From Oscillospiraceae bacterium (GTDB lineage: Bacteria; Bacillota; Clostridia; Oscillospirales; Oscillospiraceae), in assembly GCA_022846075.1 (NCBI GenBank), contig AP025582.1, positions 124,001 through 188,000 of the forward strand: a DNA stretch of 64,000 nt, given 5' to 3'. Position 1 is the first letter of the stretch; each line of letters begins with the position of its first letter. Positions 1 to 64,000 of the stretch are shown in pieces. The notes beneath the pieces are model-generated. The model had not been told where the DNA came from, did not search any database, and worked only from the letters and a program-made list of their open reading frames with translations. The translations under genes were made by a program, and so were the position numbers.

Positions 1-827
1 GCCCCAAGCACCACGCCCCAGACGCCGCCCCGGCCGCCCTCGATGGCGTTGCCGCCGATGAGGGCCGCGGCCAGGGAGTTCATGGCGTAGTCCCCCTCCA
101 GGGTCAGGGAGGCGATGTTGTGGTAGCCGGTGAGGATGACCCCGGCAAAGGCGGCCATCAGGGCGGAGAAAATGTAGGTCCCCGCCACCACCCGCAGATT
201 GGCCACGCCGCTGAGGCGGGCGGCCTTGGGGTTGCCCCCCACGGCGTAGAGCTTCCGGCCCAGGGTGGTGTACTGGAGCACCAGCCACACCGCCAGGGCC
301 AGGAGCAGCCAGACCAGGGTGGAGTAGGGGATGCCCATCCACCGGCCGGTGCCCAGGGAGCGGATGAAGGGGGCGGCGCTGCCGGTGGGAGAGCCCTTGG
401 TGTACACGTAGCAGATGCCCTCGCAGATCATGGTGGTGCACAAGGTCATGACAAAGGGGGCGATCTTCAGGAAAAGGACCCCCACGGCGTTGGCGGCGCC
501 GATGGCCAGGCCGATGAGCAGGCAGACAAGGATGCCCTTGGCCCCGTTGGCGTTGGAGCCCCCCATGACGGCGATGCAGAAGATATTTACCGTCATGACG
601 GTGGCTCCCACCGACAGGTCGATGCCCCCCACCAGGATGACCATGGCCTGCCCCAGGGCGATGATGCCCAGGGCGGAGGCCTGCCGGGAGATCAGCAGGA
701 GCTGGTTCACGGTGATGGAGCCGGGCACCAGGACAGCCTGGGCCAGGATCATCACCACGATGATGGCCAGCAGGATGACGGGCTGGAGCGAGGAGCCATT
801 CCTCCTCAAAAGCGTATCATGACGCAC
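1..827 (-). CDS. Sugar ABC transporter permease, RbsC type (3' end missing)
   Basis: Inner-membrane permease of a ribose/galactose-type ABC importer, read from the minus strand and cut by the window edge, so its C-terminus is missing. The translated part has several hydrophobic segments and the family motif GGIDLSVGA near residue 60, then NAVGVLFLKIAPFVMT and NAIEGGRGGVWG near the edge. I chose a GTG start at 827, which overlaps the upstream permease stop by 11 bp. This start gives MRHDTLLRRNGSS, which resembles the upstream permease N-terminus MRHMERLRRKFS. A TTG further in (809) is an alternative. It is the last visible gene of a binding protein-ATPase-permease-permease operon, so the channel is probably a heterodimer of two related permeases. 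The sugar cannot be told from the sequence. Confidence 0.85.
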   Translation of the reverse strand, partial: MRHDTLLRRNGSSLQPVILLAIIVVMILAQAVLVPGSITVNQLLLISRQASALGIIALGQAMVILVGGIDLSVGATVMTVNIFCIAVMGGSNANGAKGILVCLLIGLAIGAANAVGVLFLKIAPFVMTLCTTMICEGICYVYTKGSPTGSAAPFIRSLGTGRWMGIPYSTLVWLLLALAVWLVLQYTTLGRKLYAVGGNPKAARLSGVANLRVVAGTYIFSALMAAFAGVILTGYHNIASLTLEGDYAMNSLAAALIGGNAIEGGRGGVWGVVLG

Positions 828-1803
828 GGCGACGCACCTCCAGCCTGTCGGAAATGGAGTAGATGACCATGGCGCCGATCAAAAGCGCGCCCTTCATCAC
901 ATACTGGTAGAACTGGTTGACCTCCAGGATGTTCATGACGTTGGAGAGCATACCGATGAGGAAGGCCCCCACGACGGTGCCCGAGAGCAGGCCGGTGCCC
1001 CCCGCCAGGGAGGTGCCGCCGATGACGGTGGCGGCGATGGAGTCCATGCCGTAGGTGGTGCCGCAGGTGGGGTCCCCCACCCGCATCCGGCAGGCCAGCA
1101 GCAGCCCGGTGACGGCGGCGCACAGCGCGGCGATGACGTAGGCCTTGACGCAGGAGCGGTCCGTCTTTACCCCCATGGAGGCGGCGATGGTCCGGTTCTG
1201 CCCGATGGCGTAGAGGCTCTTCCCGGTCCGGGTGCTGTACATGAGGTAGCGGACCGCCAGGAACAGAAGGAACATGAGGATGAGGGGCATGCTGAGGACA
1301 TCCCACTTTTTATAGACCACCCGGGCGAAGGAGGGGTTGATCTTGCCCCCCGCCACCGGCAGGATCCACAGGGCCACGCCGTTGAGGATGGTGCTGGTGC
1401 ACAGGGTGGTGATCATGGGGGGGACCTTCAGCCGGGTGACGCAGGTGCCGTTGACCAGCCCCACCAGCGCGGCGAAGGCAAACACCGCCAAGACCCCGAA
1501 GGCGATCTGGGCGGGATTGTCGCCGCCCATGAGCCGGGCGGCGATGGCGGTGCACACGCTGATGGTGGAGCCCACCGACAGGTCGATGCCGCCGCTGATG
1601 ATGACGATGGTCTGTCCCAGGCTGACGCAGGCCAGGGGGGCGCACTGGGCCAGGACGTTGGTGATGTTGTAGAGGGAGCGGTAGCTCTCCGAGTAGGCGC
1701 ACATGGAGAGGAAAATGACGACGAGGAGCAGGCAGATGGTCAATACACTGCTCAGCTGGGGGGTGGCGGAAAACTTCCGGCGCAGTCGTTCCATATGTCT
1801 CAT
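817..1803 (-). CDS. Sugar ABC transporter permease, RbsC type
   Basis: Full-length (328 aa) membrane permease of the ribose/xylose/AI-2 branch of ABC importers. It has about 8-10 hydrophobic segments and the conserved loop GGIDLSVGSTISV near residues 70-83, which is typical of this permease family. Its ATG start overlaps the stop of the ATPase gene by 4 bp, and its own end overlaps the second permease, so translation is coupled along the operon. The two permeases are clear relatives and probably pair in one transporter with the double-domain ATPase next to them. A sugar or sugar-like substrate is inferred from the family. Confidence 0.9.
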   Translation of the reverse strand: MRHMERLRRKFSATPQLSSVLTICLLLVVIFLSMCAYSESYRSLYNITNVLAQCAPLACVSLGQTIVIISGGIDLSVGSTISVCTAIAARLMGGDNPAQIAFGVLAVFAFAALVGLVNGTCVTRLKVPPMITTLCTSTILNGVALWILPVAGGKINPSFARVVYKKWDVLSMPLILMFLLFLAVRYLMYSTRTGKSLYAIGQNRTIAASMGVKTDRSCVKAYVIAALCAAVTGLLLACRMRVGDPTCGTTYGMDSIAATVIGGTSLAGGTGLLSGTVVGAFLIGMLSNVMNILEVNQFYQYVMKGALLIGAMVIYSISDRLEVRRRAS

Positions 1804-3308
1804 CCGGCCTCCTCCTCCGTCATGCCGCTGGCGGCCTTCATGACCTTCTCCTCCGTGATTTCGGCCCGGCTGAGCTCCTGGACGATCTTTCCCTCATAGA
1901 ACACCAGTGTCCGGTCGGACAGGCCGATAAGCTCCACCATGTCGCTGGTGAGCATGAGGATGCCGATCCCCTCCTGGGTCAGCCGGTGGATGATCTGGTA
2001 GATGGACATCCGCGCGCCGATGTCGATGCCCTTGGTGGGCTCGTCGATAATGAGCACCCGGGGCTTGGTCATCAGCCAGCGGGTGAGCATCACCTTTTGC
2101 TGGTTGCCCCCCGACAGGTGGGAGACCAGTTCCTCCATGGAGGCGGCCTTGATCTGAAACCCCTCCATGTGCCCCTGCACCTCGGAGCGCTCCTGGGACT
2201 CCCGCACCCAGCCAACGGGGGAGGCCAGGCGGCGGAGGCTGGCCAGGGCGCTGTTTTTGCGGATGGACTGGGTGAGCACCAGCCCCTCGCCCCGGCGGTC
2301 GTGGGTAACGTAGGCCACGCCGCCGCGGATGCGCTTGGCGATGCCGCCGCTCAGGGGCGTGCCCTCCACGGCGATCTGCCCCTGGGAGAAGCGCTGGTCG
2401 CCGAAGACGGCCCGCACGGCGGTCCGCTGGCCCTGGCCCTCCAGGCCGCCCAGGCCCACGATCTCCCCGGCCCGGACCGTGAAGCTCACATGGTCCAGCT
2501 TGCCGGGGATGGTCAGGTCCCGCACCGTCAGGAGTTCGCCGCCCAGGCGGACCTGGCTGCGGTCGGGGTAGATGTCCTCCAGGACCCGGCCCACCATCAT
2601 GTTGACCATGCGGTCCTTGTCCAGCTCCTCCCGGTCCAGGGTGCCCACGAGTTTGCCGTCCTTCAGGACGGTCACCCGGTCGGCCAGCTCCATGATCTCG
2701 TCCAGCCGGTGGGAGATGTACAGGATGGAGACCCCCTGCTCCTTCAGCTGCCGCACGTTTTGGAAGAGCCGGGCCACCTCGTCCTCGGCCAGGGCGGCGG
2801 TGGGCTCGTCCAGGATGAGGATCTTGGGGTTGGCCAGCAGGGCCCGGGTGATCTCCACGCTCTGCCGCTCGGCCAGGTTCAGCTCGGCCACCCGCCGCTC
2901 CGGCTCCAGCTGATAGCCAAGGCGCTGGCCGCAGGCCAGGATCTCCCGGCACATCCGCTTCTTGTCGGTCTGGCCCAGGGCGCCGGTGAGCTCCCGGCCC
3001 AGATAGATGTTCTCATAGACCGACAGGTTGTCCAAAAGGTTGGACTCCTGGTGGACAAAGCCGATGCCCATCTGAAAGGACTGGATGGGGCTGTCGATCC
3101 GGACGGCCCGGCCCTCCAGGAAGATCTCCCCCTCCTCGGGCTGGAGGTTGCCTCCCAGGATGTTCATCAGGGTGCTCTTGCCGGCGCCGTTTTCGCCCAC
3201 CAGGGCGTGGATCTCCCCCGGCCGGACCCCCATGGACACGTCGTCCAGGGCGGTGACGCCGGGGAAGCGCTTTGTGATATGTTGGAACTGTAAAAAATCC
3301 TGTTCCAA
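1800..3308 (-). CDS. Sugar ABC transporter ATP-binding protein, RbsA/MglA type
   Basis: Cytoplasmic ATPase of 502 aa with two fused nucleotide-binding domains, the normal architecture for ribose/galactose importers. The first domain has Walker A GENGAGKST (residues 38-46), a degenerate signature LNLAERQSVEI and Walker B ILILDEPTAAL. The second has a degenerate Walker A region (GLGGLEGQGQRTAV), signature LSGGNQQKV and Walker B VLIIDEPTKGID. This asymmetry is usual in the family, where the second site hydrolyses poorly. It lies between the binding-protein gene and two permease genes. The start at 3308 follows a GAGAGGATGATGCGCC stretch that can act as a ribosome binding site. Confidence 0.93.
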   Translation of the reverse strand: MEQDFLQFQHITKRFPGVTALDDVSMGVRPGEIHALVGENGAGKSTLMNILGGNLQPEEGEIFLEGRAVRIDSPIQSFQMGIGFVHQESNLLDNLSVYENIYLGRELTGALGQTDKKRMCREILACGQRLGYQLEPERRVAELNLAERQSVEITRALLANPKILILDEPTAALAEDEVARLFQNVRQLKEQGVSILYISHRLDEIMELADRVTVLKDGKLVGTLDREELDKDRMVNMMVGRVLEDIYPDRSQVRLGGELLTVRDLTIPGKLDHVSFTVRAGEIVGLGGLEGQGQRTAVRAVFGDQRFSQGQIAVEGTPLSGGIAKRIRGGVAYVTHDRRGEGLVLTQSIRKNSALASLRRLASPVGWVRESQERSEVQGHMEGFQIKAASMEELVSHLSGGNQQKVMLTRWLMTKPRVLIIDEPTKGIDIGARMSIYQIIHRLTQEGIGILMLTSDMVELIGLSDRTLVFYEGKIVQELSRAEITEEKVMKAASGMTEEEAG

Positions 3309-3380
3309 GGCGCATCATCCTCTCGCTGTGGTTGGGGGGCAGGGGTCAGCCCCCGCCCCTTGACGCTCAGGCTCGGAAAA

Positions 3381-3427
3381 AGGGGCGGCGCGCCGCGACG
3401 CCGGGCAGGCGAAGGGCGCGCCGCTTT
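3381..3427 (-). terminator. Intra-operon hairpin after the binding-protein gene
   Basis: A 10-bp inverted repeat (GCGGCGCGCC at 3385-3394 and its complement at 3415-3424) is followed on the minus strand by CCCCTTTTTCC. It sits in the 149-bp gap between the binding-protein gene and the ATPase gene. Partial termination or mRNA protection here would give more binding protein than ATPase/permease, a common arrangement in ABC operons. That role is inferred. Confidence 0.55.
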
Positions 3428-3457
3428 CAAGGAAATTGATATGATTTTAGAGGGGGA

Positions 3458-4585
3458 TCAGTGGTCCCCGGTGACACCCTGGCCGCTGAGGCCCTGGGAG
3501 CCGTCGTTGCCGTTGCCGTAGAGGGCCTGGATGTCTTCCTCACTCATGCGGGTGCCGCACCAGAAGCTGTCGGACAGGTCCTCCCGCACGTAGTCGCCCA
3601 CCTGCTCGTTGGTGATGGTGGGGATCTCCACGATGATGTCCTTCTCGCCGGTATAGGTGCCGTTGAGGACCTCCAGGCCCAGCTCCGCGCCATAGGCGAA
3701 CAGCCAGGTGGGCAGGGAGGTGGCGATGCAGGAGAGGCCGTCGTCCTTATACTGGCTCCACAGCTTGAGGAAGCCGTTGCAGTCCTCGCCCATCATGGGG
3801 ATCCAGTCCCGGCCGGAGTCGGCCCAGACCTCGATGGCCGCGCGGGTCATGTCGCCGCCGGAGGACCAGACACCGTCGATATTGTCATAGGCGGCCATCA
3901 GGTTTTCCATCACGGGCTTGGCGGTGGCGTAGTCCCAGTTGGCGTACTCGGAGGCCAGCACCTTGATGCCGGGGTATTCGGAAAAGGCGGCGTTGGCGCC
4001 CTCCATGCGCAGCACGGCGCTGGACAGGCCAGCCATGCCGTCGAGGCACACGATGTTGCCCTCGCCGCCCAGCTGCTCGCACAGCCACTTGGCGCCCACG
4101 TAACCGAAGTCGTAGTCCCGGGCCACCACGGACACGTTATACTTGTCGGTGGCGTCGGAGAGGGGAGAGGTGCAGTCCACCACCACGATGCCGGCGTCGT
4201 AGGCCTCTTCCACCACGGCGGCCACGGACTCGGCGGAGATGGGCTGGAGGATGAGCATATCCACGCCCTTGGCGATGAGGTCCTCGATGTCGGAGATCTG
4301 CTTGTTGACGTCGTTGTCAGCGTTGTAGATGTAGTACTCGGAGACCTGGTCGTTGTTCTTCAGGAAGGCCTCCAGCTCGTTGACGCACTGGACGCCCCAG
4401 GTGTTGCCCACCCAGACGTTGGAGAAGCCGACCTTATAGGTCTTTCCCTCCGGGGCGGGCTCGGCGCTCTCGGCGGCAGGCGCGGAGGGTGCGGTGGATT
4501 CCACAGGTTTTTTCTCACTGGAACAGCCGCTCAGGAGACCCAGGACCATGGTGCCGGACAAGAGCAATGCAAGCAGTTTTTTCAT
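3458..4585 (-). CDS. Sugar ABC transporter substrate-binding lipoprotein
   Basis: Extracellular lipid-anchored binding protein (375 aa) that delivers a sugar to the downstream transporter. The N-terminus MKKLLALLLSGTMVLG leads into the lipobox LLSGC, followed by a Ser/Ala/Pro-rich linker. The rest is the type 1 periplasmic-binding fold of the RbsB class: VGFSNVWVGNTWG, then DMLILQPISAESVAAVV and CLDGMAGLSSA. I start at the second Met (4585) because it begins the signal peptide and follows GGAAGTGGG; the upstream in-frame Met at 4606 adds seven charged residues. It is first in its operon and divergent from an AraC regulator that probably controls it. Confidence 0.9.
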   Translation of the reverse strand: MKKLLALLLSGTMVLGLLSGCSSEKKPVESTAPSAPAAESAEPAPEGKTYKVGFSNVWVGNTWGVQCVNELEAFLKNNDQVSEYYIYNADNDVNKQISDIEDLIAKGVDMLILQPISAESVAAVVEEAYDAGIVVVDCTSPLSDATDKYNVSVVARDYDFGYVGAKWLCEQLGGEGNIVCLDGMAGLSSAVLRMEGANAAFSEYPGIKVLASEYANWDYATAKPVMENLMAAYDNIDGVWSSGGDMTRAAIEVWADSGRDWIPMMGEDCNGFLKLWSQYKDDGLSCIATSLPTWLFAYGAELGLEVLNGTYTGEKDIIVEIPTITNEQVGDYVREDLSDSFWCGTRMSEEDIQALYGNGNDGSQGLSGQGVTGDH

Positions 4586-4685
4586 GTTTCCCACTTCCTT
4601 TATCAATTTGGGTGTGCAAAATTGTAAAAATTTTGGAGACAGCGCCCACCCATCCTTGTCTATATTTTACAGTTGGTCTCAAAGA

Positions 4686-4713
4686 GGAACAATCCCATTT
4701 GTGGTATTGTTTC
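4686..4713. promoter_or_regulatory. Dyad in the divergent promoter region
   Basis: An imperfect inverted repeat GGAACAAT...ATTGTTTC lies in the 292-bp AT-rich gap between the sugar-binding-protein gene and the araC-type gene. Its position suits an operator for the adjacent AraC regulator, but I could not assign a clear -35/-10 pair around it. This is a candidate only. Confidence 0.35.
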
Positions 4714-4877
4714 TAACAAAAGCGGCTGGTCCATTGAAAATTTTATAGGTCCATGTTATGATAAATTTTAGAATTTAGGGGCAAATTTGAGAAACAAAGA
4801 TCTATTTCGGCAAAGATCGACACATGGACCTGCCAATTCTGGCGTATGGAGGCAGCGGGGCTGCCGGGAGGGCCCGT

Positions 4878-5750
4878 ATGAAGCTTTTCAACTGGGAATA
4901 TGATTTTGATCCGGCGTTTCCCATCCACCTCTTTCCCTTTGACGTGACCGGCAACCGGGACAGCATGCACTGGCACCGCTATCACGAGATCGGCCTGTGC
5001 ACCGGGGGCACGGGGAAGTTTGTCTATTTAAATAAGGTATACACCGTCAGCCCGGGGGACATCTTTGTCTCCAACAACTACGAAAGCCACGTGGCCATCT
5101 CCGACGCCGGGGAGGAGACCCAGTACCTCTTCCTGATCTTTCTCCCCTCCATCATCTCCGCCCCCAGCGGGCAGTCGGTGGACGCCCAATACCTGCGGTT
5201 TTTGCAGTACGACCCCCTGCGGTTTGAAAACCGCATCTCCGCCCAGGAGCCCGCCGCCGCCCCCCTGGGGGAGCTGATCCGCAGGGCCTATGAGACCTAT
5301 AAGGCGGGGGGCGAGTTCTGCCAGATGGAACTGGACATCCTTCTGCGCCAGATCCTTCTGACCCTGTCCCGGGCCAGGAGCGCCTCCAGCGGGACGGTGC
5401 GGAACGGCCCCGGACAGAACCCCAAGATCGCGGAGGCCAGGGAGTACATCAACGATCACTACAACACCCGCCTGACCCTCCGGCAGGTGGCCGGGCATTT
5501 GAATCTGAACGAGTCCTATTTCCGCCACCTTTTCAAGGACGAGATGCGGATCTCCTTTAAGGCCTACATCACCCTGCTCCGGCTGGCCAACGCCCAAAAG
5601 CTGCTGATCGCCTCCGACCAGAGCGTCAACGAGGTCATCCAGGAGGTGGGGTACAGCAACATCAGCCAGTTCTACAAGATCTTTGAGCTGAACTTCAAAA
5701 TGACCCCGGCGGAATACCGCCGCCGCTATCGGGAGGATCGGGAGACGTAA
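4878..5750 (+). CDS. AraC-family transcriptional regulator
   Basis: DNA-binding regulator of 290 aa. The N-terminal half is a cupin-like sensing domain (HWHRYHEIGLCTGGTGKF, then YTVSPGDIFVSNNYESHVA). The C-terminal ~100 residues hold two helix-turn-helix motifs: LTLRQVAGHLNLNESYFRHLFK, and VNEVIQEVGYSNISQFYKIF followed by TPAEYRRRYR. I start at the Met at 4878, which has GGGAGGGCCCGT in front of it; the in-frame Met at 4824 would add 18 residues with no site. It is divergent from the sugar ABC operon, the usual layout for a local activator that senses the imported sugar. Confidence 0.9.
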   Translation: MKLFNWEYDFDPAFPIHLFPFDVTGNRDSMHWHRYHEIGLCTGGTGKFVYLNKVYTVSPGDIFVSNNYESHVAISDAGEETQYLFLIFLPSIISAPSGQSVDAQYLRFLQYDPLRFENRISAQEPAAAPLGELIRRAYETYKAGGEFCQMELDILLRQILLTLSRARSASSGTVRNGPGQNPKIAEAREYINDHYNTRLTLRQVAGHLNLNESYFRHLFKDEMRISFKAYITLLRLANAQKLLIASDQSVNEVIQEVGYSNISQFYKIFELNFKMTPAEYRRRYREDRET

Positions 5751-5793
5751 AACAGCCGGCCAACTCATAGCCTGAGTTGGCCGGCTGTTTTTC
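5751..5793. terminator. Bidirectional terminator
   Basis: A 15-bp perfect inverted repeat (CAGCCGGCCAACTCA and its complement) with a 4-bp loop is flanked by A residues on one side and a T run on the other. It lies between the convergent araC-type gene and the last gene of the minus-strand peptide operon, so it can stop both transcripts. Confidence 0.9.
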
Positions 5794-5825
5794 TGCCCCG
5801 GCACACGGGGCGCTGGAAATCCCGC

Positions 5826-6779
5826 TTACCACTCCACGCTGACGCCCGCCCCAAGGGCCTGGGCCTTGCGGAGCAGATGGTCCGCCGCCAGAACGTCGAA
5901 GAGGGCCATGCCCACGGATTTGTAGAGCGTGGTCCCCGAACAGTCCAGGGGGGCGGAGAGGGCTTTGCCCAGGGTGCGGACCTGGCCGGGGGTGATCCAG
6001 CCCTCCTCCAGGGGAACGGCCAGGTCGCCGGTCTCATCCTTGGCGAATTCCACGTCCACCAGGACCTCCCGGACCTCCTGAAAGACCGCCCGGGGAAATT
6101 CCCGCATGAAGGGCTTGTAGGAGCCGATTCCGATAAAATGCCTGCCCCGCACCAACTCCCGGTCGTCGGGGAGCACCGGCTCACGGGAGGCCGTGGCGGT
6201 GACCACGATCTCCGCCCGCTCCACGGCCTGGGCCGCCCCGGCGCAGGCCACGGCCTCCAGCCCCAGCTCCTCCTCCAGGCGGCGGCAGAGGGCCGCCGCG
6301 GCGTCGGGTCGGGGGTCGTAGACAAAGACGGTGCGGATGGGGCGCACCCTGGCGGCGAAAAGGCATTGGTGAAAGCCCTGGACCCCCGCCCCGATGAGGG
6401 CGAGGGTGGAGGCCCGGGGCGGGGTGGTGTGCAGGATGCCCACCGCCCCCACCGCCCCGGTCCGGCAGGCCGTAAGGGCCCCGCCGTCCAGCAGGCCCAC
6501 GGTCCGGCCGGTCTCCGGGTCCCCCAGCAGCATCATGCCCTGGATGCGGGCCAGACCCCGGCCGGGGTTCTGGGGAAAGAGGGCGAGGAACTTGGTGCCG
6601 TGGACCGAGGGGGTGAAGCAGGGCATGTACAGGTAGGTGTTTTCCCCCTGGGGCACCCCCATGCGGTCGGGCATGATGAAATCCCCGGCCTCATAGAGCC
6701 GGGCGGCCTCTTCCATGACCGGGACCAGCTCTTCCGGCCGGGCCAGGGCGTGGACTTCCTTGGCGTTCAGCAGCAGCAT
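5826..6779 (-). CDS. Ornithine cyclodeaminase/mu-crystallin family protein (copy 1)
   Basis: NAD(P)-binding enzyme of about 317 aa in the ornithine cyclodeaminase/alanine dehydrogenase/mu-crystallin family. Features seen are ALTACRTGAVGAVGILH (the family R-T-G-A motif), a Rossmann segment TLALIGAGVQGFHQ, and FIGIGSYKPFMREFP. Members convert ornithine to proline or act as imine reductases or amino-acid dehydrogenases; the exact reaction is not clear here. I prefer the ATG at 6779 because AAGGGGG lies 9 bp before it; the ATG at 6788 is too close to that site. The gene overlaps the end of the L-serine dehydratase gene and is last in the peptide-catabolism operon, which suggests a role in amino-acid breakdown. 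Confidence 0.85.
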   Translation of the reverse strand: MLLLNAKEVHALARPEELVPVMEEAARLYEAGDFIMPDRMGVPQGENTYLYMPCFTPSVHGTKFLALFPQNPGRGLARIQGMMLLGDPETGRTVGLLDGGALTACRTGAVGAVGILHTTPPRASTLALIGAGVQGFHQCLFAARVRPIRTVFVYDPRPDAAAALCRRLEEELGLEAVACAGAAQAVERAEIVVTATASREPVLPDDRELVRGRHFIGIGSYKPFMREFPRAVFQEVREVLVDVEFAKDETGDLAVPLEEGWITPGQVRTLGKALSAPLDCSGTTLYKSVGMALFDVLAADHLLRKAQALGAGVSVEW

Positions 6780-8356
6780 CCGCAGCATCCCCCTTCCCCC
6801 GCCAGCCGGCGGGCCAGGCGTTTCCCGGTGTCGGTGATGGTGAGGCCCTCCAGACCGGTGCAGCGCAGTTCCCGGGGGAGCATCCGCCCCACCCGGTCCA
6901 GGGCCCCGATGGTCTCGTCCAGAGGGATGACGGCGTCAAAGCCCGCCAGGGCCATATTGGCGCTGGCCAGTGCGTTGAGGCCGCACATGATGTTCTTGCC
7001 CAGGCAGGGGACCTCCACGCCCCCCGCCACCGGGTCGCAGACCATGCCGAATACGTTTTGAAGGGCCATGGAGGCCGCGTCCGCCGCCTCCCGGGCCGTG
7101 CCGCCGGCCAGCTCCACCAGGGCGGCCGCCGTCATGCCGGAGCCCGCGCCGCACTCGGCCTGGCACCCGGCCACCTCGGCGGCGAAGGTGGAGTGCTGGG
7201 CGATGAGCACCCCCACCGCACCCGCCGCGAAAAGGGCCCGGACCACGGCGTCCCGCCCCAGGCCCATCTCTTGGGCCGCGGCCAGGACCGTGCCCGCCAG
7301 ACAGCCGCAGGAGCCCGCCGTGGGGGCCGCCGCGAAGGGGCCCATGCTGCTTTTGGTCTCCATGATGGCGGAGATGTTGGCGATGATCCGCTGCTGGAGG
7401 GGATCGGGGATCATCCGGGCCTGCCGCCGGGGATCCAGCATCCGGTGGGACTGGCTGCCCAGGAGCCGCTGCCGGTACTCGGTGCCCCGGAGGCCGGTCT
7501 CCACCCCTCGCTCCATCACGGCGAGGATGTTCTCCATCCGCCGCCATAGTTCCGCTTCCGCCTGCCCGCCCCGGCGGGCCTCGTATTCCACGGCGATCTC
7601 CCACAGGGCCCTGCCGGGCCGGGCGGAGAGCATTTCCTCCATGGACGTGAAGGGGACGCTGGGCTCCAGTTGGGACGGGGTGGGCAGGACCGGGGAGAGC
7701 CGGAGGACCCGCCGGGGGGGCAGAAGGGCGGAGGCCGCTTCCAGGACCCCCGGCTCCACCGGGACGGGGGAGGAGAGCCGGATCAGCCACCCCTCCGGGC
7801 CCGGGATCCGCTCCACACGGCCGGCGGAGGTCTCCGCCAGCAGCGTTTCCAGGCCGTCCAGCCGGGCCTGCTGGTCCTGGCCGAAGAAGAGGAGCAGCTC
7901 ATAAAAGCCCCCCTCCAGAAGGAGGGGAAACTCCTCGATCTCCACCACGCGGAGCATCCCGCCCCCCACGGAGAGGGCGGTAAAGCGGGTGGCCTGCCCG
8001 TCCCGGCCGGTGACGGTGAGCCGGTAGGTGTTGGGGTGGTCCGCCGGGAAGGGGGTGACGTGGAAGGAGACGGAAACGCCCTGGGCCCGGGCTTGGGCCA
8101 GGGAATCCATCAGCCCCTCGGCGTCGGGGGCCATCCCCAGCAGGCCGGCGGCAAGGCCCACGTCCACCCCCTGGGAGCGGTAGGTGGCCGCCAGGGAGCC
8201 CTTGGGCTCGAACTCCGCCCGGAGGGCGGCGGGGCTTCCTCCCGCCATCTCCCGGGCCAGGGCCCCGATGCGGACGGAACAGGCGGTGTGGGAGCTGGAG
8301 GGGCCCCGCATCACGGGGCCCAGCACGTCGTTGAAGATGCTGGCGAACTGTTTCAT
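6767..8356 (-). CDS. L-serine ammonia-lyase, iron-sulfur type, fused beta-alpha
   Basis: Converts L-serine to pyruvate and ammonia using a [4Fe-4S] cluster. At 529 aa it carries both domains that many Firmicutes encode as separate SdaAB and SdaAA subunits. The N-terminal beta domain contains GPVMRGPSSSHTACSVRIG. The C-terminal alpha domain contains MGPFAAAPTAGSCG, QAECGAGSGMTAAALVEL and CDPVAGGVEVPCLGKN, which hold the cluster cysteines. The extreme C-terminus reads GGCCGCCC; this tail comes from the sequence that also encodes the start of the next gene in another frame. The gene lies between two ornithine-cyclodeaminase-family genes in a peptide-uptake operon, fitting deamination of serine released from peptides. 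Confidence 0.92.
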   Translation of the reverse strand: MKQFASIFNDVLGPVMRGPSSSHTACSVRIGALAREMAGGSPAALRAEFEPKGSLAATYRSQGVDVGLAAGLLGMAPDAEGLMDSLAQARAQGVSVSFHVTPFPADHPNTYRLTVTGRDGQATRFTALSVGGGMLRVVEIEEFPLLLEGGFYELLLFFGQDQQARLDGLETLLAETSAGRVERIPGPEGWLIRLSSPVPVEPGVLEAASALLPPRRVLRLSPVLPTPSQLEPSVPFTSMEEMLSARPGRALWEIAVEYEARRGGQAEAELWRRMENILAVMERGVETGLRGTEYRQRLLGSQSHRMLDPRRQARMIPDPLQQRIIANISAIMETKSSMGPFAAAPTAGSCGCLAGTVLAAAQEMGLGRDAVVRALFAAGAVGVLIAQHSTFAAEVAGCQAECGAGSGMTAAALVELAGGTAREAADAASMALQNVFGMVCDPVAGGVEVPCLGKNIMCGLNALASANMALAGFDAVIPLDETIGALDRVGRMLPRELRCTGLEGLTITDTGKRLARRLAGEGGCCGCCC

Positions 8357-8368
8357 GCCCTCCTCCGA

Positions 8369-9316
8369 TCAGCCGCCGCGCTTGGCCAGATAGGCCGCTT
8401 TGGCGGCGGCGATGTCCTCGATGGCCAGTCCCAGGGCCTCGAACAGGGTGATCTCGGCGGGGCTCTCCCGGCCGGGGCACCGGCCGGTGATGACCTGGCC
8501 CAGGCTCCCCCGGATGTGGCTGTCGTCCACGGCGCCCTCCCCCTTGGGGATGAGAAAGTCGCCCCCCTCGACCAGGATGGACTCCATGGCGTCGCAGTAG
8601 AGCTTGCTCCTGACCACCAGATCGGTGGCCAGTTCCCGGTCCTGGGCCCGGCAGGCGCCCACGGCGTTGACGTGGGCCCCGGGCTTGACCCACCCGCCCT
8701 CCAGAATGGGGGTGGTGGAGGGGGTGAGGGTGCAGATGATGTCGGCGTCCGCCACCGCCGCCTCCACGTTGGCGCAGGGGCGGATGGGCAGGCCGGTCTG
8801 GGCCCCCATCCGCTGGGCGAACTCGTCGGCGCGCCGGCCGCTGATGTCCCAGACCGTGACCTCCTCCAGCTCCCGCACCAGGCGGATGGCCTCCAGGTGG
8901 GAGACGGCCTGGGCCCCGCAGCCCAGAAGGGCCAAGCGTTTGGCGTCGGGGCGGGCCAGGTGTTTGGTGGCCACGGCGCTCACGGCGCCGGTGCGGACCT
9001 GGGTGACGGCGCCGCCGTCCACCATGGCCTGCAGGGAGCCGTGGGGCGAGTCGAAAAGCAGTACGGTGCCCTGGTGGGAGGGGTAGCCCTCCTCCTGGTT
9101 GCGGTGAAAGACGGTGATGACCTTGGCGCCGAAAAAGTCCTCCCCCAGATAGGCGGGCATAAAGCCCAAAAGGTCATGGGAGGGCAGGGGGGTCACCCCC
9201 CGCAGGTATTGGACCCCTTTGCCCAGCTCCAGATCCGCCAGGGTCCGCTCCATCAGCGCGGTGCAGGTCCCGGCGTCCAACAGCTCCAACACGTCCTTGT
9301 GTTCGATGTTGACCAT
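8369..9316 (-). CDS. Ornithine cyclodeaminase/mu-crystallin family protein (copy 2)
   Basis: Second family member in the operon (315 aa). It shows VDGGAVTQVRTGAVSAVATK (family R-T-G-A motif), the Rossmann segment RLALLGCGAQAVSHLEAI, VNAVGACRAQDREL and a C-terminus ITLFEALGLAIEDIAAAK that is typical of the family. It differs substantially from copy 1, so the two probably act on different substrates rather than being a recent duplication. The gene sits 12 bp upstream of the serine dehydratase gene and 43 bp downstream of the transporter ATPase gene. An AAGGAGAATCATA site precedes the start. Confidence 0.88.
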   Translation of the reverse strand: MVNIEHKDVLELLDAGTCTALMERTLADLELGKGVQYLRGVTPLPSHDLLGFMPAYLGEDFFGAKVITVFHRNQEEGYPSHQGTVLLFDSPHGSLQAMVDGGAVTQVRTGAVSAVATKHLARPDAKRLALLGCGAQAVSHLEAIRLVRELEEVTVWDISGRRADEFAQRMGAQTGLPIRPCANVEAAVADADIICTLTPSTTPILEGGWVKPGAHVNAVGACRAQDRELATDLVVRSKLYCDAMESILVEGGDFLIPKGEGAVDDSHIRGSLGQVITGRCPGRESPAEITLFEALGLAIEDIAAAKAAYLAKRGG

Positions 9317-9359
9317 TATGATTCTCCTTCATTTCGGCTTGAGGCGCCCCGAGGGCCCC

Positions 9360-10319
9360 TCACCAGAGCTCCTGCCAGCGGGCGCAGGCGATGAAGTGGC
9401 CGGGGGACTCTTCCTTCAGCTCGGGGTCCCGCGCGGTGCAGGCCTCGGTGCAGTAAGCGCAGCGCTTGGCAAAGCGGCAGCCCGGCTTGGGATTGATGGG
9501 GGAGGTGATCTCCCCCTTGAGCAGGATCCGCTCCTGCTTGGCGTGGATGTCCGCCACCGGGATGGCCGAGATCAGGGCCCGGGTATAGGGGTGGAGGGGC
9601 CGGGCGAAGAGCTCCTCCGCCGGGGCCTTTTCCACCACCTGCCCCAGGTACATGACGGCGATGTCGTTGGAGAAGTGCTTGACCACCGCCAGATTGTGGG
9701 TGATGAACAGGTAGGTGAGCCCCATCTCCTCCTGAAGGTCCTGGAGGAGGTTGAGGATCTGAGCCTGGATGGACACGTCCAGGGCGGAAACCGGCTCGTC
9801 GCAGACAATGAAGCTGGGCTTCAAAGCCAGGGCCCGGGCGATGACGATCCGCTGGCGGCGGCCGCCGTCCAGCTCGTGGGGATAGGTGTTCACCAGCCGC
9901 CGAGACAGGCCCACCAGCTCCATCAGCCGGAGGGTCTCGGCCTCGGCCTGGTTGTTGTTTTTATAGATGCCGTTGATGATGAGGGGGTGGGCGATGGACT
10001 CGAACACGGTCATCCGGGGGTTGAGGGAGGAGAAGGGGTCCTGGAAAATGATCTGCATTTTCCGGCGCAGCTCCTTGAGGGCGCGGCCCTGGGCGCCCAC
10101 AATGTTCTCTCCCTCGAACAGCACCTCGCCGGCGGTGGGGGGATGGAGCATCATGACGGTGCGGCCCGCGGTGGATTTGCCGCAGCCCGACTCCCCCACC
10201 ATGCCGAGGGTCTGTCCCTTCTGGATGGTGAAATTCAGGTCGTCCACCGCGTGGAGCTTCCCCCGGGGGGTGTCGAAGTATTTTTTCAGGTGGCGTACTT
10301 CCAGCAGCGGGGTGTCCAT
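9360..10319 (-). CDS. Oligopeptide/dipeptide ABC transporter ATPase, OppF/DppF type
   Basis: Cytoplasmic ATPase (319 aa) of a peptide importer. Motifs are Walker A GESGCGKST (residues 42-50), an unusual signature LDGGRRQR (most relatives have SGGQRQR), Walker B FIVCDEPVSALD and H-loop LFITHNLAVV. The C-terminal oligopeptide-transporter domain has the usual cysteines (CRFAKRCAYCTEAC). I start at MDTPLLEVRHLKKYF (10319): this ATG overlaps the stop of the preceding ATPase gene by one base (TGATG), whereas the longer reading adds 35 Gly/Arg/Pro-rich residues that look out of frame. It pairs with the OppD-type ATPase immediately upstream. Confidence 0.92.
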   Translation of the reverse strand: MDTPLLEVRHLKKYFDTPRGKLHAVDDLNFTIQKGQTLGMVGESGCGKSTAGRTVMMLHPPTAGEVLFEGENIVGAQGRALKELRRKMQIIFQDPFSSLNPRMTVFESIAHPLIINGIYKNNNQAEAETLRLMELVGLSRRLVNTYPHELDGGRRQRIVIARALALKPSFIVCDEPVSALDVSIQAQILNLLQDLQEEMGLTYLFITHNLAVVKHFSNDIAVMYLGQVVEKAPAEELFARPLHPYTRALISAIPVADIHAKQERILLKGEITSPINPKPGCRFAKRCAYCTEACTARDPELKEESPGHFIACARWQELW

Positions 10320-11305
10320 CACGCGCCGCCTCCTTCCTGGGCCTGGGCCAGCACGCAGCGGACCAGGTGGCCGCCGCCCACGTCCACCGCCGGGATGGGG
10401 CCCGCCGTGCAGGCGTCGGTACACAGGTGGCAGCGGTTGGCGAATTTGCAGCCCTCGGGCAGATTAAAGGGCTCCGGCATCAGCCCCTCGATGGGGGTGA
10501 GCCGGTGTACGTTCTTGGTGATGTCCGGGATGGAGCCGAACAGCCCCTTGGTGTAGGGGTGGGTCACATGGTCGAACACCTGCTCCTTGGTGCCGTACTC
10601 AATGATCTCGCCGCCGTACATGATGGCCACGTTGTCGCAGGTGTGGGCCACCACGCCCAGGTCGTGGGTGATGAGGAGCATGGCGGTGTCGATCTCCCGC
10701 TTCAGGTTGTTCATCAGCTCAAGCACCTGGGCCTGGATGGTTACGTCCAGGGCGGTGGTGGGCTCGTCGGCGATGAGGAGCTTGGGTCGGCAGGCCAGGG
10801 CGATGGCGATGATGACCCGCTGCTTCATGCCGCCGGAAAACTGGTGGGGGTACTCGTTCAGGCGGGCGCGGGGGATCCCCACCAGCTCCAGCATATCCCC
10901 CGCCTTTTCCATGGCCTCATGCAGGGAGACGGGGTGGTGGGAGCGCAGCACCTCGCTGATCTGGTCCCCCACGGTGAGCACCGGGTTGAGGGCGGTCATA
11001 GGGTCCTGAAAGATCATGGACAGCTCCTCGCCCCGCTTGCGGCGCATCTCTTCGTGGTTCAGCCCCAGCAGGTCCACCCCGTCAAAGGTGATGCTACCCG
11101 CCTCCACCCGGCCGGTCTCCTCGGGCAGCAGGCGCATGATGCCCAGGGCGGTGGTGGTCTTGCCGGCGCCGGTCTCCCCCACCAGCCCCAGGGTCTCGCC
11201 CCGGCGGAGGGTCAGGTCCACGCCGTTGACCGCCTGGGCGACGCCGTTGTCGGTGTGGTAGTGGATCACCAGGTCTTTGATCTCCAATAAGATATTTTCG
11301 TCCAA
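10319..11305 (-). CDS. Oligopeptide/dipeptide ABC transporter ATPase, OppD/DppD type
   Basis: First of two ATPases powering the peptide importer (328 aa). It has Walker A GETGAGKTT, signature FSGGMKQRV, Walker B LLIADEPTTALD and H-loop LLITHDLGVV. The C-terminal oligopeptide domain carries CKFANRCHLCTDAC. It forms a heterodimer with the OppF-type protein encoded next, and the genes overlap by one base. It follows the two permease genes closely, so the whole set is one transcription unit. Confidence 0.93.
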   Translation of the reverse strand: MDENILLEIKDLVIHYHTDNGVAQAVNGVDLTLRRGETLGLVGETGAGKTTTALGIMRLLPEETGRVEAGSITFDGVDLLGLNHEEMRRKRGEELSMIFQDPMTALNPVLTVGDQISEVLRSHHPVSLHEAMEKAGDMLELVGIPRARLNEYPHQFSGGMKQRVIIAIALACRPKLLIADEPTTALDVTIQAQVLELMNNLKREIDTAMLLITHDLGVVAHTCDNVAIMYGGEIIEYGTKEQVFDHVTHPYTKGLFGSIPDITKNVHRLTPIEGLMPEPFNLPEGCKFANRCHLCTDACTAGPIPAVDVGGGHLVRCVLAQAQEGGGA

Positions 11306-11321
11306 AGCGGCGTCCCCCTCT

Positions 11322-12224
11322 CTATCGTTTCATTTTGGGATCCAACGCGTCCCGCAGGCCGTCGCCGATCATGTTCAGGGCGATGACGGTGATGACGATC
11401 ATCAGGCCGGGGAACACCGTGATGTGCCACATATCCCGGATGTAGGTCTGGCCCGCGCTGAGGATGGAGCCCCACTCCGGCGTGGGGGCCGAGACGCCCA
11501 GGCCCAGGTAGCTCAGGCTGCTGATGGTCATGATGGCGCCGGCGATGTCCAGGGCCACCTGCACGATGATGGGGGACATGATGTTGGGGATGATGTACCT
11601 GGTGATAATGGTGAAGTTGCTGGCCCCCAGGGCCCTGGCCGCCTCCACGTACTCCTGTCCCTTGATGGACATGACCTGGGCCCGCACCACCCGGGACAGG
11701 CTGGGCACAGAGCCCACCGCCACCGCCAGAATGAGCACCGGAGTGCCGTTTCCAAAGGCGGTGACCATGGCGATGGAGAGGAGCAGGCTGGGGATGGCCA
11801 TGAACACGTCCATGCAGCGCATGATGACGTTGTCGATCTTCCCGCCGAAATAGCCGCTGGCGGCACCCAGGAACATGCCCAGGGTCAGGGCCACCACCTC
11901 GGAGACGAAGCCGATGGTGAGGGAGATGCGGGCGCCGTGGATGATCCGGGCAAAGAGGTCCCGGCCCAGCTCGTCGCAGCCGAAGATGTGGGCCAGGCTG
12001 GGGGGCGCCAGGCGGAGGGTCATGTCCACCTTGGTGACCACGCCGTCGTAGTCGGCGATCACGTCGGCGAAAATGGCCAGCAGGACGATGACGCCCAGGA
12101 TGACCATGCCCAGGATGGAGGCCCGGTTGCGGCGCATACGGATCCAGGCCTCCCGCCACAGCCCCTTTTTGCGGCTGTCGGAGGCCAGCTCCGCGCCGGG
12201 GGAAACTGCCGCTGTCCTTGCCAT
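11322..12224 (-). CDS. Peptide ABC transporter permease, OppC/DppC type
   Basis: Inner-membrane permease of about 300 aa. The N-terminal stretch is cytoplasmic and is followed by a first membrane helix (SILGMVILGVIVLLAIFADV), then the binding-protein-dependent transport domain with the EAA-like loop EAARALGASNFTIITRYIIPN. The ATG at 12224 overlaps the stop of the OppB-type gene by one base; a GTG one codon earlier is also open. AAGGGGG precedes it. It partners the OppB-type permease to form the peptide channel. Confidence 0.92.
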   Translation of the reverse strand: MARTAAVSPGAELASDSRKKGLWREAWIRMRRNRASILGMVILGVIVLLAIFADVIADYDGVVTKVDMTLRLAPPSLAHIFGCDELGRDLFARIIHGARISLTIGFVSEVVALTLGMFLGAASGYFGGKIDNVIMRCMDVFMAIPSLLLSIAMVTAFGNGTPVLILAVAVGSVPSLSRVVRAQVMSIKGQEYVEAARALGASNFTIITRYIIPNIMSPIIVQVALDIAGAIMTISSLSYLGLGVSAPTPEWGSILSAGQTYIRDMWHITVFPGLMIVITVIALNMIGDGLRDALDPKMKR

Positions 12225-13174
12225 CACGTCAGCCCCCTTTTCCCGCCGCCGGCGTACTGGGCCTTGATCCGGGGATCGATGTAGCTGTACGCGATGTCGG
12301 TGAGCAGGTTGACCACCGCAAAGACCACGGCGATAAAGATGACGCAGGCCAGCACCGTGGGGATGTCCTTCTGGCGGATGCGCTCAATCATCAAAAGGCC
12401 GATGCCGGGGATGGAGAACACGGTCTCGATGAGCACGGAGCCGCCCAGGGAGCCGGCGAAGCTGGTGCCCATGACGGTGACCACCGGCAGCAGCGCGTTT
12501 TTCAGCGCGTGCTTGCGGAAGATCACCTGCTCCTTCACGCCCTTGGCCCGGGCGGTGCGGATGAAGTCCTGCTTGATCACGTCCAGCACCGAGGCCCGCA
12601 CGATCCGGGTATTGATGGCCGTCCCCGCCGCCGACATGGCGATGGTTGGGATTACGTAGCTCTGCCAGGTGTCCAGGCCGCTGGTGGGGAACCAGCCCAG
12701 CTTCACGGAAAAGACCAGCATCAGCAGCAGGCCCAGCCAGAACTTGGGGGTGGCGGCCAGCAGCATGGACAGCACCATGACGGAGCTGTCCCCCAGGGTG
12801 TTCTGCTTGACGGCGGAATAGACCCCCAGGGGGATGCTGATGGCCACGGTGACGATCATGGACAGCACGGCCAGCTTAAAGGTGTAGGGGAAGCGGGAGA
12901 GGACCATGGCGAACACGGGCTCCCGGGTGGAGTAGGAGGTGCCGAAGTCCCCGTGGAGGACGCCCCACATATATTTCAGGTAGCGGACCACCACCGGGTC
13001 GTTGAGCCCCATCTGCTCCCGCATGACCTCGATCTGCTCCTGGGTAGCCCCCTGGCCCAGGATCATTTTGGCCGGGTCGCCGGGAGTCAGGGCCAGGATG
13101 AAATACACGATAAAGGTGATGCCCAGGATGATGGGGATCATCATGAGGATGCGCTTCAATACATACTTGTGCAT
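12224..13174 (-). CDS. Peptide ABC transporter permease, OppB/DppB type
   Basis: Inner-membrane permease (316 aa) with the characteristic OppB N-terminus MHKYVLKRILMMIPIILGIT and the early LTPGDPAKMILG segment. The cytoplasmic loop RTARAKGVKEQVIFRKHALK is the EAA motif that docks the ATPase. About six membrane helices are visible. It follows the solute-binding-protein gene after a 116-bp gap that holds a strong palindrome and overlaps the OppC-type gene by one base. Confidence 0.93.
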   Translation of the reverse strand: MHKYVLKRILMMIPIILGITFIVYFILALTPGDPAKMILGQGATQEQIEVMREQMGLNDPVVVRYLKYMWGVLHGDFGTSYSTREPVFAMVLSRFPYTFKLAVLSMIVTVAISIPLGVYSAVKQNTLGDSSVMVLSMLLAATPKFWLGLLLMLVFSVKLGWFPTSGLDTWQSYVIPTIAMSAAGTAINTRIVRASVLDVIKQDFIRTARAKGVKEQVIFRKHALKNALLPVVTVMGTSFAGSLGGSVLIETVFSIPGIGLLMIERIRQKDIPTVLACVIFIAVVFAVVNLLTDIAYSYIDPRIKAQYAGGGKRGLT

Positions 13175-13240
13175 ACCGTCGCCTCGTTTTCTTCCCGCCC
13201 GGCAAACGGCGCCGGGGCGGTATTTGGGTCATTCCAAGAA

Positions 13241-13268
13241 GAGGAGGGTGCCCGCGGGCACCCTCCTC
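13241..13268. terminator. Perfect palindrome between binding-protein and permease genes
   Basis: A self-complementary 28-base sequence (14-bp arms, GAGGAGGGTGCCCG with its complement) lies just downstream of the peptide-binding-protein gene on the minus strand. There is no T run, so it is more likely an mRNA-stabilising or partial attenuation hairpin that keeps the binding protein in excess than a full terminator. Confidence 0.6.
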
Positions 13269-13290
13269 ACGGACGATCTGTTGGGCCGGA

Positions 13291-14835
13291 TCACTCGAAG
13301 TAGGCGTTCAGGAAGGAGAAGGTGCTGTTGGAGAAGAACTCGCAGCCCTTCAGGTTGTTGACCACCACCCGGCAGTCCACGGTGTTGGAGATGGGATAGT
13401 AGGGGTTGTCCTGGGCCACCACTTCCTGGATCTTCTTGGCGCAGGCGATCTCCTCGGCCTCGTCCATGGCCGCCAGGCCTTGGGCGATGAGGGCGTTGGC
13501 CTCGTCATTGGTGTAGAAGCCGAAGTTGCCGCCGCCGCCGAAGTTCTGGTCGCCGTAGTACATCTCCAGGGAGCTGATGGCGTAGGGGGAGGCGGTCTGC
13601 TTGCCGAAGAGCATCATGTGCTCGCCCTTATCCAGGCTGTCCAGGAACTTGCCGAACTCCAGCTGCTCGATGGTGACGTTGACGCCGATCTCCTTGAGGA
13701 GGGCCTGGGTCAGCTCGGCGTAGGTCTTTTGGCTGTCGTTGTAGATCCACAGGGTGGTGTCGAAGCCGTCGGGATAGCCCGCCTCGGCCAGCATGTCCTT
13801 GGCCTTCTCCAGGTCCAGCCCGGGGGCCTTTACGTCCTGGTTATAGGAGGGGAGGGCGGGGGAGAGCATGGTGTTGGCCACGGCGTCGATGCCGCTGCCC
13901 AGGGAGATGAGGGCCTCACGGTCGATGGTGTACTGGAGGGCTTCCCGGACCTTGGCGTTGTCAAAGGGAGCCACGCTGGCGTTGACGGCCATGAAGAAGA
14001 TGCCCAGGCTGGGGACCTTAATGGTGGTCAGCTTGTCGTTGGCATCCGCCCGGCCGATGTCGCCGGCGTTGATCTTGTCCACAAAGTCCAAATCGCCCTT
14101 CTCAATGCCCATGTACTTGCTGGAGGCGTCGCCGATGGCCCGGACGGTGATCTTACTCAGGGCGGGCTTAAGGGTGGGATGCTCGTCCCAGCGCTCCAGC
14201 ACCACCTCGTTGGAGGGGATGAAGCTGGCCACCTTGTAGGGCCCGGAGCCGACGGCGATCTGGCCCCAGTTGTCCCCCGCCTCGGTGACGGCCTTCTGGC
14301 TGGTGATGACGATGTTGGTGAAGTCGTGGATGAGCTTGTTGTTTCGGGTCTCGGTCTTGACGATGAGCTTATTGCCCTCCGCCGTCACGGAGGTGACGCC
14401 GGTGACGTACTGCACGGCCTGGGGGATGTCCTTGCAGCGTTCCACGGAAAAGACCACGTCCTCCATGGTCACGTCGTCCCCGTTGTGGAACTTGTAGCCG
14501 TCCTGGATGGTGAACTCCCAGGTGGTATCGTCTGGGCGGCTCCAATCGCTGGCCATATCGCCCACGATCTCGTTGTTCAGATCATACTTGACCAGGGTGT
14601 TGTAGATGTGGTTGGCCACGGAGGTGGTGTTGCTGAAGTTGGCCAGCATGGGGTCGATGCTGGTGGACAGGCTGTCCACGCCGGCCACCAGCTCGGTCTT
14701 GACCACGCCGGGCTCTCCGGCGGAGGCGGAGGGCTGGGCGGAGCCGGCGGGGGGATTGTCGTTCCCGCCGCAGGCGGAGAGCGCCAGGGAAAGGGTCAGC
14801 GCGCAGGAGAGGAGAAGCGCAACTTTCTTTTTCAT
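13291..14835 (-). CDS. Peptide ABC transporter substrate-binding lipoprotein, DppA/OppA type
   Basis: Extracellular lipoprotein (514 aa) that captures peptides for the DppBCDF-type transporter. The signal MKKKVALLLSCALTLSLALS leads to the lipobox LSAC, followed by a Ser/Ala/Pro linker. SBP family 5 features include DGYKFHNGDDVTMEDVVFSV near residue 115 and VREALQYTIDREALI. The start at 14835 is preceded by AGAGGG at a good distance; the Met ten codons upstream (14865) would put charged residues before the signal peptide. The adjacent dipeptidase and deaminases suggest that short peptides are the cargo. Confidence 0.92.
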   Translation of the reverse strand: MKKKVALLLSCALTLSLALSACGGNDNPPAGSAQPSASAGEPGVVKTELVAGVDSLSTSIDPMLANFSNTTSVANHIYNTLVKYDLNNEIVGDMASDWSRPDDTTWEFTIQDGYKFHNGDDVTMEDVVFSVERCKDIPQAVQYVTGVTSVTAEGNKLIVKTETRNNKLIHDFTNIVITSQKAVTEAGDNWGQIAVGSGPYKVASFIPSNEVVLERWDEHPTLKPALSKITVRAIGDASSKYMGIEKGDLDFVDKINAGDIGRADANDKLTTIKVPSLGIFFMAVNASVAPFDNAKVREALQYTIDREALISLGSGIDAVANTMLSPALPSYNQDVKAPGLDLEKAKDMLAEAGYPDGFDTTLWIYNDSQKTYAELTQALLKEIGVNVTIEQLEFGKFLDSLDKGEHMMLFGKQTASPYAISSLEMYYGDQNFGGGGNFGFYTNDEANALIAQGLAAMDEAEEIACAKKIQEVVAQDNPYYPISNTVDCRVVVNNLKGCEFFSNSTFSFLNAYFE

Positions 14836-14897
14836 GATCGATTTACCCTCTTTCTTTTCGCACACATGATTTGAGTTTCATGATGGATCGGGACCGG

Positions 14898-16076
14898 TCA
14901 GCCGCAGACCTCCCGGAACACCCGCAGCCAGTTGCCGCCCAGCAGCTTTTTGATGTCATCCTCGCCGTAGCCCCGGGCCACCATGCCCCGGGCGAAGTTA
15001 ATGAACTGGCGGTATTCGGTGAGGCCCTCCACCGTCTCCTCCGCCGGGCCGTCCCCGGGCAGGAAGCCCATCTGGAGGGAGAGCACGTCCCGCAGGTAGA
15101 CCAGGGAGGCCATCACCTCGCTCATGGGCCAGTCGGTGCCGATGCCCACGTGGTCGATGCCGCAGAGGTTCACGGCGTAGTCGATCTGGTCCATCACGTG
15201 GTCCATGGTGGCGTGGTGGCTGTCGGCGTGGATGAAGTTGGGCATGGCCACCAGTCCCACCACGCCGCCGGACTGGGCGATGGCCTTCAGTGCCTCGTCG
15301 CCCTTGGAGCGGTTGTGGGGGTAGACGCTGCGCACGCAGCAGTGGGAGGCGATGACGGGGGTCTTGGACAGCTCGCAGGCGTCCAGCACGGTCTGGTCGC
15401 TGCAGTGGCCGGTGTCCACGATCATGCCCAGGTCGTTCATCCGCTGGATGAACTTCACGCCGAAGTTGGTCACCCCGGCCTTGGTGCGCTCGTAACAGCC
15501 GGCGGCCACGTGGGTCTGGGTGTTGTAGCTCAGCTGCATGACCCGCAGGCCATACTGGTAGAGGGCGTCGATCATATCCAGGTCCTTGCCCAGGGCGAAG
15601 GAGTCCTGGCAGAGGAGGAAGCCCGCCTTCTTGTTTTCCCGCTTGGCCCGGACGATGTCGTCGGCCTTGGTGGCCTTGATGAGCCAGTCACTAAAGCGGT
15701 CGAATTGGGCCTGGCACTCCCCCATGGACTTGATGAGGTCGTCCAGCCCGCCGGAGGTCTCCAGCTGGCGGCAGCCGGCGGTGATGCCGCTGTCGTACCA
15801 GCACTGCTTGAACTCGGGCAGCTCTCCGTCCAGGGCGGCCTGGAGCACCGCGCCCGCGATCTTCCCCCGGTAGCGGTCCGGGTCGGTGGTCTTGAGGGGC
15901 TCGTACTTCTCCTCGATCTTCCTGGAGAAGGACTCCTCCAGGGAATAGGGGGAGAGGGGGCCCTGGAACAGCATGTCGATCACATAGCTGTCCTCATAGA
16001 CCGCCAGGGCCTTCTCCTCCTGCTCCGGGGTCAGGTGAAAGTCGTACAGGCCGTATTTCCCGTAGTTGAGGGCCAT
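14898..16076 (-). CDS. Membrane dipeptidase family protein (peptidase M19)
   Basis: Zinc-dependent dipeptidase of the renal-dipeptidase family (392 aa from the chosen start). Features seen include YDFHLTPEQEEKALAVYEDS with a recognisable family core: MQLSYNTQTHVAAGCYERT, VDTGHCSDQTVLDACELS and VIASHCCVRSVYPHNRS, which supply the metal ligands (His and Glu/His), and the late segment VGIGTDWP. I favour the ATG at 16076 because AAGGAG lies 9 bp ahead; the ATG at 16100 lacks a clear site. It is the first gene of the peptide operon, so dipeptides may be hydrolysed to amino acids for the deaminases encoded downstream. M19 enzymes can also accept dipeptides with a D-residue. Confidence 0.88.
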   Translation of the reverse strand: MALNYGKYGLYDFHLTPEQEEKALAVYEDSYVIDMLFQGPLSPYSLEESFSRKIEEKYEPLKTTDPDRYRGKIAGAVLQAALDGELPEFKQCWYDSGITAGCRQLETSGGLDDLIKSMGECQAQFDRFSDWLIKATKADDIVRAKRENKKAGFLLCQDSFALGKDLDMIDALYQYGLRVMQLSYNTQTHVAAGCYERTKAGVTNFGVKFIQRMNDLGMIVDTGHCSDQTVLDACELSKTPVIASHCCVRSVYPHNRSKGDEALKAIAQSGGVVGLVAMPNFIHADSHHATMDHVMDQIDYAVNLCGIDHVGIGTDWPMSEVMASLVYLRDVLSLQMGFLPGDGPAEETVEGLTEYRQFINFARGMVARGYGEDDIKKLLGGNWLRVFREVCG

Positions 16077-16151
16077 CTGGGTCATCTCCTTTTTCGTCAT
16101 TGTGCCTGGGTCCCGCCCGTCGCCGCGTGTCGATTCTCGGTACTTAGCTCA

Positions 16152-16180
16152 AGACTAGCATATCTGTCCTGCGAATTCAA
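16152..16180 (-). promoter_or_regulatory. Promoter of the peptide-catabolism operon
   Basis: On the minus strand, TTGAAT (16180-16175) and TAGTCT (16157-16152) are separated by exactly 17 bp. It lies about 75 bp before the dipeptidase start and points toward it. It is back to back with the promoter at 16230-16258. Confidence 0.6.
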
Positions 16181-16229
16181 CTCATTTTTTGATTTTTGAA
16201 AAAACTTTTTGATTTTGCCCTCCCGCGCA

Positions 16230-16258
16230 TTGACACCGCTGTGGAAAGCCGATATGAT
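16230..16258 (+). promoter_or_regulatory. Sigma-70 type promoter of the hydrolase-regulator unit
   Basis: TTGACA and TATGAT are separated by 17 bp, an almost perfect consensus promoter. The expected transcript starts near 16265, about 64 bp before the CocE-type hydrolase gene, which has AAGGAG 9 bp before its ATG. Confidence 0.82.
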
Positions 16259-16328
16259 GGGCTCGATGGGAACCTGCCCGAACACAGGAAAAAACCACGA
16301 AACTGGTGTGGAAAAGGAGCATTGACAC

Positions 16329-18464
16329 ATGAAGGACGGCCGCTATTTTGAGGGAATGAACCTGTACAGCTCCGGCGTGTTCGACGCCGTGGTCCACTTT
16401 CAGGAAGAGGGGCTCATGATCGCCTACGTGGATCAGCGGACCCGCTTTCTCCAGACCCCCACCGCCCCCTGGGTCCAGGATTTTGTCGTCATGGACCTGG
16501 CCGGCATCCAGAAGAAGTGCCCGGAATACCTGGCGGCCCGCTGGGAGGGGGAGCGGGTGGAGCTCCCCTGCGGCGACGTGTACAGCCGCCACATCACCTA
16601 TGAGGATCAGACGGGCCGCGTCTCCCAGGTGTGGGCCCAGCGAAACGCCGATCCCGCCCTGGACATCATCACCCTGGAGGGGGAGGTCATTGCCTTCCTC
16701 ATGAGCAACCGCTACGGCATGGAGGTGGTGGTCCGCCCCGGCTGTGAGGATCTGACCCCCCTGGTCCAGTACAGGACCGATCCCCTCCTCTCCCAGCCGG
16801 TCTACGGGATCGACTGCCTGGGCATCCAGCAGTGCGCCATGCGGGACGGGGTGAAGCTGGCCCAGCGGGTCTATCTGCCCCAGGGCGGCCAGCCGGGCCA
16901 GAAGTGGCCCACCATCCTGGTGCGCTCCTGCTACACCAAGGAGCGCTTCGGCTATAAGCTGTCCAAGTACGTCAACAAGGGCTATGCCCTGGTGATGCAG
17001 GACGTGCGGGGCCGGGGAGACTCCGAGGGAGATCTGGACCCCTTCGCCTACGAGCGGGACGACGGCAGCGACACCATTGACTGGATCGTCTCCCAGCCCT
17101 GGAGCGACGGAAACGTGGGGATGTGGGGGGCCTCCTACCTGGGCCACGTGGTGGTCCAGGCGGCCACCAGCGGAAACCCCCACCTGAAATGCGTCATCGA
17201 CGAGGTGAACGTGGGCTCCCCCTTCATCGACACTGTGCGCCGGGGCGGGGCCCTCTGCTCCCAGCCCCTGCTGTGCTGGGCCCTGGCCCAGTCCAGCGGC
17301 CAGCGGCCCAATATGTTCTATATGTCCGACACGGTAGACTGGGCTCCCATGATGGACATCCGCCCCCTCTCCTCCCTGGCGGAGAAGGTGCTGGGCACGC
17401 CCAAGAACGACCTGTGGAAGAAGTGGACCACCCACGACGAGGAGAACGCGTGGTGGCAGCGCAGCGACTTTACCCGGAACTTCCACCGGGTGAAGGTCCC
17501 CATGATGGTCATCAGCGGATGGTATGACGGGGACGGCCTGGGGGTCAGCGAGACCTGGCGGGGCCTGACCAAGTACGACGTACCCGGCCGCCGGATCGTC
17601 CTGGGGCCCTGGGAGCACGGCCCCAACACCACCCGGGACGTGGAGGGCGTGGCCTTCGGCAACAACGCCATCATCTACAACTTTGACATCAATAACCTGC
17701 GGTGGTATGATTATTACCTGAAAGGGATCCAAAACGGCATGGACGGGGAGCCCCGGGCCACCTACTACGTGGTGGGGGAAAACCAGTGGCACACCTCCGA
17801 TGACTGGAGCCCCGCGGAGGCCAAGATGACCTGCTGTTACCTGGACAGCGACGGCCGCGCCAACTCCTGCTGGGGGGACGGCCGCCTGGAGTGGGAGAAC
17901 CCCGCCCAGGAGGGCTCGGACACCTACCACTATGATCCCCAGACCCCCTTCTCCGATCTGGTCTCCGAACAGGTGGGGCACCGCTCCCCCATCAACTACA
18001 AGGGCCATGAGTCGGGGGAGGATATGCTGGTCTACACCTCCAAGCCCCTGGAGCGGGACGTCATCCTGGCGGGGGAGATCTCGGCGGAGTTCTTCGCCAG
18101 CTCCTCGGCCCTGGATACCGACTGGATCCTGCGCCTCACCGACGTGGACGAGGAGGGCAACTCCCGCCAGCTGTCGGAGAACATCATCCGGGCCAAGTTC
18201 CGGGACGGCTTTGAGACGGCCAAGCTGCTGGAGCCGGGCAAGGTGGAGCGCTACTTCCTCCAGATGGAGAGCAACGGCTGGCGGCTGGCCAAGGGGCACC
18301 GGCTCCGGGTCCAGGTGCAGTCCTCCAGCAAGAACCTGGTGTTCCCCAACACCAACACCGGGGACAGTCCCTTCGAGGACATGGGCTCGGTGGTGGCGGT
18401 CAACAAGATCTACCACGGCGGGCGCTACCCCAGCCATATCAATCTGCCGCTGATCTTTTGCTGA
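16329..18464 (+). CDS. CocE/NonD-type alpha/beta hydrolase (X-Pro dipeptidyl-peptidase-like)
   Basis: Serine hydrolase of 711 aa. The region from about residue 165 on is an alpha/beta hydrolase of the CocE/PepX family: VQDVRGRGDSEGD-like (MQDVRGRGDSEGD), the nucleophile motif GMWGASYLGHVV, an acid region VISGWYDGDGLGVSE and the catalytic His in VLGPWEHGPNTT. The C-terminal ~200 residues form the jelly-roll domain of this family. The first ~160 residues are an extension I do not recognise. Relatives remove X-Pro dipeptides or cleave esters and amides. Next to a dipeptide uptake operon, a peptidase role is plausible but not shown. No signal peptide is visible, so it should act inside the cell. 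Confidence 0.85.
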   Translation: MKDGRYFEGMNLYSSGVFDAVVHFQEEGLMIAYVDQRTRFLQTPTAPWVQDFVVMDLAGIQKKCPEYLAARWEGERVELPCGDVYSRHITYEDQTGRVSQVWAQRNADPALDIITLEGEVIAFLMSNRYGMEVVVRPGCEDLTPLVQYRTDPLLSQPVYGIDCLGIQQCAMRDGVKLAQRVYLPQGGQPGQKWPTILVRSCYTKERFGYKLSKYVNKGYALVMQDVRGRGDSEGDLDPFAYERDDGSDTIDWIVSQPWSDGNVGMWGASYLGHVVVQAATSGNPHLKCVIDEVNVGSPFIDTVRRGGALCSQPLLCWALAQSSGQRPNMFYMSDTVDWAPMMDIRPLSSLAEKVLGTPKNDLWKKWTTHDEENAWWQRSDFTRNFHRVKVPMMVISGWYDGDGLGVSETWRGLTKYDVPGRRIVLGPWEHGPNTTRDVEGVAFGNNAIIYNFDINNLRWYDYYLKGIQNGMDGEPRATYYVVGENQWHTSDDWSPAEAKMTCCYLDSDGRANSCWGDGRLEWENPAQEGSDTYHYDPQTPFSDLVSEQVGHRSPINYKGHESGEDMLVYTSKPLERDVILAGEISAEFFASSSALDTDWILRLTDVDEEGNSRQLSENIIRAKFRDGFETAKLLEPGKVERYFLQMESNGWRLAKGHRLRVQVQSSSKNLVFPNTNTGDSPFEDMGSVVAVNKIYHGGRYPSHINLPLIFC

Positions 18465-18496
18465 GCGGCGGAGCAAAGCGAGGAGACGATCATCTG

Positions 18497-19186
18497 ATGG
18501 CGGAGCTTGAACATTCCTTTTCCCTCGACAACATCAAGAGCATCCTCAAGTCCATGGCCGAGCACTTCGGCCCCGAGTGTGAGGTAGTGCTCCACGACTT
18601 CAGCCAGGGCTATGAAAACAGCGTGGTCGCCATCGAAAACGGCCAGGTCACCGGCCGGAAGGTGGGCTCCTCCATCACCACCAGCGGCCTGGAGACCCTG
18701 AGCAGCGAGTCCGACCAGCTGGGCGACGGGCTCTACAATTACATCACCACCGGGCCGGACGGCAGGATCATCCGCTCCTCCACCGCCCTGCTGCGGGACG
18801 GGGAGGGCAGGATCTTCGGCTCCTTGTGCATCAATCAGGACATCACCCAGCTCTGCCAGGCGGAGAAGGTGCTCCACGGCCTCACCCGCTACGGCAGCGA
18901 GCGGGACATGAACGAGCTGTTTGTCCAAAACGTGGACGAGCTGCTGGACCACTATATGCTTCAATGCACCCACCTCATCGGGCGGGCGCCCGGGGACATG
19001 AACAAGGAAGAGCTGGCCCGGGCCTTGGACTTTTTGGAGAGCAAGGGGGTATTCCGCATCAAGAAAGCGGGAGACCGGGTCTGCGAGACCTTCAAGATCA
19101 CCAAATATCAGCTGTACCACCATCTGGACATCATCCGCAGCAAGGGCTGCGGGGAGGATGACGAGGCGGAAAAAGCGGCGGAGTGA
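18497..19186 (+). CDS. YheO-type PAS/helix-turn-helix transcriptional regulator
   Basis: Regulator of 229 aa. The N-terminal part is a YheO-like PAS domain (HFGPECEVVLHDFSQGYENS, then LRDGEGRIFGSLCINQDIT). The C-terminus has a short DNA-binding region with CETFKITKYQLYHHLDIIR, as in DauR, the regulator of D-arginine catabolism. The start at 18497 follows GAGGAG; the Met 13 codons earlier overlaps the hydrolase stop. It is co-transcribed with the CocE-type hydrolase and divergent from the peptide operon, so control of one or both units by an amino-acid-like ligand is a reasonable inference. Confidence 0.85.
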   Translation: MAELEHSFSLDNIKSILKSMAEHFGPECEVVLHDFSQGYENSVVAIENGQVTGRKVGSSITTSGLETLSSESDQLGDGLYNYITTGPDGRIIRSSTALLRDGEGRIFGSLCINQDITQLCQAEKVLHGLTRYGSERDMNELFVQNVDELLDHYMLQCTHLIGRAPGDMNKEELARALDFLESKGVFRIKKAGDRVCETFKITKYQLYHHLDIIRSKGCGEDDEAEKAAE

Positions 19187-19198
19187 GGCCCCGGCAAA

Positions 19199-19246
19199 AG
19201 GCGTCCATGGACGGCAGATCTGCCGTCCATGGACGCCTTGTTTTTT
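19199..19246 (+). terminator. Rho-independent terminator
   Basis: A 19-bp arm (AGGCGTCCATGGACGGCAG region) pairs perfectly with its complement across a tiny loop and is followed by TTGTTTTTTG. It lies directly after the YheO-type regulator gene. Confidence 0.93.
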
Positions 19247-19296
19247 GTGTTGCGTTGAAATTGGTCCGCCGGCCAGATTGGCGGCGGGGGAGCGGG

Positions 19297-20811
19297 TCAG
19301 GGCCGCTGGGAAAGGGGGGCCTTTTTCCGCCCCAGGGCACAGCCCAGGCAGGCGGTGAGAAGGGCAATGCCCATCCCGATGAAGAGCGGGTCCACGGGGG
19401 AGCCCAAAAGCTGCCCCAGCAGGACGCCCAGTGGCCCTCCCAGGGTGCACAGCAGGGCAAACCGGCGGTCCATCCGCCCGGGGAGGAACAGGGCGCAGCT
19501 GAGGGGGACGAAAACCACGGCCCCCCGCAGGCCCATGGACAGGAACCCGAAGTCGTTGATGGTGGCCGAGGGCACCACGCAGGCGATGACCGCCGAGACC
19601 GCCAGCACGGCCAGAATGGTCCCCCGGGTGGCGGCCAGGTTGGCCGCGGCGGAACGGAACCGGGTGGATATCGTCTGGAAGATGTCGTTGACCAGGATAG
19701 TGGCCACGCCCAGGGAGAGGCCGGCTCCGCCGCCCACCACGGTGATGAGAAGGGTGCCCAGCACGATCCCGGCGAACAGGACGGGAAGATGGTTGACCAC
19801 AAAGGTGGGAAAGACCTGGATGGTGGAGGCCAGGACCCCCATCCCCTGAGGCATGGCCTGCCCCGCGGCCAACAGGGCGTCGGCCTCGGCCTGGGTGATG
19901 TAGTGGGCCCGCATGAAAACGCCCACGGCGATCCCGGCGGCCCCCACAGGGGGGATAAGCCCGGCGGCCAGCAGGCCCCCCCGCCGGGCGGCGCGGTCAC
20001 TGCTGCCGGACCAGACGGCCTGGGCGTAGGTCTGGGTGGAGAGCACCCCCAGCAGGAGGGAGAGCCCCGAGCCGATGTCCTTTGCGGCCCCCCGGGCAAT
20101 CAGGCTGGTGTACCGGGCGGTCAGGTCGGACACGGTCTCAATCCCCGCCGCCGTGCCCTGGGCCGTCCCGATGAGGGCGGACTGGAGGCCGGCCCACAGC
20201 CCGCCGGGGCCCCCGGAGAGGAACAGGACCGCCGCCAGGGCCGCGATACAGGCCATGTAGAGGAGCACCAGTTTGACGATGCCGCCGATCCCGGCGCCCC
20301 AGGCCCCGCCGAAGACCACGTAGACTGCCATGAGGAGCACCGACAGGGCGGCCGCCGCTGGGAGGGACAGGGGGAAGATCACGGTGATAAGCCCGGTGCA
20401 GGCCACCACCTGGGCCAGAACGGAAATAAAGATGCCGATGGAGCTGAGGACGGAACCGGCGTATTCCACCGTGTGGCCGTACTCCTGATCGATGACACCC
20501 ATCAGGGTGGTGTGGCCGCCGCGGCGCAGGGGGCCCGCGTAGCCTAGGGCCAGGATAAGGCACCCCAGGCCGGAGCCCAGAGTGAACCACCAGGCCGCCG
20601 CCCCGAAATGGAAGGCCAGCTGGGCCGTGCCGATGCTGGCCTGGCTGGAGACCAGGGCCCCCATGATGGTGCCGCAGATCATCCAGGGCCCGGACCGGCC
20701 CCCGCCGGTGGCGAAGTCGTCCGCCGACTTCACCTTGCGGCCGGAGCGGACGCCCACCCCGATGATGAGCAGCAGGACCAGGATGACACCGAGATAATTC
20801 AGCGCTGTCAT
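19297..20811 (-). CDS. Sodium:solute symporter family (SSS) transporter
   Basis: Membrane transporter of 504 aa with about 13 hydrophobic segments and the N-terminal family signature RKVKSADDFATGGGRSGPW (cf. S.DFxxAGR). Later features are GGAWGAGIGGIVKLVLLY and LGVLSTQTYAQAVWSGSS. SSS proteins import sugars, amino acids, acetate, proline or urea with Na+. The substrate here is unknown; the gene stands alone beside the remnant of another gene. AAGGGGG precedes its ATG at 20811. Confidence 0.88.
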   Translation of the reverse strand: MTALNYLGVILVLLLIIGVGVRSGRKVKSADDFATGGGRSGPWMICGTIMGALVSSQASIGTAQLAFHFGAAAWWFTLGSGLGCLILALGYAGPLRRGGHTTLMGVIDQEYGHTVEYAGSVLSSIGIFISVLAQVVACTGLITVIFPLSLPAAAALSVLLMAVYVVFGGAWGAGIGGIVKLVLLYMACIAALAAVLFLSGGPGGLWAGLQSALIGTAQGTAAGIETVSDLTARYTSLIARGAAKDIGSGLSLLLGVLSTQTYAQAVWSGSSDRAARRGGLLAAGLIPPVGAAGIAVGVFMRAHYITQAEADALLAAGQAMPQGMGVLASTIQVFPTFVVNHLPVLFAGIVLGTLLITVVGGGAGLSLGVATILVNDIFQTISTRFRSAAANLAATRGTILAVLAVSAVIACVVPSATINDFGFLSMGLRGAVVFVPLSCALFLPGRMDRRFALLCTLGGPLGVLLGQLLGSPVDPLFIGMGIALLTACLGCALGRKKAPLSQRP

Positions 20812-20826
20812 TGTACGCGCCCCCTT

Positions 20827-20985
20827 CTAAATCATGATACGCGCCGGACCCACTTTGTCAAGGAGGATCTTCTGCACCACCTCCTCCAGAGGGCGTGCCT
20901 CCACGGCGCGGGAGAGGCCCATGTCAAAGCTGGTCCGCTCCCCCCCGAAGCACATCACCCCCAGCTCCGTGATGACTGCCCTGTG
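20827..20985 (-). pseudogene. 3' remnant of a gene once upstream of the symporter
   Basis: A minus-strand reading frame without a start encodes GHRAVITELGVMCFGG, then ERTSFDMGLSRAVEARPLEE and VVQKILLDKVGPARIMI, and stops 16 bp before the symporter start. Its spacing and codon use look like the last ~53 codons of a real operon partner, but the sequence upstream does not continue as a gene and becomes AT-rich. VITELGV is faintly like the C-terminal region of family I CoA-transferase B subunits; I would not assign a function. It is best read as a deletion relic. Confidence 0.5.
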
Positions 20986-21171
20986 GCCCTGAGGCTTTGC
21001 CGAAGCCGCGGAGCGGCGGGGCTTGAGCGTTGATGGCGCCGGTGCGGGCAGAAAGCGCTAGGAAGCCGAGAGAAAGGAATCCATCCATGCGTTGAGTTTG
21101 GGAGGGAATTTGATGTAAAATGGAGTATGCAAAATAGACAAAAACCAAAACAAAAAAATAGGGAGAATCAA

Positions 21172-21195
21172 TAAAAATACATTCATGTATGTTTA
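21172..21195. promoter_or_regulatory. Putative TetR operator before tetR
   Basis: A 24-bp palindrome with one mismatch per arm surrounds the core ATACATTCATGTAT. It lies just upstream of the -35 of the tetR-type gene. The 18-base string ATACATTC[A/T]TGTATGTTT recurs at 21882-21899 before the carbamoyltransferase gene, which supports a shared operator. Confidence 0.65.
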
Positions 21196-21200
21196 ATGTC

Positions 21201-21229
21201 TTGACAACGGTTTTCAATACGGATAAACT
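21201..21229 (+). promoter_or_regulatory. Promoter of the tetR-type gene and possibly the operon
   Basis: TTGACA and TAAACT with a 17-bp spacer lie 27 bp before the regulator start. AAGGAGATAAGAGT then provides the ribosome binding site. The palindrome at 21172-21195 lies directly beside the -35. Confidence 0.72.
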
Positions 21230-21255
21230 ATGCTCAACAGTAAGGAGATAAGAGT

Positions 21256-21858
21256 ATGGCTAGGCAGCATAATTCAAAAGAGACGCGGGAGATGTTGATC
21301 GATTCCGCGGTCGAAATATTTTTGAACAAAGGGTATTCCAAGACCACGCTGGAGGACATCGTGAAAAACGTGGGCCTCACCAGAGGTGCGTTTTATTGGA
21401 GCTTTAAAAGCAAGAAGGAAATTTTGGACGAGATCGTGAACCGGTACGAGAAGTTCTATGTGGATATCTATGGGCGTTATCCGCATGAAGACTCGGCCTA
21501 TTCCACGCTGCGGGGCTTTCTCCTTCTGAACTTGCAGAAGAAAAACGCCCTGAACCCCTATGTGACCATTATCCGTTACAAGGTAGAGGCCAGCGAGGAG
21601 CTGACGGATCTCAAGGAGCGGCAGGCCAAGCTGGATAACCACTTTTTAAAGATCATTGAGGAAGAGATCGGTAGAGGACAGGCGCAGGGGGAGTTCAGAA
21701 CCGACAGACCCGCCGGTTTTCTGGCGCTTACCCTCTATACGTATCTGCTGGGCTTTGACACGTTCAACACAGTTCATTATTCCGACAAAAAGGGTCAGTT
21801 TATTTCGGAAGAAGAAATTGAAACCTATGTTGATTTTTTGTTAAACACCCTAAAATGA
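21256..21858 (+). CDS. TetR/AcrR-family transcriptional regulator
   Basis: Repressor-type regulator of 200 aa. The N-terminal DNA-binding domain is clear: ETREMLIDSAVEIFLNKGYS then TLEDIVKNVGLTRGAFYWSF. The C-terminal ligand-binding half resembles AcrR-type proteins (RGFLLLNLQKKNALNPYVTI). Its base composition is lower in GC than the flanking operons. It lies 61 bp before the carbamoyltransferase gene in the same direction, and the same palindromic motif occurs before both, so it probably represses itself and the catabolic genes until an inducer (perhaps the pathway substrate) binds. Confidence 0.92.
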   Translation: MARQHNSKETREMLIDSAVEIFLNKGYSKTTLEDIVKNVGLTRGAFYWSFKSKKEILDEIVNRYEKFYVDIYGRYPHEDSAYSTLRGFLLLNLQKKNALNPYVTIIRYKVEASEELTDLKERQAKLDNHFLKIIEEEIGRGQAQGEFRTDRPAGFLALTLYTYLLGFDTFNTVHYSDKKGQFISEEEIETYVDFLLNTLK

Positions 21859-21878
21859 AGGGTTAAAATTTTGCCTAT

Positions 21879-21898
21879 AACATACATTCTTGTATGTT
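21879..21898. promoter_or_regulatory. Putative TetR operator before the carbamoyltransferase gene
   Basis: The palindrome AACATACATTCTTGTATGTT (one mismatch per arm, TC centre) occupies the 61-bp gap between tetR and the carbamoyltransferase gene. It shares 17 of 18 bases with the site at 21177-21194. A TATAAC just upstream could be a -10, but no good -35 is seen. Confidence 0.65.
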
Positions 21899-21919
21899 TG
21901 TGGAGAAGGAGAGAATGGT

Positions 21920-23053
21920 ATGAAAAACGGTTCGCTGAAGGGAAAACACTTTTTGACACTGGAGGACTTTACGCCTGAGGAGCTCAGATATCTCCTGGAC
22001 CTGTCCATCCAGCTGAAGCGGGAGAAAAAGGCGGGTATTGACCAGAAAAAGAACATCGGCAAAAATATGCTCCTGCTGTTCGAGATGGAGTCTACCCGAA
22101 CGAGATGCTCGTTCGAGACCGCCGCGCCCGACCTGGGCATGGGCACTACTTACCTTTCCAACTCCCACTTTGGGACCAAGGAGACGATCAAGGATTCCAT
22201 GCGGGTGTTTTCCGCAATGTACGACGTCATCGCCTACCGGGGGATGGAGCACGAGCAGCTGCTGAAGATGGCCGAGTATTCCACCATTCCCATCATCAAC
22301 GGCTACACGATGCATGAGCACCCCACCCAAATGCTGGCCGACTTCATGACGCTGGATGAAGTCTACGGCCGGGAGGGGTACAAGGGAAAGACCTTTGTCT
22401 ACATCGGCCGGGGCGGCGCCTGCTGCGCGTTTTCTTATGCGGTGGCCTGCGCCATGTTCGGTATGAACTTCAAATTTATCACTTCCTTTATGTCTTTGGA
22501 GGAGGCCGTCTCCCGGCTCACCAAGGAGGAGCAGGAGACCTTCTATAAAGAGGTCCCCAAGGGCACCCGGATCGACGGCTGGTCCGGCGCCATGCCGGAG
22601 GAGCAGAAAAAGTTTGTCCGGGAGCTGTACGCGAAGTACAACCCTCAATGCACCTTCACCGAGACGGAGGACGTGAACGAGATCAAGGGCGCGGACGTGG
22701 TGTCCACCGAGAATTGGGGCTTCTTTACCAACAAGGCCATCACCTGGCTGCCCGGCATCGTCAAATACAAGGACTATCAGGTTAACCGGGAGCTGATGGA
22801 GCGGACGGAAAACCCGGACGCCATCTTCATCCACATGCTGCCCGCCACCCACAACGCCGACCACAGCGGGGCGAGAAAGCTGGTGGACTCCATCAGCGAT
22901 CCCGAGCTTAAAAAGTTCCTGGAGAAAGGCTTTGAGGTCACGGACGAGGTGTTCGAGGCCAACGCCGAGTACATTTTCCGCGAGGCTGAGAACCGGCAGC
23001 ACACCATCAAGGCCGTGACCTATGCCGTTATGGGCAACGACGCCGAGGGATAA
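21920..23053 (+). CDS. Ornithine carbamoyltransferase-like protein with altered substrate site
   Basis: Carbamoyltransferase of 377 aa related to OTC (usual length 310-340). In a catabolic role it would split a carbamoylated amine to carbamoyl phosphate. The carbamoyl-phosphate motifs are present: STRTR (58-62), HPTQ (134-137) and AENRQHT (356-362). The known ornithine-binding motifs of E. coli OTC are not: the DxxxSMG loop reads STENWGFF (262-269), HCLP reads HMLP (305-308), and the GDARNNMG segment reads GRGGACCA (163-170). About 30-40 extra residues lie near 190-235. I start at the Met at 21920, after AAGGAGAG; the Met ten codons earlier has no site. Gene neighbours (deiminase, carbamate kinase, antiporter) match an arginine-deiminase-like pathway, but the amine acceptor is probably not ornithine or putrescine. 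Confidence 0.85.
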   Translation: MKNGSLKGKHFLTLEDFTPEELRYLLDLSIQLKREKKAGIDQKKNIGKNMLLLFEMESTRTRCSFETAAPDLGMGTTYLSNSHFGTKETIKDSMRVFSAMYDVIAYRGMEHEQLLKMAEYSTIPIINGYTMHEHPTQMLADFMTLDEVYGREGYKGKTFVYIGRGGACCAFSYAVACAMFGMNFKFITSFMSLEEAVSRLTKEEQETFYKEVPKGTRIDGWSGAMPEEQKKFVRELYAKYNPQCTFTETEDVNEIKGADVVSTENWGFFTNKAITWLPGIVKYKDYQVNRELMERTENPDAIFIHMLPATHNADHSGARKLVDSISDPELKKFLEKGFEVTDEVFEANAEYIFREAENRQHTIKAVTYAVMGNDAEG

Positions 23054-23122
23054 GCGCAGGCGGCAGCCGGCGCGCGGCGGCTTTGCCGCGGAGGGCCCGA
23101 GAGATATGAAGGAGGAGCCAAT

Positions 23123-24475
23123 ATGTACTTATTAAGCCTCATTCCCATTATGGTCGCCTTTGTTGTCATCATAAAGACAAAGCGGGCGTTTGAATCCTGC
23201 GTTCTGGGCGTTGTTGTCGGGATCGTCATTTACTCCTTTCTGAACGGCGACTGGAACATCCCCGTGCTGTTCTACAATTTCCTGGCCGACACCAGCAGTT
23301 CTCCCGGAAATATGTGGGTCATCATTTTCACGCTGGCCATCGGCCCCGTGACCCAGATCCTTTTTGATTCCGGAGCCACCAAGGCCTTTACCAACTGGGT
23401 CACCCGGAAGTTTGCCAACAACGATAAAAAGTCCTTGATTTCCATCATCCTTCTGGGTATCGTGGTCTATGCGGACGAATTTCTGAAGGCCGCGGTCCTG
23501 GATTCCTACGGCAAGTCCATCGGGCACAAAAACCGGCTGCCGGTCGAGACGGTGGGGATGATGATCCTCTCCCTGTGTATTCCTCTGGTCAGCTGGATCC
23601 CCATGGCCACGTGGTCGGTCTATTTCGTGCAGCTGATGGAGAGCTCCGGGTTTACCAACAACGGCACCTTGGACTTTGTCACGAAGGTCATGCCGTTTAT
23701 GTTCTTCCCCATCATTCTCACCCTGATCATCGTCCTCTTTGCCTTGGGGATCGTCCCCGGCTTCGGCAGCGTCAAAAAGGCCATGCGGCAGGTCAAGGAC
23801 GGGACCTATGATTTTTCCGTCTATGGTGTGGAGGATGCGGACGCCAAGGAAGAGGGCAAGGTCAAGCCCTTTGATTTCGTGGTCCCTCTGGCGGTGCTTC
23901 TGGCCATCGGCATCTGGAACAACGGCGATTTGGCCGTGGCCTGCCTCCTTGTGATCGCCTTTGAAATGGTGTGGTTCCTGGCCAGAGGGCTCATGAGCTT
24001 CGGTGAATTTATGGACAGCCTTTGGAAGGGCATGTTTTCCACCTTCCGCCCCACGGTTTACCTCATGTTCGGCTTTACCTTCACCGCGGTGCTGAAGCTG
24101 ATCGGCTTCCCGGAGCTGGTGCAGGTCATTGCCAGCACCCTGGTGCCCGGCGCGGTCTTGCTCTTCTTCTTTGTGTCCGCCACAGCGATCGGGACTCTGA
24201 CGGGAATGTTCTGGCCCGCCACCTCCATGTTTATGGCCGCCTGCCTGCCCATTGCCACCGAAATGGGCATCAGCCCCTTCCTCCTCTCCGCGGTCCTGTT
24301 TTCCGCCGCCACCTTCGGCACGGTGCTCAGCCCCCGCGGCGCGCTGGTCATGTTTATCGGCGAGGAGCTGAACTCCAATCCCGTGGACCTGATGAAGAGT
24401 GAACGTCCCTACGCGCTGATCGCCGGCGGACTGACCGCCGTTATTTATCTGATCATGGGGTTTGTGATCCTTTGA
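23123..24475 (+). CDS. NhaC-like Na+/H+ antiporter family transporter
   Basis: Membrane protein of 450 aa with about 11-12 hydrophobic segments, resembling the NhaC antiporter family. Features include LGIVVYADEFLKAAVLDSYG, RLPVETVGMMILSLCIPLVS and GTLTGMFWPATSMFMAACLP. NhaC relatives move Na+/H+ or exchange organic substrates such as malate/lactate or basic amino acids. It sits directly between the carbamoyltransferase and deiminase genes, the position usually taken by the arginine/ornithine or agmatine/putrescine exchanger in similar operons, so substrate/product exchange is a fair inference. GAAGGAGGAGCCAAT precedes its ATG. Confidence 0.75.
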   Translation: MYLLSLIPIMVAFVVIIKTKRAFESCVLGVVVGIVIYSFLNGDWNIPVLFYNFLADTSSSPGNMWVIIFTLAIGPVTQILFDSGATKAFTNWVTRKFANNDKKSLISIILLGIVVYADEFLKAAVLDSYGKSIGHKNRLPVETVGMMILSLCIPLVSWIPMATWSVYFVQLMESSGFTNNGTLDFVTKVMPFMFFPIILTLIIVLFALGIVPGFGSVKKAMRQVKDGTYDFSVYGVEDADAKEEGKVKPFDFVVPLAVLLAIGIWNNGDLAVACLLVIAFEMVWFLARGLMSFGEFMDSLWKGMFSTFRPTVYLMFGFTFTAVLKLIGFPELVQVIASTLVPGAVLLFFFVSATAIGTLTGMFWPATSMFMAACLPIATEMGISPFLLSAVLFSAATFGTVLSPRGALVMFIGEELNSNPVDLMKSERPYALIAGGLTAVIYLIMGFVIL

Positions 24476-24512
24476 TCGGCACCATAATTGAAAATGAAAG
24501 GTTGGATTTGCT

Positions 24513-25751
24513 GTGAGTGATAAAAATACGTTCCGATACGCCGGCGAGTTTGAGGAGCAGGAGGCCGTTATCATCGGCTGGCCCCGCATCATCGAGCCCG
24601 TGAAGGGGATGTATACCGAGGCCGTGATGCACGAAGTGGTCAAGAACCTCATCGGCCAGGTGGAAAAGGTCATCATCAACTGCGGCTGGCCGGGGACCTA
24701 TGACCGCTGCCGCGAGATCCTGTCGGAGGGCGGCATCGATCTGAACGACGTCATCATTACCCAAATGCCCGACATGATGCACTGGGCCCGTGATTACGGC
24801 CCCGATATCATGAAGAACGACAAGGGCGAGATGCGGCTGGTCCACTTCCGCTTCGACATGTACGGCATGGGGGAAGAGGACAGCGAAATGTCCACCATGT
24901 GCAAAAAATACGCGCCCCATATGGCCATTGAGATGGGCTGTTATGACATCCTGGAGTCCTGCCTGATCTCCGAGGGCGGCGACAAGGAGTTCAACGGCGC
25001 CGGGGTCATGATGGCCATCGAGGACACCGAGGTCAGAAAACGCAACGGCGGCATGACGAAGGAAGAGGTCGAAGCCGAGTTCAAGCGGGTATTCAACCTG
25101 AAAAAGATCATCTGGCTCCCCCTCTGCCACTGGGAGGAAGAGGCCTCCACCATCGGCGTGCTGGACTACGTGGATGGAAAGCCCGTCTACCGCTCCGGCT
25201 CCGCCAACGGCCATATTGACGAGCTGGCCCGCTTCGTGGACCGAAATACCGTTCTCCTGCTGGACGTCGACGAGGAGGAGGCGGCGGCTCTGGAGTCGGC
25301 CCGCGTCACCAAGGAGCGCTGCGACATGGCTTACGAGGTGCTCAAAAACGAGACCGACGCCGAGGGGAACCCCCTGAAGATCATCCGGATCCCCGCCCCC
25401 ATCCCCGAATATATCGTCACCACGCCCGACGATTGGACGAACAGGACCTGGGGCAAGCGGTTTGCCGAGAACGAGGCGCCCCTTCTGGACGACGGCACCC
25501 CGATGCCTGAGGGGGAGATCATCATGCAGCCGGCCATGAGCTACATCAATTATCTGGTCTGCAACAAGGTTGTCATCGCCCAGTGCTACTGGAGAGAGGG
25601 AAAGTCCGAGGCCATCCGCAAAAGGGACCAGGAGGCCATGTCCGCCCTGCAGACCGCCTATCCGGATCGGAAGATCGTTCCGGTCTATTCCATGGCACTG
25701 AACATCAGGGGCGGCGGTATCCACTGCGCCACCAAGAACATCCAAAAGTAA
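24513..25751 (+). CDS. Agmatine-deiminase-like guanidine-modifying enzyme
   Basis: 412-aa member of the PAD_porph/agmatine deiminase family, which hydrolyses a guanidino group to a ureido group and ammonia. Catalytic residues align with agmatine deiminase: Asp in WARDYGP (91-97), EGG (154-156), His and Asp in GHID (233-236), and the Cys nucleophile in GGGIHCAT (400-407). The protein is longer than true AgDI (about 365 aa): a ~20-25-residue insertion (WEEEASTIGVLDYVDGKPVY, 207-226) lies just before the catalytic His, and another longer segment lies at 300-335. The start is a GTG at 24513 with only a weak upstream site. With the altered carbamoyltransferase this suggests a guanidino substrate other than agmatine. 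Confidence 0.85.
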   Translation: MSDKNTFRYAGEFEEQEAVIIGWPRIIEPVKGMYTEAVMHEVVKNLIGQVEKVIINCGWPGTYDRCREILSEGGIDLNDVIITQMPDMMHWARDYGPDIMKNDKGEMRLVHFRFDMYGMGEEDSEMSTMCKKYAPHMAIEMGCYDILESCLISEGGDKEFNGAGVMMAIEDTEVRKRNGGMTKEEVEAEFKRVFNLKKIIWLPLCHWEEEASTIGVLDYVDGKPVYRSGSANGHIDELARFVDRNTVLLLDVDEEEAAALESARVTKERCDMAYEVLKNETDAEGNPLKIIRIPAPIPEYIVTTPDDWTNRTWGKRFAENEAPLLDDGTPMPEGEIIMQPAMSYINYLVCNKVVIAQCYWREGKSEAIRKRDQEAMSALQTAYPDRKIVPVYSMALNIRGGGIHCATKNIQK

Positions 25752-25788
25752 CGCCCCTGGGGGATAATGGCAGGAGCGGCAGCGGCCG

Positions 25789-25819
25789 CAGCCCGGCGGC
25801 AGGCGCAGCCGCCGGGCTG
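25789..25819. terminator. Intra-operon hairpin
   Basis: A 12-bp perfect inverted repeat (CAGCCCGGCGGC and its complement) with a 7-base loop lies in the 124-bp gap between the deiminase and YjiH-type genes. No T run follows, so it may modulate rather than stop transcription. Confidence 0.5.
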
Positions 25820-25875
25820 AAGCGGCGCGCCGGGTGGATGCACAGGTGCGGAGCGCCTTTCGGAGGAGATAAGCG

Positions 25876-27222
25876 ATGAGCTCAAAAACAAAAACGGTTT
25901 TAAAGTTGATGATTCCTTCCCTCATCGGCATCATCCTTTTTCTCGTCCCGGTCAATTACCGGGGCGAGTCGGAAATCGTTGTCGGCATTATCGCCAATGG
26001 GCTCAAGTCCGCCCTGGGCGGAGCTTTGATCCCCCTGCTCACCGTCCTCACCGTGGGGTCGGCGGCGCTGTCCCTGCTGCACAGAATATGCCCCCTCCCC
26101 TTCTTCTCCCGCCACGAGGCGCTGAACAGGCTGTTTTCCCCCAATCTCTTCTGGCTGGTGGTCCGCACCCTGGGCGGAGCCATCACTCTGCTGGCGTTTT
26201 TTAGGCTGGGACCCGCTGCCGTCTGGTCGGCGGACACGGGCGGGAACATGCTCACAACCATTCTGCCCAGCTGTGCGGTGTGGTACCTGGTGGGTGGGCT
26301 CCTGCTCCCGCTCATGACGGATTACGGCCTGCTGGACATATTCAGCTCCCTGTTCAAACGCATCTCCCGGCCGCTGTTCAAGGTGCCGGGGCGGGCCATG
26401 CTGGACTGCGTCACCTCTTGGGTCGGCTCCAGCGTGTGCGGCATTTACCTTACCATTTCCCAGTATGAGGGCGGCTTTTATAACGCGCGGGAGGCCGCCA
26501 TTATCAGCAGTAATTTTTCCCTGTTAAGCATCAGCTTTTGCTCCATGATCGCCGCCATGCTGGGCCTGGGGACGATGTTCGGCAGGTTTTATCTGACCAT
26601 AGTCGCCGCGGGCGTCATCTGCGCGGTCATTACGCCCCGGCTGTGGCCCCTGCGCGGGATCCCTGAGACCTATGACGCGGTCAGCGGCAGGCAGGTCGAC
26701 GAGGAGGCCCCGCGGAACATGAGCAACCTGCGGTGGGGATACCGACAGGCCCTAAAGCGCGCGGAGGAGGCGCCCGGCTTTTTGGAATTTTTGAAAAAAG
26801 GCGTGACCACGGCGGCAGACCTCACGCTGAACACAATGCCCGTCATCATGGCCTTTGGGACCATCGCGCTGATCGTTGCCAACTATACCCCTGTCTTTGA
26901 CTATCTGGGGGTCCCCCTGGGACTGTATCTGAAAGTCTTCAGCGTGCCTGACGCGATGGAGGCGGGCTCCGCCATTCTGGTGGGGTTTGCCGACCAGTTT
27001 ATCCCCGTCGTGATCGGCTCGGCATTCTCATCCCTATTTACCAGGTTTGTGGTTGGCTGCTGCTGTATCCTGCAGATTCTTTATATCACCGATATCGGCG
27101 CCCTGGTCCTGACCTCCCGGATGCCCTTCAACCTCTGGCAGATGTTCGTGGTTTTTCTGGAGCGGATCGTCATCAGTATTCCGATCGTAGTCCTGTGCGC
27201 GAACCTCTTCGGCATCGCCTGA
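25876..27222 (+). CDS. YjiH-type membrane transporter with nucleoside-recognition (Gate) domain
   Basis: Membrane protein of 448 aa with about 10-11 hydrophobic segments, of the YjiH/nucleoside-recognition GATE group. The N-terminus KLMIPSLIGIILFLVPV and the core WVGSSVCGIYLTISQYEGG...REAA are shared with a second family member at 34850-36193 in this window. In E. coli, yjiGH accompany the isoaspartyl dipeptidase gene iadA, so amino-acid or peptide transport is suspected for the family. Here it lies between the deiminase and carbamate kinase genes and may import the pathway substrate. GGAGGAG lies 7 bp before its ATG. Confidence 0.8.
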   Translation: MSSKTKTVLKLMIPSLIGIILFLVPVNYRGESEIVVGIIANGLKSALGGALIPLLTVLTVGSAALSLLHRICPLPFFSRHEALNRLFSPNLFWLVVRTLGGAITLLAFFRLGPAAVWSADTGGNMLTTILPSCAVWYLVGGLLLPLMTDYGLLDIFSSLFKRISRPLFKVPGRAMLDCVTSWVGSSVCGIYLTISQYEGGFYNAREAAIISSNFSLLSISFCSMIAAMLGLGTMFGRFYLTIVAAGVICAVITPRLWPLRGIPETYDAVSGRQVDEEAPRNMSNLRWGYRQALKRAEEAPGFLEFLKKGVTTAADLTLNTMPVIMAFGTIALIVANYTPVFDYLGVPLGLYLKVFSVPDAMEAGSAILVGFADQFIPVVIGSAFSSLFTRFVVGCCCILQILYITDIGALVLTSRMPFNLWQMFVVFLERIVISIPIVVLCANLFGIA

Positions 27223-27287
27223 TCCGAAGTCAGCGGCCGCTTTCTTCGCCGCGGCATATGCCCAAATTTCAGCGAGGAGAATAAGAA

Positions 27288-28229
27288 ATGCCTAAAATCG
27301 TCATTGCCCTGGGCGGCAACGCCCTGCAAAGCAAAAACAGCGAGCCCACGGCGGAAGCCCAGCTTGCTGTCGTCAGAAAGACCTGCGAGTACATCGCGGA
27401 AATCAGCGCCAGCGGCTACGAGCTGGCCATTGTCCACGGCAACGGCCCCCAGGTCGGCCGGATCATGCTGGCCGGAGAGACCGCCAGGGATGTGGTGCCC
27501 GCCATGCCCTTCGACGTCTGCGGCGCCATGAGCCAGGGCTATATTGGTTATCATATTCAGCAGGCGCTGCGGTATGCCCTGGCCAAGTGGAACAAAAACA
27601 TCCCCGTGGTCAGCATCGTCACGCAGATGGTGGTTGAGCGGGACGACCCCGCCTTTGCCAATCCGACCAAGCCCATCGGCGGCTTCTATACCCGGGAGGA
27701 GGCCGAGGAATTGACGGCCAGCAAGGGGTATGTGATGAAGGAGGACGCCGGCCGGGGCTACCGGCGGGTGATCGCCTCTCCGCTTCCCCGGAAAATCGTG
27801 GAGATCGACCAGGTCCGCCAGCTTTGGGACAAGACCATCGTGATCACCTGCGGCGGCGGCGGTGTCCCGGTGGTGGAAAATATGGACGGCACGCTGGAGG
27901 GCGTGGAGGCGGTCATCGACAAGGATTATGCCGCCGAGCTCCTGGCGGAGCAGATGGACACCGACGCGCTGATGATCCTTACCGAGGTGGAGATGGTCTC
28001 CATTCACTGGGGAAAGCCCAATCAGCAAAATCTGAGGCATATGTCCCTGGCGGAGGCCGCCCGCTACGTACAGGAGGGACATTTCGCACCCGGCAGTATG
28101 CTGCCCAAGGTGCAGGCCTGTATGAATTTTGTGCGCTCCAACCCGGGAAAGAAGGCGATCATTACCTCGCTGGACCATGCGGTTGACGCCTTGAAAGGCA
28201 CGACGGGCACCGTCATCACATTTGCTTGA
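27288..28229 (+). CDS. arcC: Carbamate kinase
   Basis: Transfers phosphate from carbamoyl phosphate to ADP, giving ATP, CO2 and ammonia: the energy-yielding last step of arginine- and agmatine-deiminase pathways. At 313 aa it has the normal length. Motifs are KIVIALGGNALQ at the N-terminus, AIVHGNGPQVGRI, VVEIDQVRQLWDKTIVITCG-like central strands (EIDQVRQLWDKTIVITCGGG) and VIDKDYAAELLAEQ with the conserved Lys/Asp. It is the last gene of the operon and follows the YjiH-type gene by 65 bp with a GAGGAGAATAAG site. It fits conversion of carbamoyl phosphate from the OTC-like enzyme into ATP. Confidence 0.95.
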   Translation: MPKIVIALGGNALQSKNSEPTAEAQLAVVRKTCEYIAEISASGYELAIVHGNGPQVGRIMLAGETARDVVPAMPFDVCGAMSQGYIGYHIQQALRYALAKWNKNIPVVSIVTQMVVERDDPAFANPTKPIGGFYTREEAEELTASKGYVMKEDAGRGYRRVIASPLPRKIVEIDQVRQLWDKTIVITCGGGGVPVVENMDGTLEGVEAVIDKDYAAELLAEQMDTDALMILTEVEMVSIHWGKPNQQNLRHMSLAEAARYVQEGHFAPGSMLPKVQACMNFVRSNPGKKAIITSLDHAVDALKGTTGTVITFA

Positions 28230-28266
28230 GACGGTTGGGTTTTATCAGAGTGGATCTGGAATGAGA

Positions 28267-28302
28267 AAGCGGAGGGGAGGCACATGTGCCTCCCCTCCGC
28301 TT
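28267..28302. terminator. Terminator between convergent genes
   Basis: A perfect 18-bp inverted repeat (AAGCGGAGGGGAGGCACA with its complement, no loop bases) lies 37 bp after the carbamate kinase gene and before the end of the convergent deacetylase gene. Runs of T are short on both sides. Confidence 0.8.
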
Positions 28303-28352
28303 AAGTTTCCGCACGGTCACTCACGCTGTTTCTGGGAATCCGTATGGTAAGG

Positions 28353-29144
28353 TTATTGAGCAGATGCGGTCGGGGCGGCCGTGGACGGCGCCGCCGGCAG
28401 CTGGCGGCCGGTGTGGTCGATGGTGTAGGGCTGGGGCAGGATGATCTGGGAGATGGGCACGAAGGTGTAGCCCTGCTGGAGCAGGGTCTCCAGGATGGTG
28501 GGCAGGGCCTCCGGGGTGTGGAGGGCCGCGTTGTGGAAGAGGACGATGGAGCCGGCCTGGACCTTGGAGGTGACCCGCTGGGTGATTTCCGAGGCGGGCA
28601 GCTCCTTCCAGTCCAGGCTGTCCACGTTCCACTGGATGGGCTCCATGCCGATGGAGCGGATGGCGGTGATGACGTTGTCGTCATACTCCCCGTAGGGCGG
28701 GCGGATGAGGGTGGGGCGGACCCCGGTGACCGCCTCGATTTTGTCGTTGCAGGCCTCCACGTCGGCGATGATCTCTTCCTTGGACAGCTGGGACATGTGA
28801 GCGTGGGTGTTGGAGTGGTTCATCACCTCGTGCCCGGCGTCGTGAAGGGCCTTTACAGACTCCGGGTATTTATCCACCCAGCTCCCCACCACGAAGAAGG
28901 TGGCCTTGATGTTGTACTTGCCCAGGATGTCGATGAGGGCCTGGGTGTCCTCGTTGCCCCAGGCGGCGTCGAAGGAGATGGAGACCATCTTCTGGTCCCT
29001 CTGGACGCAGTAGATGGGCAGTTGGCGTTCTGTGGCGGCGGCCCCCACCACCAGGGGGTGGTTCACCGCGAAGAACATGACCGCCGCCGCCAGCAGACAG
29101 GCCAGAACGGTGACGTGTTTTCGTTTGAGCAGGAACAGTTTCAT
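28353..29144 (-). CDS. Polysaccharide deacetylase, PdaB-like
   Basis: Membrane-anchored NodB-domain protein (263 aa) that would remove acetyl groups from a polysaccharide such as peptidoglycan. One N-terminal membrane segment (KHVTVLACLLAAAVMFFAV) is followed by the catalytic domain: VSISFDAAWGNEDT (first Asp pair), HSNTHAHMSQL (metal His-x3-His), RPPYGEYDD and IVLFHNAALHTPEALP. The SFDAAWG form is typical of the sporulation-type PdaB group, which suggests a spore- or wall-related role. AAGGAGGGACC precedes the start at 29144. The C-terminal end is a Pro/Ala/Thr-rich tail. Confidence 0.9.
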   Translation of the reverse strand: MKLFLLKRKHVTVLACLLAAAVMFFAVNHPLVVGAAATERQLPIYCVQRDQKMVSISFDAAWGNEDTQALIDILGKYNIKATFFVVGSWVDKYPESVKALHDAGHEVMNHSNTHAHMSQLSKEEIIADVEACNDKIEAVTGVRPTLIRPPYGEYDDNVITAIRSIGMEPIQWNVDSLDWKELPASEITQRVTSKVQAGSIVLFHNAALHTPEALPTILETLLQQGYTFVPISQIILPQPYTIDHTGRQLPAAPSTAAPTASAQ

Positions 29145-29251
29145 GATAAGGTCCCTCCTTGTCTTTCTTAGTGAAACTATATGACAAAGGGGGACGGGTC
29201 ATGTTACGGAAAGGGGCGGAAAGGCTTTTCCGGGTTCTGAAAACCGCCCGG

Positions 29252-30619
29252 TCAGTCCGCCGGCCCGCTTTCGACGGGGAGGGCGGCGGATTCCGCCCAG
29301 CCGCCCCGCCTCAGGGCCAGGATAAAGAGGAGGGAGCTGATGCCCCAGGTGACGGGGTAAGCGGTAAAGACCACAGTGATGTCGGGGATGAAGCGTACCA
29401 TGAGGGTGATGTAGCAGATGCGGAAGACGCACCACACCGCCAGCATGACCGCCATGGGGGTCATGGCCTTGCCCGCGCCCCGGAGGATGGAGGCGGCGCC
29501 GTGGGAAAAGCCCAGCAGGCAGTAGAAGAGGGCCTCCACCCTGGCCTGCCGGATCCCGAAGGCCACCACCTGGGAGGAGTCGCTGAAGAGGCCGATGAGG
29601 GTGGGGGCCAGGAGGAAGAAGGCGATGCCCACCAGCTCGGCGAACCCGGTGGTCATGAGGATGCCGATCCGGGCCCCCGCCCGGACCCGGTCGGGCCGCC
29701 CGGCCCCCAGGTTTTGGCTGACAAAGGTGGTCATGGCCAGGGTGAGGCTCATGATGGGCAGAAAGACGAAGCCCTCCACCTTGGAATAGCTGCCGCAGCC
29801 CGCCATGGCGGTGTCCCCGAAGGCGTTGATGTTGGACTGTACCACCAGGTTGGCGATGGCGATGACGCTGTTTTGCACGCCGCTGGGCAGGCCCAGCCGC
29901 AGGACCTGGCCCAGGACGGCCCGGTCCGGCCGGAGCTTTTTCAGGGAGATCCGCACCACGAACTTTCCGCTCATCAGGTGGAGGAAGCCCAGGGCGGCGC
30001 TGAGGACCTGCCCCAGCACCGTGGCCAGGGCGGCCCCGGCCACCCCCCAGCCCAGGACGGCCACGAAGAGGAGATCCAGCACCACGTTGACCACCGAGGA
30101 GATGATGAGGTAGAGGAGAGGGTGGCGGCTGTCACCCAAGGCCTGGAAAATGCCGTTGGCGGTATTGTAGAGCACCAGGGCCAGAAGCCCGGCGCAGTAG
30201 ACCCGGAAGTAGAGGACGGAGTTGGGCATCACGTTCTCCGGCGTGCCCATCCAGGTCAGGATGGCGGGGGTGAAGCAGATGCCCAGGATGGACAGGAGGA
30301 TACCCGCCGCCAGGGAAAAGACCACCGTGGTGTGGATGGCGGTGTCCACCCCCTCCTTGTCCCGGGCGCCGTAGCGGCGGGAGATGATGACGCTGGCCCC
30401 CACGAAGACCCCCTGGAAAAAGCCGATGAGCAGGTGGCACAGGCTCCCCGAGGAGCTGACGGCGGCAAGGGCGTTGTCGCCGCAGAACCGGCCTACCACG
30501 AAGGAGTCCGCCGTGTTGTAGAGCTGCTGGAACAGGTTCCCCAGCAAAAGGGGCAGTGCAAAACGGAGGAGGATCTTCCAAATGACCCCCTCCGTCATGA
30601 GTGTTTTCTGTTTGTCCAT
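29252..30619 (-). CDS. MATE-family efflux transporter
   Basis: Multidrug and toxin extrusion type membrane protein (455 aa) with about 12 hydrophobic segments in two halves. The family N-terminus is seen as ILLRFALPLLLGNLFQQLYN followed by TADSFVVGRFCGDNALAAVS. It exports organic cations or other compounds against Na+ or H+. I start at MDKQKTLMTEGV (30619); the longer open frame adds 44 residues through the non-coding upstream region. It appears to be a single gene. Confidence 0.92.
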   Translation of the reverse strand: MDKQKTLMTEGVIWKILLRFALPLLLGNLFQQLYNTADSFVVGRFCGDNALAAVSSSGSLCHLLIGFFQGVFVGASVIISRRYGARDKEGVDTAIHTTVVFSLAAGILLSILGICFTPAILTWMGTPENVMPNSVLYFRVYCAGLLALVLYNTANGIFQALGDSRHPLLYLIISSVVNVVLDLLFVAVLGWGVAGAALATVLGQVLSAALGFLHLMSGKFVVRISLKKLRPDRAVLGQVLRLGLPSGVQNSVIAIANLVVQSNINAFGDTAMAGCGSYSKVEGFVFLPIMSLTLAMTTFVSQNLGAGRPDRVRAGARIGILMTTGFAELVGIAFFLLAPTLIGLFSDSSQVVAFGIRQARVEALFYCLLGFSHGAASILRGAGKAMTPMAVMLAVWCVFRICYITLMVRFIPDITVVFTAYPVTWGISSLLFILALRRGGWAESAALPVESGPAD

Positions 30620-30720
30620 AGCCTCGTCTCCGCTTCCATTTTCTCTGTTTTGAGCGTAACACGCCTCAGGGGGGCTTGTCAAGACGGCGGGCCTTTTCCC
30701 GATAGCCAAAGGGGCCCGGA

Positions 30721-30862
30721 TGTGGTATGATAACCACGATGTGGTTATCATGCTGGATTTTGAAAATAGACCACGACGGCGCTTCGTGCCTGTGGTATAA
30801 TAACTCCATCGTGGGTATGATACTGGCTTTCAAAATATACCACAACGGCGCTTTATACCTGC
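30721..30862. repeat. Two tandem ~70-bp imperfect repeats before galE
   Basis: Units 30721-30790 and 30791-30862 have a period of exactly 70 bp and agree at roughly three-quarters of positions; both begin TGTGGTAT and share a GACCACGACGGCGCTT-like end. The first unit contains a perfect 10-bp hairpin TGATAACCAC-GAT-GTGGTTATCA that is degraded in the second. The second contains TATAAT (30796-30801). They lie 55 bp before galE, so they may be a duplicated regulatory element. Confidence 0.75.
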
Positions 30863-30916
30863 AATGACGTCTGTGAGCAAGAAACACGCGTTCTTCGCGG
30901 AAGGGAGATCTGTTTG

Positions 30917-31903
30917 ATGAAGACCATTTTGGTGGCCGGCGGCGCCGGCTATATCGGCAGCCACATGGTGGCCCTGCTGGTGGAGCGGGGCTATGACGTG
31001 GTGGTGGCGGACAACCTCTGCACCGGCCACTGGCAGGCGGTGAAGGGGGCCCAGCTCCGGGTGGGGGATGTGCGGGACGGGGCCTTCCTGGACCGGCTGT
31101 TCTCTGAGTTCCCCATTGACGGGGTCATCAACTTCGCCGCCTTCTCCCTGGTGGGAGAGAGCGTCGCCGACCCCCTCAAATACTACGGCAACAACGTCGC
31201 CGGAGCGGTGAGCATGCTCACCGCCATGAAGAACCACAAGGTGGACAAGATCGTCTTTTCCTCCACCGCCGCCACCTACGGCGAGCCGGAGAAGCAGCCC
31301 ATCGAGGAGACCGACCGCACCGAGCCCACCAATCCCTACGGCGCCACCAAGCTGGCCATCGAGGGGATGCTGAAGTGGTGCGACGGGGCCTACGGCATCC
31401 GCTACGCGGCCCTGCGCTACTTCAACGCCGCCGGGGCCAACACCGACGTGGACATCGGGGAGGACCACTCCCCCGAGACCCACCTTATCCCCATCGTCCT
31501 CCAGGCCGCCCTGGGCAAGCGCCCCCACGTGGGCATCTTCGGGGAGGACTATCCCACCGCCGACGGCACCTGCGTACGGGACTACATCCACGTGCGGGAC
31601 CTGGCCCAGGCCCATCTGCTGGCCCTGGAGTACCTGGACAGGGGCGGCGAGAGCGGCTCCTTCAACCTGGGCAGCGGCGACGGCTTCTCCGTGAAGGAGA
31701 TCATCGACACCGCCCGGAAGGTGACGGGGAAACCCATCCCCGCCGTGGTGGAGCCCCGCCGGGCGGGGGACCCCTCGGTACTGATCGCCTCCAACCAGAA
31801 GGCCAGGGAGGTCCTGGGCTGGGTACCCCAGCGGGGACTGACCGAGATCATTGCCGACGCCTGGACCTGGCACCAGGGGCACCCGGAAGGCTACGGGCGG
31901 TAA
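30917..31903 (+). CDS. galE: UDP-glucose 4-epimerase
   Basis: Interconverts UDP-glucose and UDP-galactose in the cytoplasm with bound NAD+. At 328-329 aa it has the usual bacterial length. Features are the N-terminal nucleotide-binding motif VAGGAGYIGSH, FAAFSLVGESVADPLKYYGN, the catalytic SSTAATYG and YGATK (Tyr/Lys), and GVRDYIHVRDLA-like (VRDYIHVRDLAQAH). I start at the ATG at 30917; a TTG one codon earlier is possible. AAGGGAG lies 10 bp upstream. It is a single gene ended by the terminator at 31911-31956 and supplies sugar nucleotides for surface polysaccharides. Confidence 0.95.
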   Translation: MKTILVAGGAGYIGSHMVALLVERGYDVVVADNLCTGHWQAVKGAQLRVGDVRDGAFLDRLFSEFPIDGVINFAAFSLVGESVADPLKYYGNNVAGAVSMLTAMKNHKVDKIVFSSTAATYGEPEKQPIEETDRTEPTNPYGATKLAIEGMLKWCDGAYGIRYAALRYFNAAGANTDVDIGEDHSPETHLIPIVLQAALGKRPHVGIFGEDYPTADGTCVRDYIHVRDLAQAHLLALEYLDRGGESGSFNLGSGDGFSVKEIIDTARKVTGKPIPAVVEPRRAGDPSVLIASNQKAREVLGWVPQRGLTEIIADAWTWHQGHPEGYGR

Positions 31904-31910
31904 GAGAGTA

Positions 31911-31956
31911 AAAACGGAGCGTATTTCTCTATTTGAGAAATACGCTCCGTTTTTTG
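31911..31956. terminator. Bidirectional terminator
   Basis: AAAACGGAGCGTATTTCTC pairs with its complement across a 7-base loop and is followed by TTTTTTG on the plus strand; the A run on the other side gives a T run on the minus strand. It separates the convergent galE and merR-type genes. Confidence 0.95.
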
Positions 31957-31987
31957 TTTTCCCCAGCTTTTGTCTTTTGGGTGGCGC

Positions 31988-32851
31988 TCAGCTGCTTTCC
32001 GCCTCCGGCCATTCGGCCCGGGACGCCACAAAGGGGACGGAAATCTTTGTAATGTAATGTTCCGGGTTCAGCTCCACAGTCTCGTCCACCAGGGATTCCT
32101 CGTAGACATAGGGCCCGAGCTTGAAGTGGTTCTGTTTGGCGTAGGCCAGAAGCTTGGGGTAAGACAAATAGGTGGTGTGGTAATCACCCCTGTGGTAATA
32201 GATCATGTAGTTGCCCTCGGCTTTGATGAAGGCCTCCGCCGGGGGCGCGTCGGGGGCCAGCTCCGAGTAGTAGTACTGATGGCGGGTGGTCTGGCTCCCC
32301 TCCAGCCAGGCCGACGGGAGGATGCCGCCGATGGCCCGGCCGAGGCACAGATCGTGTTCCACCCGGTATTGGATGATGACGCCCAACGCCGAGAGGGTCC
32401 CCGGTCCCACGGAGGCGTCCCGGGTGTTGGAGCTCACCTTCAGGTACTCCCTGGGGCAATGCTGGATGTAAATGATGGAGGTGTCGATATCTCTGACCTC
32501 CTGGACCAGCTCCACCTTTTTTCGCATCATGTCCCTGGACTTTTCCAGATGGGAAATCTGGTCGGTCAAATTTCGGATGCTGTGGTCGAAGAGCTCCAGG
32601 AAGTACTCCGTTTTCCGCGTCTGGATATACCGCTTCAGCTCGGTCAGCGACATGATTTTGCGCAGGGCCAGGATCACGTGGAAGGTGTCGATCTGCTCCG
32701 TGGAGTAGTAGCGCCGCCCGGTTTCATCCCGATAACAGGGCGGGAAGAGCCCCAGCTTTTCGTAGTAGAGAAGCGTCTGTTTGTTTACGCCGCATATTTT
32801 GGCGAAACGCCCGGAGACCAAAAGTTCGTTCTTTGTAAGCTCGGCCGGCAT
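31988..32851 (-). CDS. MerR-family regulator with GyrI-like effector domain
   Basis: Transcriptional regulator of 287 aa. The N-terminal MerR DNA-binding domain reads VSGRFAKICGVNKQTLLYYE then RYYSTEQIDTFHVILALR. A coiled-coil dimer region (HLEKSRDMMRKKVELVQEVR) follows, and the C-terminal half is an effector-binding (GyrI/BmrR-like) domain ending PEHYITKISVPF. I use the ATG at 32851, which has GGAAGGGG 8 bp upstream; the GTG at 32860 is too close to it. It is divergent from the operon starting at 33140, whose promoter has the special 19-bp-spacer architecture that MerR proteins activate, so it is very likely its activator. Confidence 0.9.
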   Translation of the reverse strand: MPAELTKNELLVSGRFAKICGVNKQTLLYYEKLGLFPPCYRDETGRRYYSTEQIDTFHVILALRKIMSLTELKRYIQTRKTEYFLELFDHSIRNLTDQISHLEKSRDMMRKKVELVQEVRDIDTSIIYIQHCPREYLKVSSNTRDASVGPGTLSALGVIIQYRVEHDLCLGRAIGGILPSAWLEGSQTTRHQYYYSELAPDAPPAEAFIKAEGNYMIYYHRGDYHTTYLSYPKLLAYAKQNHFKLGPYVYEESLVDETVELNPEHYITKISVPFVASRAEWPEAESS

Positions 32852-33074
32852 TCGGGCCACCCCTTCCGTTCTGCCAAATCGTTTTTTGTCGAATCATATA
32901 CTTAGTATACCATTTGTTTTCTGAAAAGGCACGAAATTTAAAGGGCGTTTTGATCGAAATTTCCGGCAATGGCAGATGTGTGGGCAAAAAAATCCTTTTT
33001 ATCCCTTGCGATTTTGGGAAATGCACAAACGCCGGCGGCTCTTTTTGGTTAAAGTGAAAAATTTAACAAACCTA

Positions 33075-33105
33075 TTGACGGTATAGCAGCTATATGATGT
33101 AGACT
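33075..33105 (+). promoter_or_regulatory. MerR-type promoter with dyad in a 19-bp spacer
   Basis: TTGACG (33075-33080) and TAGACT (33100-33105) are separated by 19 bp. The spacer holds a perfect dyad TATAGC-A-GCTATA (33082-33094). Overlong spacers with a central dyad are the hallmark of promoters activated by MerR proteins, and a merR-type gene is divergently encoded 224 bp away. Confidence 0.8.
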
Positions 33106-33139
33106 TTTGTCAGAAACAATAAGGATAGGAGTGCTGCAC

Positions 33140-34303
33140 ATGCGATTTTCCATGCGGACGAAGCTGATAACCGGCTATGGGTGTCTGGACCAGCTGGGAG
33201 AGGCCGTCCGGTCGTTCGGCGTCAAAAAGGTGATGCTGTGTACCGATTCGTTCTTGGCCCAGACCCCGGCGGCGGCCGCCATCCAGGCCCAGCTGGCCGG
33301 GGCGGGGGTCTCCTGTGAGGTCTACACCCAGCTCCAGCCCGAGCCCATCGACGTGGACTGCGACAGGGGCGCGACCTTCTGCAGGGAGCAGGGGGTGGAG
33401 CTGATCGTGGCCCTGGGCGGGGGAAGCGTTATGGACCAGTCCAAGGCCATGGCGGCCATCGTGACCAACGGAAAGTCCTGCCGGGAGCTGGACGACGCGC
33501 CCATCCCCAAGCGGATGCTCCCCCTGATCTGTGTCCCCACCACGGCGGGCACGGGCAGCGAGGTCACCTTCGTCTCGGTCATCACCAACACCCAAGACCA
33601 GTACAAGATGACCATCATGGACGCGGACAATCTCTCCCCCGACGTGGCGGTGTGCGACCCCGCGCTCCTCACGACCCTGCCCCCCAAGCTGGTGGCCTCC
33701 TGCGGCGTGGACGCGCTGACCCACGCCATCGAGGCCTATACCTCGGCGGTGGCGAACCCCATCTCCAGCGCCCTGGCCCTCCAGGCCATGGAGATGATCG
33801 CCCAAAACCTCAAGCGCTGCTGGGAGACCCCCTCGGACAAGGAGGCTCAGAGCGCCATGATGCTGGCCAGCACCATGGCCGGGGCGGCCTTCATCAACTC
33901 CGACGTGGGGGCCGTCCACGCGGTGGCGGAGACCGTGGGCGTGGCCTACCACATCCCCCACGGGGTGGCCAATTCCCTGTTCCTGCCCTACGTGATGGAG
34001 TTCAACCGGGCCGGGAACGAGGCATATTACGCCCGAATCGCCCACCGCCTGGGGGCGGCGGAGCCGGGGGCCGGAGACGGGGAGAACGCCAAGCGGTCCA
34101 TCCGCTTTGTGGAGGAGCTGATTGCCCGGCTGGAGATCCCCGCCTTCGCCAGCTTCCCCCAGGTGGACCCGGCCGACTTTGAGGCGCTGGCCGCCCGGGC
34201 CGCCAAGAGCCCCATGAGCCTGGACAACCGCAAGCCAATCGAAAAAGAGGACTACGTCCGTATCCTGCGAGACGCCTATCAAAGCAAGAAAATCTATCGC
34301 TGA
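33140..34303 (+). CDS. Iron-containing alcohol dehydrogenase
   Basis: Group III (Fe/Zn-dependent) alcohol dehydrogenase of 387 aa, NAD(P)-linked, interconverting alcohols and aldehydes. Motifs are IVALGGGSVMDQSKAMA (cofactor-binding GGGSxxD), LICVPTTAGTGSEVTFVSVI, CGVDALTHAIEAYTS (metal Asp and His) and VGVAYHIPHGVANSLFLPYV (metal His). The start at 33140 has AGGATAGGAG in front of it and fits the MerR-type promoter; the TTG at 33107 would fall at the transcription start. It is first in a six-gene operon otherwise devoted to peptide and cysteine turnover, and its physiological substrate is unclear. Confidence 0.92.
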   Translation: MRFSMRTKLITGYGCLDQLGEAVRSFGVKKVMLCTDSFLAQTPAAAAIQAQLAGAGVSCEVYTQLQPEPIDVDCDRGATFCREQGVELIVALGGGSVMDQSKAMAAIVTNGKSCRELDDAPIPKRMLPLICVPTTAGTGSEVTFVSVITNTQDQYKMTIMDADNLSPDVAVCDPALLTTLPPKLVASCGVDALTHAIEAYTSAVANPISSALALQAMEMIAQNLKRCWETPSDKEAQSAMMLASTMAGAAFINSDVGAVHAVAETVGVAYHIPHGVANSLFLPYVMEFNRAGNEAYYARIAHRLGAAEPGAGDGENAKRSIRFVEELIARLEIPAFASFPQVDPADFEALAARAAKSPMSLDNRKPIEKEDYVRILRDAYQSKKIYR

Positions 34304-34333
34304 GAGAGCAAACAGAAAAGGGAGGAAAACAAC

Positions 34334-34834
34334 ATGTCCAAAATCAAGAATGAACCCATCTGCAAGGAGCCCTGCGTGGAAAAGGTGAGAGGCGCCATGC
34401 GCCATCGGGCCCAATGGCTGTACCTGCTGCTGGACGAGGCCAGGAAGCGGGGCGCCGACTGGGAGGAGATTGCCCGGGCGGCCACCTCCCGGTGCGGCTG
34501 CTTCCAGGGCGCGGGGCTCTACGAGGACTGGGCCCAGCACGACAGCCTGAGCAGCTTTGCCGAGGTGTTCGCCGACGAGGATTTCCAGAAGTATTTCGAC
34601 ATGGAGATCGTGGAGTGCGGGGAGGACCAGCTGCACATCCAGTTCCACCACTGCCCCCTGGTGGCGGGCTGGCAGGAAATCGGCTGCAGCGACGAGGAAG
34701 TGAGCAAGCTGTGCGACATCGCCATGGACGGCGACCGGAACATCGCCAAGGCCTGCCAGCTGGACTTCACCTTGGGGGACACCATCGCCGACGGTGCCCC
34801 CTGCTGCGATTTGACCTTCCGGCTGAAGAAGTAA
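34334..34834 (+). CDS. L-2-amino-thiazoline-4-carboxylic acid hydrolase family protein
   Basis: Protein of 166 aa resembling the ATC hydrolase family, whose characterised members open the thiazoline ring of 2-amino-thiazoline-4-carboxylate on the route to L-cysteine. The diagnostic region is IQFHHCPLVAGWQEIG, followed by DIAMDGDRNIAKAC and a C-terminus DTIADGAPCCDLTFRLK. It is rich in Cys and His near the presumed active site. It sits upstream of a YjiH-type transporter, an M20 hydrolase and a cysteine-desulfidase-type gene, which fits a cysteine-yielding pathway. Family membership is good, but many anaerobe members have unproven substrates. Confidence 0.75.
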   Translation: MSKIKNEPICKEPCVEKVRGAMRHRAQWLYLLLDEARKRGADWEEIARAATSRCGCFQGAGLYEDWAQHDSLSSFAEVFADEDFQKYFDMEIVECGEDQLHIQFHHCPLVAGWQEIGCSDEEVSKLCDIAMDGDRNIAKACQLDFTLGDTIADGAPCCDLTFRLKK

Positions 34835-34849
34835 GGAGGAGAGACGACT

Positions 34850-36193
34850 ATGGAGACGAAAAAAGCGAGTACGGCGCAAGTCCTGAAGTTTTTGATTCCC
34901 TCTCTCCTGGGCGCGGTCCTGTTCCTGGTGCCCATGCAGGTGAACGGGAAATTCGTCCTGGGCGTGTCCATCCTCTGCGACATCATCCAGGGCTGGATGA
35001 ACCCCTTTGTCAACCAGCTGGCCATCCTGCTGTTCGCCATCTCCGCGGCGCTGCCAATCATCGCCAAGGTGTGCAAGCCCAAATTTATCACTGAAAACAA
35101 AACCATGCGCAGCCTGTTCGACGTCAGCCCCGTTATCATCGGGGTGCGGATTGTGGCCCTTGTATATCTGGTGTGCTACCTGTTCCAGGTGGGGCCGGAG
35201 TTTATCTGGAACCCGGCCACCGGCGGCGAGGCCTATAACATCGTCTCCACCATCCTGACGCTGATGGTGGGCACCTCCTTCCTCATCAGCCTGCTGACCG
35301 ACTTCGGCATCATGGACTTTGTGGGCATCCTGGTCCGCAAGCTCATGAAGCCCCTCTTCACCCTGCCCGGCCGGGCCTCTCTGGACTGCATTGCCTCCTG
35401 GATGGGCAGCAGCCTCACCGGCGCCCTGCTCACCTCCACCCAGTATAAGGACGGCTACTACTCCAAGCGGGAAGCCTGCGTCATCATGACCTGCTTCTCC
35501 ACCGCCGCCTTCAGCTTTATCTTCATCCTGGCCCGGGTGTGCGGCCTGGAGGACTATTTCCTGCCCTCCGTGCTCACCATCTACGCCGCCGTCATCCCCT
35601 GCGCCATCCTTCTGCCCCGGGTGTACCCCCTCAACCGGCAGAAGGACGAGTACGTGGACGGCGCCGCCGAAATCAAGGAGGAGATCCCCACCGGCCTTGG
35701 CAAGATGCAGTGGGCGGTGCGGTGCGCCGTGGAGAAGGCCGACGGCATGACCTTCAAGAAGTTCATGGTCAAGGGCGTTCAGACGGTTGGAAGCGTCTGG
35801 TTCGACGTGCTGCCCATGGTCATGTTCGTGGCCGCCACCGGCATGATTGTCAACGAGTACACCCCCATTTTCCAAATCCTCACCGCCCCCTTTGTCCCCG
35901 TCCTAAACCTGATGGGCTTTGCCGAGGCCACGGTGGCCGCGCCCATGCTGCTCACCGGCTTCCTGGACCAGTTCCTCCCCGTGGCCATGGCGGGGGTCAT
36001 CACCGCCATCGACACCCGCTTCTTCGTGTTCTGCATGGCCATTGCCCAAATTATCTACCTGTCCGAAATCGGCGTCATGATCATCCGCTCCAAGCTGGAC
36101 TTTAACCTGGCCAAGATCTTCCTGGTGTTCATTGAGCGGACCGTCCTCTCCATGCCCATCATCTGGCTGCTGACCCGGCTTCTGATCCATTGA
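34850..36193 (+). CDS. YjiH-type membrane transporter with nucleoside-recognition (Gate) domain
   Basis: Second YjiH-type protein in the window (447 aa), clearly related along its length to 25876-27222: FLIPSLLGAVLFLVPMQVNG at the N-terminus and WMGSSLTGALLTSTQYKDGY in the core. About 10-11 membrane segments are seen. Placed between an ATC-hydrolase-family gene and two peptidase genes, it probably imports the peptide or cysteine derivative the operon degrades. AAGGAGGAGAGACGACT lies before the ATG. Its substrate is unknown; the E. coli yjiGH link to isoaspartyl dipeptidase is the best guide. Confidence 0.8.
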   Translation: METKKASTAQVLKFLIPSLLGAVLFLVPMQVNGKFVLGVSILCDIIQGWMNPFVNQLAILLFAISAALPIIAKVCKPKFITENKTMRSLFDVSPVIIGVRIVALVYLVCYLFQVGPEFIWNPATGGEAYNIVSTILTLMVGTSFLISLLTDFGIMDFVGILVRKLMKPLFTLPGRASLDCIASWMGSSLTGALLTSTQYKDGYYSKREACVIMTCFSTAAFSFIFILARVCGLEDYFLPSVLTIYAAVIPCAILLPRVYPLNRQKDEYVDGAAEIKEEIPTGLGKMQWAVRCAVEKADGMTFKKFMVKGVQTVGSVWFDVLPMVMFVAATGMIVNEYTPIFQILTAPFVPVLNLMGFAEATVAAPMLLTGFLDQFLPVAMAGVITAIDTRFFVFCMAIAQIIYLSEIGVMIIRSKLDFNLAKIFLVFIERTVLSMPIIWLLTRLLIH

Positions 36194-36203
36194 GGAGGAC
36201 AAG

Positions 36204-37592
36204 ATGATCGATCCATTTGCGAGGGCCCTCCAGGAGAAAATGGCGGGCTACCGGGAAGAGATGCTCTTCCACTTCAAGGAGCTGCTGAAAATGGACACCG
36301 TCCGGGGGGAGCCCTGTGACGGCGCCCCCTTCGGCCCGGGGCCCCGCCGGGCGCTGGAATACGTCCTGGCCCTTTCCGAGGGGTTCGGACTGAAGACGGT
36401 GAACCTGGACAACTACATCGGATACAGCGAGTACGGCCCGGGGGAGGACTACGTCTGCTCCATCGCCCACCTAGACGTGGTGCCCCCCGGCGACGGCTGG
36501 ACCCACCCCCCCTTCGGGGCGGAGGAGGAAAATGGCATCCTCTACGCCCGGGGCGCCGGGGATGACAAGCCGGGGGTGGTCGTGGGCCTCTACACCCTGC
36601 GGTGCATGAAGGAACTGGGCTACACGCCCCGGCAAAAGCTCCGGGTCATTTACGGCTGCGCGGAGGAGACGGGGATGGAGGACCTGGACCACTACCTGGA
36701 ACAAGAGCCCCTCCCCCTGTTCGGCTTTACCCCCGACGCCGACGGATACAACATCGTCAACGCGGAAAAGGGGCGGATGGAATTCAGTCTGGAAGGCCAA
36801 AAACCTGCCGGCTGCCCGGTGCTTGATGTCACCGGCGGCTTGGCCCCCAACATGGTGCCCGCCTCGGTGACCGCCGTCTTCGACAGGTCCCGGATGACCC
36901 CGGAGGAGGGGGCGCGGTTCGCGGCGAAGCTGAAAACCGGCCCCAACCTGACCTGGGAGGACCGGGGGGACCAGACTACGGTGACCTTCCGGGGGGCGTC
37001 GGCCCACGCCGCCATGCCCGAGAGCGGGCGCAGCGCCATCTCCCAGTACGCCCAATTTGCCGGGGAGGTGCTGGGGGAGCGGGCCGACGGCCTGACCCGG
37101 TTCGTCGCCGACTCCATCGGCCTGGACTGGACCGTGCCCAAGCTGGACATTGCCTGCCGGGACGATTATATGGGCCCCCTGACCTTGAGCCTGGGCCTCA
37201 TCCAGACCCAGGGGGACCGGGTGTGGACGGTGGGGGACATCCGCTATCCCACCTCCACCAGCGCCCGGGAGCTCCAAACCAAGCTGGCGGCGGCGGCCTC
37301 CGCCGCGGGGCTCCGGCTCCAGGTGCTCTCAGCCGTGGACGGACACCACTGCGTCCGGGAGGAGGAGTTCGCCGTCCTGCGGGAGGTCTGCCTGGACAAG
37401 GGCAAGCCGGAGCCCCGGTGTGTGGCCATTGCCGGGGGCACCTACGCCAAGAAATTCGGCGGCAGGCTGGTGGCCTTCGGCGGCTGCGGCGACGGGGTCC
37501 ACGCCCCGGATGAGTTCGTCCCCATCCAGGACTTCTACGACCACGCCGACATGGTCTCCTACACGCTGTACCGCCTGAGCGGCAGGGCGTGA
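36204..37592 (+). CDS. M20 family peptidase, PepV-like
   Basis: Dinuclear zinc peptidase of 462 aa resembling PepV/dipeptidase members of the M20 family. Metal and catalytic segments are CSIAHLDVVPPGDGW (His, Asp), RGAGDDKPGVVVG (bridging Asp; most relatives have DDKGP), YGCAEETGMEDL (catalytic Glu and ligand) and FGFTPDADGYNI. The C-terminal His is in DGVHAPDEF. PepV-type enzymes cleave dipeptides; other M20 members split N-carbamoyl amino acids. Both activities would suit this operon. GAGGACAAG precedes the ATG. The gene is tightly packed, with 10-bp gaps on both sides. Confidence 0.88.
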   Translation: MIDPFARALQEKMAGYREEMLFHFKELLKMDTVRGEPCDGAPFGPGPRRALEYVLALSEGFGLKTVNLDNYIGYSEYGPGEDYVCSIAHLDVVPPGDGWTHPPFGAEEENGILYARGAGDDKPGVVVGLYTLRCMKELGYTPRQKLRVIYGCAEETGMEDLDHYLEQEPLPLFGFTPDADGYNIVNAEKGRMEFSLEGQKPAGCPVLDVTGGLAPNMVPASVTAVFDRSRMTPEEGARFAAKLKTGPNLTWEDRGDQTTVTFRGASAHAAMPESGRSAISQYAQFAGEVLGERADGLTRFVADSIGLDWTVPKLDIACRDDYMGPLTLSLGLIQTQGDRVWTVGDIRYPTSTSARELQTKLAAAASAAGLRLQVLSAVDGHHCVREEEFAVLREVCLDKGKPEPRCVAIAGGTYAKKFGGRLVAFGGCGDGVHAPDEFVPIQDFYDHADMVSYTLYRLSGRA

Positions 37593-37602
37593 GGGAAGGA
37601 CC

Positions 37603-38682
37603 ATGAGACGGGGCAGACTGGAGCGGCTGGTCCGCTCCATGGGAGAATTGGGCCTGGACCAGGCGCTTATCACCGACGACAGGAACCTTTACTACTACAC
37701 CGGGACCGAGGAAGAGAGCATGGAGCGGCTGCGGGTGCTGCTGGTGGACCTCGGGGGGAACTGCCGCTATTACGCCAACGCCCTGTTCGCCCCCCTGGGG
37801 GCGGGGGCCGAGACCGTCCGCCACCGGGACGGGGAGGAGGGCCGGGCCCTGGAAGACCTGGCCCGCCGCCTGACGCCGGGGGGCGTGCTGGCCGTGGACC
37901 AGACCTGGCCCAGCGGCTATCTGCTGGACCTGCTGGCTTTGGCCCCCAACCACATTTTCCGCTCCGCCGGGCGGCTGCTGTCCCTGCCCATGGTGTGCAA
38001 GGACGGGGAGGAGATGGAGCTGATGCGCCGCTCCTCCCAAATCAACGACCGGGTGGTGGAGGAGCTCATCTCCTCCATCTCCGAATCCTCCACCGAGGCG
38101 GGCCTCAGCCGGAGCATCCACGGCCTGTATTCCAAACACGGGGCGGAGGGCGCCCAGGGCGGGGCCCTGGTGGCCTTCGGCGAAAACTGCGCCAGCCCCC
38201 ACCCCCAGTCCCGTGAGGTCCGCCCCAAGGCGGGGGACTGTATCCTCGTCGACGCGGGGGCCCCCTACCGGCGCTACCAGTCCGACATGACCCGCACCGT
38301 GTTTTTCCGGGACGTGAGCCCCGAGATGGAGCGGGTCTACCGCACGGTGCTGGAGGCCAACCTGGCGGGCATTGCCGCGGTGCGGCCGGGGCGGACGGCG
38401 AAGGAGATTGACCGGGTCTGCCGCGGCGTGATTGAAAAGAGCGGCTATGGCCCCTTTTTCACCCACCGCACCGGCCACGGGATCGGCCTTCAGCTCCACG
38501 AGGAGCCCTATCTCAGCGAGACCTCGGACACCGTTCTGCGGGAGGGCATGATTTTCTCCATAGAGCCGGGAATCTACCTCCCCCAGACGGGGGGCGTCCG
38601 GGTCGAAGACCTGGTGGCGGTGACCGCCAACGGCGCGGAAGTCCTCAACCACTTGCCCAAAGAACTGCGGGTCATCCCCTGA
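37603..38682 (+). CDS. M24 family metallopeptidase (Xaa-Pro peptidase-like)
   Basis: Aminopeptidase P/prolidase-type enzyme of 359 aa that removes or splits residues next to proline. The N-terminal creatinase-like domain reads LGLDQALITDDRNLYYYTGT. The C-terminal pita-bread domain shows all five metal ligands: ILVDAGAPYRRYQSDMTRT (two Asp), HRTGHGIGLQLHE (His), FSIEPGIY (Glu) and VRVEDLV (Glu). It lies between the M20 peptidase gene and the cysteine-desulfidase-type gene, consistent with stepwise breakdown of imported peptides. GGAAGGACC precedes the ATG. Confidence 0.92.
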   Translation: MRRGRLERLVRSMGELGLDQALITDDRNLYYYTGTEEESMERLRVLLVDLGGNCRYYANALFAPLGAGAETVRHRDGEEGRALEDLARRLTPGGVLAVDQTWPSGYLLDLLALAPNHIFRSAGRLLSLPMVCKDGEEMELMRRSSQINDRVVEELISSISESSTEAGLSRSIHGLYSKHGAEGAQGGALVAFGENCASPHPQSREVRPKAGDCILVDAGAPYRRYQSDMTRTVFFRDVSPEMERVYRTVLEANLAGIAAVRPGRTAKEIDRVCRGVIEKSGYGPFFTHRTGHGIGLQLHEEPYLSETSDTVLREGMIFSIEPGIYLPQTGGVRVEDLVAVTANGAEVLNHLPKELRVIP

Positions 38683-38727
38683 TGGGCCGCAAATCCACTT
38701 GAAGAAGAAACGGAGAATACCGCTATC

Positions 38728-40008
38728 ATGGAAGTAAGTCAGACCGATTGCGGCCTGTATGAGGCCATTTTAAAGGAAGAACTGCTCACCGCCCTGGGCT
38801 GCACCGAGCCCATCGCCATCGCCTTCGCCGCGGCGAAGGCCCGGGAGGTCCTGGGGGCAATCCCGGAGGAGATGACGGTGGAGTGCAGCGGCAACCTCAT
38901 CAAGAACGCCCGGGCCGTGGTGGTGCCCATGACGGTGGACCTGCGGGGCATCGAGGCCGCCGCCGTCCTGGGCGCCGTGGGGGGCGACCCCGCCAAGGAG
39001 TTGGAAGTCCTGACCAGCGTGACCGACCGGGACCTGGCCCTAACCAAGGAGCTTTTGGCCCAAAACGTCTGCCGGGTCCGCCTGTTGGAGACCTCCGCCA
39101 AGCTGCACATCATCGTGCGCTGCGCCAAGGGCGGGGATAATGTGATGGTAGAAATCCTCCACGAGCACAACCACATCGTCCGCATCGAGAAGAACGGGGC
39201 CGTGGTCTACGACATCCCCCACTCCCCGGAGGACGTGGGCGAGGGCGGGACGGACCGCTCCTGCCTGACGCTGGAGAAAATCGTGGCCTTCGCCCAGACC
39301 GCGGACCTCTCCAATGTGACGCGGGTGCTGGACAAGCAGATAGCCTGCAACAGCGCCATCGCCGCGGAGGGCCTCTCCGCCCGCTGGGGCGAGTCGGTGG
39401 GCCAAACCCTTCTGGAGGTCTACGGCGAGTCGGTGGGCGTCCGGGCCCGGGCCGCCGCCGCGGCGGGGTCCGACGCCCGGATGAACGGCTGTGAGATGCC
39501 GGTGGTCATCAACTCCGGCAGCGGGAACCAGGGCATCACCGTCTCCGTGCCCGTCATCGAGTACGCCAAGGAGCTGGGCTGTTCCCGGGACCAGCTGTAC
39601 CGGGCCCTGCTGGTGTCCAACCTGGTGGCCATCATGCAGAAGTACAAGATGGGCCGCCTCTCCGCCTTCTGCGGGGCGGTCAGCGCCGGCACCGCCGCCG
39701 CCTGCGGCATCGCCTTCCTCCAGGGGGCCGGCGCCGAGCTCATCGGCATGATCATCACCAACAGCCTGGGCAACATCGGGGGCGTGGTGTGCGACGGGGC
39801 CAAGTCCTCCTGCGCCGCCAAAATTTCCAGCTCCATCGAGGCCGGGCTCATGGGCTACGAGATGGCCAAGCGGGGGCGGGTGTTCCGCCCCGGCGAGGGC
39901 CTGGTGAAGGAGAACTGCGCCGGGACCATCGACAGCTTCTGCCGGATGGCGAAGGACGGCATGGACGCCACCGACAAGGAGATTCTGCGAATCATGGTGG
40001 AGGGCTGA
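38728..40008 (+). CDS. L-cysteine desulfidase/UPF0597 family protein (CyuA-like)
   Basis: Iron-sulfur lyase of 426 aa in the family of E. coli CyuA (YhaM), which converts L-cysteine to pyruvate, ammonia and hydrogen sulfide; it is distantly related to the serine dehydratase alpha domain. The N-terminal LGCTEPIAIAFAAAKAREVL and the C-terminal VVCDGAKSSCAAKISSSIEA are family signatures and carry cluster cysteines; GSGNQGITVSVPVIEYAKEL lies between them. It is the last gene of the MerR-controlled operon, and its product would complete breakdown of cysteine released by the hydrolases upstream. A terminator follows at 40024-40059. Serine or threonine as substrate cannot be excluded. Confidence 0.85.
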   Translation: MEVSQTDCGLYEAILKEELLTALGCTEPIAIAFAAAKAREVLGAIPEEMTVECSGNLIKNARAVVVPMTVDLRGIEAAAVLGAVGGDPAKELEVLTSVTDRDLALTKELLAQNVCRVRLLETSAKLHIIVRCAKGGDNVMVEILHEHNHIVRIEKNGAVVYDIPHSPEDVGEGGTDRSCLTLEKIVAFAQTADLSNVTRVLDKQIACNSAIAAEGLSARWGESVGQTLLEVYGESVGVRARAAAAAGSDARMNGCEMPVVINSGSGNQGITVSVPVIEYAKELGCSRDQLYRALLVSNLVAIMQKYKMGRLSAFCGAVSAGTAAACGIAFLQGAGAELIGMIITNSLGNIGGVVCDGAKSSCAAKISSSIEAGLMGYEMAKRGRVFRPGEGLVKENCAGTIDSFCRMAKDGMDATDKEILRIMVEG

Positions 40009-40023
40009 CCCCTCAAAACAGCA

Positions 40024-40059
40024 AGAGAGCCCCGGCCTCACATGAGGCCGGGGCTCTCT
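40024..40059. terminator. Terminator after the cysteine/peptide operon
   Basis: AGAGAGCCCCGGCCTCA pairs with its complement across a short CA-type loop, followed by CTGTT. It separates the operon from the convergent transglutaminase-like gene. Confidence 0.9.
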
Positions 40060-40096
40060 CTGTTCCGGGGCGCGGGAAACCGGCTTGCCGGGGCGT

Positions 40097-41434
40097 TCAG
40101 CCCTCCAGGGTAAATTCCACCTGCTCCACCGTCCGCTCCATCTCGGGGGCGTCCAGCCCCACGCCGTCCACCGCCATCTCCCCCAGCTGGTTGTCGTAGG
40201 GGTCGTATCGGTAGGCCGGGTCGGGGGGCGTCAGGGGGGCCTGGAAGGCGGAGTTGGCCACCATCCGCCAGGGGTCCAAGCTGCCGAAGTAGTGCTTTCT
40301 CCGCCCCGCCTCGCCGTTTCGCCGGGCGGAGGAGCCGAAGGAGGGGTCGGCGAAGAGCCAGCCGTGGGGGGCCAGGTAGAACATGGCCCAGTCGTGGGCC
40401 CCCACGTGGCCGGGCCGCACGGACAGCCCGCTCTGCCACCGGGCGGGGATGCCCGCCATGCGGCACAGGGTGATGAAGAGGAGGGCCATCACCCCGCAGT
40501 CCCCCCGCAGCTCCCGGGCGCAGGTGTCGGCGATGTCGTCCAGCTGGACGTAGGCGGGCTGGTAGCGGTAGTCCACGTGCCCGGTGACGTAGTCGTAGAT
40601 TGCCGCCGCCTTCTCCGCCGGGGCGGCACACCCCTCCGTCAGCCGGGCGCACAGGGCCCGGAGGTAGGGGGTGAAGGCGATGTGGGGGAGCTGCTCGCCG
40701 GTGTCGAAGACGGGCTGGGCGGCGTCGCAGGGGAGGGCCAGCGGGTCCACATACACCGCCCGGTGGCGGTAGCGGTAGGTGACCTCGAAGGTGTCCCGCT
40801 CCGTGCTCTCCCAATAGATGGTCCGCTGGGGGGCGTCGGCGGGGGCGGCCATAAAGCCGGGGGTGGCGTCCAAAATTTCGATACCGCTCTGCTGGGGGCA
40901 GTCGGCGGGCAGGGGGAGCCAGGCCTGGACCCGCTTCCCGGCGGCGGCCTGGGTCGGCCAGATGGCGGCCTTCAGGGTGATGACGGCGGTGAGCTCCCCC
41001 TCCAGCTCCATCCGCTCCAACACCTGGTCCCGCAGGGCGTTGTCCTCCGGCTCCTGCTGGAGGCCGGGGGCGTCGGCGGGGTAGAGGCGGGCGGAGTCCA
41101 GAAAGGCGTCGTGGTACCGGGCCTCGCCGCCAATGTACCGCCAATCGATACGCCCGCCGTCCACCAGGGCGTCGAACTGGGCGTCGGTGCAGCCGGGCCA
41201 CTCCGCCCGCACCAGAGCCAGGGCGGCGGCGCGGTCATAGGGGTAGTTCCGCTCCAGCCGTTCCAGCCGCAGCTTTTCCACCCGCAGCCGGGGGTCCAGC
41301 CCGGGCTGGCCGTCCAGGGCAAGGTACCGGTCGATGAGCCGCACGGCTCCCGCCAGGTCCCCCGCCGCCTTCCTCCGGGCTATGTCGGGGGGCAGGGGGA
41401 TGTGCAGGGACAGGAAATCATCGTTTTTCGTCAT
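40097..41434 (-). CDS. Transglutaminase-like domain protein
   Basis: Protein of 445 aa with a C-terminal transglutaminase-like (papain-fold) domain. The catalytic triad is visible: Cys in ELRGDCGVMALLFITLCR, His in HVGAHDWAMFYLAP and Asp in WLFADPSFGSSARR. The N-terminal ~170 residues are helical and charged with no family I recognise, and the middle resembles a beta-sandwich that often precedes such domains. Bacterial relatives act as proteases or amidases rather than cross-linkers. No signal peptide is seen, so it is probably cytoplasmic. It is a single gene followed by the terminator at 40024-40059. Confidence 0.82.
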   Translation of the reverse strand: MTKNDDFLSLHIPLPPDIARRKAAGDLAGAVRLIDRYLALDGQPGLDPRLRVEKLRLERLERNYPYDRAAALALVRAEWPGCTDAQFDALVDGGRIDWRYIGGEARYHDAFLDSARLYPADAPGLQQEPEDNALRDQVLERMELEGELTAVITLKAAIWPTQAAAGKRVQAWLPLPADCPQQSGIEILDATPGFMAAPADAPQRTIYWESTERDTFEVTYRYRHRAVYVDPLALPCDAAQPVFDTGEQLPHIAFTPYLRALCARLTEGCAAPAEKAAAIYDYVTGHVDYRYQPAYVQLDDIADTCARELRGDCGVMALLFITLCRMAGIPARWQSGLSVRPGHVGAHDWAMFYLAPHGWLFADPSFGSSARRNGEAGRRKHYFGSLDPWRMVANSAFQAPLTPPDPAYRYDPYDNQLGEMAVDGVGLDAPEMERTVEQVEFTLEG

Positions 41435-41493
41435 GGATACCCGCTCCTCTCATTGCCTACCAGAATACCACAACCCGCCCCCGGGGGCAAGGG

Positions 41494-41520
41494 AAAGGAC
41501 CGCCGGAAGGCGGTCCTTTT
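41494..41520. terminator. Small hairpin terminator
   Basis: AAAGGACCGCC and its complement enclose GGAA and are followed by TTTTT on the plus strand. It lies just after the flavoprotein gene on the minus strand. Confidence 0.65.
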
Positions 41521-41529
41521 TAGAACAGT

Positions 41530-42747
41530 TTATTCCCCTTTGACCGAGGCGGCGATGGTGTCCGCCAGGGCCTCCAGCTCCCCGGCCCGGGCGGCGGGAA
41601 GGGAGGATTTGAGGGTGAGCTTGGGCTCCAGCAGGGTGCAGCCCGCCAGCTCCTCGGTGACGAATTTGCCCATCAGCTCCCCGGACTTGGGAGCCCAGGT
41701 GCCGTTTTCCAGGACGGCAAAGGTGCGGTTCTGAACATTCAGGGCCCTCATGTCCTCCAGAAGATCCAGGGTGGGAGGATAGATGCCCATGTTGTAAGTC
41801 ACCGAGGCCAGCACCACGTGGGACAGGCGGAAGACCTCGGAGATCAGGTGGGAGACGTGGGTGGAGGAGACGTCCCACAGGGACACCTGGGTGAGCCCCC
41901 GCTCCACCAGGGCGGCGGCCAGGGCGTCGGCGGCCTGCTCGGTGTTGCCGTACATGGAGCCGTAGATGACGGCCACGCCCTTTTCCTCCGGCTCGTAGCG
42001 GCTCCACTTGTCATACTTGTCCAGGAAATAGCGCAGGTCGGAACGCCATACCGGCCCGTGGAGGGGGCAGATGAGCTTCAGCTCGTCCCCCAGGGCCGCC
42101 GCCTTTTTCAGCAGGGTTTGGGTGGCGTCGCCGTATTTGCCCACGATGTTGGCGTAATACCGGCGGGCCTCGTCCAGCCAGTCCCGGTCGAAGTCCATCT
42201 CGTCGTTGAAGAGCCTGCCGTTGAGGGCACCGAAGGTGCCGAAGGCGTCGGCGGAGAAGAGGGCACCGGTGGTCTGGTCAAAGGAGACCATCACCTCCGG
42301 CCAGTGGACCATGGGGGCGGTGAGGAAGGTGACGGTGTGCTTCCCAAAGGAGCGGGTGTCCCCGTCCTTTACCGTGATCCGCTCATGCCCGGCGGAGGAG
42401 ACGCCGAACTGGTCCAGGAAACGGAAGGCCATGGCAGTGGCGACCAGCTTTACCCCCGGCCACCGGTCCAGCACCGCCTGAAGGGAAGCGCCGTGGTCGG
42501 GCTCCATGTGGTGGATGACCACGTAATCCAGCGCCCGGCCGTCCAGCAGGTGCTCCAGATTTTCCATCAGCTGGCGGCAGGCGGACCAGTCCACCGTGTC
42601 GAAGAGGACGGCGGCCTCGTCCAGCAGAAGGTAGGAATTGTAGCTGATCCCCCTGGGGATGGGGTGGATATTCTCAAACAGGGGCAGCCGCCGGTCGTTG
42701 GCGCCCACCCAATAAAGCTGGTCGGTCACTTGGCGTACACAATACAT
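41530..42747 (-). CDS. FprA-type A flavoprotein (flavodiiron protein)
   Basis: Flavodiiron protein of 405 aa that reduces O2 to water (or NO to N2O) in anaerobes. The N-terminal metallo-beta-lactamase-like domain holds the diiron ligands in VVIHHMEPDHGASLQAVL and later LICPLHGPVW; the C-terminal flavodoxin domain begins at GVAVIYGSMYGNTEQAADAL and binds FMN. No rubredoxin domain is fused, so electrons must come from a separate carrier. It is a single gene, consistent with oxygen defence in a strict anaerobe. An AGGAGGTCATCGCGATTT site precedes the start. Confidence 0.95.
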   Translation of the reverse strand: MYCVRQVTDQLYWVGANDRRLPLFENIHPIPRGISYNSYLLLDEAAVLFDTVDWSACRQLMENLEHLLDGRALDYVVIHHMEPDHGASLQAVLDRWPGVKLVATAMAFRFLDQFGVSSAGHERITVKDGDTRSFGKHTVTFLTAPMVHWPEVMVSFDQTTGALFSADAFGTFGALNGRLFNDEMDFDRDWLDEARRYYANIVGKYGDATQTLLKKAAALGDELKLICPLHGPVWRSDLRYFLDKYDKWSRYEPEEKGVAVIYGSMYGNTEQAADALAAALVERGLTQVSLWDVSSTHVSHLISEVFRLSHVVLASVTYNMGIYPPTLDLLEDMRALNVQNRTFAVLENGTWAPKSGELMGKFVTEELAGCTLLEPKLTLKSSLPAARAGELEALADTIAASVKGE

Positions 42748-42822
42748 AAATCGCGATGACCTCCTTATTCATAGTATTTTCGGGGGTATTCTATCACAGC
42801 GTGTCCAAAAATACAAGAGGAA

Positions 42823-42850
42823 GCGCGTTCCCGAAATGGAAACGCGCCCT
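42823..42850 (-). terminator. Hairpin after the YibE/F-type gene
   Basis: GCGCGTTTCC pairs with GGGAACGCGC across ATTTC on the minus strand just after the stop at 42854, followed by a loose T-rich stretch. Confidence 0.65.
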
Positions 42851-42853
42851 CGT

Positions 42854-44008
42854 TCAGGAGTCCCGCGGGACATTGTGTCCCCAGGTGTAGGCCCACACGG
42901 CCAAAAGCACGGTGACGGGCACCGCCAGCACGATCCCGAAGCTGCCGGAGAGCCCCTGCATCACGGCGATGCCGATGTTGTTGGAGTTCACCACCTGCAA
43001 AAGGGGCAGGTCGTAGGCGTAATTGAGCACCAGCATGGAGGCGCTGGAGCCGGCGAAGGCCAGGATGAGGGTGTTGGAGTCGGTGCCCATCAGGTCGCGG
43101 CCCACCCGCATCCCCGCCCGGAAGAGCTCCAACCGGGAGAGGGCCGGATTCTGGGCGTACACCTCCTGGATGGAGGAGGCGATGGACATGGACACGTCCA
43201 TCACCGCCCCCAGGGCGGAGATGAGGAGCCCGGAGAAGAGCAGGCCCCCCACCTGCACGTCCCCGGCGTTGGCTAGGGTCATAAGGCTCTCGATGTCGGA
43301 GACGTTCCACCCGGTGATGCCGCTGGCGGCGGAGAAGAGGGAGGCCGCCGCCCCGGCGATGACCACCCCCGCCACGGTGCCCCCCACCGCCACGGCGGTC
43401 TTGCGGCTGGGCCCGCCGATGAGCCACAATGTCACCACGGTGGTGACGGCGCAGACAAACACCGCCGTCCAGAAGGGGGACCAGCCACGGTAGACCATGG
43501 GCAGATAGACAAAGAGGATGCACAAAAAGGTGAAGAGGAGCCCCAGGGCCCCCTTGATCCCCTGCTTTCCCCCCACCAGGCACAAGGTCAGCAGGTAAAG
43601 CCCGGCGAAAAGGAGCAGCACCCCGCCCCGGTCCACGGAGTAGACGGCGGTGATGGTGGAGTCTCCCGCCACGCTCTGGATGACCACCACCCTCATCCCC
43701 ACGGTGCAGCCCGCCCCGAAGAGGTAGCCCGAGCTGCTGGTGGTCTCCAATTCCTGCCCGACCCGGACGCCGGTGGTCATCTTCACCAGCACCTTCTGCT
43801 CCCCCATCCGGGTGCCGTCGGGCTGGAGGTTGTCCTGGAGGACGGCGGTCACCACCCCCTTTTCAAAGGTCTGTCCCACCCGGGAGACCAGGGGGACCTT
43901 GTCCACGCCGTTGAGCCAGAGGACAAAGACCAGAAAGGCCGCCGCCAGCACCGCCGGCGCCCCCCAGCGGAGAAGCCCCCGCTTCCAATTCGTATTCAAA
44001 CGCTTCAA
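42854..44008 (-). CDS. YibE/F family membrane protein
   Basis: Membrane protein of 384 aa in the YibE/F family. One N-terminal membrane segment (RWGAPAVLAAAFLVFVLWLN) is followed by an extracellular beta-rich part (residues ~35-125) and then about seven membrane segments. The family core is seen as LVGGKQGIKGALGLLFTFLC, GALGAVMDVSMSIASSIQEV and GRDLMGTDSNTLILAFAGSS. Its function is unknown; transport has been suggested for the family. It sits downstream of a secreted phosphoesterase gene in the same direction, with a strong hairpin between them, so co-transcription is uncertain. Confidence 0.85.
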   Translation of the reverse strand: MKRLNTNWKRGLLRWGAPAVLAAAFLVFVLWLNGVDKVPLVSRVGQTFEKGVVTAVLQDNLQPDGTRMGEQKVLVKMTTGVRVGQELETTSSSGYLFGAGCTVGMRVVVIQSVAGDSTITAVYSVDRGGVLLLFAGLYLLTLCLVGGKQGIKGALGLLFTFLCILFVYLPMVYRGWSPFWTAVFVCAVTTVVTLWLIGGPSRKTAVAVGGTVAGVVIAGAAASLFSAASGITGWNVSDIESLMTLANAGDVQVGGLLFSGLLISALGAVMDVSMSIASSIQEVYAQNPALSRLELFRAGMRVGRDLMGTDSNTLILAFAGSSASMLVLNYAYDLPLLQVVNSNNIGIAVMQGLSGSFGIVLAVPVTVLLAVWAYTWGHNVPRDS

Positions 44009-44034
44009 CCCCTTCTCTATTCAGGTGGATACGG

Positions 44035-44067
44035 CGCGGCGGGCGGGTTTCAAACCCGCCCGCCGCG
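44035..44067. terminator. Strong hairpin after the phosphoesterase gene
   Basis: A 16-bp perfect inverted repeat (CGCGGCGGGCGGGTTT and its complement) with a one-base loop lies between the minus-strand phosphoesterase and YibE/F genes. No long T run follows on either strand. Confidence 0.7.
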
Positions 44068-44088
44068 TGGCGCATGGGAATGGGGGAA

Positions 44089-45960
44089 TCACCCCAGCTC
44101 CACGCCCAGGGTGGGGAGGAAGCTGGCGGGGACATAGTAGTTGCCGCAGGAGAGGAGGGCCGGGGTGGTGACGGCCTTGCCGTCCACGCTGGCGCTCAGG
44201 GTGGCGGCGGTGCCCTCCGCGGAGCCGGTGGGCTTGTAGCCGGTGTAGGCGGTCTTGGTGGTGATGACCACGCCGCCGTTCCAGCTCACGTCAAAGGCGT
44301 TGGAGCTGGCGGCCAGGTCCCGCAGGCGGTAGTAGGTCTGGCCGTCCTGGGTCAGGGTGGCGGCGGCGGTGACGGCCTTCTGGGCGTTGGCGGGCTGGGC
44401 GGCGTCCTTGCGGATGGTGAAGGCCTCGTCGATTTTCTCGGCCTTGCCGTCGGCGGTGACCTGGTAGGTCTCAATGGAGAAGGAGTCGGCGGTCATGGAG
44501 ATGACGGAGTAGCTGGGCAGCCAGTTCTGGCTGCGCTGGGCGATGTAGTTCTGCTGGGCGGCGATGAGCTCATAGAACTTGGAGCCGGAGGCCGAGTTGG
44601 CGGACATGTACAGCGTGCCCTTGGGGTTTACCACGGTGTTGCCGCTGGTGCTCTCAATGGTATAGCAGTAGTTGTCGGCCTGGAAGGCACTCTGGGCGGC
44701 CTTGCCCGCCTCGTCGGCGGGGGCCAGGGGGATCTTGGCGTTGTTCTGGGTGTTGTAGGCGTTGTCCCAGTCGTAGTCGGTCTTGTCGGCGTTGAGCTGG
44801 AACTCGTAGGTACCGTGGCTCTGGCCGTCGCCGTAGAGGAGTTTGGAGCGGGAGTAGGTGTGGTCGTGGCCCTGGAGCACCACGTCGATGTCGTAGGCGT
44901 CAAAGATGGGGGTCAGCTGGGTGCGCAGGATCATGCCGTCGGTGTCGGAGTGGTCCAGGCCGGAGCCATAGATGTCCTGGTGGATGGTCACCACCCGCCA
45001 GGCGGCGTCGGGGGCGTAGGCCGCGGCCTCTTTGATGGCGGCCTCGTGCTCGGCCACGTTGTAGTTGTTGGTGTTCAGCACGATGAACAGCCCAGCGCCG
45101 TAGGTGTAGTAGTAGTCGCCCCCGGCCTGGGTGGCGCCGTAATCGGTGGTGTTGGGGTTATTGAAGTGGTAGAGGTAGTCGGGGTTCAGGGAATCGTGGT
45201 TGCCGATGGTGGTGGCCACGGGCAGGGACTTCAAAACGGCGGGGGCGAGATACCCGGCGTACTCCTCCTCCTTGGCCTTGCCGGTCTTGTTCACTTGGTC
45301 GCCGGCGGAGATGACGAAGCTCAAATCCGGGTTCTGCTCCTGGGCGATGGACAGGGTGCGGGCCCAGGCGAAGCCGTCGTTCCGGGCGGCGGTGTTGGCG
45401 GCCCCGGCGTCAGCCACCAGCTTTTCCCCGTTTTGGGGCTGGCCCTTGGAGGCGCCGATCTGGGGGTCGCCCACGTAGAGCATCTTCACGCTGGAAAAGC
45501 TGTGGGTGGCGTAGGTCTCGGCCTGGGTCTGGACGCCGTTTTTCTCCACGGTGTAGTAGTAGGTGGTGTTCTCCTTCAGGCCGGTGACGGTGACGTGGTT
45601 GTAGACGTACTTCACCCCACCGGTAAGGCTGTCGTCCACCTCGGCGGACACGCCGGTGAAGGCGGTGAGGGCGTTCTTGTCGGCGCCGAAGTGGACCACG
45701 GGGGTGGCGGCCTTGCCGGGTTCCACCTTGGTGTACCAGGCGAAATTCAGCTCGGTCTCGTCCCTGCCGGGGGTGAGGGACACCTGGGTGTAGTCGCCGG
45801 AGAGGGTCTCCCAGCCCTCCACCCAGGCCTTCCAGGCGGCGTCGCCGCCGGTGGTGCTGGAGTCATTGTATTGGGCGGTGGCGGCCAGGGCGGCGGGAAG
45901 GGCCCCCAGGGCCAGGGTGCCGGCCAGAACACCGGCCATCACAGTTCTGCGAAGGTTCAT
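44089..45960 (-). CDS. Secreted purple-acid-phosphatase-like phosphoesterase with stalk domain
   Basis: Exported metallophosphoesterase of 623 aa. A signal peptide (MNLRRTVMAGVLAGTLALGA, cleavage near ALAA) is followed by a fibronectin-like purple-acid-phosphatase N-domain (LTPGRDETELNFAWYTKVEP). The catalytic domain carries the metal motifs MLYVGDPQIGAS, VISAGDQVNKTG, TIGNHDSLNPD, VVTIHQDIYG and VLQGHDHTYSRS. The C-terminal ~90 residues look like a copper-amine-oxidase N-terminal (stalk) repeat (LRDLAASSNAFDVSWNGG, then NYYVPASFLPTLGVEL), which Firmicutes use on surface proteins. I start at the Met at 45960; the longer frame begins before the signal peptide. Phosphate release from extracellular organic phosphate is the likely role. 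Confidence 0.9.
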   Translation of the reverse strand: MNLRRTVMAGVLAGTLALGALPAALAATAQYNDSSTTGGDAAWKAWVEGWETLSGDYTQVSLTPGRDETELNFAWYTKVEPGKAATPVVHFGADKNALTAFTGVSAEVDDSLTGGVKYVYNHVTVTGLKENTTYYYTVEKNGVQTQAETYATHSFSSVKMLYVGDPQIGASKGQPQNGEKLVADAGAANTAARNDGFAWARTLSIAQEQNPDLSFVISAGDQVNKTGKAKEEEYAGYLAPAVLKSLPVATTIGNHDSLNPDYLYHFNNPNTTDYGATQAGGDYYYTYGAGLFIVLNTNNYNVAEHEAAIKEAAAYAPDAAWRVVTIHQDIYGSGLDHSDTDGMILRTQLTPIFDAYDIDVVLQGHDHTYSRSKLLYGDGQSHGTYEFQLNADKTDYDWDNAYNTQNNAKIPLAPADEAGKAAQSAFQADNYCYTIESTSGNTVVNPKGTLYMSANSASGSKFYELIAAQQNYIAQRSQNWLPSYSVISMTADSFSIETYQVTADGKAEKIDEAFTIRKDAAQPANAQKAVTAAATLTQDGQTYYRLRDLAASSNAFDVSWNGGVVITTKTAYTGYKPTGSAEGTAATLSASVDGKAVTTPALLSCGNYYVPASFLPTLGVELG

Positions 45961-46010
45961 CAGTCTCAAAACTTCCTTTCCATTCTGCTCAGATTTTGGA
46001 ACCCGGGGCC

Positions 46011-46039
46011 AGTGTAGCACCGGAAAGGATTGAAAACAA
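46011..46039 (-). promoter_or_regulatory. Promoter of the secreted phosphoesterase gene
   Basis: On the minus strand TTGTTT (46039-46034) and TACACT (46016-46011) are 17 bp apart. This places a transcript start about 40-45 bp before the ATG at 45960. Confidence 0.6.
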
Positions 46040-46096
46040 TGGACTTTTCCAAAGCTTTACACGGCTTTGAAAAGGCTTTACAAAGGGGGACAAAAA

Positions 46097-46405
46097 ACGG
46101 GATGCGCCCAAGGGCCCGCACCCATAAGGAAGGATGCGCCCAGTTGGGTCCCCTGAGGCGAAGCTGCGGCGCAACCCAGGCTTGGCGCCCGCCAGGGCGC
46201 CGGCGCCGATGTTGCTTGCATCTTCCTCCTCATTGGGCCCAACTGGGTCCGAAGGAGTCCTGCCAACGCTCTTTTGAGGGAAAAAGACGAAAAACCGCCC
46301 GGCAATCCTGACGGATGCCGGGCGGTTTTGCAGACTTTTGCGCCAAAAGGGCTAAGGCAGGCCCGCATCTTTCCTTATGGGTACGGGCCCTTGGGCGCGT
46401 CCCGT
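46097..46405. repeat. 309-bp element with 44-bp inverted terminal repeats
   Basis: The left end (46097-46140) and right end (46361-46405) are inverted copies differing at a handful of bases: both contain GGGCCCTTGGGCGC and CTTTCCTTATGGGT-type strings. Inside are a second inverted pair (CCCAGTTGGG ... CCCAACTGGG), a GGCGCCGGCGCC palindrome and a terminator-like hairpin AAACCGCCCGGCA...GCCGGGCGGTTTT. There is no credible gene inside. Size and architecture resemble a MITE or a genome-wide intergenic repeat. No target-site duplication is evident. Confidence 0.75.
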
Positions 46406-46428
46406 CATGCTGTTTGGATGGTGGAGGC

Positions 46429-47298
46429 TTACTCCGCCTCGGCGGCGTTCAGCTCGGTCACAGCGGCCTCGAACATCTCGATGGCCTTGTCCACGTCGGG
46501 GGAGATGAAGAGGGCCACGTAGCCGTCCTTCTCCACGATCTTGCCGTTCTTGGCCATCTCCAGGGGAGCGGGGAGGTACTGCTCAAAGGACTGCTGGATG
46601 CGGGCACGGACGGCCTCCAGCTCTTCCTTGGCGGCGTCCATATCGGCGCCCTCGGCCAGCTTGCCGATGAACAGGGCGTCGGCCCGGATCATCATGGAGG
46701 AGAAGGAGACGAACTCGTCATAGTTGGCGGGGTCGATGCCCACGAAGTCCTTCAGGGTCTCGGCGCTGTTCTTCATGGAGGAGGCCATCTCGGTGGTGTC
46801 CATGATCTCCCGGGCCAGCTTGGTCAGGGGGGCGCCGTTGGGGGTGGAGATGGAGATGAAGGCGGGCTCACTGGCGCCGATGAGCACAGAGTAGCCCTCC
46901 AGGCCGTCGATGACGCTGGCGGGCAGGAAGGTGACGCCGTCGATGACGGTGGCGGTCACGTTCTCCAGCTTCTCGCCGTCCACTTCCACGGAGTTGTCGG
47001 AGAAGTTGACGTAGATGCGGTGGTCGTCCAGGGCGAAATAGCCCTGGTTCTCCTCGGTGTACCAGTCGGCGAAGCCGTAGTCGGCCTCGGTCACCACCCG
47101 CATGGGCAGCAGGTAGATGCCGTCCTCGGCGGCGGGGATGCCGGAGAGATCCAGCTCCTCGCCGTTGACGGAGATGGAGGCGGCGTAGCCGGTGTCGGAC
47201 AGGGGGACGATATCCATCATATCCTCAGCCATGGCGGCGGGGGCGATGGAGGCGGCCAGGGCGAGGGCCAGGGCCGTGGAACCAATGCGTTTCATCAT
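46429..47298 (-). CDS. Secreted protein with stalk domain and DUF4358-like C-terminus
   Basis: Exported protein of 289 aa. The signal peptide is MKRIGSTALALALAASIAPA with cleavage near AMA-E. Residues ~35-140 resemble a copper-amine-oxidase-type stalk domain (YLLPMRVVTEADYGFADWYT and VTFLPASVIDGLEG). The remaining half resembles DUF4358 (FVSFSSMMIRADALFIGKL, RARIQQSFEQYLPAPLEMAK, YVALFISPDVDKAIEMF), a family common in secreted or lipoproteins of gut Clostridia with no known function. AAGGAGC lies before the MM start at 47298; the upstream open frame extends into non-coding DNA. The C-terminus ends just beside the 309-bp repeat element. Confidence 0.8.
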   Translation of the reverse strand: MMKRIGSTALALALAASIAPAAMAEDMMDIVPLSDTGYAASISVNGEELDLSGIPAAEDGIYLLPMRVVTEADYGFADWYTEENQGYFALDDHRIYVNFSDNSVEVDGEKLENVTATVIDGVTFLPASVIDGLEGYSVLIGASEPAFISISTPNGAPLTKLAREIMDTTEMASSMKNSAETLKDFVGIDPANYDEFVSFSSMMIRADALFIGKLAEGADMDAAKEELEAVRARIQQSFEQYLPAPLEMAKNGKIVEKDGYVALFISPDVDKAIEMFEAAVTELNAAEAE

Positions 47299-47795
47299 AA
47301 GTATTCTGCTCCTTTTGTCGTTTTGATCCATGCCTTCGGCGGCATGCGTTCCTCTTTGACGAAGGGACGGGAAAAAAGTTCCCAAAGAAAATAAAAAAAT
47401 ATTCATAAATGAAAAATGCCCGTTTCCCGCTCGGTCGGACCACCGCCGTCCGCTTAAAAAGCCTTTGGCCGGACCGCGAAGGGGATGTGCCCCGTGCCTG
47501 TGAGATGTTCGGCTCCTCACGGGGAACGGAGACAGGGTCCCAATCATCGGCAATGGGATGGGGTGAACTGCTCCCCCGGAGCCGCGGGAGAAAGCCCGGC
47601 CTCGGAAAGAGCGGCCAGAAGAACTCCCTTCCGGTTCTTTCTCTGGTCCGCGCAGTATATTTTCGACAAGCCGCCTCCGCTGGCATTGGTCATGCGACGT
47701 CAAATATTTTTACCAGGATATTTTTGAGCGGAGCCTTGCCGGAAGCCTGGGACTCCCGGAACCGTCATAAATGCGGGCTGCGGCGGAGTTTATGC
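47299..47795. other. About 500 bp without a credible gene
   Basis: Between two divergent genes. A short AT-rich run (around 47385-47410) and several small hairpins, such as CATGCCTTCGGCGGCATG near 47329-47346, are present. The open frames here are short and have poor codon use. It probably holds the promoter of the DUF4358-like gene, but I see no confident -35/-10 pair and no recognisable RNA. Confidence 0.5.
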
Positions 47796-47824
47796 TTGAC
47801 AAAGCCCCCCTGCACTGCTAGAAT
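47796..47824 (+). promoter_or_regulatory. Promoter of the metal-efflux gene
   Basis: TTGACA and TAGAAT with a 17-bp spacer. The transcript should start near 47831, giving a ~145-nt structured leader before the CDF gene. Confidence 0.85.
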
Positions 47825-47844
47825 AGGAAAAATCTCTCCCCCGG

Positions 47845-47946
47845 CGGGGGTATATTTGAATACGAGACAGGCGAGAAGCCGGGCCGGATTCGGCAGCGGA
47901 GGACATGATACATGCCCGCGGGACAGTCACATGTTCCGCGGGCATG
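47845..47946 (+). ncRNA. Probable NiCo (czcD) riboswitch with terminator hairpin
   Basis: The leader of a CDF metal-efflux gene contains GAGACAGGCGAGAAGCCGG, GGCAGCGGAGGACATG and GCGGGACAGTC. Repeated GACAG and GGACA blocks around a four-way helix are features of the NiCo (czcD) riboswitch, which senses Ni2+ or Co2+ and usually precedes CDF exporters. Its 3' part forms a strong hairpin (CATGCCCGCGG...CCGCGGGCATG, 47911-47946) followed by CTTTAT that could be the expression platform. Assigned from memory of the motif and context; a covariance-model match is not available here. Confidence 0.6.
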
Positions 47947-47975
47947 CTTTATGATGGGAGAAAGGGGGTTTTGCC

Positions 47976-48899
47976 ATGGTTTTTCATGAGACAGTAAAGA
48001 CGCCGGAAGAGGAGCGCAGGCTCGTCGACCAAGTCTCCGCCGTGGGCATCGGGGGAAATATCATCCTGACCGCATTCAAACTCTTCGCGGGTATCGTTGG
48101 CCGCTCGGGGGCCATGGTGTCCGACGCCGTCCACTCCATGTCCGACGTCTTCGCCACCTTCGTGGCCTTCCTGGGGGTGCGGATGTCCCAGCGCAAGGCG
48201 GATAAGGCCCACCCATACGGCCACGAGCGGATGGAGTGCGTGGCCTCCCTGGTGCTGGGGCTCATCCTGCTGGCCACCGGCCTGGGCATCGGGGCGGCCG
48301 GGATCGAGAAGATCGCCGCCGGCCGGTGGGAGGAGCTGGCGGTGCCGGGGGGCCTGGCCCTGGCGGCCGCCGTGGTCTCCATCGTGGTGAAGGAGGCCAT
48401 GTACTGGTATACCCGCCGGTGCGCCAAGCTCCTCCACTCCGACGCCTTTATGGCCGACGCCTGGCACCACCGCTCGGACGCCCTCTCCTCGGTGGGCTCC
48501 CTGCTGGGCATCGGGGGTGCCATGCTGGGCTGGCCCATCCTGGACCCCATCGCCAGCGTGGTCATCTGCCTCTTCATCCTCAAGGTGGCCTATGATATTT
48601 TGAAGGACGCCATGAGCAAGATGGTGGACACCGCCTGCGGCGAGGACTACGAGAAGTCGGTGTCCGACTATATCGCCGCCCAGGCGGGGGTGGTCCGGCT
48701 GGACCTGCTTCGGACCAGGATGTTTGGAAGCCGGGTGTATATCGACGCCGAGATCGCCGTGGACGGGGACCTGCCCCTGCGCCAGGCCCACGCCATCGCC
48801 GAGGCGGTCCACAGCGAGGTGGAGACCCGGTTCCCCGACATCAAGCACATCATGATCCACGTCAACCCGGCCGACGCGGCGGAAGGGCCGGAGCTTTAA
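47976..48899 (+). CDS. Cation diffusion facilitator (CDF) metal exporter
   Basis: Membrane exporter of divalent metals (307 aa) driven by proton exchange. About six membrane helices are followed by a ~90-residue cytoplasmic domain (RMFGSRVYIDAEIAVDGDLP). Metal-site motifs are VSDAVHSMSDVFATFV in helix 2 and DAWHHRSDALSSVGSL in helix 5; the HHxxD form occurs in several metal specificities. AAAGGGGG precedes the ATG. The structured leader upstream resembles a NiCo riboswitch, which would make Ni/Co the likely cargo. The stop codon lies in the loop of the following terminator. Confidence 0.92.
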   Translation: MVFHETVKTPEEERRLVDQVSAVGIGGNIILTAFKLFAGIVGRSGAMVSDAVHSMSDVFATFVAFLGVRMSQRKADKAHPYGHERMECVASLVLGLILLATGLGIGAAGIEKIAAGRWEELAVPGGLALAAAVVSIVVKEAMYWYTRRCAKLLHSDAFMADAWHHRSDALSSVGSLLGIGGAMLGWPILDPIASVVICLFILKVAYDILKDAMSKMVDTACGEDYEKSVSDYIAAQAGVVRLDLLRTRMFGSRVYIDAEIAVDGDLPLRQAHAIAEAVHSEVETRFPDIKHIMIHVNPADAAEGPEL

Positions 48900-48918
48900 A
48901 CGCTCCGGCCCTTCTTTT
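48882..48918. terminator. Bidirectional terminator containing the CDF stop codon
   Basis: GAAGGGCCGGAGC pairs with its complement around TTTAAAC and is followed by TTTTATTT. The TAA stop of the CDF gene is in the loop. It serves both this gene and the convergent YbaK-type gene. Confidence 0.92.
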
Positions 48919-49393
48919 ATTTGCTCACCGGGGCAAACCGGGCCCCCACAAAGCCGGCCAAGGCTTGGGGAGACAGGGTCACCTGACAACCCACCTTCCC
49001 GGCGGACACCGTCATTTCGGGAAGGGCTTGGGCGCTGTCGTCGATAAAGGTGGGGAGGCGTTTTTTCATCCCGATGGGGGAGCAGCCCCCGTGGACGTAG
49101 CCGGTGAGGGGGAGGAGCTGGGCCTGGCGGATCATCTCGATGGACTTCTCCCCGGCGGCCCTGGCGGCGGCTTTCAGGTCCAGCTCCCGCTCCACCGGGA
49201 TGACGAACACGTGGCTGCGCTTGGAGGCCCCCACCGTCACCAGGGTCTTGAAGCAGGTCTCCGGCGGCACCCCCAGCCGCGCCGCGGCGGTGACGCCGTC
49301 CAGGGCGCCGTCGCTGACGTCGTAATGGTGGGGGGCGTAAGGTACCTTTTTCTGGTCCAGAAGCCGCATCACATTGGTCTTTTCCTCAGCCAT
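48917..49393 (-). CDS. Cys-tRNA(Pro)/Cys-tRNA(Cys) deacylase, YbaK/EbsC type
   Basis: Editing enzyme of 158 aa that hydrolyses mischarged Cys-tRNA(Pro). The YbaK fold is recognisable from the N-terminus NVMRLLDQKKVPYAPHHYDV, the catalytic-Lys region PPETCFKTLVTVGA and the C-terminal LTGYVHGGCSPIGMKKRLPT. The length is normal. It is a single gene, divergent from the M42 aminopeptidase gene with only 70 bp between the starts, so the two may share a control region. Confidence 0.92.
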   Translation of the reverse strand: MAEEKTNVMRLLDQKKVPYAPHHYDVSDGALDGVTAAARLGVPPETCFKTLVTVGASKRSHVFVIPVERELDLKAAARAAGEKSIEMIRQAQLLPLTGYVHGGCSPIGMKKRLPTFIDDSAQALPEMTVSAGKVGCQVTLSPQALAGFVGARFAPVSK

Positions 49394-49463
49394 AACGTGG
49401 AAATACCTCCCGTTTTGTGGTAGACTATGGGGGTATTATAGACCCATCAAGGAGGAATTTCAA

Positions 49464-50510
49464 ATGAAATGGGACGTGACGCCCTACCGGGATACGGCCA
49501 TGGACTACGCGAGGGCCCTGCTGGGCCAGGACAGCCCCAGCGGCTTCACCGGGAAGGCGGTGGAGACGGCGGAGGGGCTGGCCCGGGACATGGGCTATGA
49601 GACCCGGCGGAGCAACAAGGGGAACCTGACCATCCTGGTCCCCGGCCGGGAGAACACCAGGAAGGTGGGGCTCTGCGCCCACGTGGATACCCTGGGGCTC
49701 ATGGTCCGCTCCGTCACCGACGGGGGGATGCTGATGATCACCCCCGTGGGCGGCCCCCTGCTGCCCACTTTGGACGGGGAGTACTGCCGGATCTATACCA
49801 GGTCCGGCAAGGTGTACACCGGCACCATCCTCTCCCTCTCCCCCGCCGCCCACGTCCAGGACGACGCCGCCACCCGGCCCCGGGACGAGAAGAACATGGC
49901 GGTGCGGGTGGACGAGCTGGTCCACACGAGGGAGGAGGTCCGGGTTCTGGGTATCGGCGCCGGGGACTTCGTCTGCTACGACCCCAAGACGGTGGTCACC
50001 CCCTCCGGCTTTCTCAAGTCCCGCTTCCTGGACGACAAGGCCAGCGCCGCCTGCCTCCTCACCGCTCTGCGGATCATGGCCGACCGGGGGGAGAAGCCCC
50101 GGTACGACACCGAAATCACCTTCACCGTCTACGAGGAGGTGGGCCACGGCGGGGCCACCTTCTCCGAGGACCTGGAGGAGCTGCTGGCGGTGGATATGGG
50201 CTGCATTGGGGAGGACCTGTCCTGCACCGAGGAGCAGGTCTCCATCTGCGCCAAGGACAACATGGGGCCCTACGACTACGGCATGGTCTCCCGCCTGATC
50301 GCCCTGGCGGAGGGGGCGGGGGTGGACCACGCCGTGGACATCTACCCCCACTACTCCTCCGACGCGGCGGTGTGCTGGAAGGCGGGGCGGGACACCCGCT
50401 GCGCCCTGATCGGCCCCGGCGTCCACGCCTCCCACGGCATGGAGCGCACCCATTGGAAGGGCCTGAAGGCCACCGTGGAGCTCATCGGGCTGTACCTGGA
50501 GTGTGAATGA
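49464..50510 (+). CDS. M42 family aminopeptidase
   Basis: Dinuclear metal aminopeptidase of 348 aa (PepA/FrvX/TET group), forming large cytoplasmic cages that trim peptides. Ligands and catalytic residues are seen in VGLCAHVDTLGLMV (His, Asp), SRFLDDKASAACLL (bridging Asp), TVYEEVGHGGATF (Glu pair), VDMGCIG (Asp) and the C-terminal HASHGMERTH (His). I start at the Met at 49464, with AAGGAGG 8 bp ahead, rather than the Met 30 codons upstream, which runs through the divergent promoter region. Confidence 0.93.
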   Translation: MKWDVTPYRDTAMDYARALLGQDSPSGFTGKAVETAEGLARDMGYETRRSNKGNLTILVPGRENTRKVGLCAHVDTLGLMVRSVTDGGMLMITPVGGPLLPTLDGEYCRIYTRSGKVYTGTILSLSPAAHVQDDAATRPRDEKNMAVRVDELVHTREEVRVLGIGAGDFVCYDPKTVVTPSGFLKSRFLDDKASAACLLTALRIMADRGEKPRYDTEITFTVYEEVGHGGATFSEDLEELLAVDMGCIGEDLSCTEEQVSICAKDNMGPYDYGMVSRLIALAEGAGVDHAVDIYPHYSSDAAVCWKAGRDTRCALIGPGVHASHGMERTHWKGLKATVELIGLYLECE

Positions 50511-50560
50511 CCGCCCGGTCCCTGGGAAAAGATGCCCGGGGAAAAATATTTCCCATAACA

Positions 50561-50589
50561 TTGTCACCCGCCCGCTGATTTGATATAAT
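50561..50589 (+). promoter_or_regulatory. Promoter of the recJ-relA unit
   Basis: TTGTCA and TATAAT with a 17-bp spacer lie ~40 bp before the recJ start. It is the only strong promoter signal in this gap. Confidence 0.82.
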
Positions 50590-50628
50590 AAAAGATAATT
50601 TGTTCAATTCGGAGGGCGGGATAAGCCC

Positions 50629-52695
50629 ATGAAGTACAGACAATGGAATGAGCTGGCCCCAGGCCGGGAGGACGCGCCTCTCCGCCGGGCCGGCATCCCT
50701 GCCCTGTGCGCCAAGGTCTTGGCGGCCAGGGGATGGGGCGATGGGGAGGAGGCCCGGCGTTTTCTGCTGGAGGAGCCCCCTCTCCATGATCCCCTGTCCA
50801 TGGCGGACATGGACAGGGCGGCGGGCCGACTGCGGCGGGCCCTGGAGCGGGGGGAGGTCATCGCCGTCTACGGGGACTACGACGTGGACGGCATCACCGC
50901 CACCTGCCTTTTGACGGATTTTCTCCGGGCGGAGGGGGGGACGGTCCTCCCCTACATCCCCAACCGGCTGGAGGAGGGCTACGGCCTCAACCGGGGGGCG
51001 GTGGAAAAGCTGGCGGAGCAGGGGGCCGGAGTGGTGGTCACCGTGGACTGCGGCATCACCGCCGTGGAAGAGGCGGCCTTCGCCGCCGGGCTGGGGCTGG
51101 AGGTCATCATCACCGACCACCACGAGTGCAAGGAGGTCCTCCCCGCCGCGGCGGCGGTGGTGGACCCCCACCGGCCGGACTGCCCCTACCCCTTCAAGTG
51201 CCTGGCGGGGGTGGGCGTGGCCCTCAAGCTGTGCATGGCCCTGGCGGGGCCGGAGCGGGAAAACGAGCTGCTGGACCGGTATGCCGACCTCTGCGCCCTG
51301 GGCACCGTGGCCGACGTGATGGAGCTCACCGGCGAGAACCGCACCATCGTCCGCCGGGGCCTCACCGCCCTCTCCCGCACCGCCCGGCCCGGCCTGCGGG
51401 CGCTGCTGCGGGAGGCGGGGGCCGAGGGCAAGGCCCTCTCCTCCATCTCCATCGGCTACACCCTGGCCCCCCGGGTCAACGCCGCCGGCCGCATGGGACG
51501 GGCGGAGGTGGCCGAGGAGCTCCTTCTCACGTCCGATCCCGCCCGGGCCGAGGCGCTGGCCAAGGAGCTGTGCGAGCTCAACCACCAGCGCCAGGAGTTG
51601 GAGCGGGATATCTTCGACCAGTGCGACCTGCTGGTGGACGCCCTCCCCGCCGGGGAGCGGGACGCCCTGGTTTTGGCCGGTGACACCTGGCACCAGGGAG
51701 TGGTGGGCATCGTGGCCTCCCGCCTGACGGAGAAGTACGCCGTGCCCGCCTTCATGATCTGTCTCCAGGACGGCAGGGGCAAGGGCTCCTGCCGCTCTTA
51801 CGGCGGGCTGAATCTTTTCGCCCTGCTGGAGGGGTGCGGGGACCTGCTGGAGTCCTACGGCGGCCACGAGCTGGCGGCGGGCTTCACCATTCTGGAAGAG
51901 CATATCCCCGCCTTCCGCGCCCGGGTCAACGACCTGGCACGGCAGGCCCGGAACCAGGCCGAGCCGGTTACCGTCCTGACGGTGGACTGCGTCCTGCCCG
52001 ACGCCTCCCTGCTGACCCAGGCGGAGGTGGAGGGCCTGTCTCTCCTGGAGCCCTACGGCCCCGGCAACCAAAAACCGGTGTTCCGTCTGGACGGCTGCAC
52101 GGTGGCGGGTCTGACCCAGGTGGGAAATGGGAAACATATGAAATTGAAGCTGTCGGTCTCCGGGGGGCACCTGGACGCCATCTTCTTCTCCGCCACGATG
52201 GCGGAGGCGGGGATCAACCCGGGGGACCGGGTGGACGTGTGCTTCTACCCTCAGATCAACGAGTACCGGGGCTGGCGCAATGTCCAGCTCCAGGTCTGTG
52301 ACCTCCGCCCCGCCCGCACCAGGGCCCAGGCGGAGGAGGAATTGTTCCGGCGGCTCATGGAGGGGGAGGCCCTCTCCCGCTCGGAGGCGGCCGCCCTCCT
52401 GCCCAGCCGGCAGGAGTTTGCCAACCTGTGGCGCTACCTGCGCTCCCGCCGGGGGGAGGGCTGCATCGAGGAGACCGCCCAGCGTTTGGCCCGGAACGTG
52501 GCCCGGTCCTGCGGCCTCCGGGAGACCTTCATGCGCACCGAGGTGTGCCTGGCCGTCTTTCACGACCGGGGCCTTATCCGGGTGGAGCGGGCCACCGACC
52601 ACCTGCGCATCCAGATCCGGGACACCGTAGGCAAGGTGGACCTGGAGAGCAGTGAACTCATGCGCCAGCTTCGCCGGCTGGCGGACCGATCCTGA
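50629..52695 (+). CDS. recJ: Single-stranded-DNA-specific exonuclease RecJ
   Basis: 5'-3' exonuclease on single-stranded DNA used in recombination and mismatch repair (688 aa). DHH-phosphoesterase motifs are VIAVYGDYDVDGITATCLL, VVTVDCGITAVEEA and VIITDHHECKEVLPAA. The DHHA1 domain has SCRSYGGLNLFALLEGCGDL and GGHELAAGFTI. An OB-fold and a C-terminal extension (ELFRRLMEGEALSRSEAAAL) follow, as in Firmicutes RecJ. The start at 50629 has GGAGGGCGGG upstream. It is 15 bp before relA, so the two are one transcript, as in many Firmicutes. Confidence 0.95.
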   Translation: MKYRQWNELAPGREDAPLRRAGIPALCAKVLAARGWGDGEEARRFLLEEPPLHDPLSMADMDRAAGRLRRALERGEVIAVYGDYDVDGITATCLLTDFLRAEGGTVLPYIPNRLEEGYGLNRGAVEKLAEQGAGVVVTVDCGITAVEEAAFAAGLGLEVIITDHHECKEVLPAAAAVVDPHRPDCPYPFKCLAGVGVALKLCMALAGPERENELLDRYADLCALGTVADVMELTGENRTIVRRGLTALSRTARPGLRALLREAGAEGKALSSISIGYTLAPRVNAAGRMGRAEVAEELLLTSDPARAEALAKELCELNHQRQELERDIFDQCDLLVDALPAGERDALVLAGDTWHQGVVGIVASRLTEKYAVPAFMICLQDGRGKGSCRSYGGLNLFALLEGCGDLLESYGGHELAAGFTILEEHIPAFRARVNDLARQARNQAEPVTVLTVDCVLPDASLLTQAEVEGLSLLEPYGPGNQKPVFRLDGCTVAGLTQVGNGKHMKLKLSVSGGHLDAIFFSATMAEAGINPGDRVDVCFYPQINEYRGWRNVQLQVCDLRPARTRAQAEEELFRRLMEGEALSRSEAAALLPSRQEFANLWRYLRSRRGEGCIEETAQRLARNVARSCGLRETFMRTEVCLAVFHDRGLIRVERATDHLRIQIRDTVGKVDLESSELMRQLRRLADRS

Positions 52696-52710
52696 AAGGA
52701 GGGAGAACGT

Positions 52711-54951
52711 ATGGATCCGATTTTAGAGCGCTATCAGGCGTTGGAGGACAAGATCAAAGCCTATAACCCGGCCCTGGACACAGGACGGCTCTTCGACGCG
52801 TTCTCCTTCGCCGACAACGCCCACTCCGGGCAGCTTCGGAAGGACGGCACCCCCTATATCACCCACCCCCTGGCGGTGGCCGAGATCGTGGCCGACCTGG
52901 AGCTGGACACCGACTCCATCATCGCCGCCCTCCTCCATGACACCATCGAGGACACCGGCGTCACCCACGAGGAGATTGCCAAGCGGTTCTCCCCGGCGGT
53001 GGCCGACCTGGTGGAGGGGGTCACCAAGCTGACCCGGGTCCAGTACGTCTCCAAGGAAGAGGAGCAGATGGAGAATCTCCGGAAGATGCTCATGGCCATG
53101 GCCAAGGACATCCGGGTGATTTTGATCAAGATCTGCGACCGGCTCCACAACATGCGCACCATGGAGTACCAGTCCGCCCGCAAGCAGCGGGAAAAGGCCC
53201 TGGAGACCATGGAGATCTACGCCCCCATCGCCCACCGTCTCGGTATGCAGCGCATCAAGTGGGAGCTGGAGGACACCTCCCTAAAGTACCTGGACCCCAT
53301 CGGCTACCAGGAGATCGCCGACGAGCTGGCGGCCCGCTCCTCCGCCCACGAGGAGTTTCTGGCGGGGATCCAAAGGCGCATCCAGGGCCGCATGGACGAG
53401 GAGAACATCACCTGCCAGGTCTACGGCCGGGTGAAGCACATCTACTCCATCTACCGCAAGATGTACGCCCAGAACAAGACCCTGGACGAGATCTTCGACC
53501 TCTACGCCTTCCGGGTCATCGTGGCCGACGTGCCCACCTGCTACTACGTCCTGGGCTGTATCCACGATATGTTCAACCCGGTGCTGGGCCGGTTCAAGGA
53601 CTATATCTCTACCCCCAAGCCCAACGGCTACCAGTCCCTCCACACCACCGTCATCGGCCGGGAGGGCCTGCCCTTCGAGGTGCAGATCCGCACCCAGGAG
53701 ATGCACAACACCGCTGAATACGGCATCGCCGCCCACTGGAAATACAAGCAGGGCATGGCCAACAACGCCCTGGGCACCGAGGAGGCCTTCGAGTGGGTCC
53801 GCAAGCTGCTGGAGAGCCAGCAGGACGCCGACCCCGACGAGTTCGTCCGCACCCTCAAGGTGGACCTCTTCGCCGACGAGGTATTCGTCTTTACCCCCCA
53901 GGGGGACGTGAAGAGCCTCCCCGCGGGGGCCACCCCCATCGACTTCGCCTACTCCATCCACTCCGCCGTGGGCAACCACATGACGGGGGCCAAGGTCAAC
54001 GGCCGCATCGTCCCCTTCGAGACCCAGCTCAAGTCCGGCGACATCGTGGAGGTCATCACTTCCAAATCCGCCCACGGCCCCAGCCGGGACTGGCTCAAGC
54101 TGTGCAAGTCCAACGAGGCCCGCAACAAGATCCGCCAGTGGTTCAAAAAGGAGCGCCGGGAGGAGAACATCGCCACCGGACGATCCCTCTTCGAGTCCGA
54201 GCTTAAGCACCAGGGCATGACCCTGGCGGAGGTCACCGCCGAGGAGGCGCTGCCCGCCCTGCTGAAAAAGGTCCGCTTCAGCGCCCTGGATGAGCTCTAC
54301 AACGCCATCGGCTACGGCGGGGTCTCCGCCGTGAAGGTGGTGGCCCGAATGAAGGACGAGCTGGTCCGCATGGACAAATCCGTGGCCGACAAGGCCCAGG
54401 CGGAAAAGCTGGCCGCCGGAAACGGCGGTGTCATCATGCCCGCCTCCTCCGCAAACACCGCCGCCACCCTGAAGGAGGCCCCCCGCCGCCACTCCCAGTC
54501 GGGCATCATCGTGGAGGGGCTGGACAACTGTCTCGTCAAGTTCGCCAAGTGCTGCACCCCGGTGCCCGGGGACGCGGTGGTGGGCTTCATCACCCGGGGC
54601 TACGGCGTGTCCGTCCACCGGGCCGACTGTCCCAACGCCATGGAGGAGAACCGCAAGCCCGATGAGCTGGGCCGCTGGGTGAAGGTGGACTGGGTGGACG
54701 GGGACCTCTCCGGCTACCGCACCTCCCTGGAACTCTCCGCCAAGGACCGGGACGCCCTCACCCTGGACGTGGCCATGGCCCTTTCGGCGGCCAAGGTGAA
54801 GGTGACCAGCCTCTCGGCCAAGTCCATGCCCGACGGCTACGCCGTCATTTCGGTGGTGCTGGAGGTCAAGGACCGCGCCGAGCTCAACAACGTGATGAAC
54901 AAGCTGGGCCAGATCCAGAGCGTCTACCAGGTCAAGCGCTCCGCCGGCTAA
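52711..54951 (+). CDS. relA: Bifunctional (p)ppGpp synthetase/hydrolase RelA/SpoT
   Basis: Stringent-response enzyme of 746 aa that makes and degrades (p)ppGpp. Domains in order: HD hydrolase (HPLAVAEIVADLELDTDS, then LLHDTIEDTGVTHEEIAKRF), synthetase (YISTPKPNGYQSLHTTVIG), TGS (VFVFTPQGDVKSLPAGATPI), a helical/zinc-finger part with VKFAKCCTPVPGDAVVGFI, and a C-terminal ACT domain. An intact HD motif indicates that hydrolysis is retained. GAAAGGAGGGAGAACGT precedes the ATG. It is co-transcribed with recJ. Confidence 0.96.
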   Translation: MDPILERYQALEDKIKAYNPALDTGRLFDAFSFADNAHSGQLRKDGTPYITHPLAVAEIVADLELDTDSIIAALLHDTIEDTGVTHEEIAKRFSPAVADLVEGVTKLTRVQYVSKEEEQMENLRKMLMAMAKDIRVILIKICDRLHNMRTMEYQSARKQREKALETMEIYAPIAHRLGMQRIKWELEDTSLKYLDPIGYQEIADELAARSSAHEEFLAGIQRRIQGRMDEENITCQVYGRVKHIYSIYRKMYAQNKTLDEIFDLYAFRVIVADVPTCYYVLGCIHDMFNPVLGRFKDYISTPKPNGYQSLHTTVIGREGLPFEVQIRTQEMHNTAEYGIAAHWKYKQGMANNALGTEEAFEWVRKLLESQQDADPDEFVRTLKVDLFADEVFVFTPQGDVKSLPAGATPIDFAYSIHSAVGNHMTGAKVNGRIVPFETQLKSGDIVEVITSKSAHGPSRDWLKLCKSNEARNKIRQWFKKERREENIATGRSLFESELKHQGMTLAEVTAEEALPALLKKVRFSALDELYNAIGYGGVSAVKVVARMKDELVRMDKSVADKAQAEKLAAGNGGVIMPASSANTAATLKEAPRRHSQSGIIVEGLDNCLVKFAKCCTPVPGDAVVGFITRGYGVSVHRADCPNAMEENRKPDELGRWVKVDWVDGDLSGYRTSLELSAKDRDALTLDVAMALSAAKVKVTSLSAKSMPDGYAVISVVLEVKDRAELNNVMNKLGQIQSVYQVKRSAG

Positions 54952-55004
54952 ACGCCGCCCCTAAACGCCTTCCGGGAAAGCCGCCCAGGAAAATTGCCCC
55001 TAAG

Positions 55005-55060
55005 AGCCTTCCCCCAGGGGAAGGTGCCCCAGTCCGCAGACTGGGGCGGATGAGGGGAAC
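55005..55060. repeat. Palindromic intergenic repeat, copy 1
   Basis: AGCCTTCCCCCAGGGGAAGG followed by a variable hairpin (CCCCAGTCCGCAGACTGGGG) and GGATGAGGGGAAC. The same framework recurs at 56556-56695 and 58304-58497. It lies in the 210-bp gap after relA. The rest of that gap shows only AAAGAGGGG-type purine-rich repeats. Confidence 0.8.
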
Positions 55061-55161
55061 CCCTCGACAAGCAAAACCCCCACATAGAGAAAAAGAGGGG
55101 AACGTCTCGTGAAGCACCTCCCCCCAACGTAGAGAAGCAGAGAAAAAGAGGGAAACAAGAT

Positions 55162-55341
55162 ATGGATGAATACGAACTGACCGCCCGCCTCTCCGAGGCG
55201 TTTTCCCACGGAGAGACCCTCCGCCGCCAGGTCCGCCTCACGGCGGAGGAGGCCGGCTGGGCTCAGGCCCACTATCCCGCCACCCTCACCGAGCTGGGGG
55301 AGGGCTGGTACGACATGGAATTTCAGGGGGCGTATTGCTGA
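55162..55341 (+). CDS. Small hypothetical protein (59 aa) coupled to the ATP-grasp gene
   Basis: Short acidic protein of 59 aa reading MDEYELTARLSEAFSHGETL and later LTAEEAGWAQAHYPATLTEL, ending EFQGAYC. Its TGA overlaps the ATG of the ATP-grasp gene by one base (TGATG), and an AAAAGAGGGAAACAAGAT stretch precedes the start, so it looks translated and coupled. I recognise no family. It could be a partner subunit or simply a leader that drives translation of the ligase. Confidence 0.6.
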   Translation: MDEYELTARLSEAFSHGETLRRQVRLTAEEAGWAQAHYPATLTELGEGWYDMEFQGAYC

Positions 55342-56552
55342 TGGATCAGCCTTTTGTCCCGCTCCTGCTGGGGGCGGACATCAATGTATACTCCATGGCC
55401 CGGGCCTTTCACGAGGCCTATGGGGTCAAGACGGTGGCCTATGGCATGTACCCCTCGGGGCCCTGCTACGGCAGCGCCATCATCGACTACCGGGTCAGCG
55501 AGCGCAACGACGAGCCGGAGATCGTCCTGGAAAACGTCCGCCACGTGGCGGCGGAGTTTCCCGACAAAACGATCCTGCTCCTGGGCTGCGGGGACAACTA
55601 TCTCACGTCCATCGCCGCCAACCTGCCCAATTACCCCGCCAACGTGGTGGCCCCCTATGTCTCCCTGGAGCAGATGGAGGGCCTCATCCACAAGGAGCGG
55701 TTCTACGCCCTGTGCGACCAGTACGGCATCGACCACCCCAGGACCTTTGTCTATCAAAAGTCCATGGGCCACGACTTCACCCTGCCCTTCCCCGGCCCCT
55801 TCGCCGTGAAGCCCGCCGAGTCGGCCACCTACTGGGACCACCCCTTCGACACCCAGAAGAAGGCCTATATCCTCCAGACCAGGGAGGAGGTGGACGCCGT
55901 CATTGACGACATCTACGGCCACGGTTATGAGGATTCCCTCATCATCCAGGATTTCATCCCCGGCGGGGACGAGAACATGCGGGTCCTCACCTGCTACTCC
56001 GACGGTGCCGGCAAGGTCCGCCTCATGTGCCTGGGCCACGTCCTCCTGGAGGAGCACACCCGCCACGGCATCGGCAACCACGCCGTCATCATCACCGAGC
56101 CCAATGCCGAGCTGTGTGAGACCTTCCGCCGCTTCCTGGAGGATATCCACTTCGTGGGCTTTTCCAACTTCGACATCAAGTTCGACCCCCGGGACGGCAG
56201 CTACAAGGCCTTTGAGATCAACTGCCGCCAGGGCCGCAGCAACTACTACGTCACCGGCGCGGGCTATAACCTGGCCAGGTTCCTGGTGGAGGACCGGGTG
56301 TTCCACCAGGAACAGCCCTTGGTGGTGACGGAAAACCGCCACCTGTGGTGGGCCATCCCCAAGAAAGTGGCCTACGACTATATCCCCCAGGGCCTTCACC
56401 CGGAGATGAAGGCCCTGGAGAAGGCCGGGGCGGCGGTGAACCCCCTGTGGTACTCCGCCGACCACGCCCTGATGCACAAACTCCGGGTCTGGCGCATCCA
56501 GCGCCGCCAATACGGCTGGTACGCCTCCAGCATGGAAAAGCCCCAGGACTAA
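55341..56552 (+). CDS. ATP-grasp carboxylate-amine ligase (D-aspartate ligase-like)
   Basis: ATP-grasp enzyme of 403 aa that would join a carboxylate to an amine through an acyl-phosphate. Seen are an N-terminal pre-ATP-grasp domain (VPLLLGADINVYSMARAFHE), the lid/ATP-binding part (PFPGPFAVKPAESATYWDHP, SLIIQDFIPGGDENMRVLTC) and the metal-binding core FSNFDIKFDPRDGSYKAFEI followed by NCRQGRSNYY. D-aspartate ligase (Asl of Enterococcus faecium), which activates D-Asp for the peptidoglycan cross-bridge, has this layout and is encoded with an aspartate racemase; here an Asp/Glu racemase gene follows. The assignment is by analogy. The start at 55341 overlaps the preceding small gene. Confidence 0.78.
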   Translation: MDQPFVPLLLGADINVYSMARAFHEAYGVKTVAYGMYPSGPCYGSAIIDYRVSERNDEPEIVLENVRHVAAEFPDKTILLLGCGDNYLTSIAANLPNYPANVVAPYVSLEQMEGLIHKERFYALCDQYGIDHPRTFVYQKSMGHDFTLPFPGPFAVKPAESATYWDHPFDTQKKAYILQTREEVDAVIDDIYGHGYEDSLIIQDFIPGGDENMRVLTCYSDGAGKVRLMCLGHVLLEEHTRHGIGNHAVIITEPNAELCETFRRFLEDIHFVGFSNFDIKFDPRDGSYKAFEINCRQGRSNYYVTGAGYNLARFLVEDRVFHQEQPLVVTENRHLWWAIPKKVAYDYIPQGLHPEMKALEKAGAAVNPLWYSADHALMHKLRVWRIQRRQYGWYASSMEKPQD

Positions 56553-56555
56553 AAA

Positions 56556-56695
56556 AGCCTTCCCCTGGGGGAAGGTGGCACGGGCACCGCCCGTGACGGA
56601 TGAGGGGAACTGTGGACACGGAAAAGGCCCTGCAAAACGATAACCTCCCCTCATCAGTCTCGCTCCGCTCGCCAGCTTCCCCCAGGGGAAGCCTA
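56556..56695. repeat. Inverted pair of palindromic repeats (copies 2 and 3)
   Basis: Copy 2 (56556-56611) reads AGCCTTCCCCTGGGGGAAGG, variable GGCACGGGCACCGCCCGTGAC, then GGATGAGGGGAAC. Copy 3 (56644-56695) is the same framework on the other strand with CTGATGAGGGG at its end. About 32 bp lie between them. The pair follows the ATP-grasp gene stop by 4 bp and could act as a terminator. Confidence 0.8.
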
Positions 56696-56748
56696 TTTGC
56701 CAAGGGCTCCCCCTCCGGGGGAGCCACCCCAGGGTGCCCTCGCCCCCA

Positions 56749-56838
56749 GGGGCCTCTCTCGCCGCCTTCGGCGGCTCACCTTGTCTTGGCCCTTCGAGCC
56801 AATTCACCTTGTGTCAGCGTAGCTGACTGAGAGGCCCC
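56749..56838. repeat. 90-bp inverted-repeat element
   Basis: GGGGCCTCTC at 56749-56758 and its complement at 56829-56838 enclose a GCCGCCTTCGGCGGC hairpin and a TCAGCGTAGCTGA hairpin. It is part of a 345-bp intergenic region of stacked palindromes between the ligase and racemase genes. No gene is visible in the rest of the gap. Confidence 0.65.
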
Positions 56839-56897
56839 ACCCCATGTAGGGGCGGCTATCAGCCGCCCGCGCCTCTCCCCCCGAAAGGAGCCCCCAC

Positions 56898-57602
56898 ATG
56901 ACCAAAGGAAAGCTCGGCGTCCTGGGCGGCATGGGCCCCCAGGCCACCCAGATGTTCTACCAGCGGGTCCTGGACCGCACCGACGCCGAGCGGGACCAGG
57001 ATCACATCCCTACCCTGATTTTGAGCGACACCGCCATGCCCGACCGCACGGCGGCCATCCGCTCGGGGGACACCGCCGCCATCTACGCTCAGCTCCTGGC
57101 CGACGCCAGGGTGCTGGAACACTGGGGGGCGTCGGCCATCGCCATCCCCTGCAATACCTCCCACACCTTCGTCCCCCGCCTCCAGGGGGAGCTGACCGTT
57201 CCCATCCTCAATATGGTCACCGAGACCGCCGCCACCCTGAAAGCTCTGGGAGCGAGGCAGGTTGGCATCCTGGCCACCGACGGCACCGTCCAGATGGGCC
57301 TCTACCAGTCTGCCTGCGAGGCGGCGGGCCTCCGGGCCGTGACCCCGCCCCCGGACATCCAAAAGCTGGTCATGAGCGTCATCTACGACGAGATCAAGAA
57401 GGGGGAGAAGGGAAGCCGGGAGAAGTTCGCCGCCATCGACGACGCCCTCCGGGCCATGGGCTGTGACCGGGCGGTGCTGGCCTGCACCGAGCTGTCGGTC
57501 TACAAGGATTGGCACGGCCTGCCGGACTTCTATCTGGACGCCATGGACGTCCTGGCCCGGCGCAGTGTGGAGGTCTGCGGGTATCCCTTACGGAATGTGT
57601 AG
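56898..57602 (+). CDS. Aspartate/glutamate racemase family protein
   Basis: Cofactor-independent amino-acid racemase of 234 aa. The two catalytic cysteines are in AIAIPCNTSHTFVPRL and AVLACTELSVYKDW; the N-terminus KLGVLGGMGPQATQMFYQRV is typical of the aspartate racemase group. It interconverts L- and D-aspartate or -glutamate. Adjacent to a D-aspartate-ligase-like gene and upstream of a MurE-like gene, it probably supplies a D-amino acid for wall assembly. GAAAGGAGCCCCCAC precedes the ATG. Confidence 0.9.
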   Translation: MTKGKLGVLGGMGPQATQMFYQRVLDRTDAERDQDHIPTLILSDTAMPDRTAAIRSGDTAAIYAQLLADARVLEHWGASAIAIPCNTSHTFVPRLQGELTVPILNMVTETAATLKALGARQVGILATDGTVQMGLYQSACEAAGLRAVTPPPDIQKLVMSVIYDEIKKGEKGSREKFAAIDDALRAMGCDRAVLACTELSVYKDWHGLPDFYLDAMDVLARRSVEVCGYPLRNV

Positions 57603-57803
57603 CCCCAGCTTCACCAGGTAACGGAACAGGGCTAACTGCCGGTCAGTGATTTGATCCATAAATTCGCTGTAAAAGGCATTGAAAAGCTGTTCCTGCTCTG
57701 GGGAGAAGGTTTTAAAGAAGGCTTGGGCCGCCGGGGCGGGACGATTGACGGCGGGTAGGTTTTCATCGACAAGGTAGTAAATGGCGTCTATAATGTCAAA
57801 CAT
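57588..57803 (-). CDS. Small hypothetical protein (71 aa) divergent from an XRE regulator
   Basis: Protein of 71 aa (MFDIIDAIYYLVDENLPAVN, then TFSPEQEQLFNAFYSEFMDQ), mostly helical by appearance with no family I recognise. An AAGGGGG site lies 9 bp before its ATG, so it is likely real. Its end overlaps the 3' end of the racemase gene by 15 bp on the opposite strand. It forms a divergent pair with the XRE-type gene, and both are clearly lower in GC than the neighbours, which hints at a small acquired module. Confidence 0.65.
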   Translation of the reverse strand: MFDIIDAIYYLVDENLPAVNRPAPAAQAFFKTFSPEQEQLFNAFYSEFMDQITDRQLALFRYLVKLGLHIP

Positions 57804-57865
57804 AAAAGTATACCCCCTTGGAGATATTATACTATCTCCATACGGGTATAGTCAAGGGGATAAGC
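57804..57865. promoter_or_regulatory. Divergent control region of the small XRE pair
   Basis: A 62-bp AT-rich gap with the palindrome GGAGATA-TTATAC-TATCTCC in its middle and a TATACCCCC/GGGTATAG motif on its flanks. The position suits an operator bound by the adjacent XRE protein, but no full -35/-10 sets were resolved. Confidence 0.5.
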
Positions 57866-58075
57866 ATGGAAATTTTAGCAAAACGCATGCGCATTGTCCG
57901 GAAGGAACAACACTTGCGCCAAGAAATTGTGGCGGAGGCCCTTGGTGTGTCTATTAGTGCTTATCGCCGTTATGAATTAAATGAGCGGGAACCGATGGCG
58001 CCTTTTATTGAGGCGTTTGCTAAATATTTTAACGTTTCTGCGGATTATCTTTTGGGGCTTTCCGACGACCGTTGA
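57866..58075 (+). CDS. XRE-family helix-turn-helix regulator (69 aa)
   Basis: Compact DNA-binding protein consisting almost only of an XRE (Cro/CI) domain: EILAKRMRIVRKEQHLRQEI, VAEALGVSISAYRRYELNER and a C-terminus FAKYFNVSADYLLGLSDDR. I start at the Met at 57866 behind AAGGGGAT; the Met at 57818 would read through the divergent promoter. AT-rich codons set it apart from the surrounding GC-rich genes. It probably regulates the divergent 71-aa gene and itself. Confidence 0.88.
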   Translation: MEILAKRMRIVRKEQHLRQEIVAEALGVSISAYRRYELNEREPMAPFIEAFAKYFNVSADYLLGLSDDR

Positions 58076-58778
58076 CAGGGCACGGCCCTGCCGGGGGCGT
58101 TCCTTTCCCCTGTGGGAAAGGAACCGAAAGGACACCAGGGGGAGAGAGTTTCGACTCTCTCTCCCCCTGGACCCCCTCTCTCAACGACCAAAAGAGGGGA
58201 AACTGCGGTTTCCCCTCCTTTGGAAACCTCCCCGAGCTGTCCACAAGAACGTAAGAAAACCCCGTCCCCTTACTCCGTAACGGGTCCGGGGTTCGGCAGG
58301 TCTTAGGCTTCCCCTGGGGTCAAGTGGCCCTTAGCGATAGCTTTAGGGCCACTTGATGCAAGCGAAGTCGTTGAAGCTGTCGAGCGAAGCGAGACTGATG
58401 AGGGGAACTTACCGTGTAGCAGGGCTTTTTCCGCATCCCTGGTTCCCCTCATCCGTCAGCCCTCCGGGCTGCCACCTTCCCCCGAGGGGAAGGCTAAAGA
58501 CCAGCCTTCTGTCAAGCACACGTCAGCGGCCGAGCGGCGCAAGAAGGACCATGTGTCGCACAGACGCACCCGTGCTTTTCCCCCTAACAGCGGGCAGTAG
58601 ACCTCCTACTGAAAAGGGAATCTGCGAGCAGGTTTGCACCCAAGACTTTTCTTTGGGGGTCTGGGGCGGCGTTTCTTTTCCTCGGGAAAAGAAATGTCCC
58701 CCAGAAAAACGCACGTTTGATGTGCAACCAGCGAACAATCAAACGGAAAACCGTTATAACGAAAGCGAGGTGACCCCC
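58076..58778. repeat. 700-bp intergenic region of stacked hairpins and repeat copies 4-5
   Basis: No credible gene. It holds a strong hairpin CCAGGGGGAGAGAG...CTCTCTCCCCCTGG (58135-58170), a TTTCCCCTGTGGGAAAGG hairpin before it, repeat copy 4 (58304-58410, with an alternative stem AAGTGGCCCT...AGGGCCACTT inserted and ending CTGATGAGGGGAAC) and inverted copy 5 (58441-58497). Another purine/pyrimidine hairpin (CTTTTCCTCGGGAAAAG) lies near 58675-58692. The open frame across this region is an upstream extension of the MurE-like gene and shows no coding pattern. Confidence 0.75.
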
Positions 58779-60293
58779 ATGGACCGCCCCCGCCTCCCCC
58801 TGGGCGACTACTACCAGCTCTTGCAAAAAAACAACCTCCTGGCCGACCAGACGCCCCTCTCCGCCGACCTGACGAAGCCCGTTTCCTCCGTCACCTGCGA
58901 CTCCCGCTCCGCCGTCCCCGGCAGCCTGTTCCTGTGTAAGGGCGCGGCCTTCAAGGCCGAATACCTGGCCGAGGCCCTCCGCCGGGGAGCCTTCGCCTAC
59001 GTCAGCGACACGCCCTACCCTCTCCCCGCCCCCTGCATCCGGGTGACGGACATCCGCCGGGCCATGGGCCTGCTGGCCGACCGGGCCTGGGGCCACCCCT
59101 CCGGGGCGCTGGACGTGGTGGGCATCACCGGCACCAAGGGCAAGACCACCACCGCCTACTTTTTGAAGTCCATCCTAGACCTGTGGCGGGTCTCCCAAAA
59201 CCTCCACCCGGTGGGCCTTCTGTCCACCATCGTCACCGACGACGGCGCCCAGCGCCGCCCCGCCAAGCTCACCACCCCGGAGCCCCTGGACCTCCAGCGC
59301 CACCTGTGGAATGCCGTCAACGCCGGCTGCGGCTGTGTGGTCATGGAGGAGTCCAGCCAGGCCCTCAAGTACGGCCGGGTCATCGGCGTGGAGCTGGCGG
59401 CGGCGGTGTTTTTGAACCTGGGGGAGGACCACATCAGCCCCAAGGAGCACCCCACCCTGGAGGACTACTTCCAGTCCAAGCTGAAAATCTTCGACCAGGC
59501 CAGGCACGCCGTGGTGAACCTGGACAGCGACCGGGCGGGCGAGATTCTGGCGGCGGCCAAGCGGTGCGAGACGACCCTCACCTACTCCCTCAAGGACCGG
59601 GCCGCGGACCTATATGGCCACAACCTGTCCCGGAGCGGGGCCAGCCTGACCTTTTTTGCTCATTACGCCGGGGCGGAGCTGCCCTTTTCCATCCCCATGA
59701 CCGGGGACTTCAACGTCTCCAACGCCCTGGCCGCCCTGGCGGTCTGCCGCCTCCTGGGGGTCCCCGCCGAGCTGGCCCAGGCGGGCCTGGCCCGGGCCAG
59801 GGTGCCCGGGCGGATGGAGACCTACCACGTGGACGGCAAGACCGTCATCGTGGACTACGCCCACAACGGCATGGCCCTGGAGGCCCTCCTGCGCTCGGTG
59901 AAGGCGGACTACCCCGGCCAGAGCATCACCCTGCTCTTCGGCTGCACCGGCGGCAAGGGCCTGGACCGCCGGGAGGGCATGGGCCGGGCGGCGGGGGCGT
60001 ACGCCGACAACATCATCCTGACCGAGGACGACCCCGGCCCCGAGGCGCTGGAGGACATCTGCGCCGCCATCGGCGGCTTCATCGCCCCCTTCGGCAAGAC
60101 CTACACCGTCATCCCCGACCGGGAACAGGCCATCCGCGCCGCCATTGAGGGCTCCCCCGCCCCGTCGGTGGTGCTCCTGGCGGGCAAGGGGGCCGAGATG
60201 GAGCAGAAGCGCAAGGACGGCCCCGTCCCCTGCGTCCCCGACGGGATGCTGGCGAGAAAGTACCTGGGCCTGCCCCTGGAGGGCGCGGTATGA
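58779..60293 (+). CDS. MurE-like UDP-MurNAc-tripeptide synthetase family ligase
   Basis: Mur ligase of 504 aa that would add an amino acid to a UDP-muramyl-type precursor. Domain 1 has VSSVTCDSRSAVPGSLFLC; the ATP-binding centre is DVVGITGTKGKTTTAYFLKS; domain 3 has GRMETYHVDGKTVIVDYAHN. Where classical MurE has DNPR (diaminopimelate) or DNPA (lysine), this protein reads EDDPGPEAL, so the amino acid it adds is uncertain. It may be a second MurE paralog. The start at 58779 follows GCGAGG. It overlaps the VanW-type gene by 4 bp and lies in a cluster with a D-aspartate-ligase-like gene and a racemase gene. Confidence 0.85.
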   Translation: MDRPRLPLGDYYQLLQKNNLLADQTPLSADLTKPVSSVTCDSRSAVPGSLFLCKGAAFKAEYLAEALRRGAFAYVSDTPYPLPAPCIRVTDIRRAMGLLADRAWGHPSGALDVVGITGTKGKTTTAYFLKSILDLWRVSQNLHPVGLLSTIVTDDGAQRRPAKLTTPEPLDLQRHLWNAVNAGCGCVVMEESSQALKYGRVIGVELAAAVFLNLGEDHISPKEHPTLEDYFQSKLKIFDQARHAVVNLDSDRAGEILAAAKRCETTLTYSLKDRAADLYGHNLSRSGASLTFFAHYAGAELPFSIPMTGDFNVSNALAALAVCRLLGVPAELAQAGLARARVPGRMETYHVDGKTVIVDYAHNGMALEALLRSVKADYPGQSITLLFGCTGGKGLDRREGMGRAAGAYADNIILTEDDPGPEALEDICAAIGGFIAPFGKTYTVIPDREQAIRAAIEGSPAPSVVLLAGKGAEMEQKRKDGPVPCVPDGMLARKYLGLPLEGAV

Positions 60294-61108
60294 CCGGCCC
60301 GGGGGAGCGGCCGAAACACCGCTCCCCCCTCCGGGCAAAGGCGGGGGCCCTCTATTACGGCGCCCTCCGCCGCCTGCTGTGGCTGAAAATGGCCCCAACC
60401 TTCGCCAAGGAGCGGCGGGCGGAGGACCTGCCCTATGAGCACTTCACCCACGCCACCCCCCTGCTGCGCAGGCTGAGGGACGTGGACATGGCCCTCCAGC
60501 ACAACAAGGTGGAAAACCTGAAGCTGGCGGTGAAGCGGCTGGATGGGGTGGTCATCCGCCCCGGCGAGACCTTCAGCTATTGGTACCTCATCGGCAAGCC
60601 CTCCCGCCGGAAGGGCTACCGGGAGGGGATGATCCTCCGCAACGGCAAGGTCACCTCCGGCGTGGGCGGCGGGCTGTGTCAGCTTTCCAACCTCATCTAC
60701 TGGATGGCCCTCCACACCCCCCTGACGGTGACCGAGCGCCACCGCCACGGCTACGACGTGTTCCCGGACTCCGGCCGCACCCAGCCCTTCGGCAGCGGCG
60801 CCACCTGCGCCTACCCCTACGGGGACCTAACCCTCCGCAACGACACCGGCGAGACCTTCCAGCTCCGCCTCCGGGTGGGGCCGGAAAACCTGGAGGGGGC
60901 CTTCCTGGGGGACCAGCCCCCCGTGTTCCGATATGAAATCGTGGAGCGGGACCACGAGATGCGGGGGGAGTTCTGGGGCGGCTACACCCGCCGCAACAAA
61001 CTCTTCCGCCTGGTCCGCGACCTGGACGGGAAGCCGCTTTACGAGGAGCAGGTGGCGGAGAACCAGGCCGTCATGATGTACTCGCCCCTATTGGAAGAGG
61101 CAAAGTAA
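60290..61108 (+). CDS. VanW family protein
   Basis: Protein of 272 aa with the VanW domain, named from the vancomycin-resistance vanB cluster; the molecular role is not established. Diagnostic strings are VVIRPGETFSYWYLIGKPSR, GVGGGLCQLSNLIYWMALHT and RHGYDVFPDSGRTQPFGSGA. No signal peptide or clear membrane segment is seen. Its start overlaps the MurE-like stop (ATGA), so the two are made together, supporting a wall-related function. A terminator follows directly. Confidence 0.9.
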   Translation: MTGPGERPKHRSPLRAKAGALYYGALRRLLWLKMAPTFAKERRAEDLPYEHFTHATPLLRRLRDVDMALQHNKVENLKLAVKRLDGVVIRPGETFSYWYLIGKPSRRKGYREGMILRNGKVTSGVGGGLCQLSNLIYWMALHTPLTVTERHRHGYDVFPDSGRTQPFGSGATCAYPYGDLTLRNDTGETFQLRLRVGPENLEGAFLGDQPPVFRYEIVERDHEMRGEFWGGYTRRNKLFRLVRDLDGKPLYEEQVAENQAVMMYSPLLEEAK

Positions 61109-61145
61109 AAAGCGCCCGGAACGGCTTGCCGTTCCGGGCGTTTTT
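61109..61145. terminator. Bidirectional terminator
   Basis: AAAAAGCGCCCGGAACGGC and its complement with loop TTG, followed by GTTTTTC. It separates the convergent VanW gene and the large hypothetical gene. Confidence 0.93.
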
Positions 61146-62857
61146 CAATGGACCTTTTGTGTGGTCCGGTTTTCCTTGTGCTTGCCGCACTGGTCGATGA
61201 TCAGCTTTTTAGAGACGGTGTCGAAGCCGAAGTAGATCCGCAGGAATTTGGGATCACTTTCCACACGGCCGCATTTGACGTGGGCCTCGGTGTTGATCTC
61301 CCGCCCCTCATAGGTGGTGACGTACTGCTTCATCAAAGAGGAATCCTTCCGGGTCATAGAGCCCTCCCCCCGGGAGAGCTCCCAGCCGGTCCTGTTCTGG
61401 AACTCTTTGTCGATTTGGGGGATACCGCCGTCGGCGTACAGCTCGTGGAGGGTGGTGGCCATATGGTAGAGGGCCTCCCAAAGAATGTCGTCCCGGGTGG
61501 TGCATTCATCCAGGGACTTGTGCCCTTCCTCGCTGAAGGCCAGCCGGTCGGCAAAGACGGCTTCAAAATAGGCGCAGACGGCCTTCGGTCCAACGGGGTA
61601 CTCCGCCATCATGCGTACGCTGTCCAGGGCCCGCTCCAGATCGGGAACCCTGGCGGCGTCGGCCTGGCAGTAGCCAAGCCGGGTCTCCAGACTGTATTTT
61701 TCCCTTTGAAGCTCTTGGAGTTCCTTTTTGGCCAGGTCGCGTTCCCGCTCAGCGAGCTGGACCACGGCGTCCAGCTCTTCTATGGTGGCCTTTTTCTCCT
61801 CCTCGGTCTGTTGGATGGTCTGCTCCGAGCGGGTGCGCAGGGCCTCCAGGCGGCGCTGGTCTCTCTCCTCGTCCTTTTTCTGGCGGCAGTCCTCCAGGCG
61901 GAACATGGTCTCGTAAAAATCCACCTCCCGCGCCAGCACCCGGCGAAGAACGCCCAAGACCTGTTCCTCTCCCCACTCGTTCAGCTGCTCGGGGGTAAGG
62001 TAGCGGTGCTTGGCGGCGTCGCTGGGGTTGGAGGGGTCGGGCCTGGACATATAGATCCTGACCCGTCCGCCGCAGCACTGGTAGCTGGGATCAACGTAGT
62101 AGCGCATTTCCGTGTCGGCGTCCGGGTGCTGGGCGTAATAAACCAAGGCGTTGGTGGCAATCTGCCCAGCCAGCGCTTGAGGTGAGAGCAGCAGCTTCAC
62201 CGGATCAGAGGCTCCTTTTCGGCAAAAGGGGCTGATATAGACGATGGGGACCTTTCGCTCCGGGGCCATCAAAAGCCGCTGGAACCGCTCAAAGCCGCCG
62301 GATTCCAGCTTGACCGGCTCCAGGCGGGCGGGCTGGCCGTCAATGGAACAGACCAGCTTGGGGTCTTCGATCAGGAACCGGATGATCTTTGGCACACTGG
62401 GGGAGGGGGCGTCCTCACAGGGGCCGATAAAGCCAGGCACGTCCGTATAGGAGAGAACCAGGGAGAGGGTGGCCTTTCCGGGAACGATGCTCTCAAAACC
62501 GATCTCTGTGATCCACTTTCGGGGGGCGTAACCGGGCCGGGTCGTCTGGGATTCCACCAGCTGGCAGGCCCAATACTCCTCCTCCGGGGTGGATGCCGGG
62601 CGAAAATGCTCCGACTCGCAAAAAAGCGTTTTGGCCCGGTCTTTGGAGAAGATACGCCCTCCATTTTGAAAACGGGTCCACTGGTCGGGACGGGCGGAAA
62701 GGATGCCTTTGGGGGCGTAACCTCTGGAGCGGGGCCCGTATTTTCCCAGCATCCAGCACCGGATCTTCTGCACCAGAATCTTGAGCAAATCGTCCCCCGC
62801 CACCTTGACGGCAATGTCGAATTTTGTCTTAAAAAACAGGGTCGCATTTAGGTCCAT
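61145..62857 (-). CDS. Large hypothetical protein with central coiled coil (570 aa)
   Basis: Unrecognised protein of 570 aa. Residues ~1-290 are mixed alpha/beta with several motifs of interest: LSYTDVPGFIGPCEDAPSPS, VPIVYISPFCRKGASDPVKL and a Cys-rich MRYYVDPSYQCCGGRVRIYM. Residues ~320-400 are a strongly charged coiled coil (EEKKATIEELDAVVQLAERE, KKELQELQREKYSLETRLGY). The last ~50 residues form a compact basic domain (HVKCGRVESDPKFLRIYFGF, KKLIIDQCGKHKENRTTQ) faintly like RelE-type folds. AGGAGGGACATAAA precedes the ATG at 62857. No signal or membrane segment is visible. Such layouts occur in defence or stress proteins, but I assign no function. Confidence 0.75.
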   Translation of the reverse strand: MDLNATLFFKTKFDIAVKVAGDDLLKILVQKIRCWMLGKYGPRSRGYAPKGILSARPDQWTRFQNGGRIFSKDRAKTLFCESEHFRPASTPEEEYWACQLVESQTTRPGYAPRKWITEIGFESIVPGKATLSLVLSYTDVPGFIGPCEDAPSPSVPKIIRFLIEDPKLVCSIDGQPARLEPVKLESGGFERFQRLLMAPERKVPIVYISPFCRKGASDPVKLLLSPQALAGQIATNALVYYAQHPDADTEMRYYVDPSYQCCGGRVRIYMSRPDPSNPSDAAKHRYLTPEQLNEWGEEQVLGVLRRVLAREVDFYETMFRLEDCRQKKDEERDQRRLEALRTRSEQTIQQTEEEKKATIEELDAVVQLAERERDLAKKELQELQREKYSLETRLGYCQADAARVPDLERALDSVRMMAEYPVGPKAVCAYFEAVFADRLAFSEEGHKSLDECTTRDDILWEALYHMATTLHELYADGGIPQIDKEFQNRTGWELSRGEGSMTRKDSSLMKQYVTTYEGREINTEAHVKCGRVESDPKFLRIYFGFDTVSKKLIIDQCGKHKENRTTQKVH

Positions 62858-62908
62858 TTTATGTCCCTCCTGGCTGTTTTTCCCCATTATAACACAAAAT
62901 AATTTGGA

Positions 62909-64000
62909 TTACCAGGAATTCCCTTGTTTTTCCCCTTCCGCTTTTTCGAAGGCAGTTTTTACGTTTTGGCTGGGCAGGGCCCGGTTATTGGAGCGGAGGA
63001 TGGCGGAGATCTCTCCCTGGGTCTGCTCCAGCTCGGCCCGCAGCTCCAGGGCGGAGACCCGGAGGGAGCCGTGGCCCAGGATGATGAGCTGTTCCGCCCC
63101 GTCGGAGGTGGCCACCCGGACCCGGCGGCGCTCCTGGGAGAGCTGGTAGCTGGCCTTCTCGATATAGGCGTCCGCCGTCTCCGCCTCCTTGGTGTAGACC
63201 ACGTGGATGTTGTGGTATCTGCTCACCGAGCCGGTGCCCTGGGGGACCTTGTAGGCGTCGAAGACCAGGATGACCCGGCTGCCCCGGAAGCCCTGGTAGT
63301 TGCTCAAAAGGTCCATCAAAATCTTCCGGGCGGCGTCCAGGTTTTCCCGGGCCACCGCCTTCAAGTCCTCCCAGGCGAAGATGACGTTGTAGCCGTCCAC
63401 CAGCAGGTATTCCGGCCCGGTGGGCGGGGGGATGAAGCGCTTGCCCTCCGCCGGGGCGGGGCGGGACGGCTTGGGAGGCGGCTGGAAGGCCCGGGGCTTG
63501 ATGGCCCCGTAGGTCTTTTCAAAGATGCCCCGCAACTCCTTGTCCTGCTCCAGGTCCCCGGCGGGGGCGGCGGGGCGGCGGACGGGAGGCTCCGGGGTCG
63601 GGGCCTCCTTCGGGCCGGACAGGTCCAGGGCGGGGAGGTGCATATGCTCCGGCACCTCATTCCAGGGGACGTTGAAGCCAGCGCCGTGGGCGCAGAACAC
63701 CGAGCCGGCGGGGTTTTCCAGGTCCCGCTCCGGGTCGTAGGCCAGCGCCTCCACCACCTCCTCCTGCCGGGGGCGGGGGCGGTACCCGCCGGGGGTCAGG
63801 GAGAGCCGCCCCCGGCCCTTGGTGTAGGCCGCCACCTCCTGGTTGTAATCCCGGAGGGCGGACACCGGGGCGGCCCCGGTGAGGACGGTCTCCTCCCCCA
63901 CGGTGACGGGGGCCTCCGTGTCGCCTCCAAGCCGCTGGAGGTCGGCCAGGGCACGGCCCAGGTGGGCGGTGGGCAGCTCCAGGCGGAAGGCGTACCAGGG
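62909..64000 (-). CDS. TetM-like translation GTPase fused to a NYN/YacP domain (5' part missing)
   Basis: C-terminal ~364 residues of a larger minus-strand gene cut by the window edge. The first visible part is the end of an elongation-factor-G/TetM-type protein: GAAPVSALRDYNQEVAAYTK then GRGRLSLTPGGYRP. A Pro-rich linker (~residues 130-200 of the visible part) leads to a NYN (YacP-like) nuclease domain: YLLVDGYNVIFAWEDLKAVA, GSRVILVFDAYKVPQGTGSV, TADAYIEKASYQLS and VRVATSDGAEQLIILG. Firmicutes have such ribosomal-protection-type GTPases with a fused YacP domain; their link to tetracycline resistance is not certain. The in-frame GTG at 63901 is internal, not the start. Confidence 0.85.
   Translation of the reverse strand, partial: PWYAFRLELPTAHLGRALADLQRLGGDTEAPVTVGEETVLTGAAPVSALRDYNQEVAAYTKGRGRLSLTPGGYRPRPRQEEVVEALAYDPERDLENPAGSVFCAHGAGFNVPWNEVPEHMHLPALDLSGPKEAPTPEPPVRRPAAPAGDLEQDKELRGIFEKTYGAIKPRAFQPPPKPSRPAPAEGKRFIPPPTGPEYLLVDGYNVIFAWEDLKAVARENLDAARKILMDLLSNYQGFRGSRVILVFDAYKVPQGTGSVSRYHNIHVVYTKEAETADAYIEKASYQLSQERRRVRVATSDGAEQLIILGHGSLRVSALELRAELEQTQGEISAILRSNNRALPSQNVKTAFEKAEGEKQGNSW

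Follow-up and report, generated by a model that had tools for sequence, protein, structure and literature searches.

We find in the genome of an Oscillospiraceae bacterium a cluster of six genes that is likely to be an operon under TetR control, probably gained by horizontal transfer, that ferments a guanidino compound distinct from arginine and agmatine. The cluster lies in a window of 64,000 nucleotides, by which we mean the whole stretch of contig AP025582.1 that was analysed. Passages of PMC3282769 present arginine and agmatine as the two standard cases in which ATP is gained via deimination and transcarbamylation. In the pathway proposed here the carriers would import the guanidino compound and/or export the amine, a PAD_porph-type deiminase (DEI) would convert the guanidino group into a ureido group and ammonia, a carbamoyltransferase (CTase), presumably running in the catabolic direction, would turn the ureido compound and Pi into the amine and carbamoyl phosphate, and a carbamate kinase would use the latter to yield ATP, CO2 and NH3. 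Candidate substrates, in no order of preference, are guanidino acids, for example 4-guanidinobutyrate, agmatine in N-acylated or conjugated form, and arginine analogues (homoarginine, D-arginine or canavanine).

Organisation of the gene cluster

As the initial annotation had it, six co-directional genes run from tetR to the carbamate kinase gene; all are open and intact, lie on the plus strand and form one cluster at 21256-28229 (Table 1). Their products match, in gene order, the Pfam families TetR_N, OTCace_N with OTCace, Na_H_antiporter, PAD_porph, Gate and AA_kinase, and the carbamate kinase scores 401.7 bits with the NCBIfam arcC model TIGR00746 (cut-off 358.25).

Table 1. Features of the operon and its putative control sites (window positions)
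Feature	Position	Strand	Evidence
Operator-like palindrome TAAAAATACATTCATGTATGTTTA	21172-21195, core 21177-21190	.	directly precedes the -35-like box of tetR
Sigma-70-like tetR promoter TTGACA-17-TAAACT	21201-21229	+	consensus match only
TetR-family regulator, probable repressor	21256-21858	+	TetR_N; best NCBIfam AcrR/MtrR, far under cut-offs
Second operator-like palindrome, imperfect	21880-21897	.	between tetR and the CTase coding start
Carbamoyltransferase (CTase), new subfamily	21920-23053 (ORF listed from TTG 21890)	+	HMLPATHN, TENWGFFT and FEMESTRT motifs
NhaC-like / Na_H_antiporter-family carrier	23123-24475	+	Pfam
PAD_porph-family guanidino deiminase (DEI), new subfamily	24513-25751	+	D94, E154, H234, D236, C405
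YjiH-like membrane protein (Gate domain), candidate substrate/product carrier	25876-27222	+	Pfam
Carbamate kinase (arcC)	27288-28229	+	above curated cut-off

Recurrence and co-divergence

Ca. Fournierella (locus L018) has the whole set in identical order (identities of 62, 86, 70, 77, 62 and 52% from tetR to the kinase gene), G1173 (L073, Coriobacteriia) has five of the genes and Enorma (L017, Coriobacteriia) four, and this recurrence indicates that the gene set is more than a chance arrangement. The same order in other genomes, for which the initial annotation had proposed a search, is thus present in L018 and partly in L073 and L017. The genes flanking the operon in the window, which encode a CocE-type hydrolase, a PAS regulator, an SSS symporter and a polysaccharide deacetylase, had no counterpart in the examined stretches of these three loci.

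The carriers differ between sub-clades (A, A' and B) of the subfamily formed by the deiminase/CTase pair. The NhaC-like carrier occurs in all four type A loci (69-75% identity) and the YjiH-like protein in L018 (62%) and L073 (55%); in Enorma an ArcD-like permease (435 of 591 bits) follows the deiminase in place of the YjiH-like gene, and loci L074 and L075 have YfcC-like carriers. A carbamate kinase gene was found in or near the cluster at only 8 of the 28 loci. DEI and CTase share a cluster in every one of the 28 loci examined, and their divergence is correlated with r = 0.97 over 27 pairs, a value reached in none of 2000 permutations; clustering and tight co-divergence together make it likely that the two enzymes catalyse consecutive steps.

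The 27 full-length CTases form one clade (support 98/93) separate from the OTC, PTC and YgeW rows of a 43-row tree, and the deiminases a clade (90/90) separate from the AguA rows of a 38-row tree. Tight grouping with AguA/AguB or ArcB, which the initial annotation had named as counting against a new substrate, was thus not found. Some backbone forks are weak, the root forks of the CTase tree have supports of 54/20 with a tool warning of long branches, and reference rows are few (five AguA, one apparently inactive, six OTC and three PTC); the placement of Ca. Fournierella differs between the two trees. The CTase counts and CTase tree exclude the enzyme of L096 (cut at a contig end, <200 aa), the 28 DEI rows exclude L098 and L044-L046, and the column counts exclude the 469-aa PAD protein of L077.

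Active-site residues and family assignment

The superfamily motifs STRT, HPxQ and HxLP (SxRT, HPxQ and HxLP as defined in parts of PMC4581275) are kept, with R117 and R369, in 27/27 family CTases by column counts. Positions implicated in substrate recognition are changed: the column of OTC Asp231/PTC Asp227 holds Glu in all 27 against Asp in all nine reference rows; the OTC-Asn/PTC-Gln column holds neither residue in any of the 27, two A' rows having Asn one column on; two positions before STRT stand Met (6) or Trp (21), M66 in the window, instead of OTC Lys or PTC Gln; and HCLP is replaced by HMLP (17) or HELP (10). Sections of PMC4581275 and PMC3282769 describe the Asn, Asp, SMG and Lys of OTC as contacting ornithine, and all four positions are replaced here. 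Type B CTases carry acid-rich loops, for which a polycationic amine is one conceivable partner.

With profile models the window CTase scores best as an OTC, at 249.9 bits (TIGR00658), 31 bits short of the 280.85 cut-off, against 406 bits for the OTC of L048 as a control; it falls outside that family in having ENWGFFT for the DxxxSMG loop, HMLP for HCLP and M66 for Lys. It likewise falls outside the PTC family (TIGR04384, 185.3 bits, cut-off 500), with M66 for Gln, GFFT for the (Y/W)(G/W)(V/L/I)x loop and no C-terminal extension; the PTC 230-loop signature and the extension are absent in 27/27 family CTases. The YgeW model TIGR03316 gives 45.4 bits (cut-off 500).

In the deiminases R93, D94, E154, H234, D236 and C405 are kept in 28/28 rows by column counts; among them are the pentein catalytic Cys, His and Asp (C405, H234, D236 and D94), and R93 and E154 count as putative further functional residues. 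The window DEI matches PF04371 and not PF02274, which places it outside ArcA, and scores 147.7 bits with the AguA model TIGR03380 (cut-off 381.8); the best family deiminase across 26 genomes reaches 155.4 bits, and none passes the cut-off. Parts of PMC6447857 report that in MtAIH the terminal amine of agmatine is contacted by Asp89 through water and by Asp220 directly. The Asp89 column holds Ser (13), Asn (11) or Met (4, including the window) and Asp in none of the 28 family deiminases, versus Asp in 5/5 AguA rows; Asp220, four before His, corresponds by counting back to S230 of the window DEI, in a gapped part of the alignment. In PPAD, R152 and R154 bind the substrate carboxylate according to parts of PMC4487231, and candidate type A counterparts are R227 (6/28 family deiminases) and R113 (7/28). 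AlphaFold models of DEI and CTase, made from alignments of three similar rows, had pLDDT values of 38.3 and 46.9, too poor for pockets.

The initial annotation had considered the deiminase-transcarbamylase-carbamate kinase chemistry complete, and the PAD_porph, OTCace and arcC matches with the kept catalytic and carbamoyl-phosphate residues uphold it; its further point, that the substrate-handling enzymes depart from their arginine and agmatine versions, is borne out by the changed recognition columns and the missed AguA, OTC and PTC cut-offs.

Putative control by TetR

The TetR protein is 59-62% identical to its homologues in L017, L018 and L073. Allowing at most one mismatch, the core pattern of the palindrome upstream of tetR is matched three times in the window, twice at this site, once on each strand, against a mean of 0.00 in 100 shuffles. 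A similar palindrome stands near tetR in 6/6 type A/A' loci examined (a variant form in L075), and L017 and L018 each have a counterpart of the second palindrome at the equivalent position. ATG 21920, after GGAGAAGGAGAG, is the more likely CTase start because the alternative TTG 21890 falls inside that second palindrome. Sigma-70-like sites number eight in an 8-kb stretch for 3.0 expected. The operon is probably repressed by TetR.

Distribution and probable transfer

The pair subfamily is widespread in Coriobacteriia: 24 of 396 genomes of Enorma's class match, against 1 of 391, the bacterium itself, in its own class at E <= 1e-40. Of 200 genomes of its family 12 gave a match, its own and 11 more whose E values reached 1.1e-20 at best, and the three same-genus genomes listed in that search are without the operon. 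A search of 398 genomes of its phylum returned itself and three distant PAD_porph proteins (L044-L046), in whose surroundings the CTase, carrier, regulator and kinase queries had no match. Two scans of viral contigs found no relative; in 55 plasmid records every best place was <60% identical (the best among 15 of the 55 rows, named aguA, at 28.7%), and six phage records gave at best 25.0%. The operon has a GC content of 0.575 and its surroundings 0.647; this is weak evidence of transfer, since in L017, L018 and L073 too the corresponding operon is lower in GC than what surrounds it. On its distribution, the operon was probably acquired horizontally from another bacterial class.

Which substrate?

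Elsewhere the bacterium's own genome has a YgeW-type cluster and a complete ordinary agmatine operon, with AguA (591.8 bits), PTC (550.2 bits, cut-off 500), APC and NhaC-type carriers and a carbamate kinase just below the arcC cut-off (355.5 bits); for ArcA, PF02274 has no match in it. Enorma has five near-full-length ArcA matches besides the operon and Ca. Fournierella a separate arcA-OTC-arcC-YfcC-like cluster, and in neither was a PAD_porph enzyme other than DEI found. Of 26 DEI genomes 15, among them G1173 with its type A operon, also encode an AguA that passes the cut-off; in the other 11 none does. In none of the three type A hosts examined for both ordinary pathways do the two occur together: ArcA is missing from the own genome and a second PAD_porph enzyme from Enorma and Ca. 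Fournierella, and in each of them the operon may serve one ordinary substrate.

Arginine and agmatine together we put at about one in four. The operon would be an arginine pathway if the PAD_porph enzyme stood in place of ArcA and the CTase were an unusual ornithine transcarbamylase; the absence of ArcA from the own genome, the CTase's highest scores with OTC models and the ArcD-like and YfcC-like carriers of relatives, which point to arginine/ornithine-like molecules, speak for this, yet Enorma and Ca. Fournierella have ArcA besides the operon and every ornithine-contacting position is replaced, so that we hold it unlikely. A second, divergent agmatine deiminase operon, its isozymes suited to other agmatine concentrations or conditions, appears quite unlikely: the bacterium already has the ordinary operon and AguA often coexists with DEI, the amine-holding Asp89 is gone from all 28 deiminases and the PTC hallmarks from the 27 CTases, and agmatine does not induce the second operon of E. 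lenta, if of the same family (parts of PMC10234575). On its side are the place of DEI within the AguA superfamily, the 11 genomes without AguA over the cut-off, the lack of another PAD_porph enzyme in Enorma and Ca. Fournierella, and L098, where a fringe deiminase (34%) adjoins a PTC-like CTase. A third reading, in which DEI and CTase have separate target molecules or the operon works in acid or ammonia homeostasis or in detoxification instead of in ATP gain, would suit the NhaC-like carrier and the scarcity of nearby kinase genes but is at odds with the invariable clustering, the co-divergence and the kinase in the window operon; we judge it very improbable.

Relation to known systems

The AgDI pathway (aguBDAC) resembles the operon in its inferred three-step chemistry, its deiminase, CTase and kinase superfamilies and its layout; it differs in carriers and in the Asp89, 230-loop and C-terminal extension that the window type lacks, and the window DEI and CTase share 33 and 34% identity with AguA and PTC, respectively, of the bacterium's own agmatine operon. 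The ADI pathway (arcABC with ArcD or ArcE) shares an OTC-best CTase, the carbamate kinase and, in three relatives, an ArcD-like or YfcC-like carrier, whereas the window deiminase is PAD_porph and not ArcA, and the OTC residues are replaced. The YgeW (knotted) transcarbamylase cluster also sets a catabolic-type CTase near a carbamate kinase, but YgeW forms a separate clade far from the window CTase in score; its substrate is given as not established in parts of a 2015 review (PMC4581275). E. lenta DSM 2243, a member of the Coriobacteriia, has, at ELEN_RS110[5-15], a second complete 'agmatine deiminase' operon that was not differentially expressed with agmatine, and the authors propose that it is misannotated and/or handles a related compound (parts of PMC10234575); we liken it to ours by description and not by sequence. 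In titles and abstracts of the open-licence full-text literature we found no description of the pair subfamily.

The automatic names agmatine deiminase and ornithine carbamoyltransferase are likely to be wrong for these enzymes. The sub-clades of the pair subfamily probably serve different guanidino compounds, and there is an even chance that Coriobacteriia and a few recipients (such as this bacterium and Ca. Fournierella) hold a family of unrecognised ATP-yielding pathways, sub-clades A, A' and B each having its own pocket, carrier and guanidino compound. If the E. lenta operon belongs to the pair subfamily, the reading of a substrate other than arginine or agmatine would offer a testable explanation for it. 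Were that reading true, such bacteria, including those behind the 24 of 396 genomes of Enorma's class, would gain energy from other guanidino compounds, perhaps derived from the diet, the host or drugs.

Organisation of the operon and its putative regulatory sites

The initial annotation described a run of tetR, carbamoyltransferase, NhaC-like antiporter, deiminase, YjiH-type transporter and carbamate kinase genes, and these are indeed present as six intact, co-directional genes. The carbamoyltransferase (CTase) probably starts at the ATG at 21920 rather than the TTG at 21890. Allowing one mismatch, the core pattern of the upstream palindrome occurs three times in the window, two of these being both strands of the first site, and not at all in 100 shuffled sequences. 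A similar palindrome is located 5' of tetR or between tetR and the CTase gene in all six type A and A' loci inspected (sub-groups below; L075 has a variant), and the Enorma (L017) and Ca. Fournierella (L018) loci each carry two sites positioned as in the window. The operon has a GC content of 0.575 versus 0.647 for the remaining window; this is weak evidence of acquisition because in L017, L018 and L073 (genome G1173), too, the corresponding operon is lower in GC than the DNA around it. The three genes beside the operon had no match in the L017, L018 and L073 stretches examined and are therefore probably unrelated to it.

Coordinates of the operon, its sites and other loci (unprefixed, window positions)
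Feature	Location	Remarks
Six-gene operon	21256-28229	TetR, CTase, NhaC-family carrier, deiminase, YjiH-like carrier, carbamate kinase
Palindrome	21177-21190	core ATACATTCATGTAT; immediately 5' of promoter-like TTGACA-17-TAAACT
Imperfect palindrome	21882-21895	ahead of CTase
Neighbouring genes	16329-20811	CocE/NonD-type hydrolase, YheO-like PAS regulator, SSS symporter
Agmatine operon, same genome	~1.409-1.415 Mb	
Third arcC cluster, same genome	L105:2886-8243	~286.9-292.2 kb
Deiminase and PTC-like CTase (G1173)	L098:8203-10562	
PAD_porph protein (G1026)	L077:4731-6140	469 aa
PAD_porph deiminases	L044:8459-9622, L045:7867-9057, L046:3204-4415	N-terminal hydrophobic stretch
ArcA cluster (Enorma genome G971)	L099:6731-17904	~11 kb
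Second aguA, Loigolactobacillus backii plasmid agmatine operon	L102:8135-9244	

Departure from the characterised enzyme families

The window deiminase (DEI) matches PF04371 and not the arginine deiminase family, and scores 147.7 bits against the agmatine deiminase (AguA) model (cut-off 381.8). The CTase falls below the cut-offs for ornithine transcarbamylase (OTC; 249.9 bits, cut-off 280.85), putrescine transcarbamylase (PTC; 185.3, 500) and YgeW (45.4, 500), and the carbamate kinase exceeds its own (401.7, 358.25). Compared with the counterparts encoded in the same genome, DEI shares 33% identity with AguA and the CTase 34% with PTC.

Both enzymes had been thought to depart from the arginine and agmatine versions, and the trees agree: rather than grouping with AguA/AguB or ArcB, 27 full-length CTases form a single clade (98/93) separate from the OTC, PTC and YgeW rows, and all 28 DEIs another (90/90), to which neither AguA nor three PAD proteins with hydrophobic N-terminal stretches belong. 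The latter deiminases (L044-L046) match the window DEI at E ~1e-52, more closely than does the AguA of the window's genome (~1e-24); no CTase match was found in their neighbourhoods.

Using substrate-contact maps from PMC4581275 (Table 1), PMC3282769 and PMC6447857, we found the catalytic and carbamoyl-phosphate columns invariant and the second-substrate contacts variable. All 27 CTases have Glu in the column of OTC Asp231/PTC Asp227 and neither residue in the Asn (OTC)/Gln (PTC) column, the two A' enzymes having Asn one column beyond. Where the OTC Lys is described as pairing with the ornithine carboxylate (Gln in PTC), the family has Met or Trp. GFFT stands in type A CTases where OTC/PTC have SMG/YGLY, HMLP or HELP replaces HCLP, and the PTC C-terminal extension is missing. 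At the column of the amine-contacting Asp89 of MtAIH, an AguA-type enzyme, all 28 DEIs have Ser, Asn or Met (Asp in 5/5 AguA rows), and Lys/Arg follows EGG[DN] in 28/28 DEIs versus 0/5 AguA rows. Such replacements speak against agmatine/putrescine and arginine/ornithine, without naming the substrate. Separately, the second aguA of L102 aligns Thr with the catalytic Cys and Asp with His, and therefore may be an inactive paralogue.

Pairing of deiminase and carbamoyltransferase

The 28 DEI loci comprise the window, L017, L018 and 25 more (L073-L097). Every cluster includes a CTase, directly beside DEI in 23 and separated by one carrier gene in five (four type A and L092). Type A (window, L017, L018, L073) has NhaC-like carriers in 4/4 and YjiH-like in 3/4, with an ArcD-like one in Enorma; type A' (L074, L075) has a YfcC-like carrier; type B (L076-L097) has an MFS carrier in 22/22 by tblastn, six of six scanned being MFS_1 and three scanned with NCBIfam showing distant likeness to lactate/bile-salt/oxalate types. 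Carbamate kinase lies in or near eight of the 28 clusters (window, L018, L074, L077, L079, L080, L083, L084), several stretches stopping at contig ends. The identity matrices of 27 DEI/CTase pairs correlate at r = 0.97 (equalled in 0/2000 permutations), which shows that the pair moves as one unit; since co-travelling genes are expected to correlate, this is not proof of serial action.

Coexistence with ordinary pathways

AguA above cut-off occurs in 15 of the 26 DEI genomes, including that of the window, and is missing from 11, including Enorma and Ca. Fournierella. The window's genome (3.23 Mb) has an ordinary agmatine operon with aguA (591.8 bits), PTC (550.2, cut-off 500; motifs DVWYGLY and HCLPATR), one APC-family and one NhaC-type carrier and a carbamate kinase (355.5, slightly below the arcC cut-off); no ArcA was found in it. 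Enorma has five near-full-length ArcA matches and a weak sixth, and Ca. Fournierella one, inside an arcA-OTC-arcC-YfcC-like cluster; neither has a further PAD_porph enzyme besides DEI. Each of these three genomes thus has one ordinary pathway, and they speak against both ordinary substrates only when combined.

Related clusters were also seen. The third arcC of the window's genome adjoins YgeX-type diaminopropionate ammonia-lyase, YgeY-type hydrolase and YgeW transcarbamylase genes (YgeW 804.6 bits, cut-off 500). L099 holds four ArcA-type deiminase genes, one divergent (30%) and on the reverse strand relative to the others, two OTC-like CTases and two YfcC-like carriers. G1173, the fourth type A host, combines type A, type B and L098-type loci with AguA above cut-off; the L098 deiminase, 34% identical to the window's and adjoining a PTC-like CTase with HFLP, is possibly an intermediate or of another specificity.

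PMC10234575 describes two complete and two partial agmatine operons in Eggerthella lenta DSM 2243. The strongest induction by agmatine was seen for two PTC copies, one deiminase and a transporter, but no differential expression is reported there for genes of the second complete operon; as explanations the authors propose wrong annotation and/or a related compound. In G1026 (4.0 Mb, Coriobacteriia; L077) a type B pair and ordinary agu genes lie inside 18 kb, an arrangement that resembles the published description. The 469-aa PAD_porph protein of G1026, flanked by two PTC-like genes in an agmatine-type neighbourhood, is highly divergent (tree branch >4).

Distribution and proposed pathway

The same gene order was sought in other genomes, as the initial annotation had proposed, and all six genes recur in Ca. 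Fournierella excrementigallinarum; Enorma burkinafasonensis has TetR, CTase, NhaC and DEI, then an ArcD-like permease. Among 200 genomes of the window's family 12 matched, namely its own and 11 with E no better than 1.1e-20; the three other genomes listed for the genus gave no match. Only the window's genome reached E <= 1e-40 among 391 of its class, versus 24 of 396 Coriobacteriia, the class of Enorma, at E <= 1e-30 (27 places, weakest E 1.6e-83). On these numbers Coriobacteriia appear to be the original hosts of the family, with the window's genome and Ca. Fournierella as recipients, class difference and transfer direction both being judged from genome counts. The CTase and DEI trees disagree on the position of Ca. 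Fournierella inside type A.

We consider it fairly probable that the three enzymes catalyse consecutive steps and that their pathway starts from a compound other than arginine or agmatine. Under TetR control, a guanidino compound would be imported and deiminated by DEI; phosphorolytic transcarbamylation by the CTase and the carbamate kinase step would follow, and the resulting amine would be exported.
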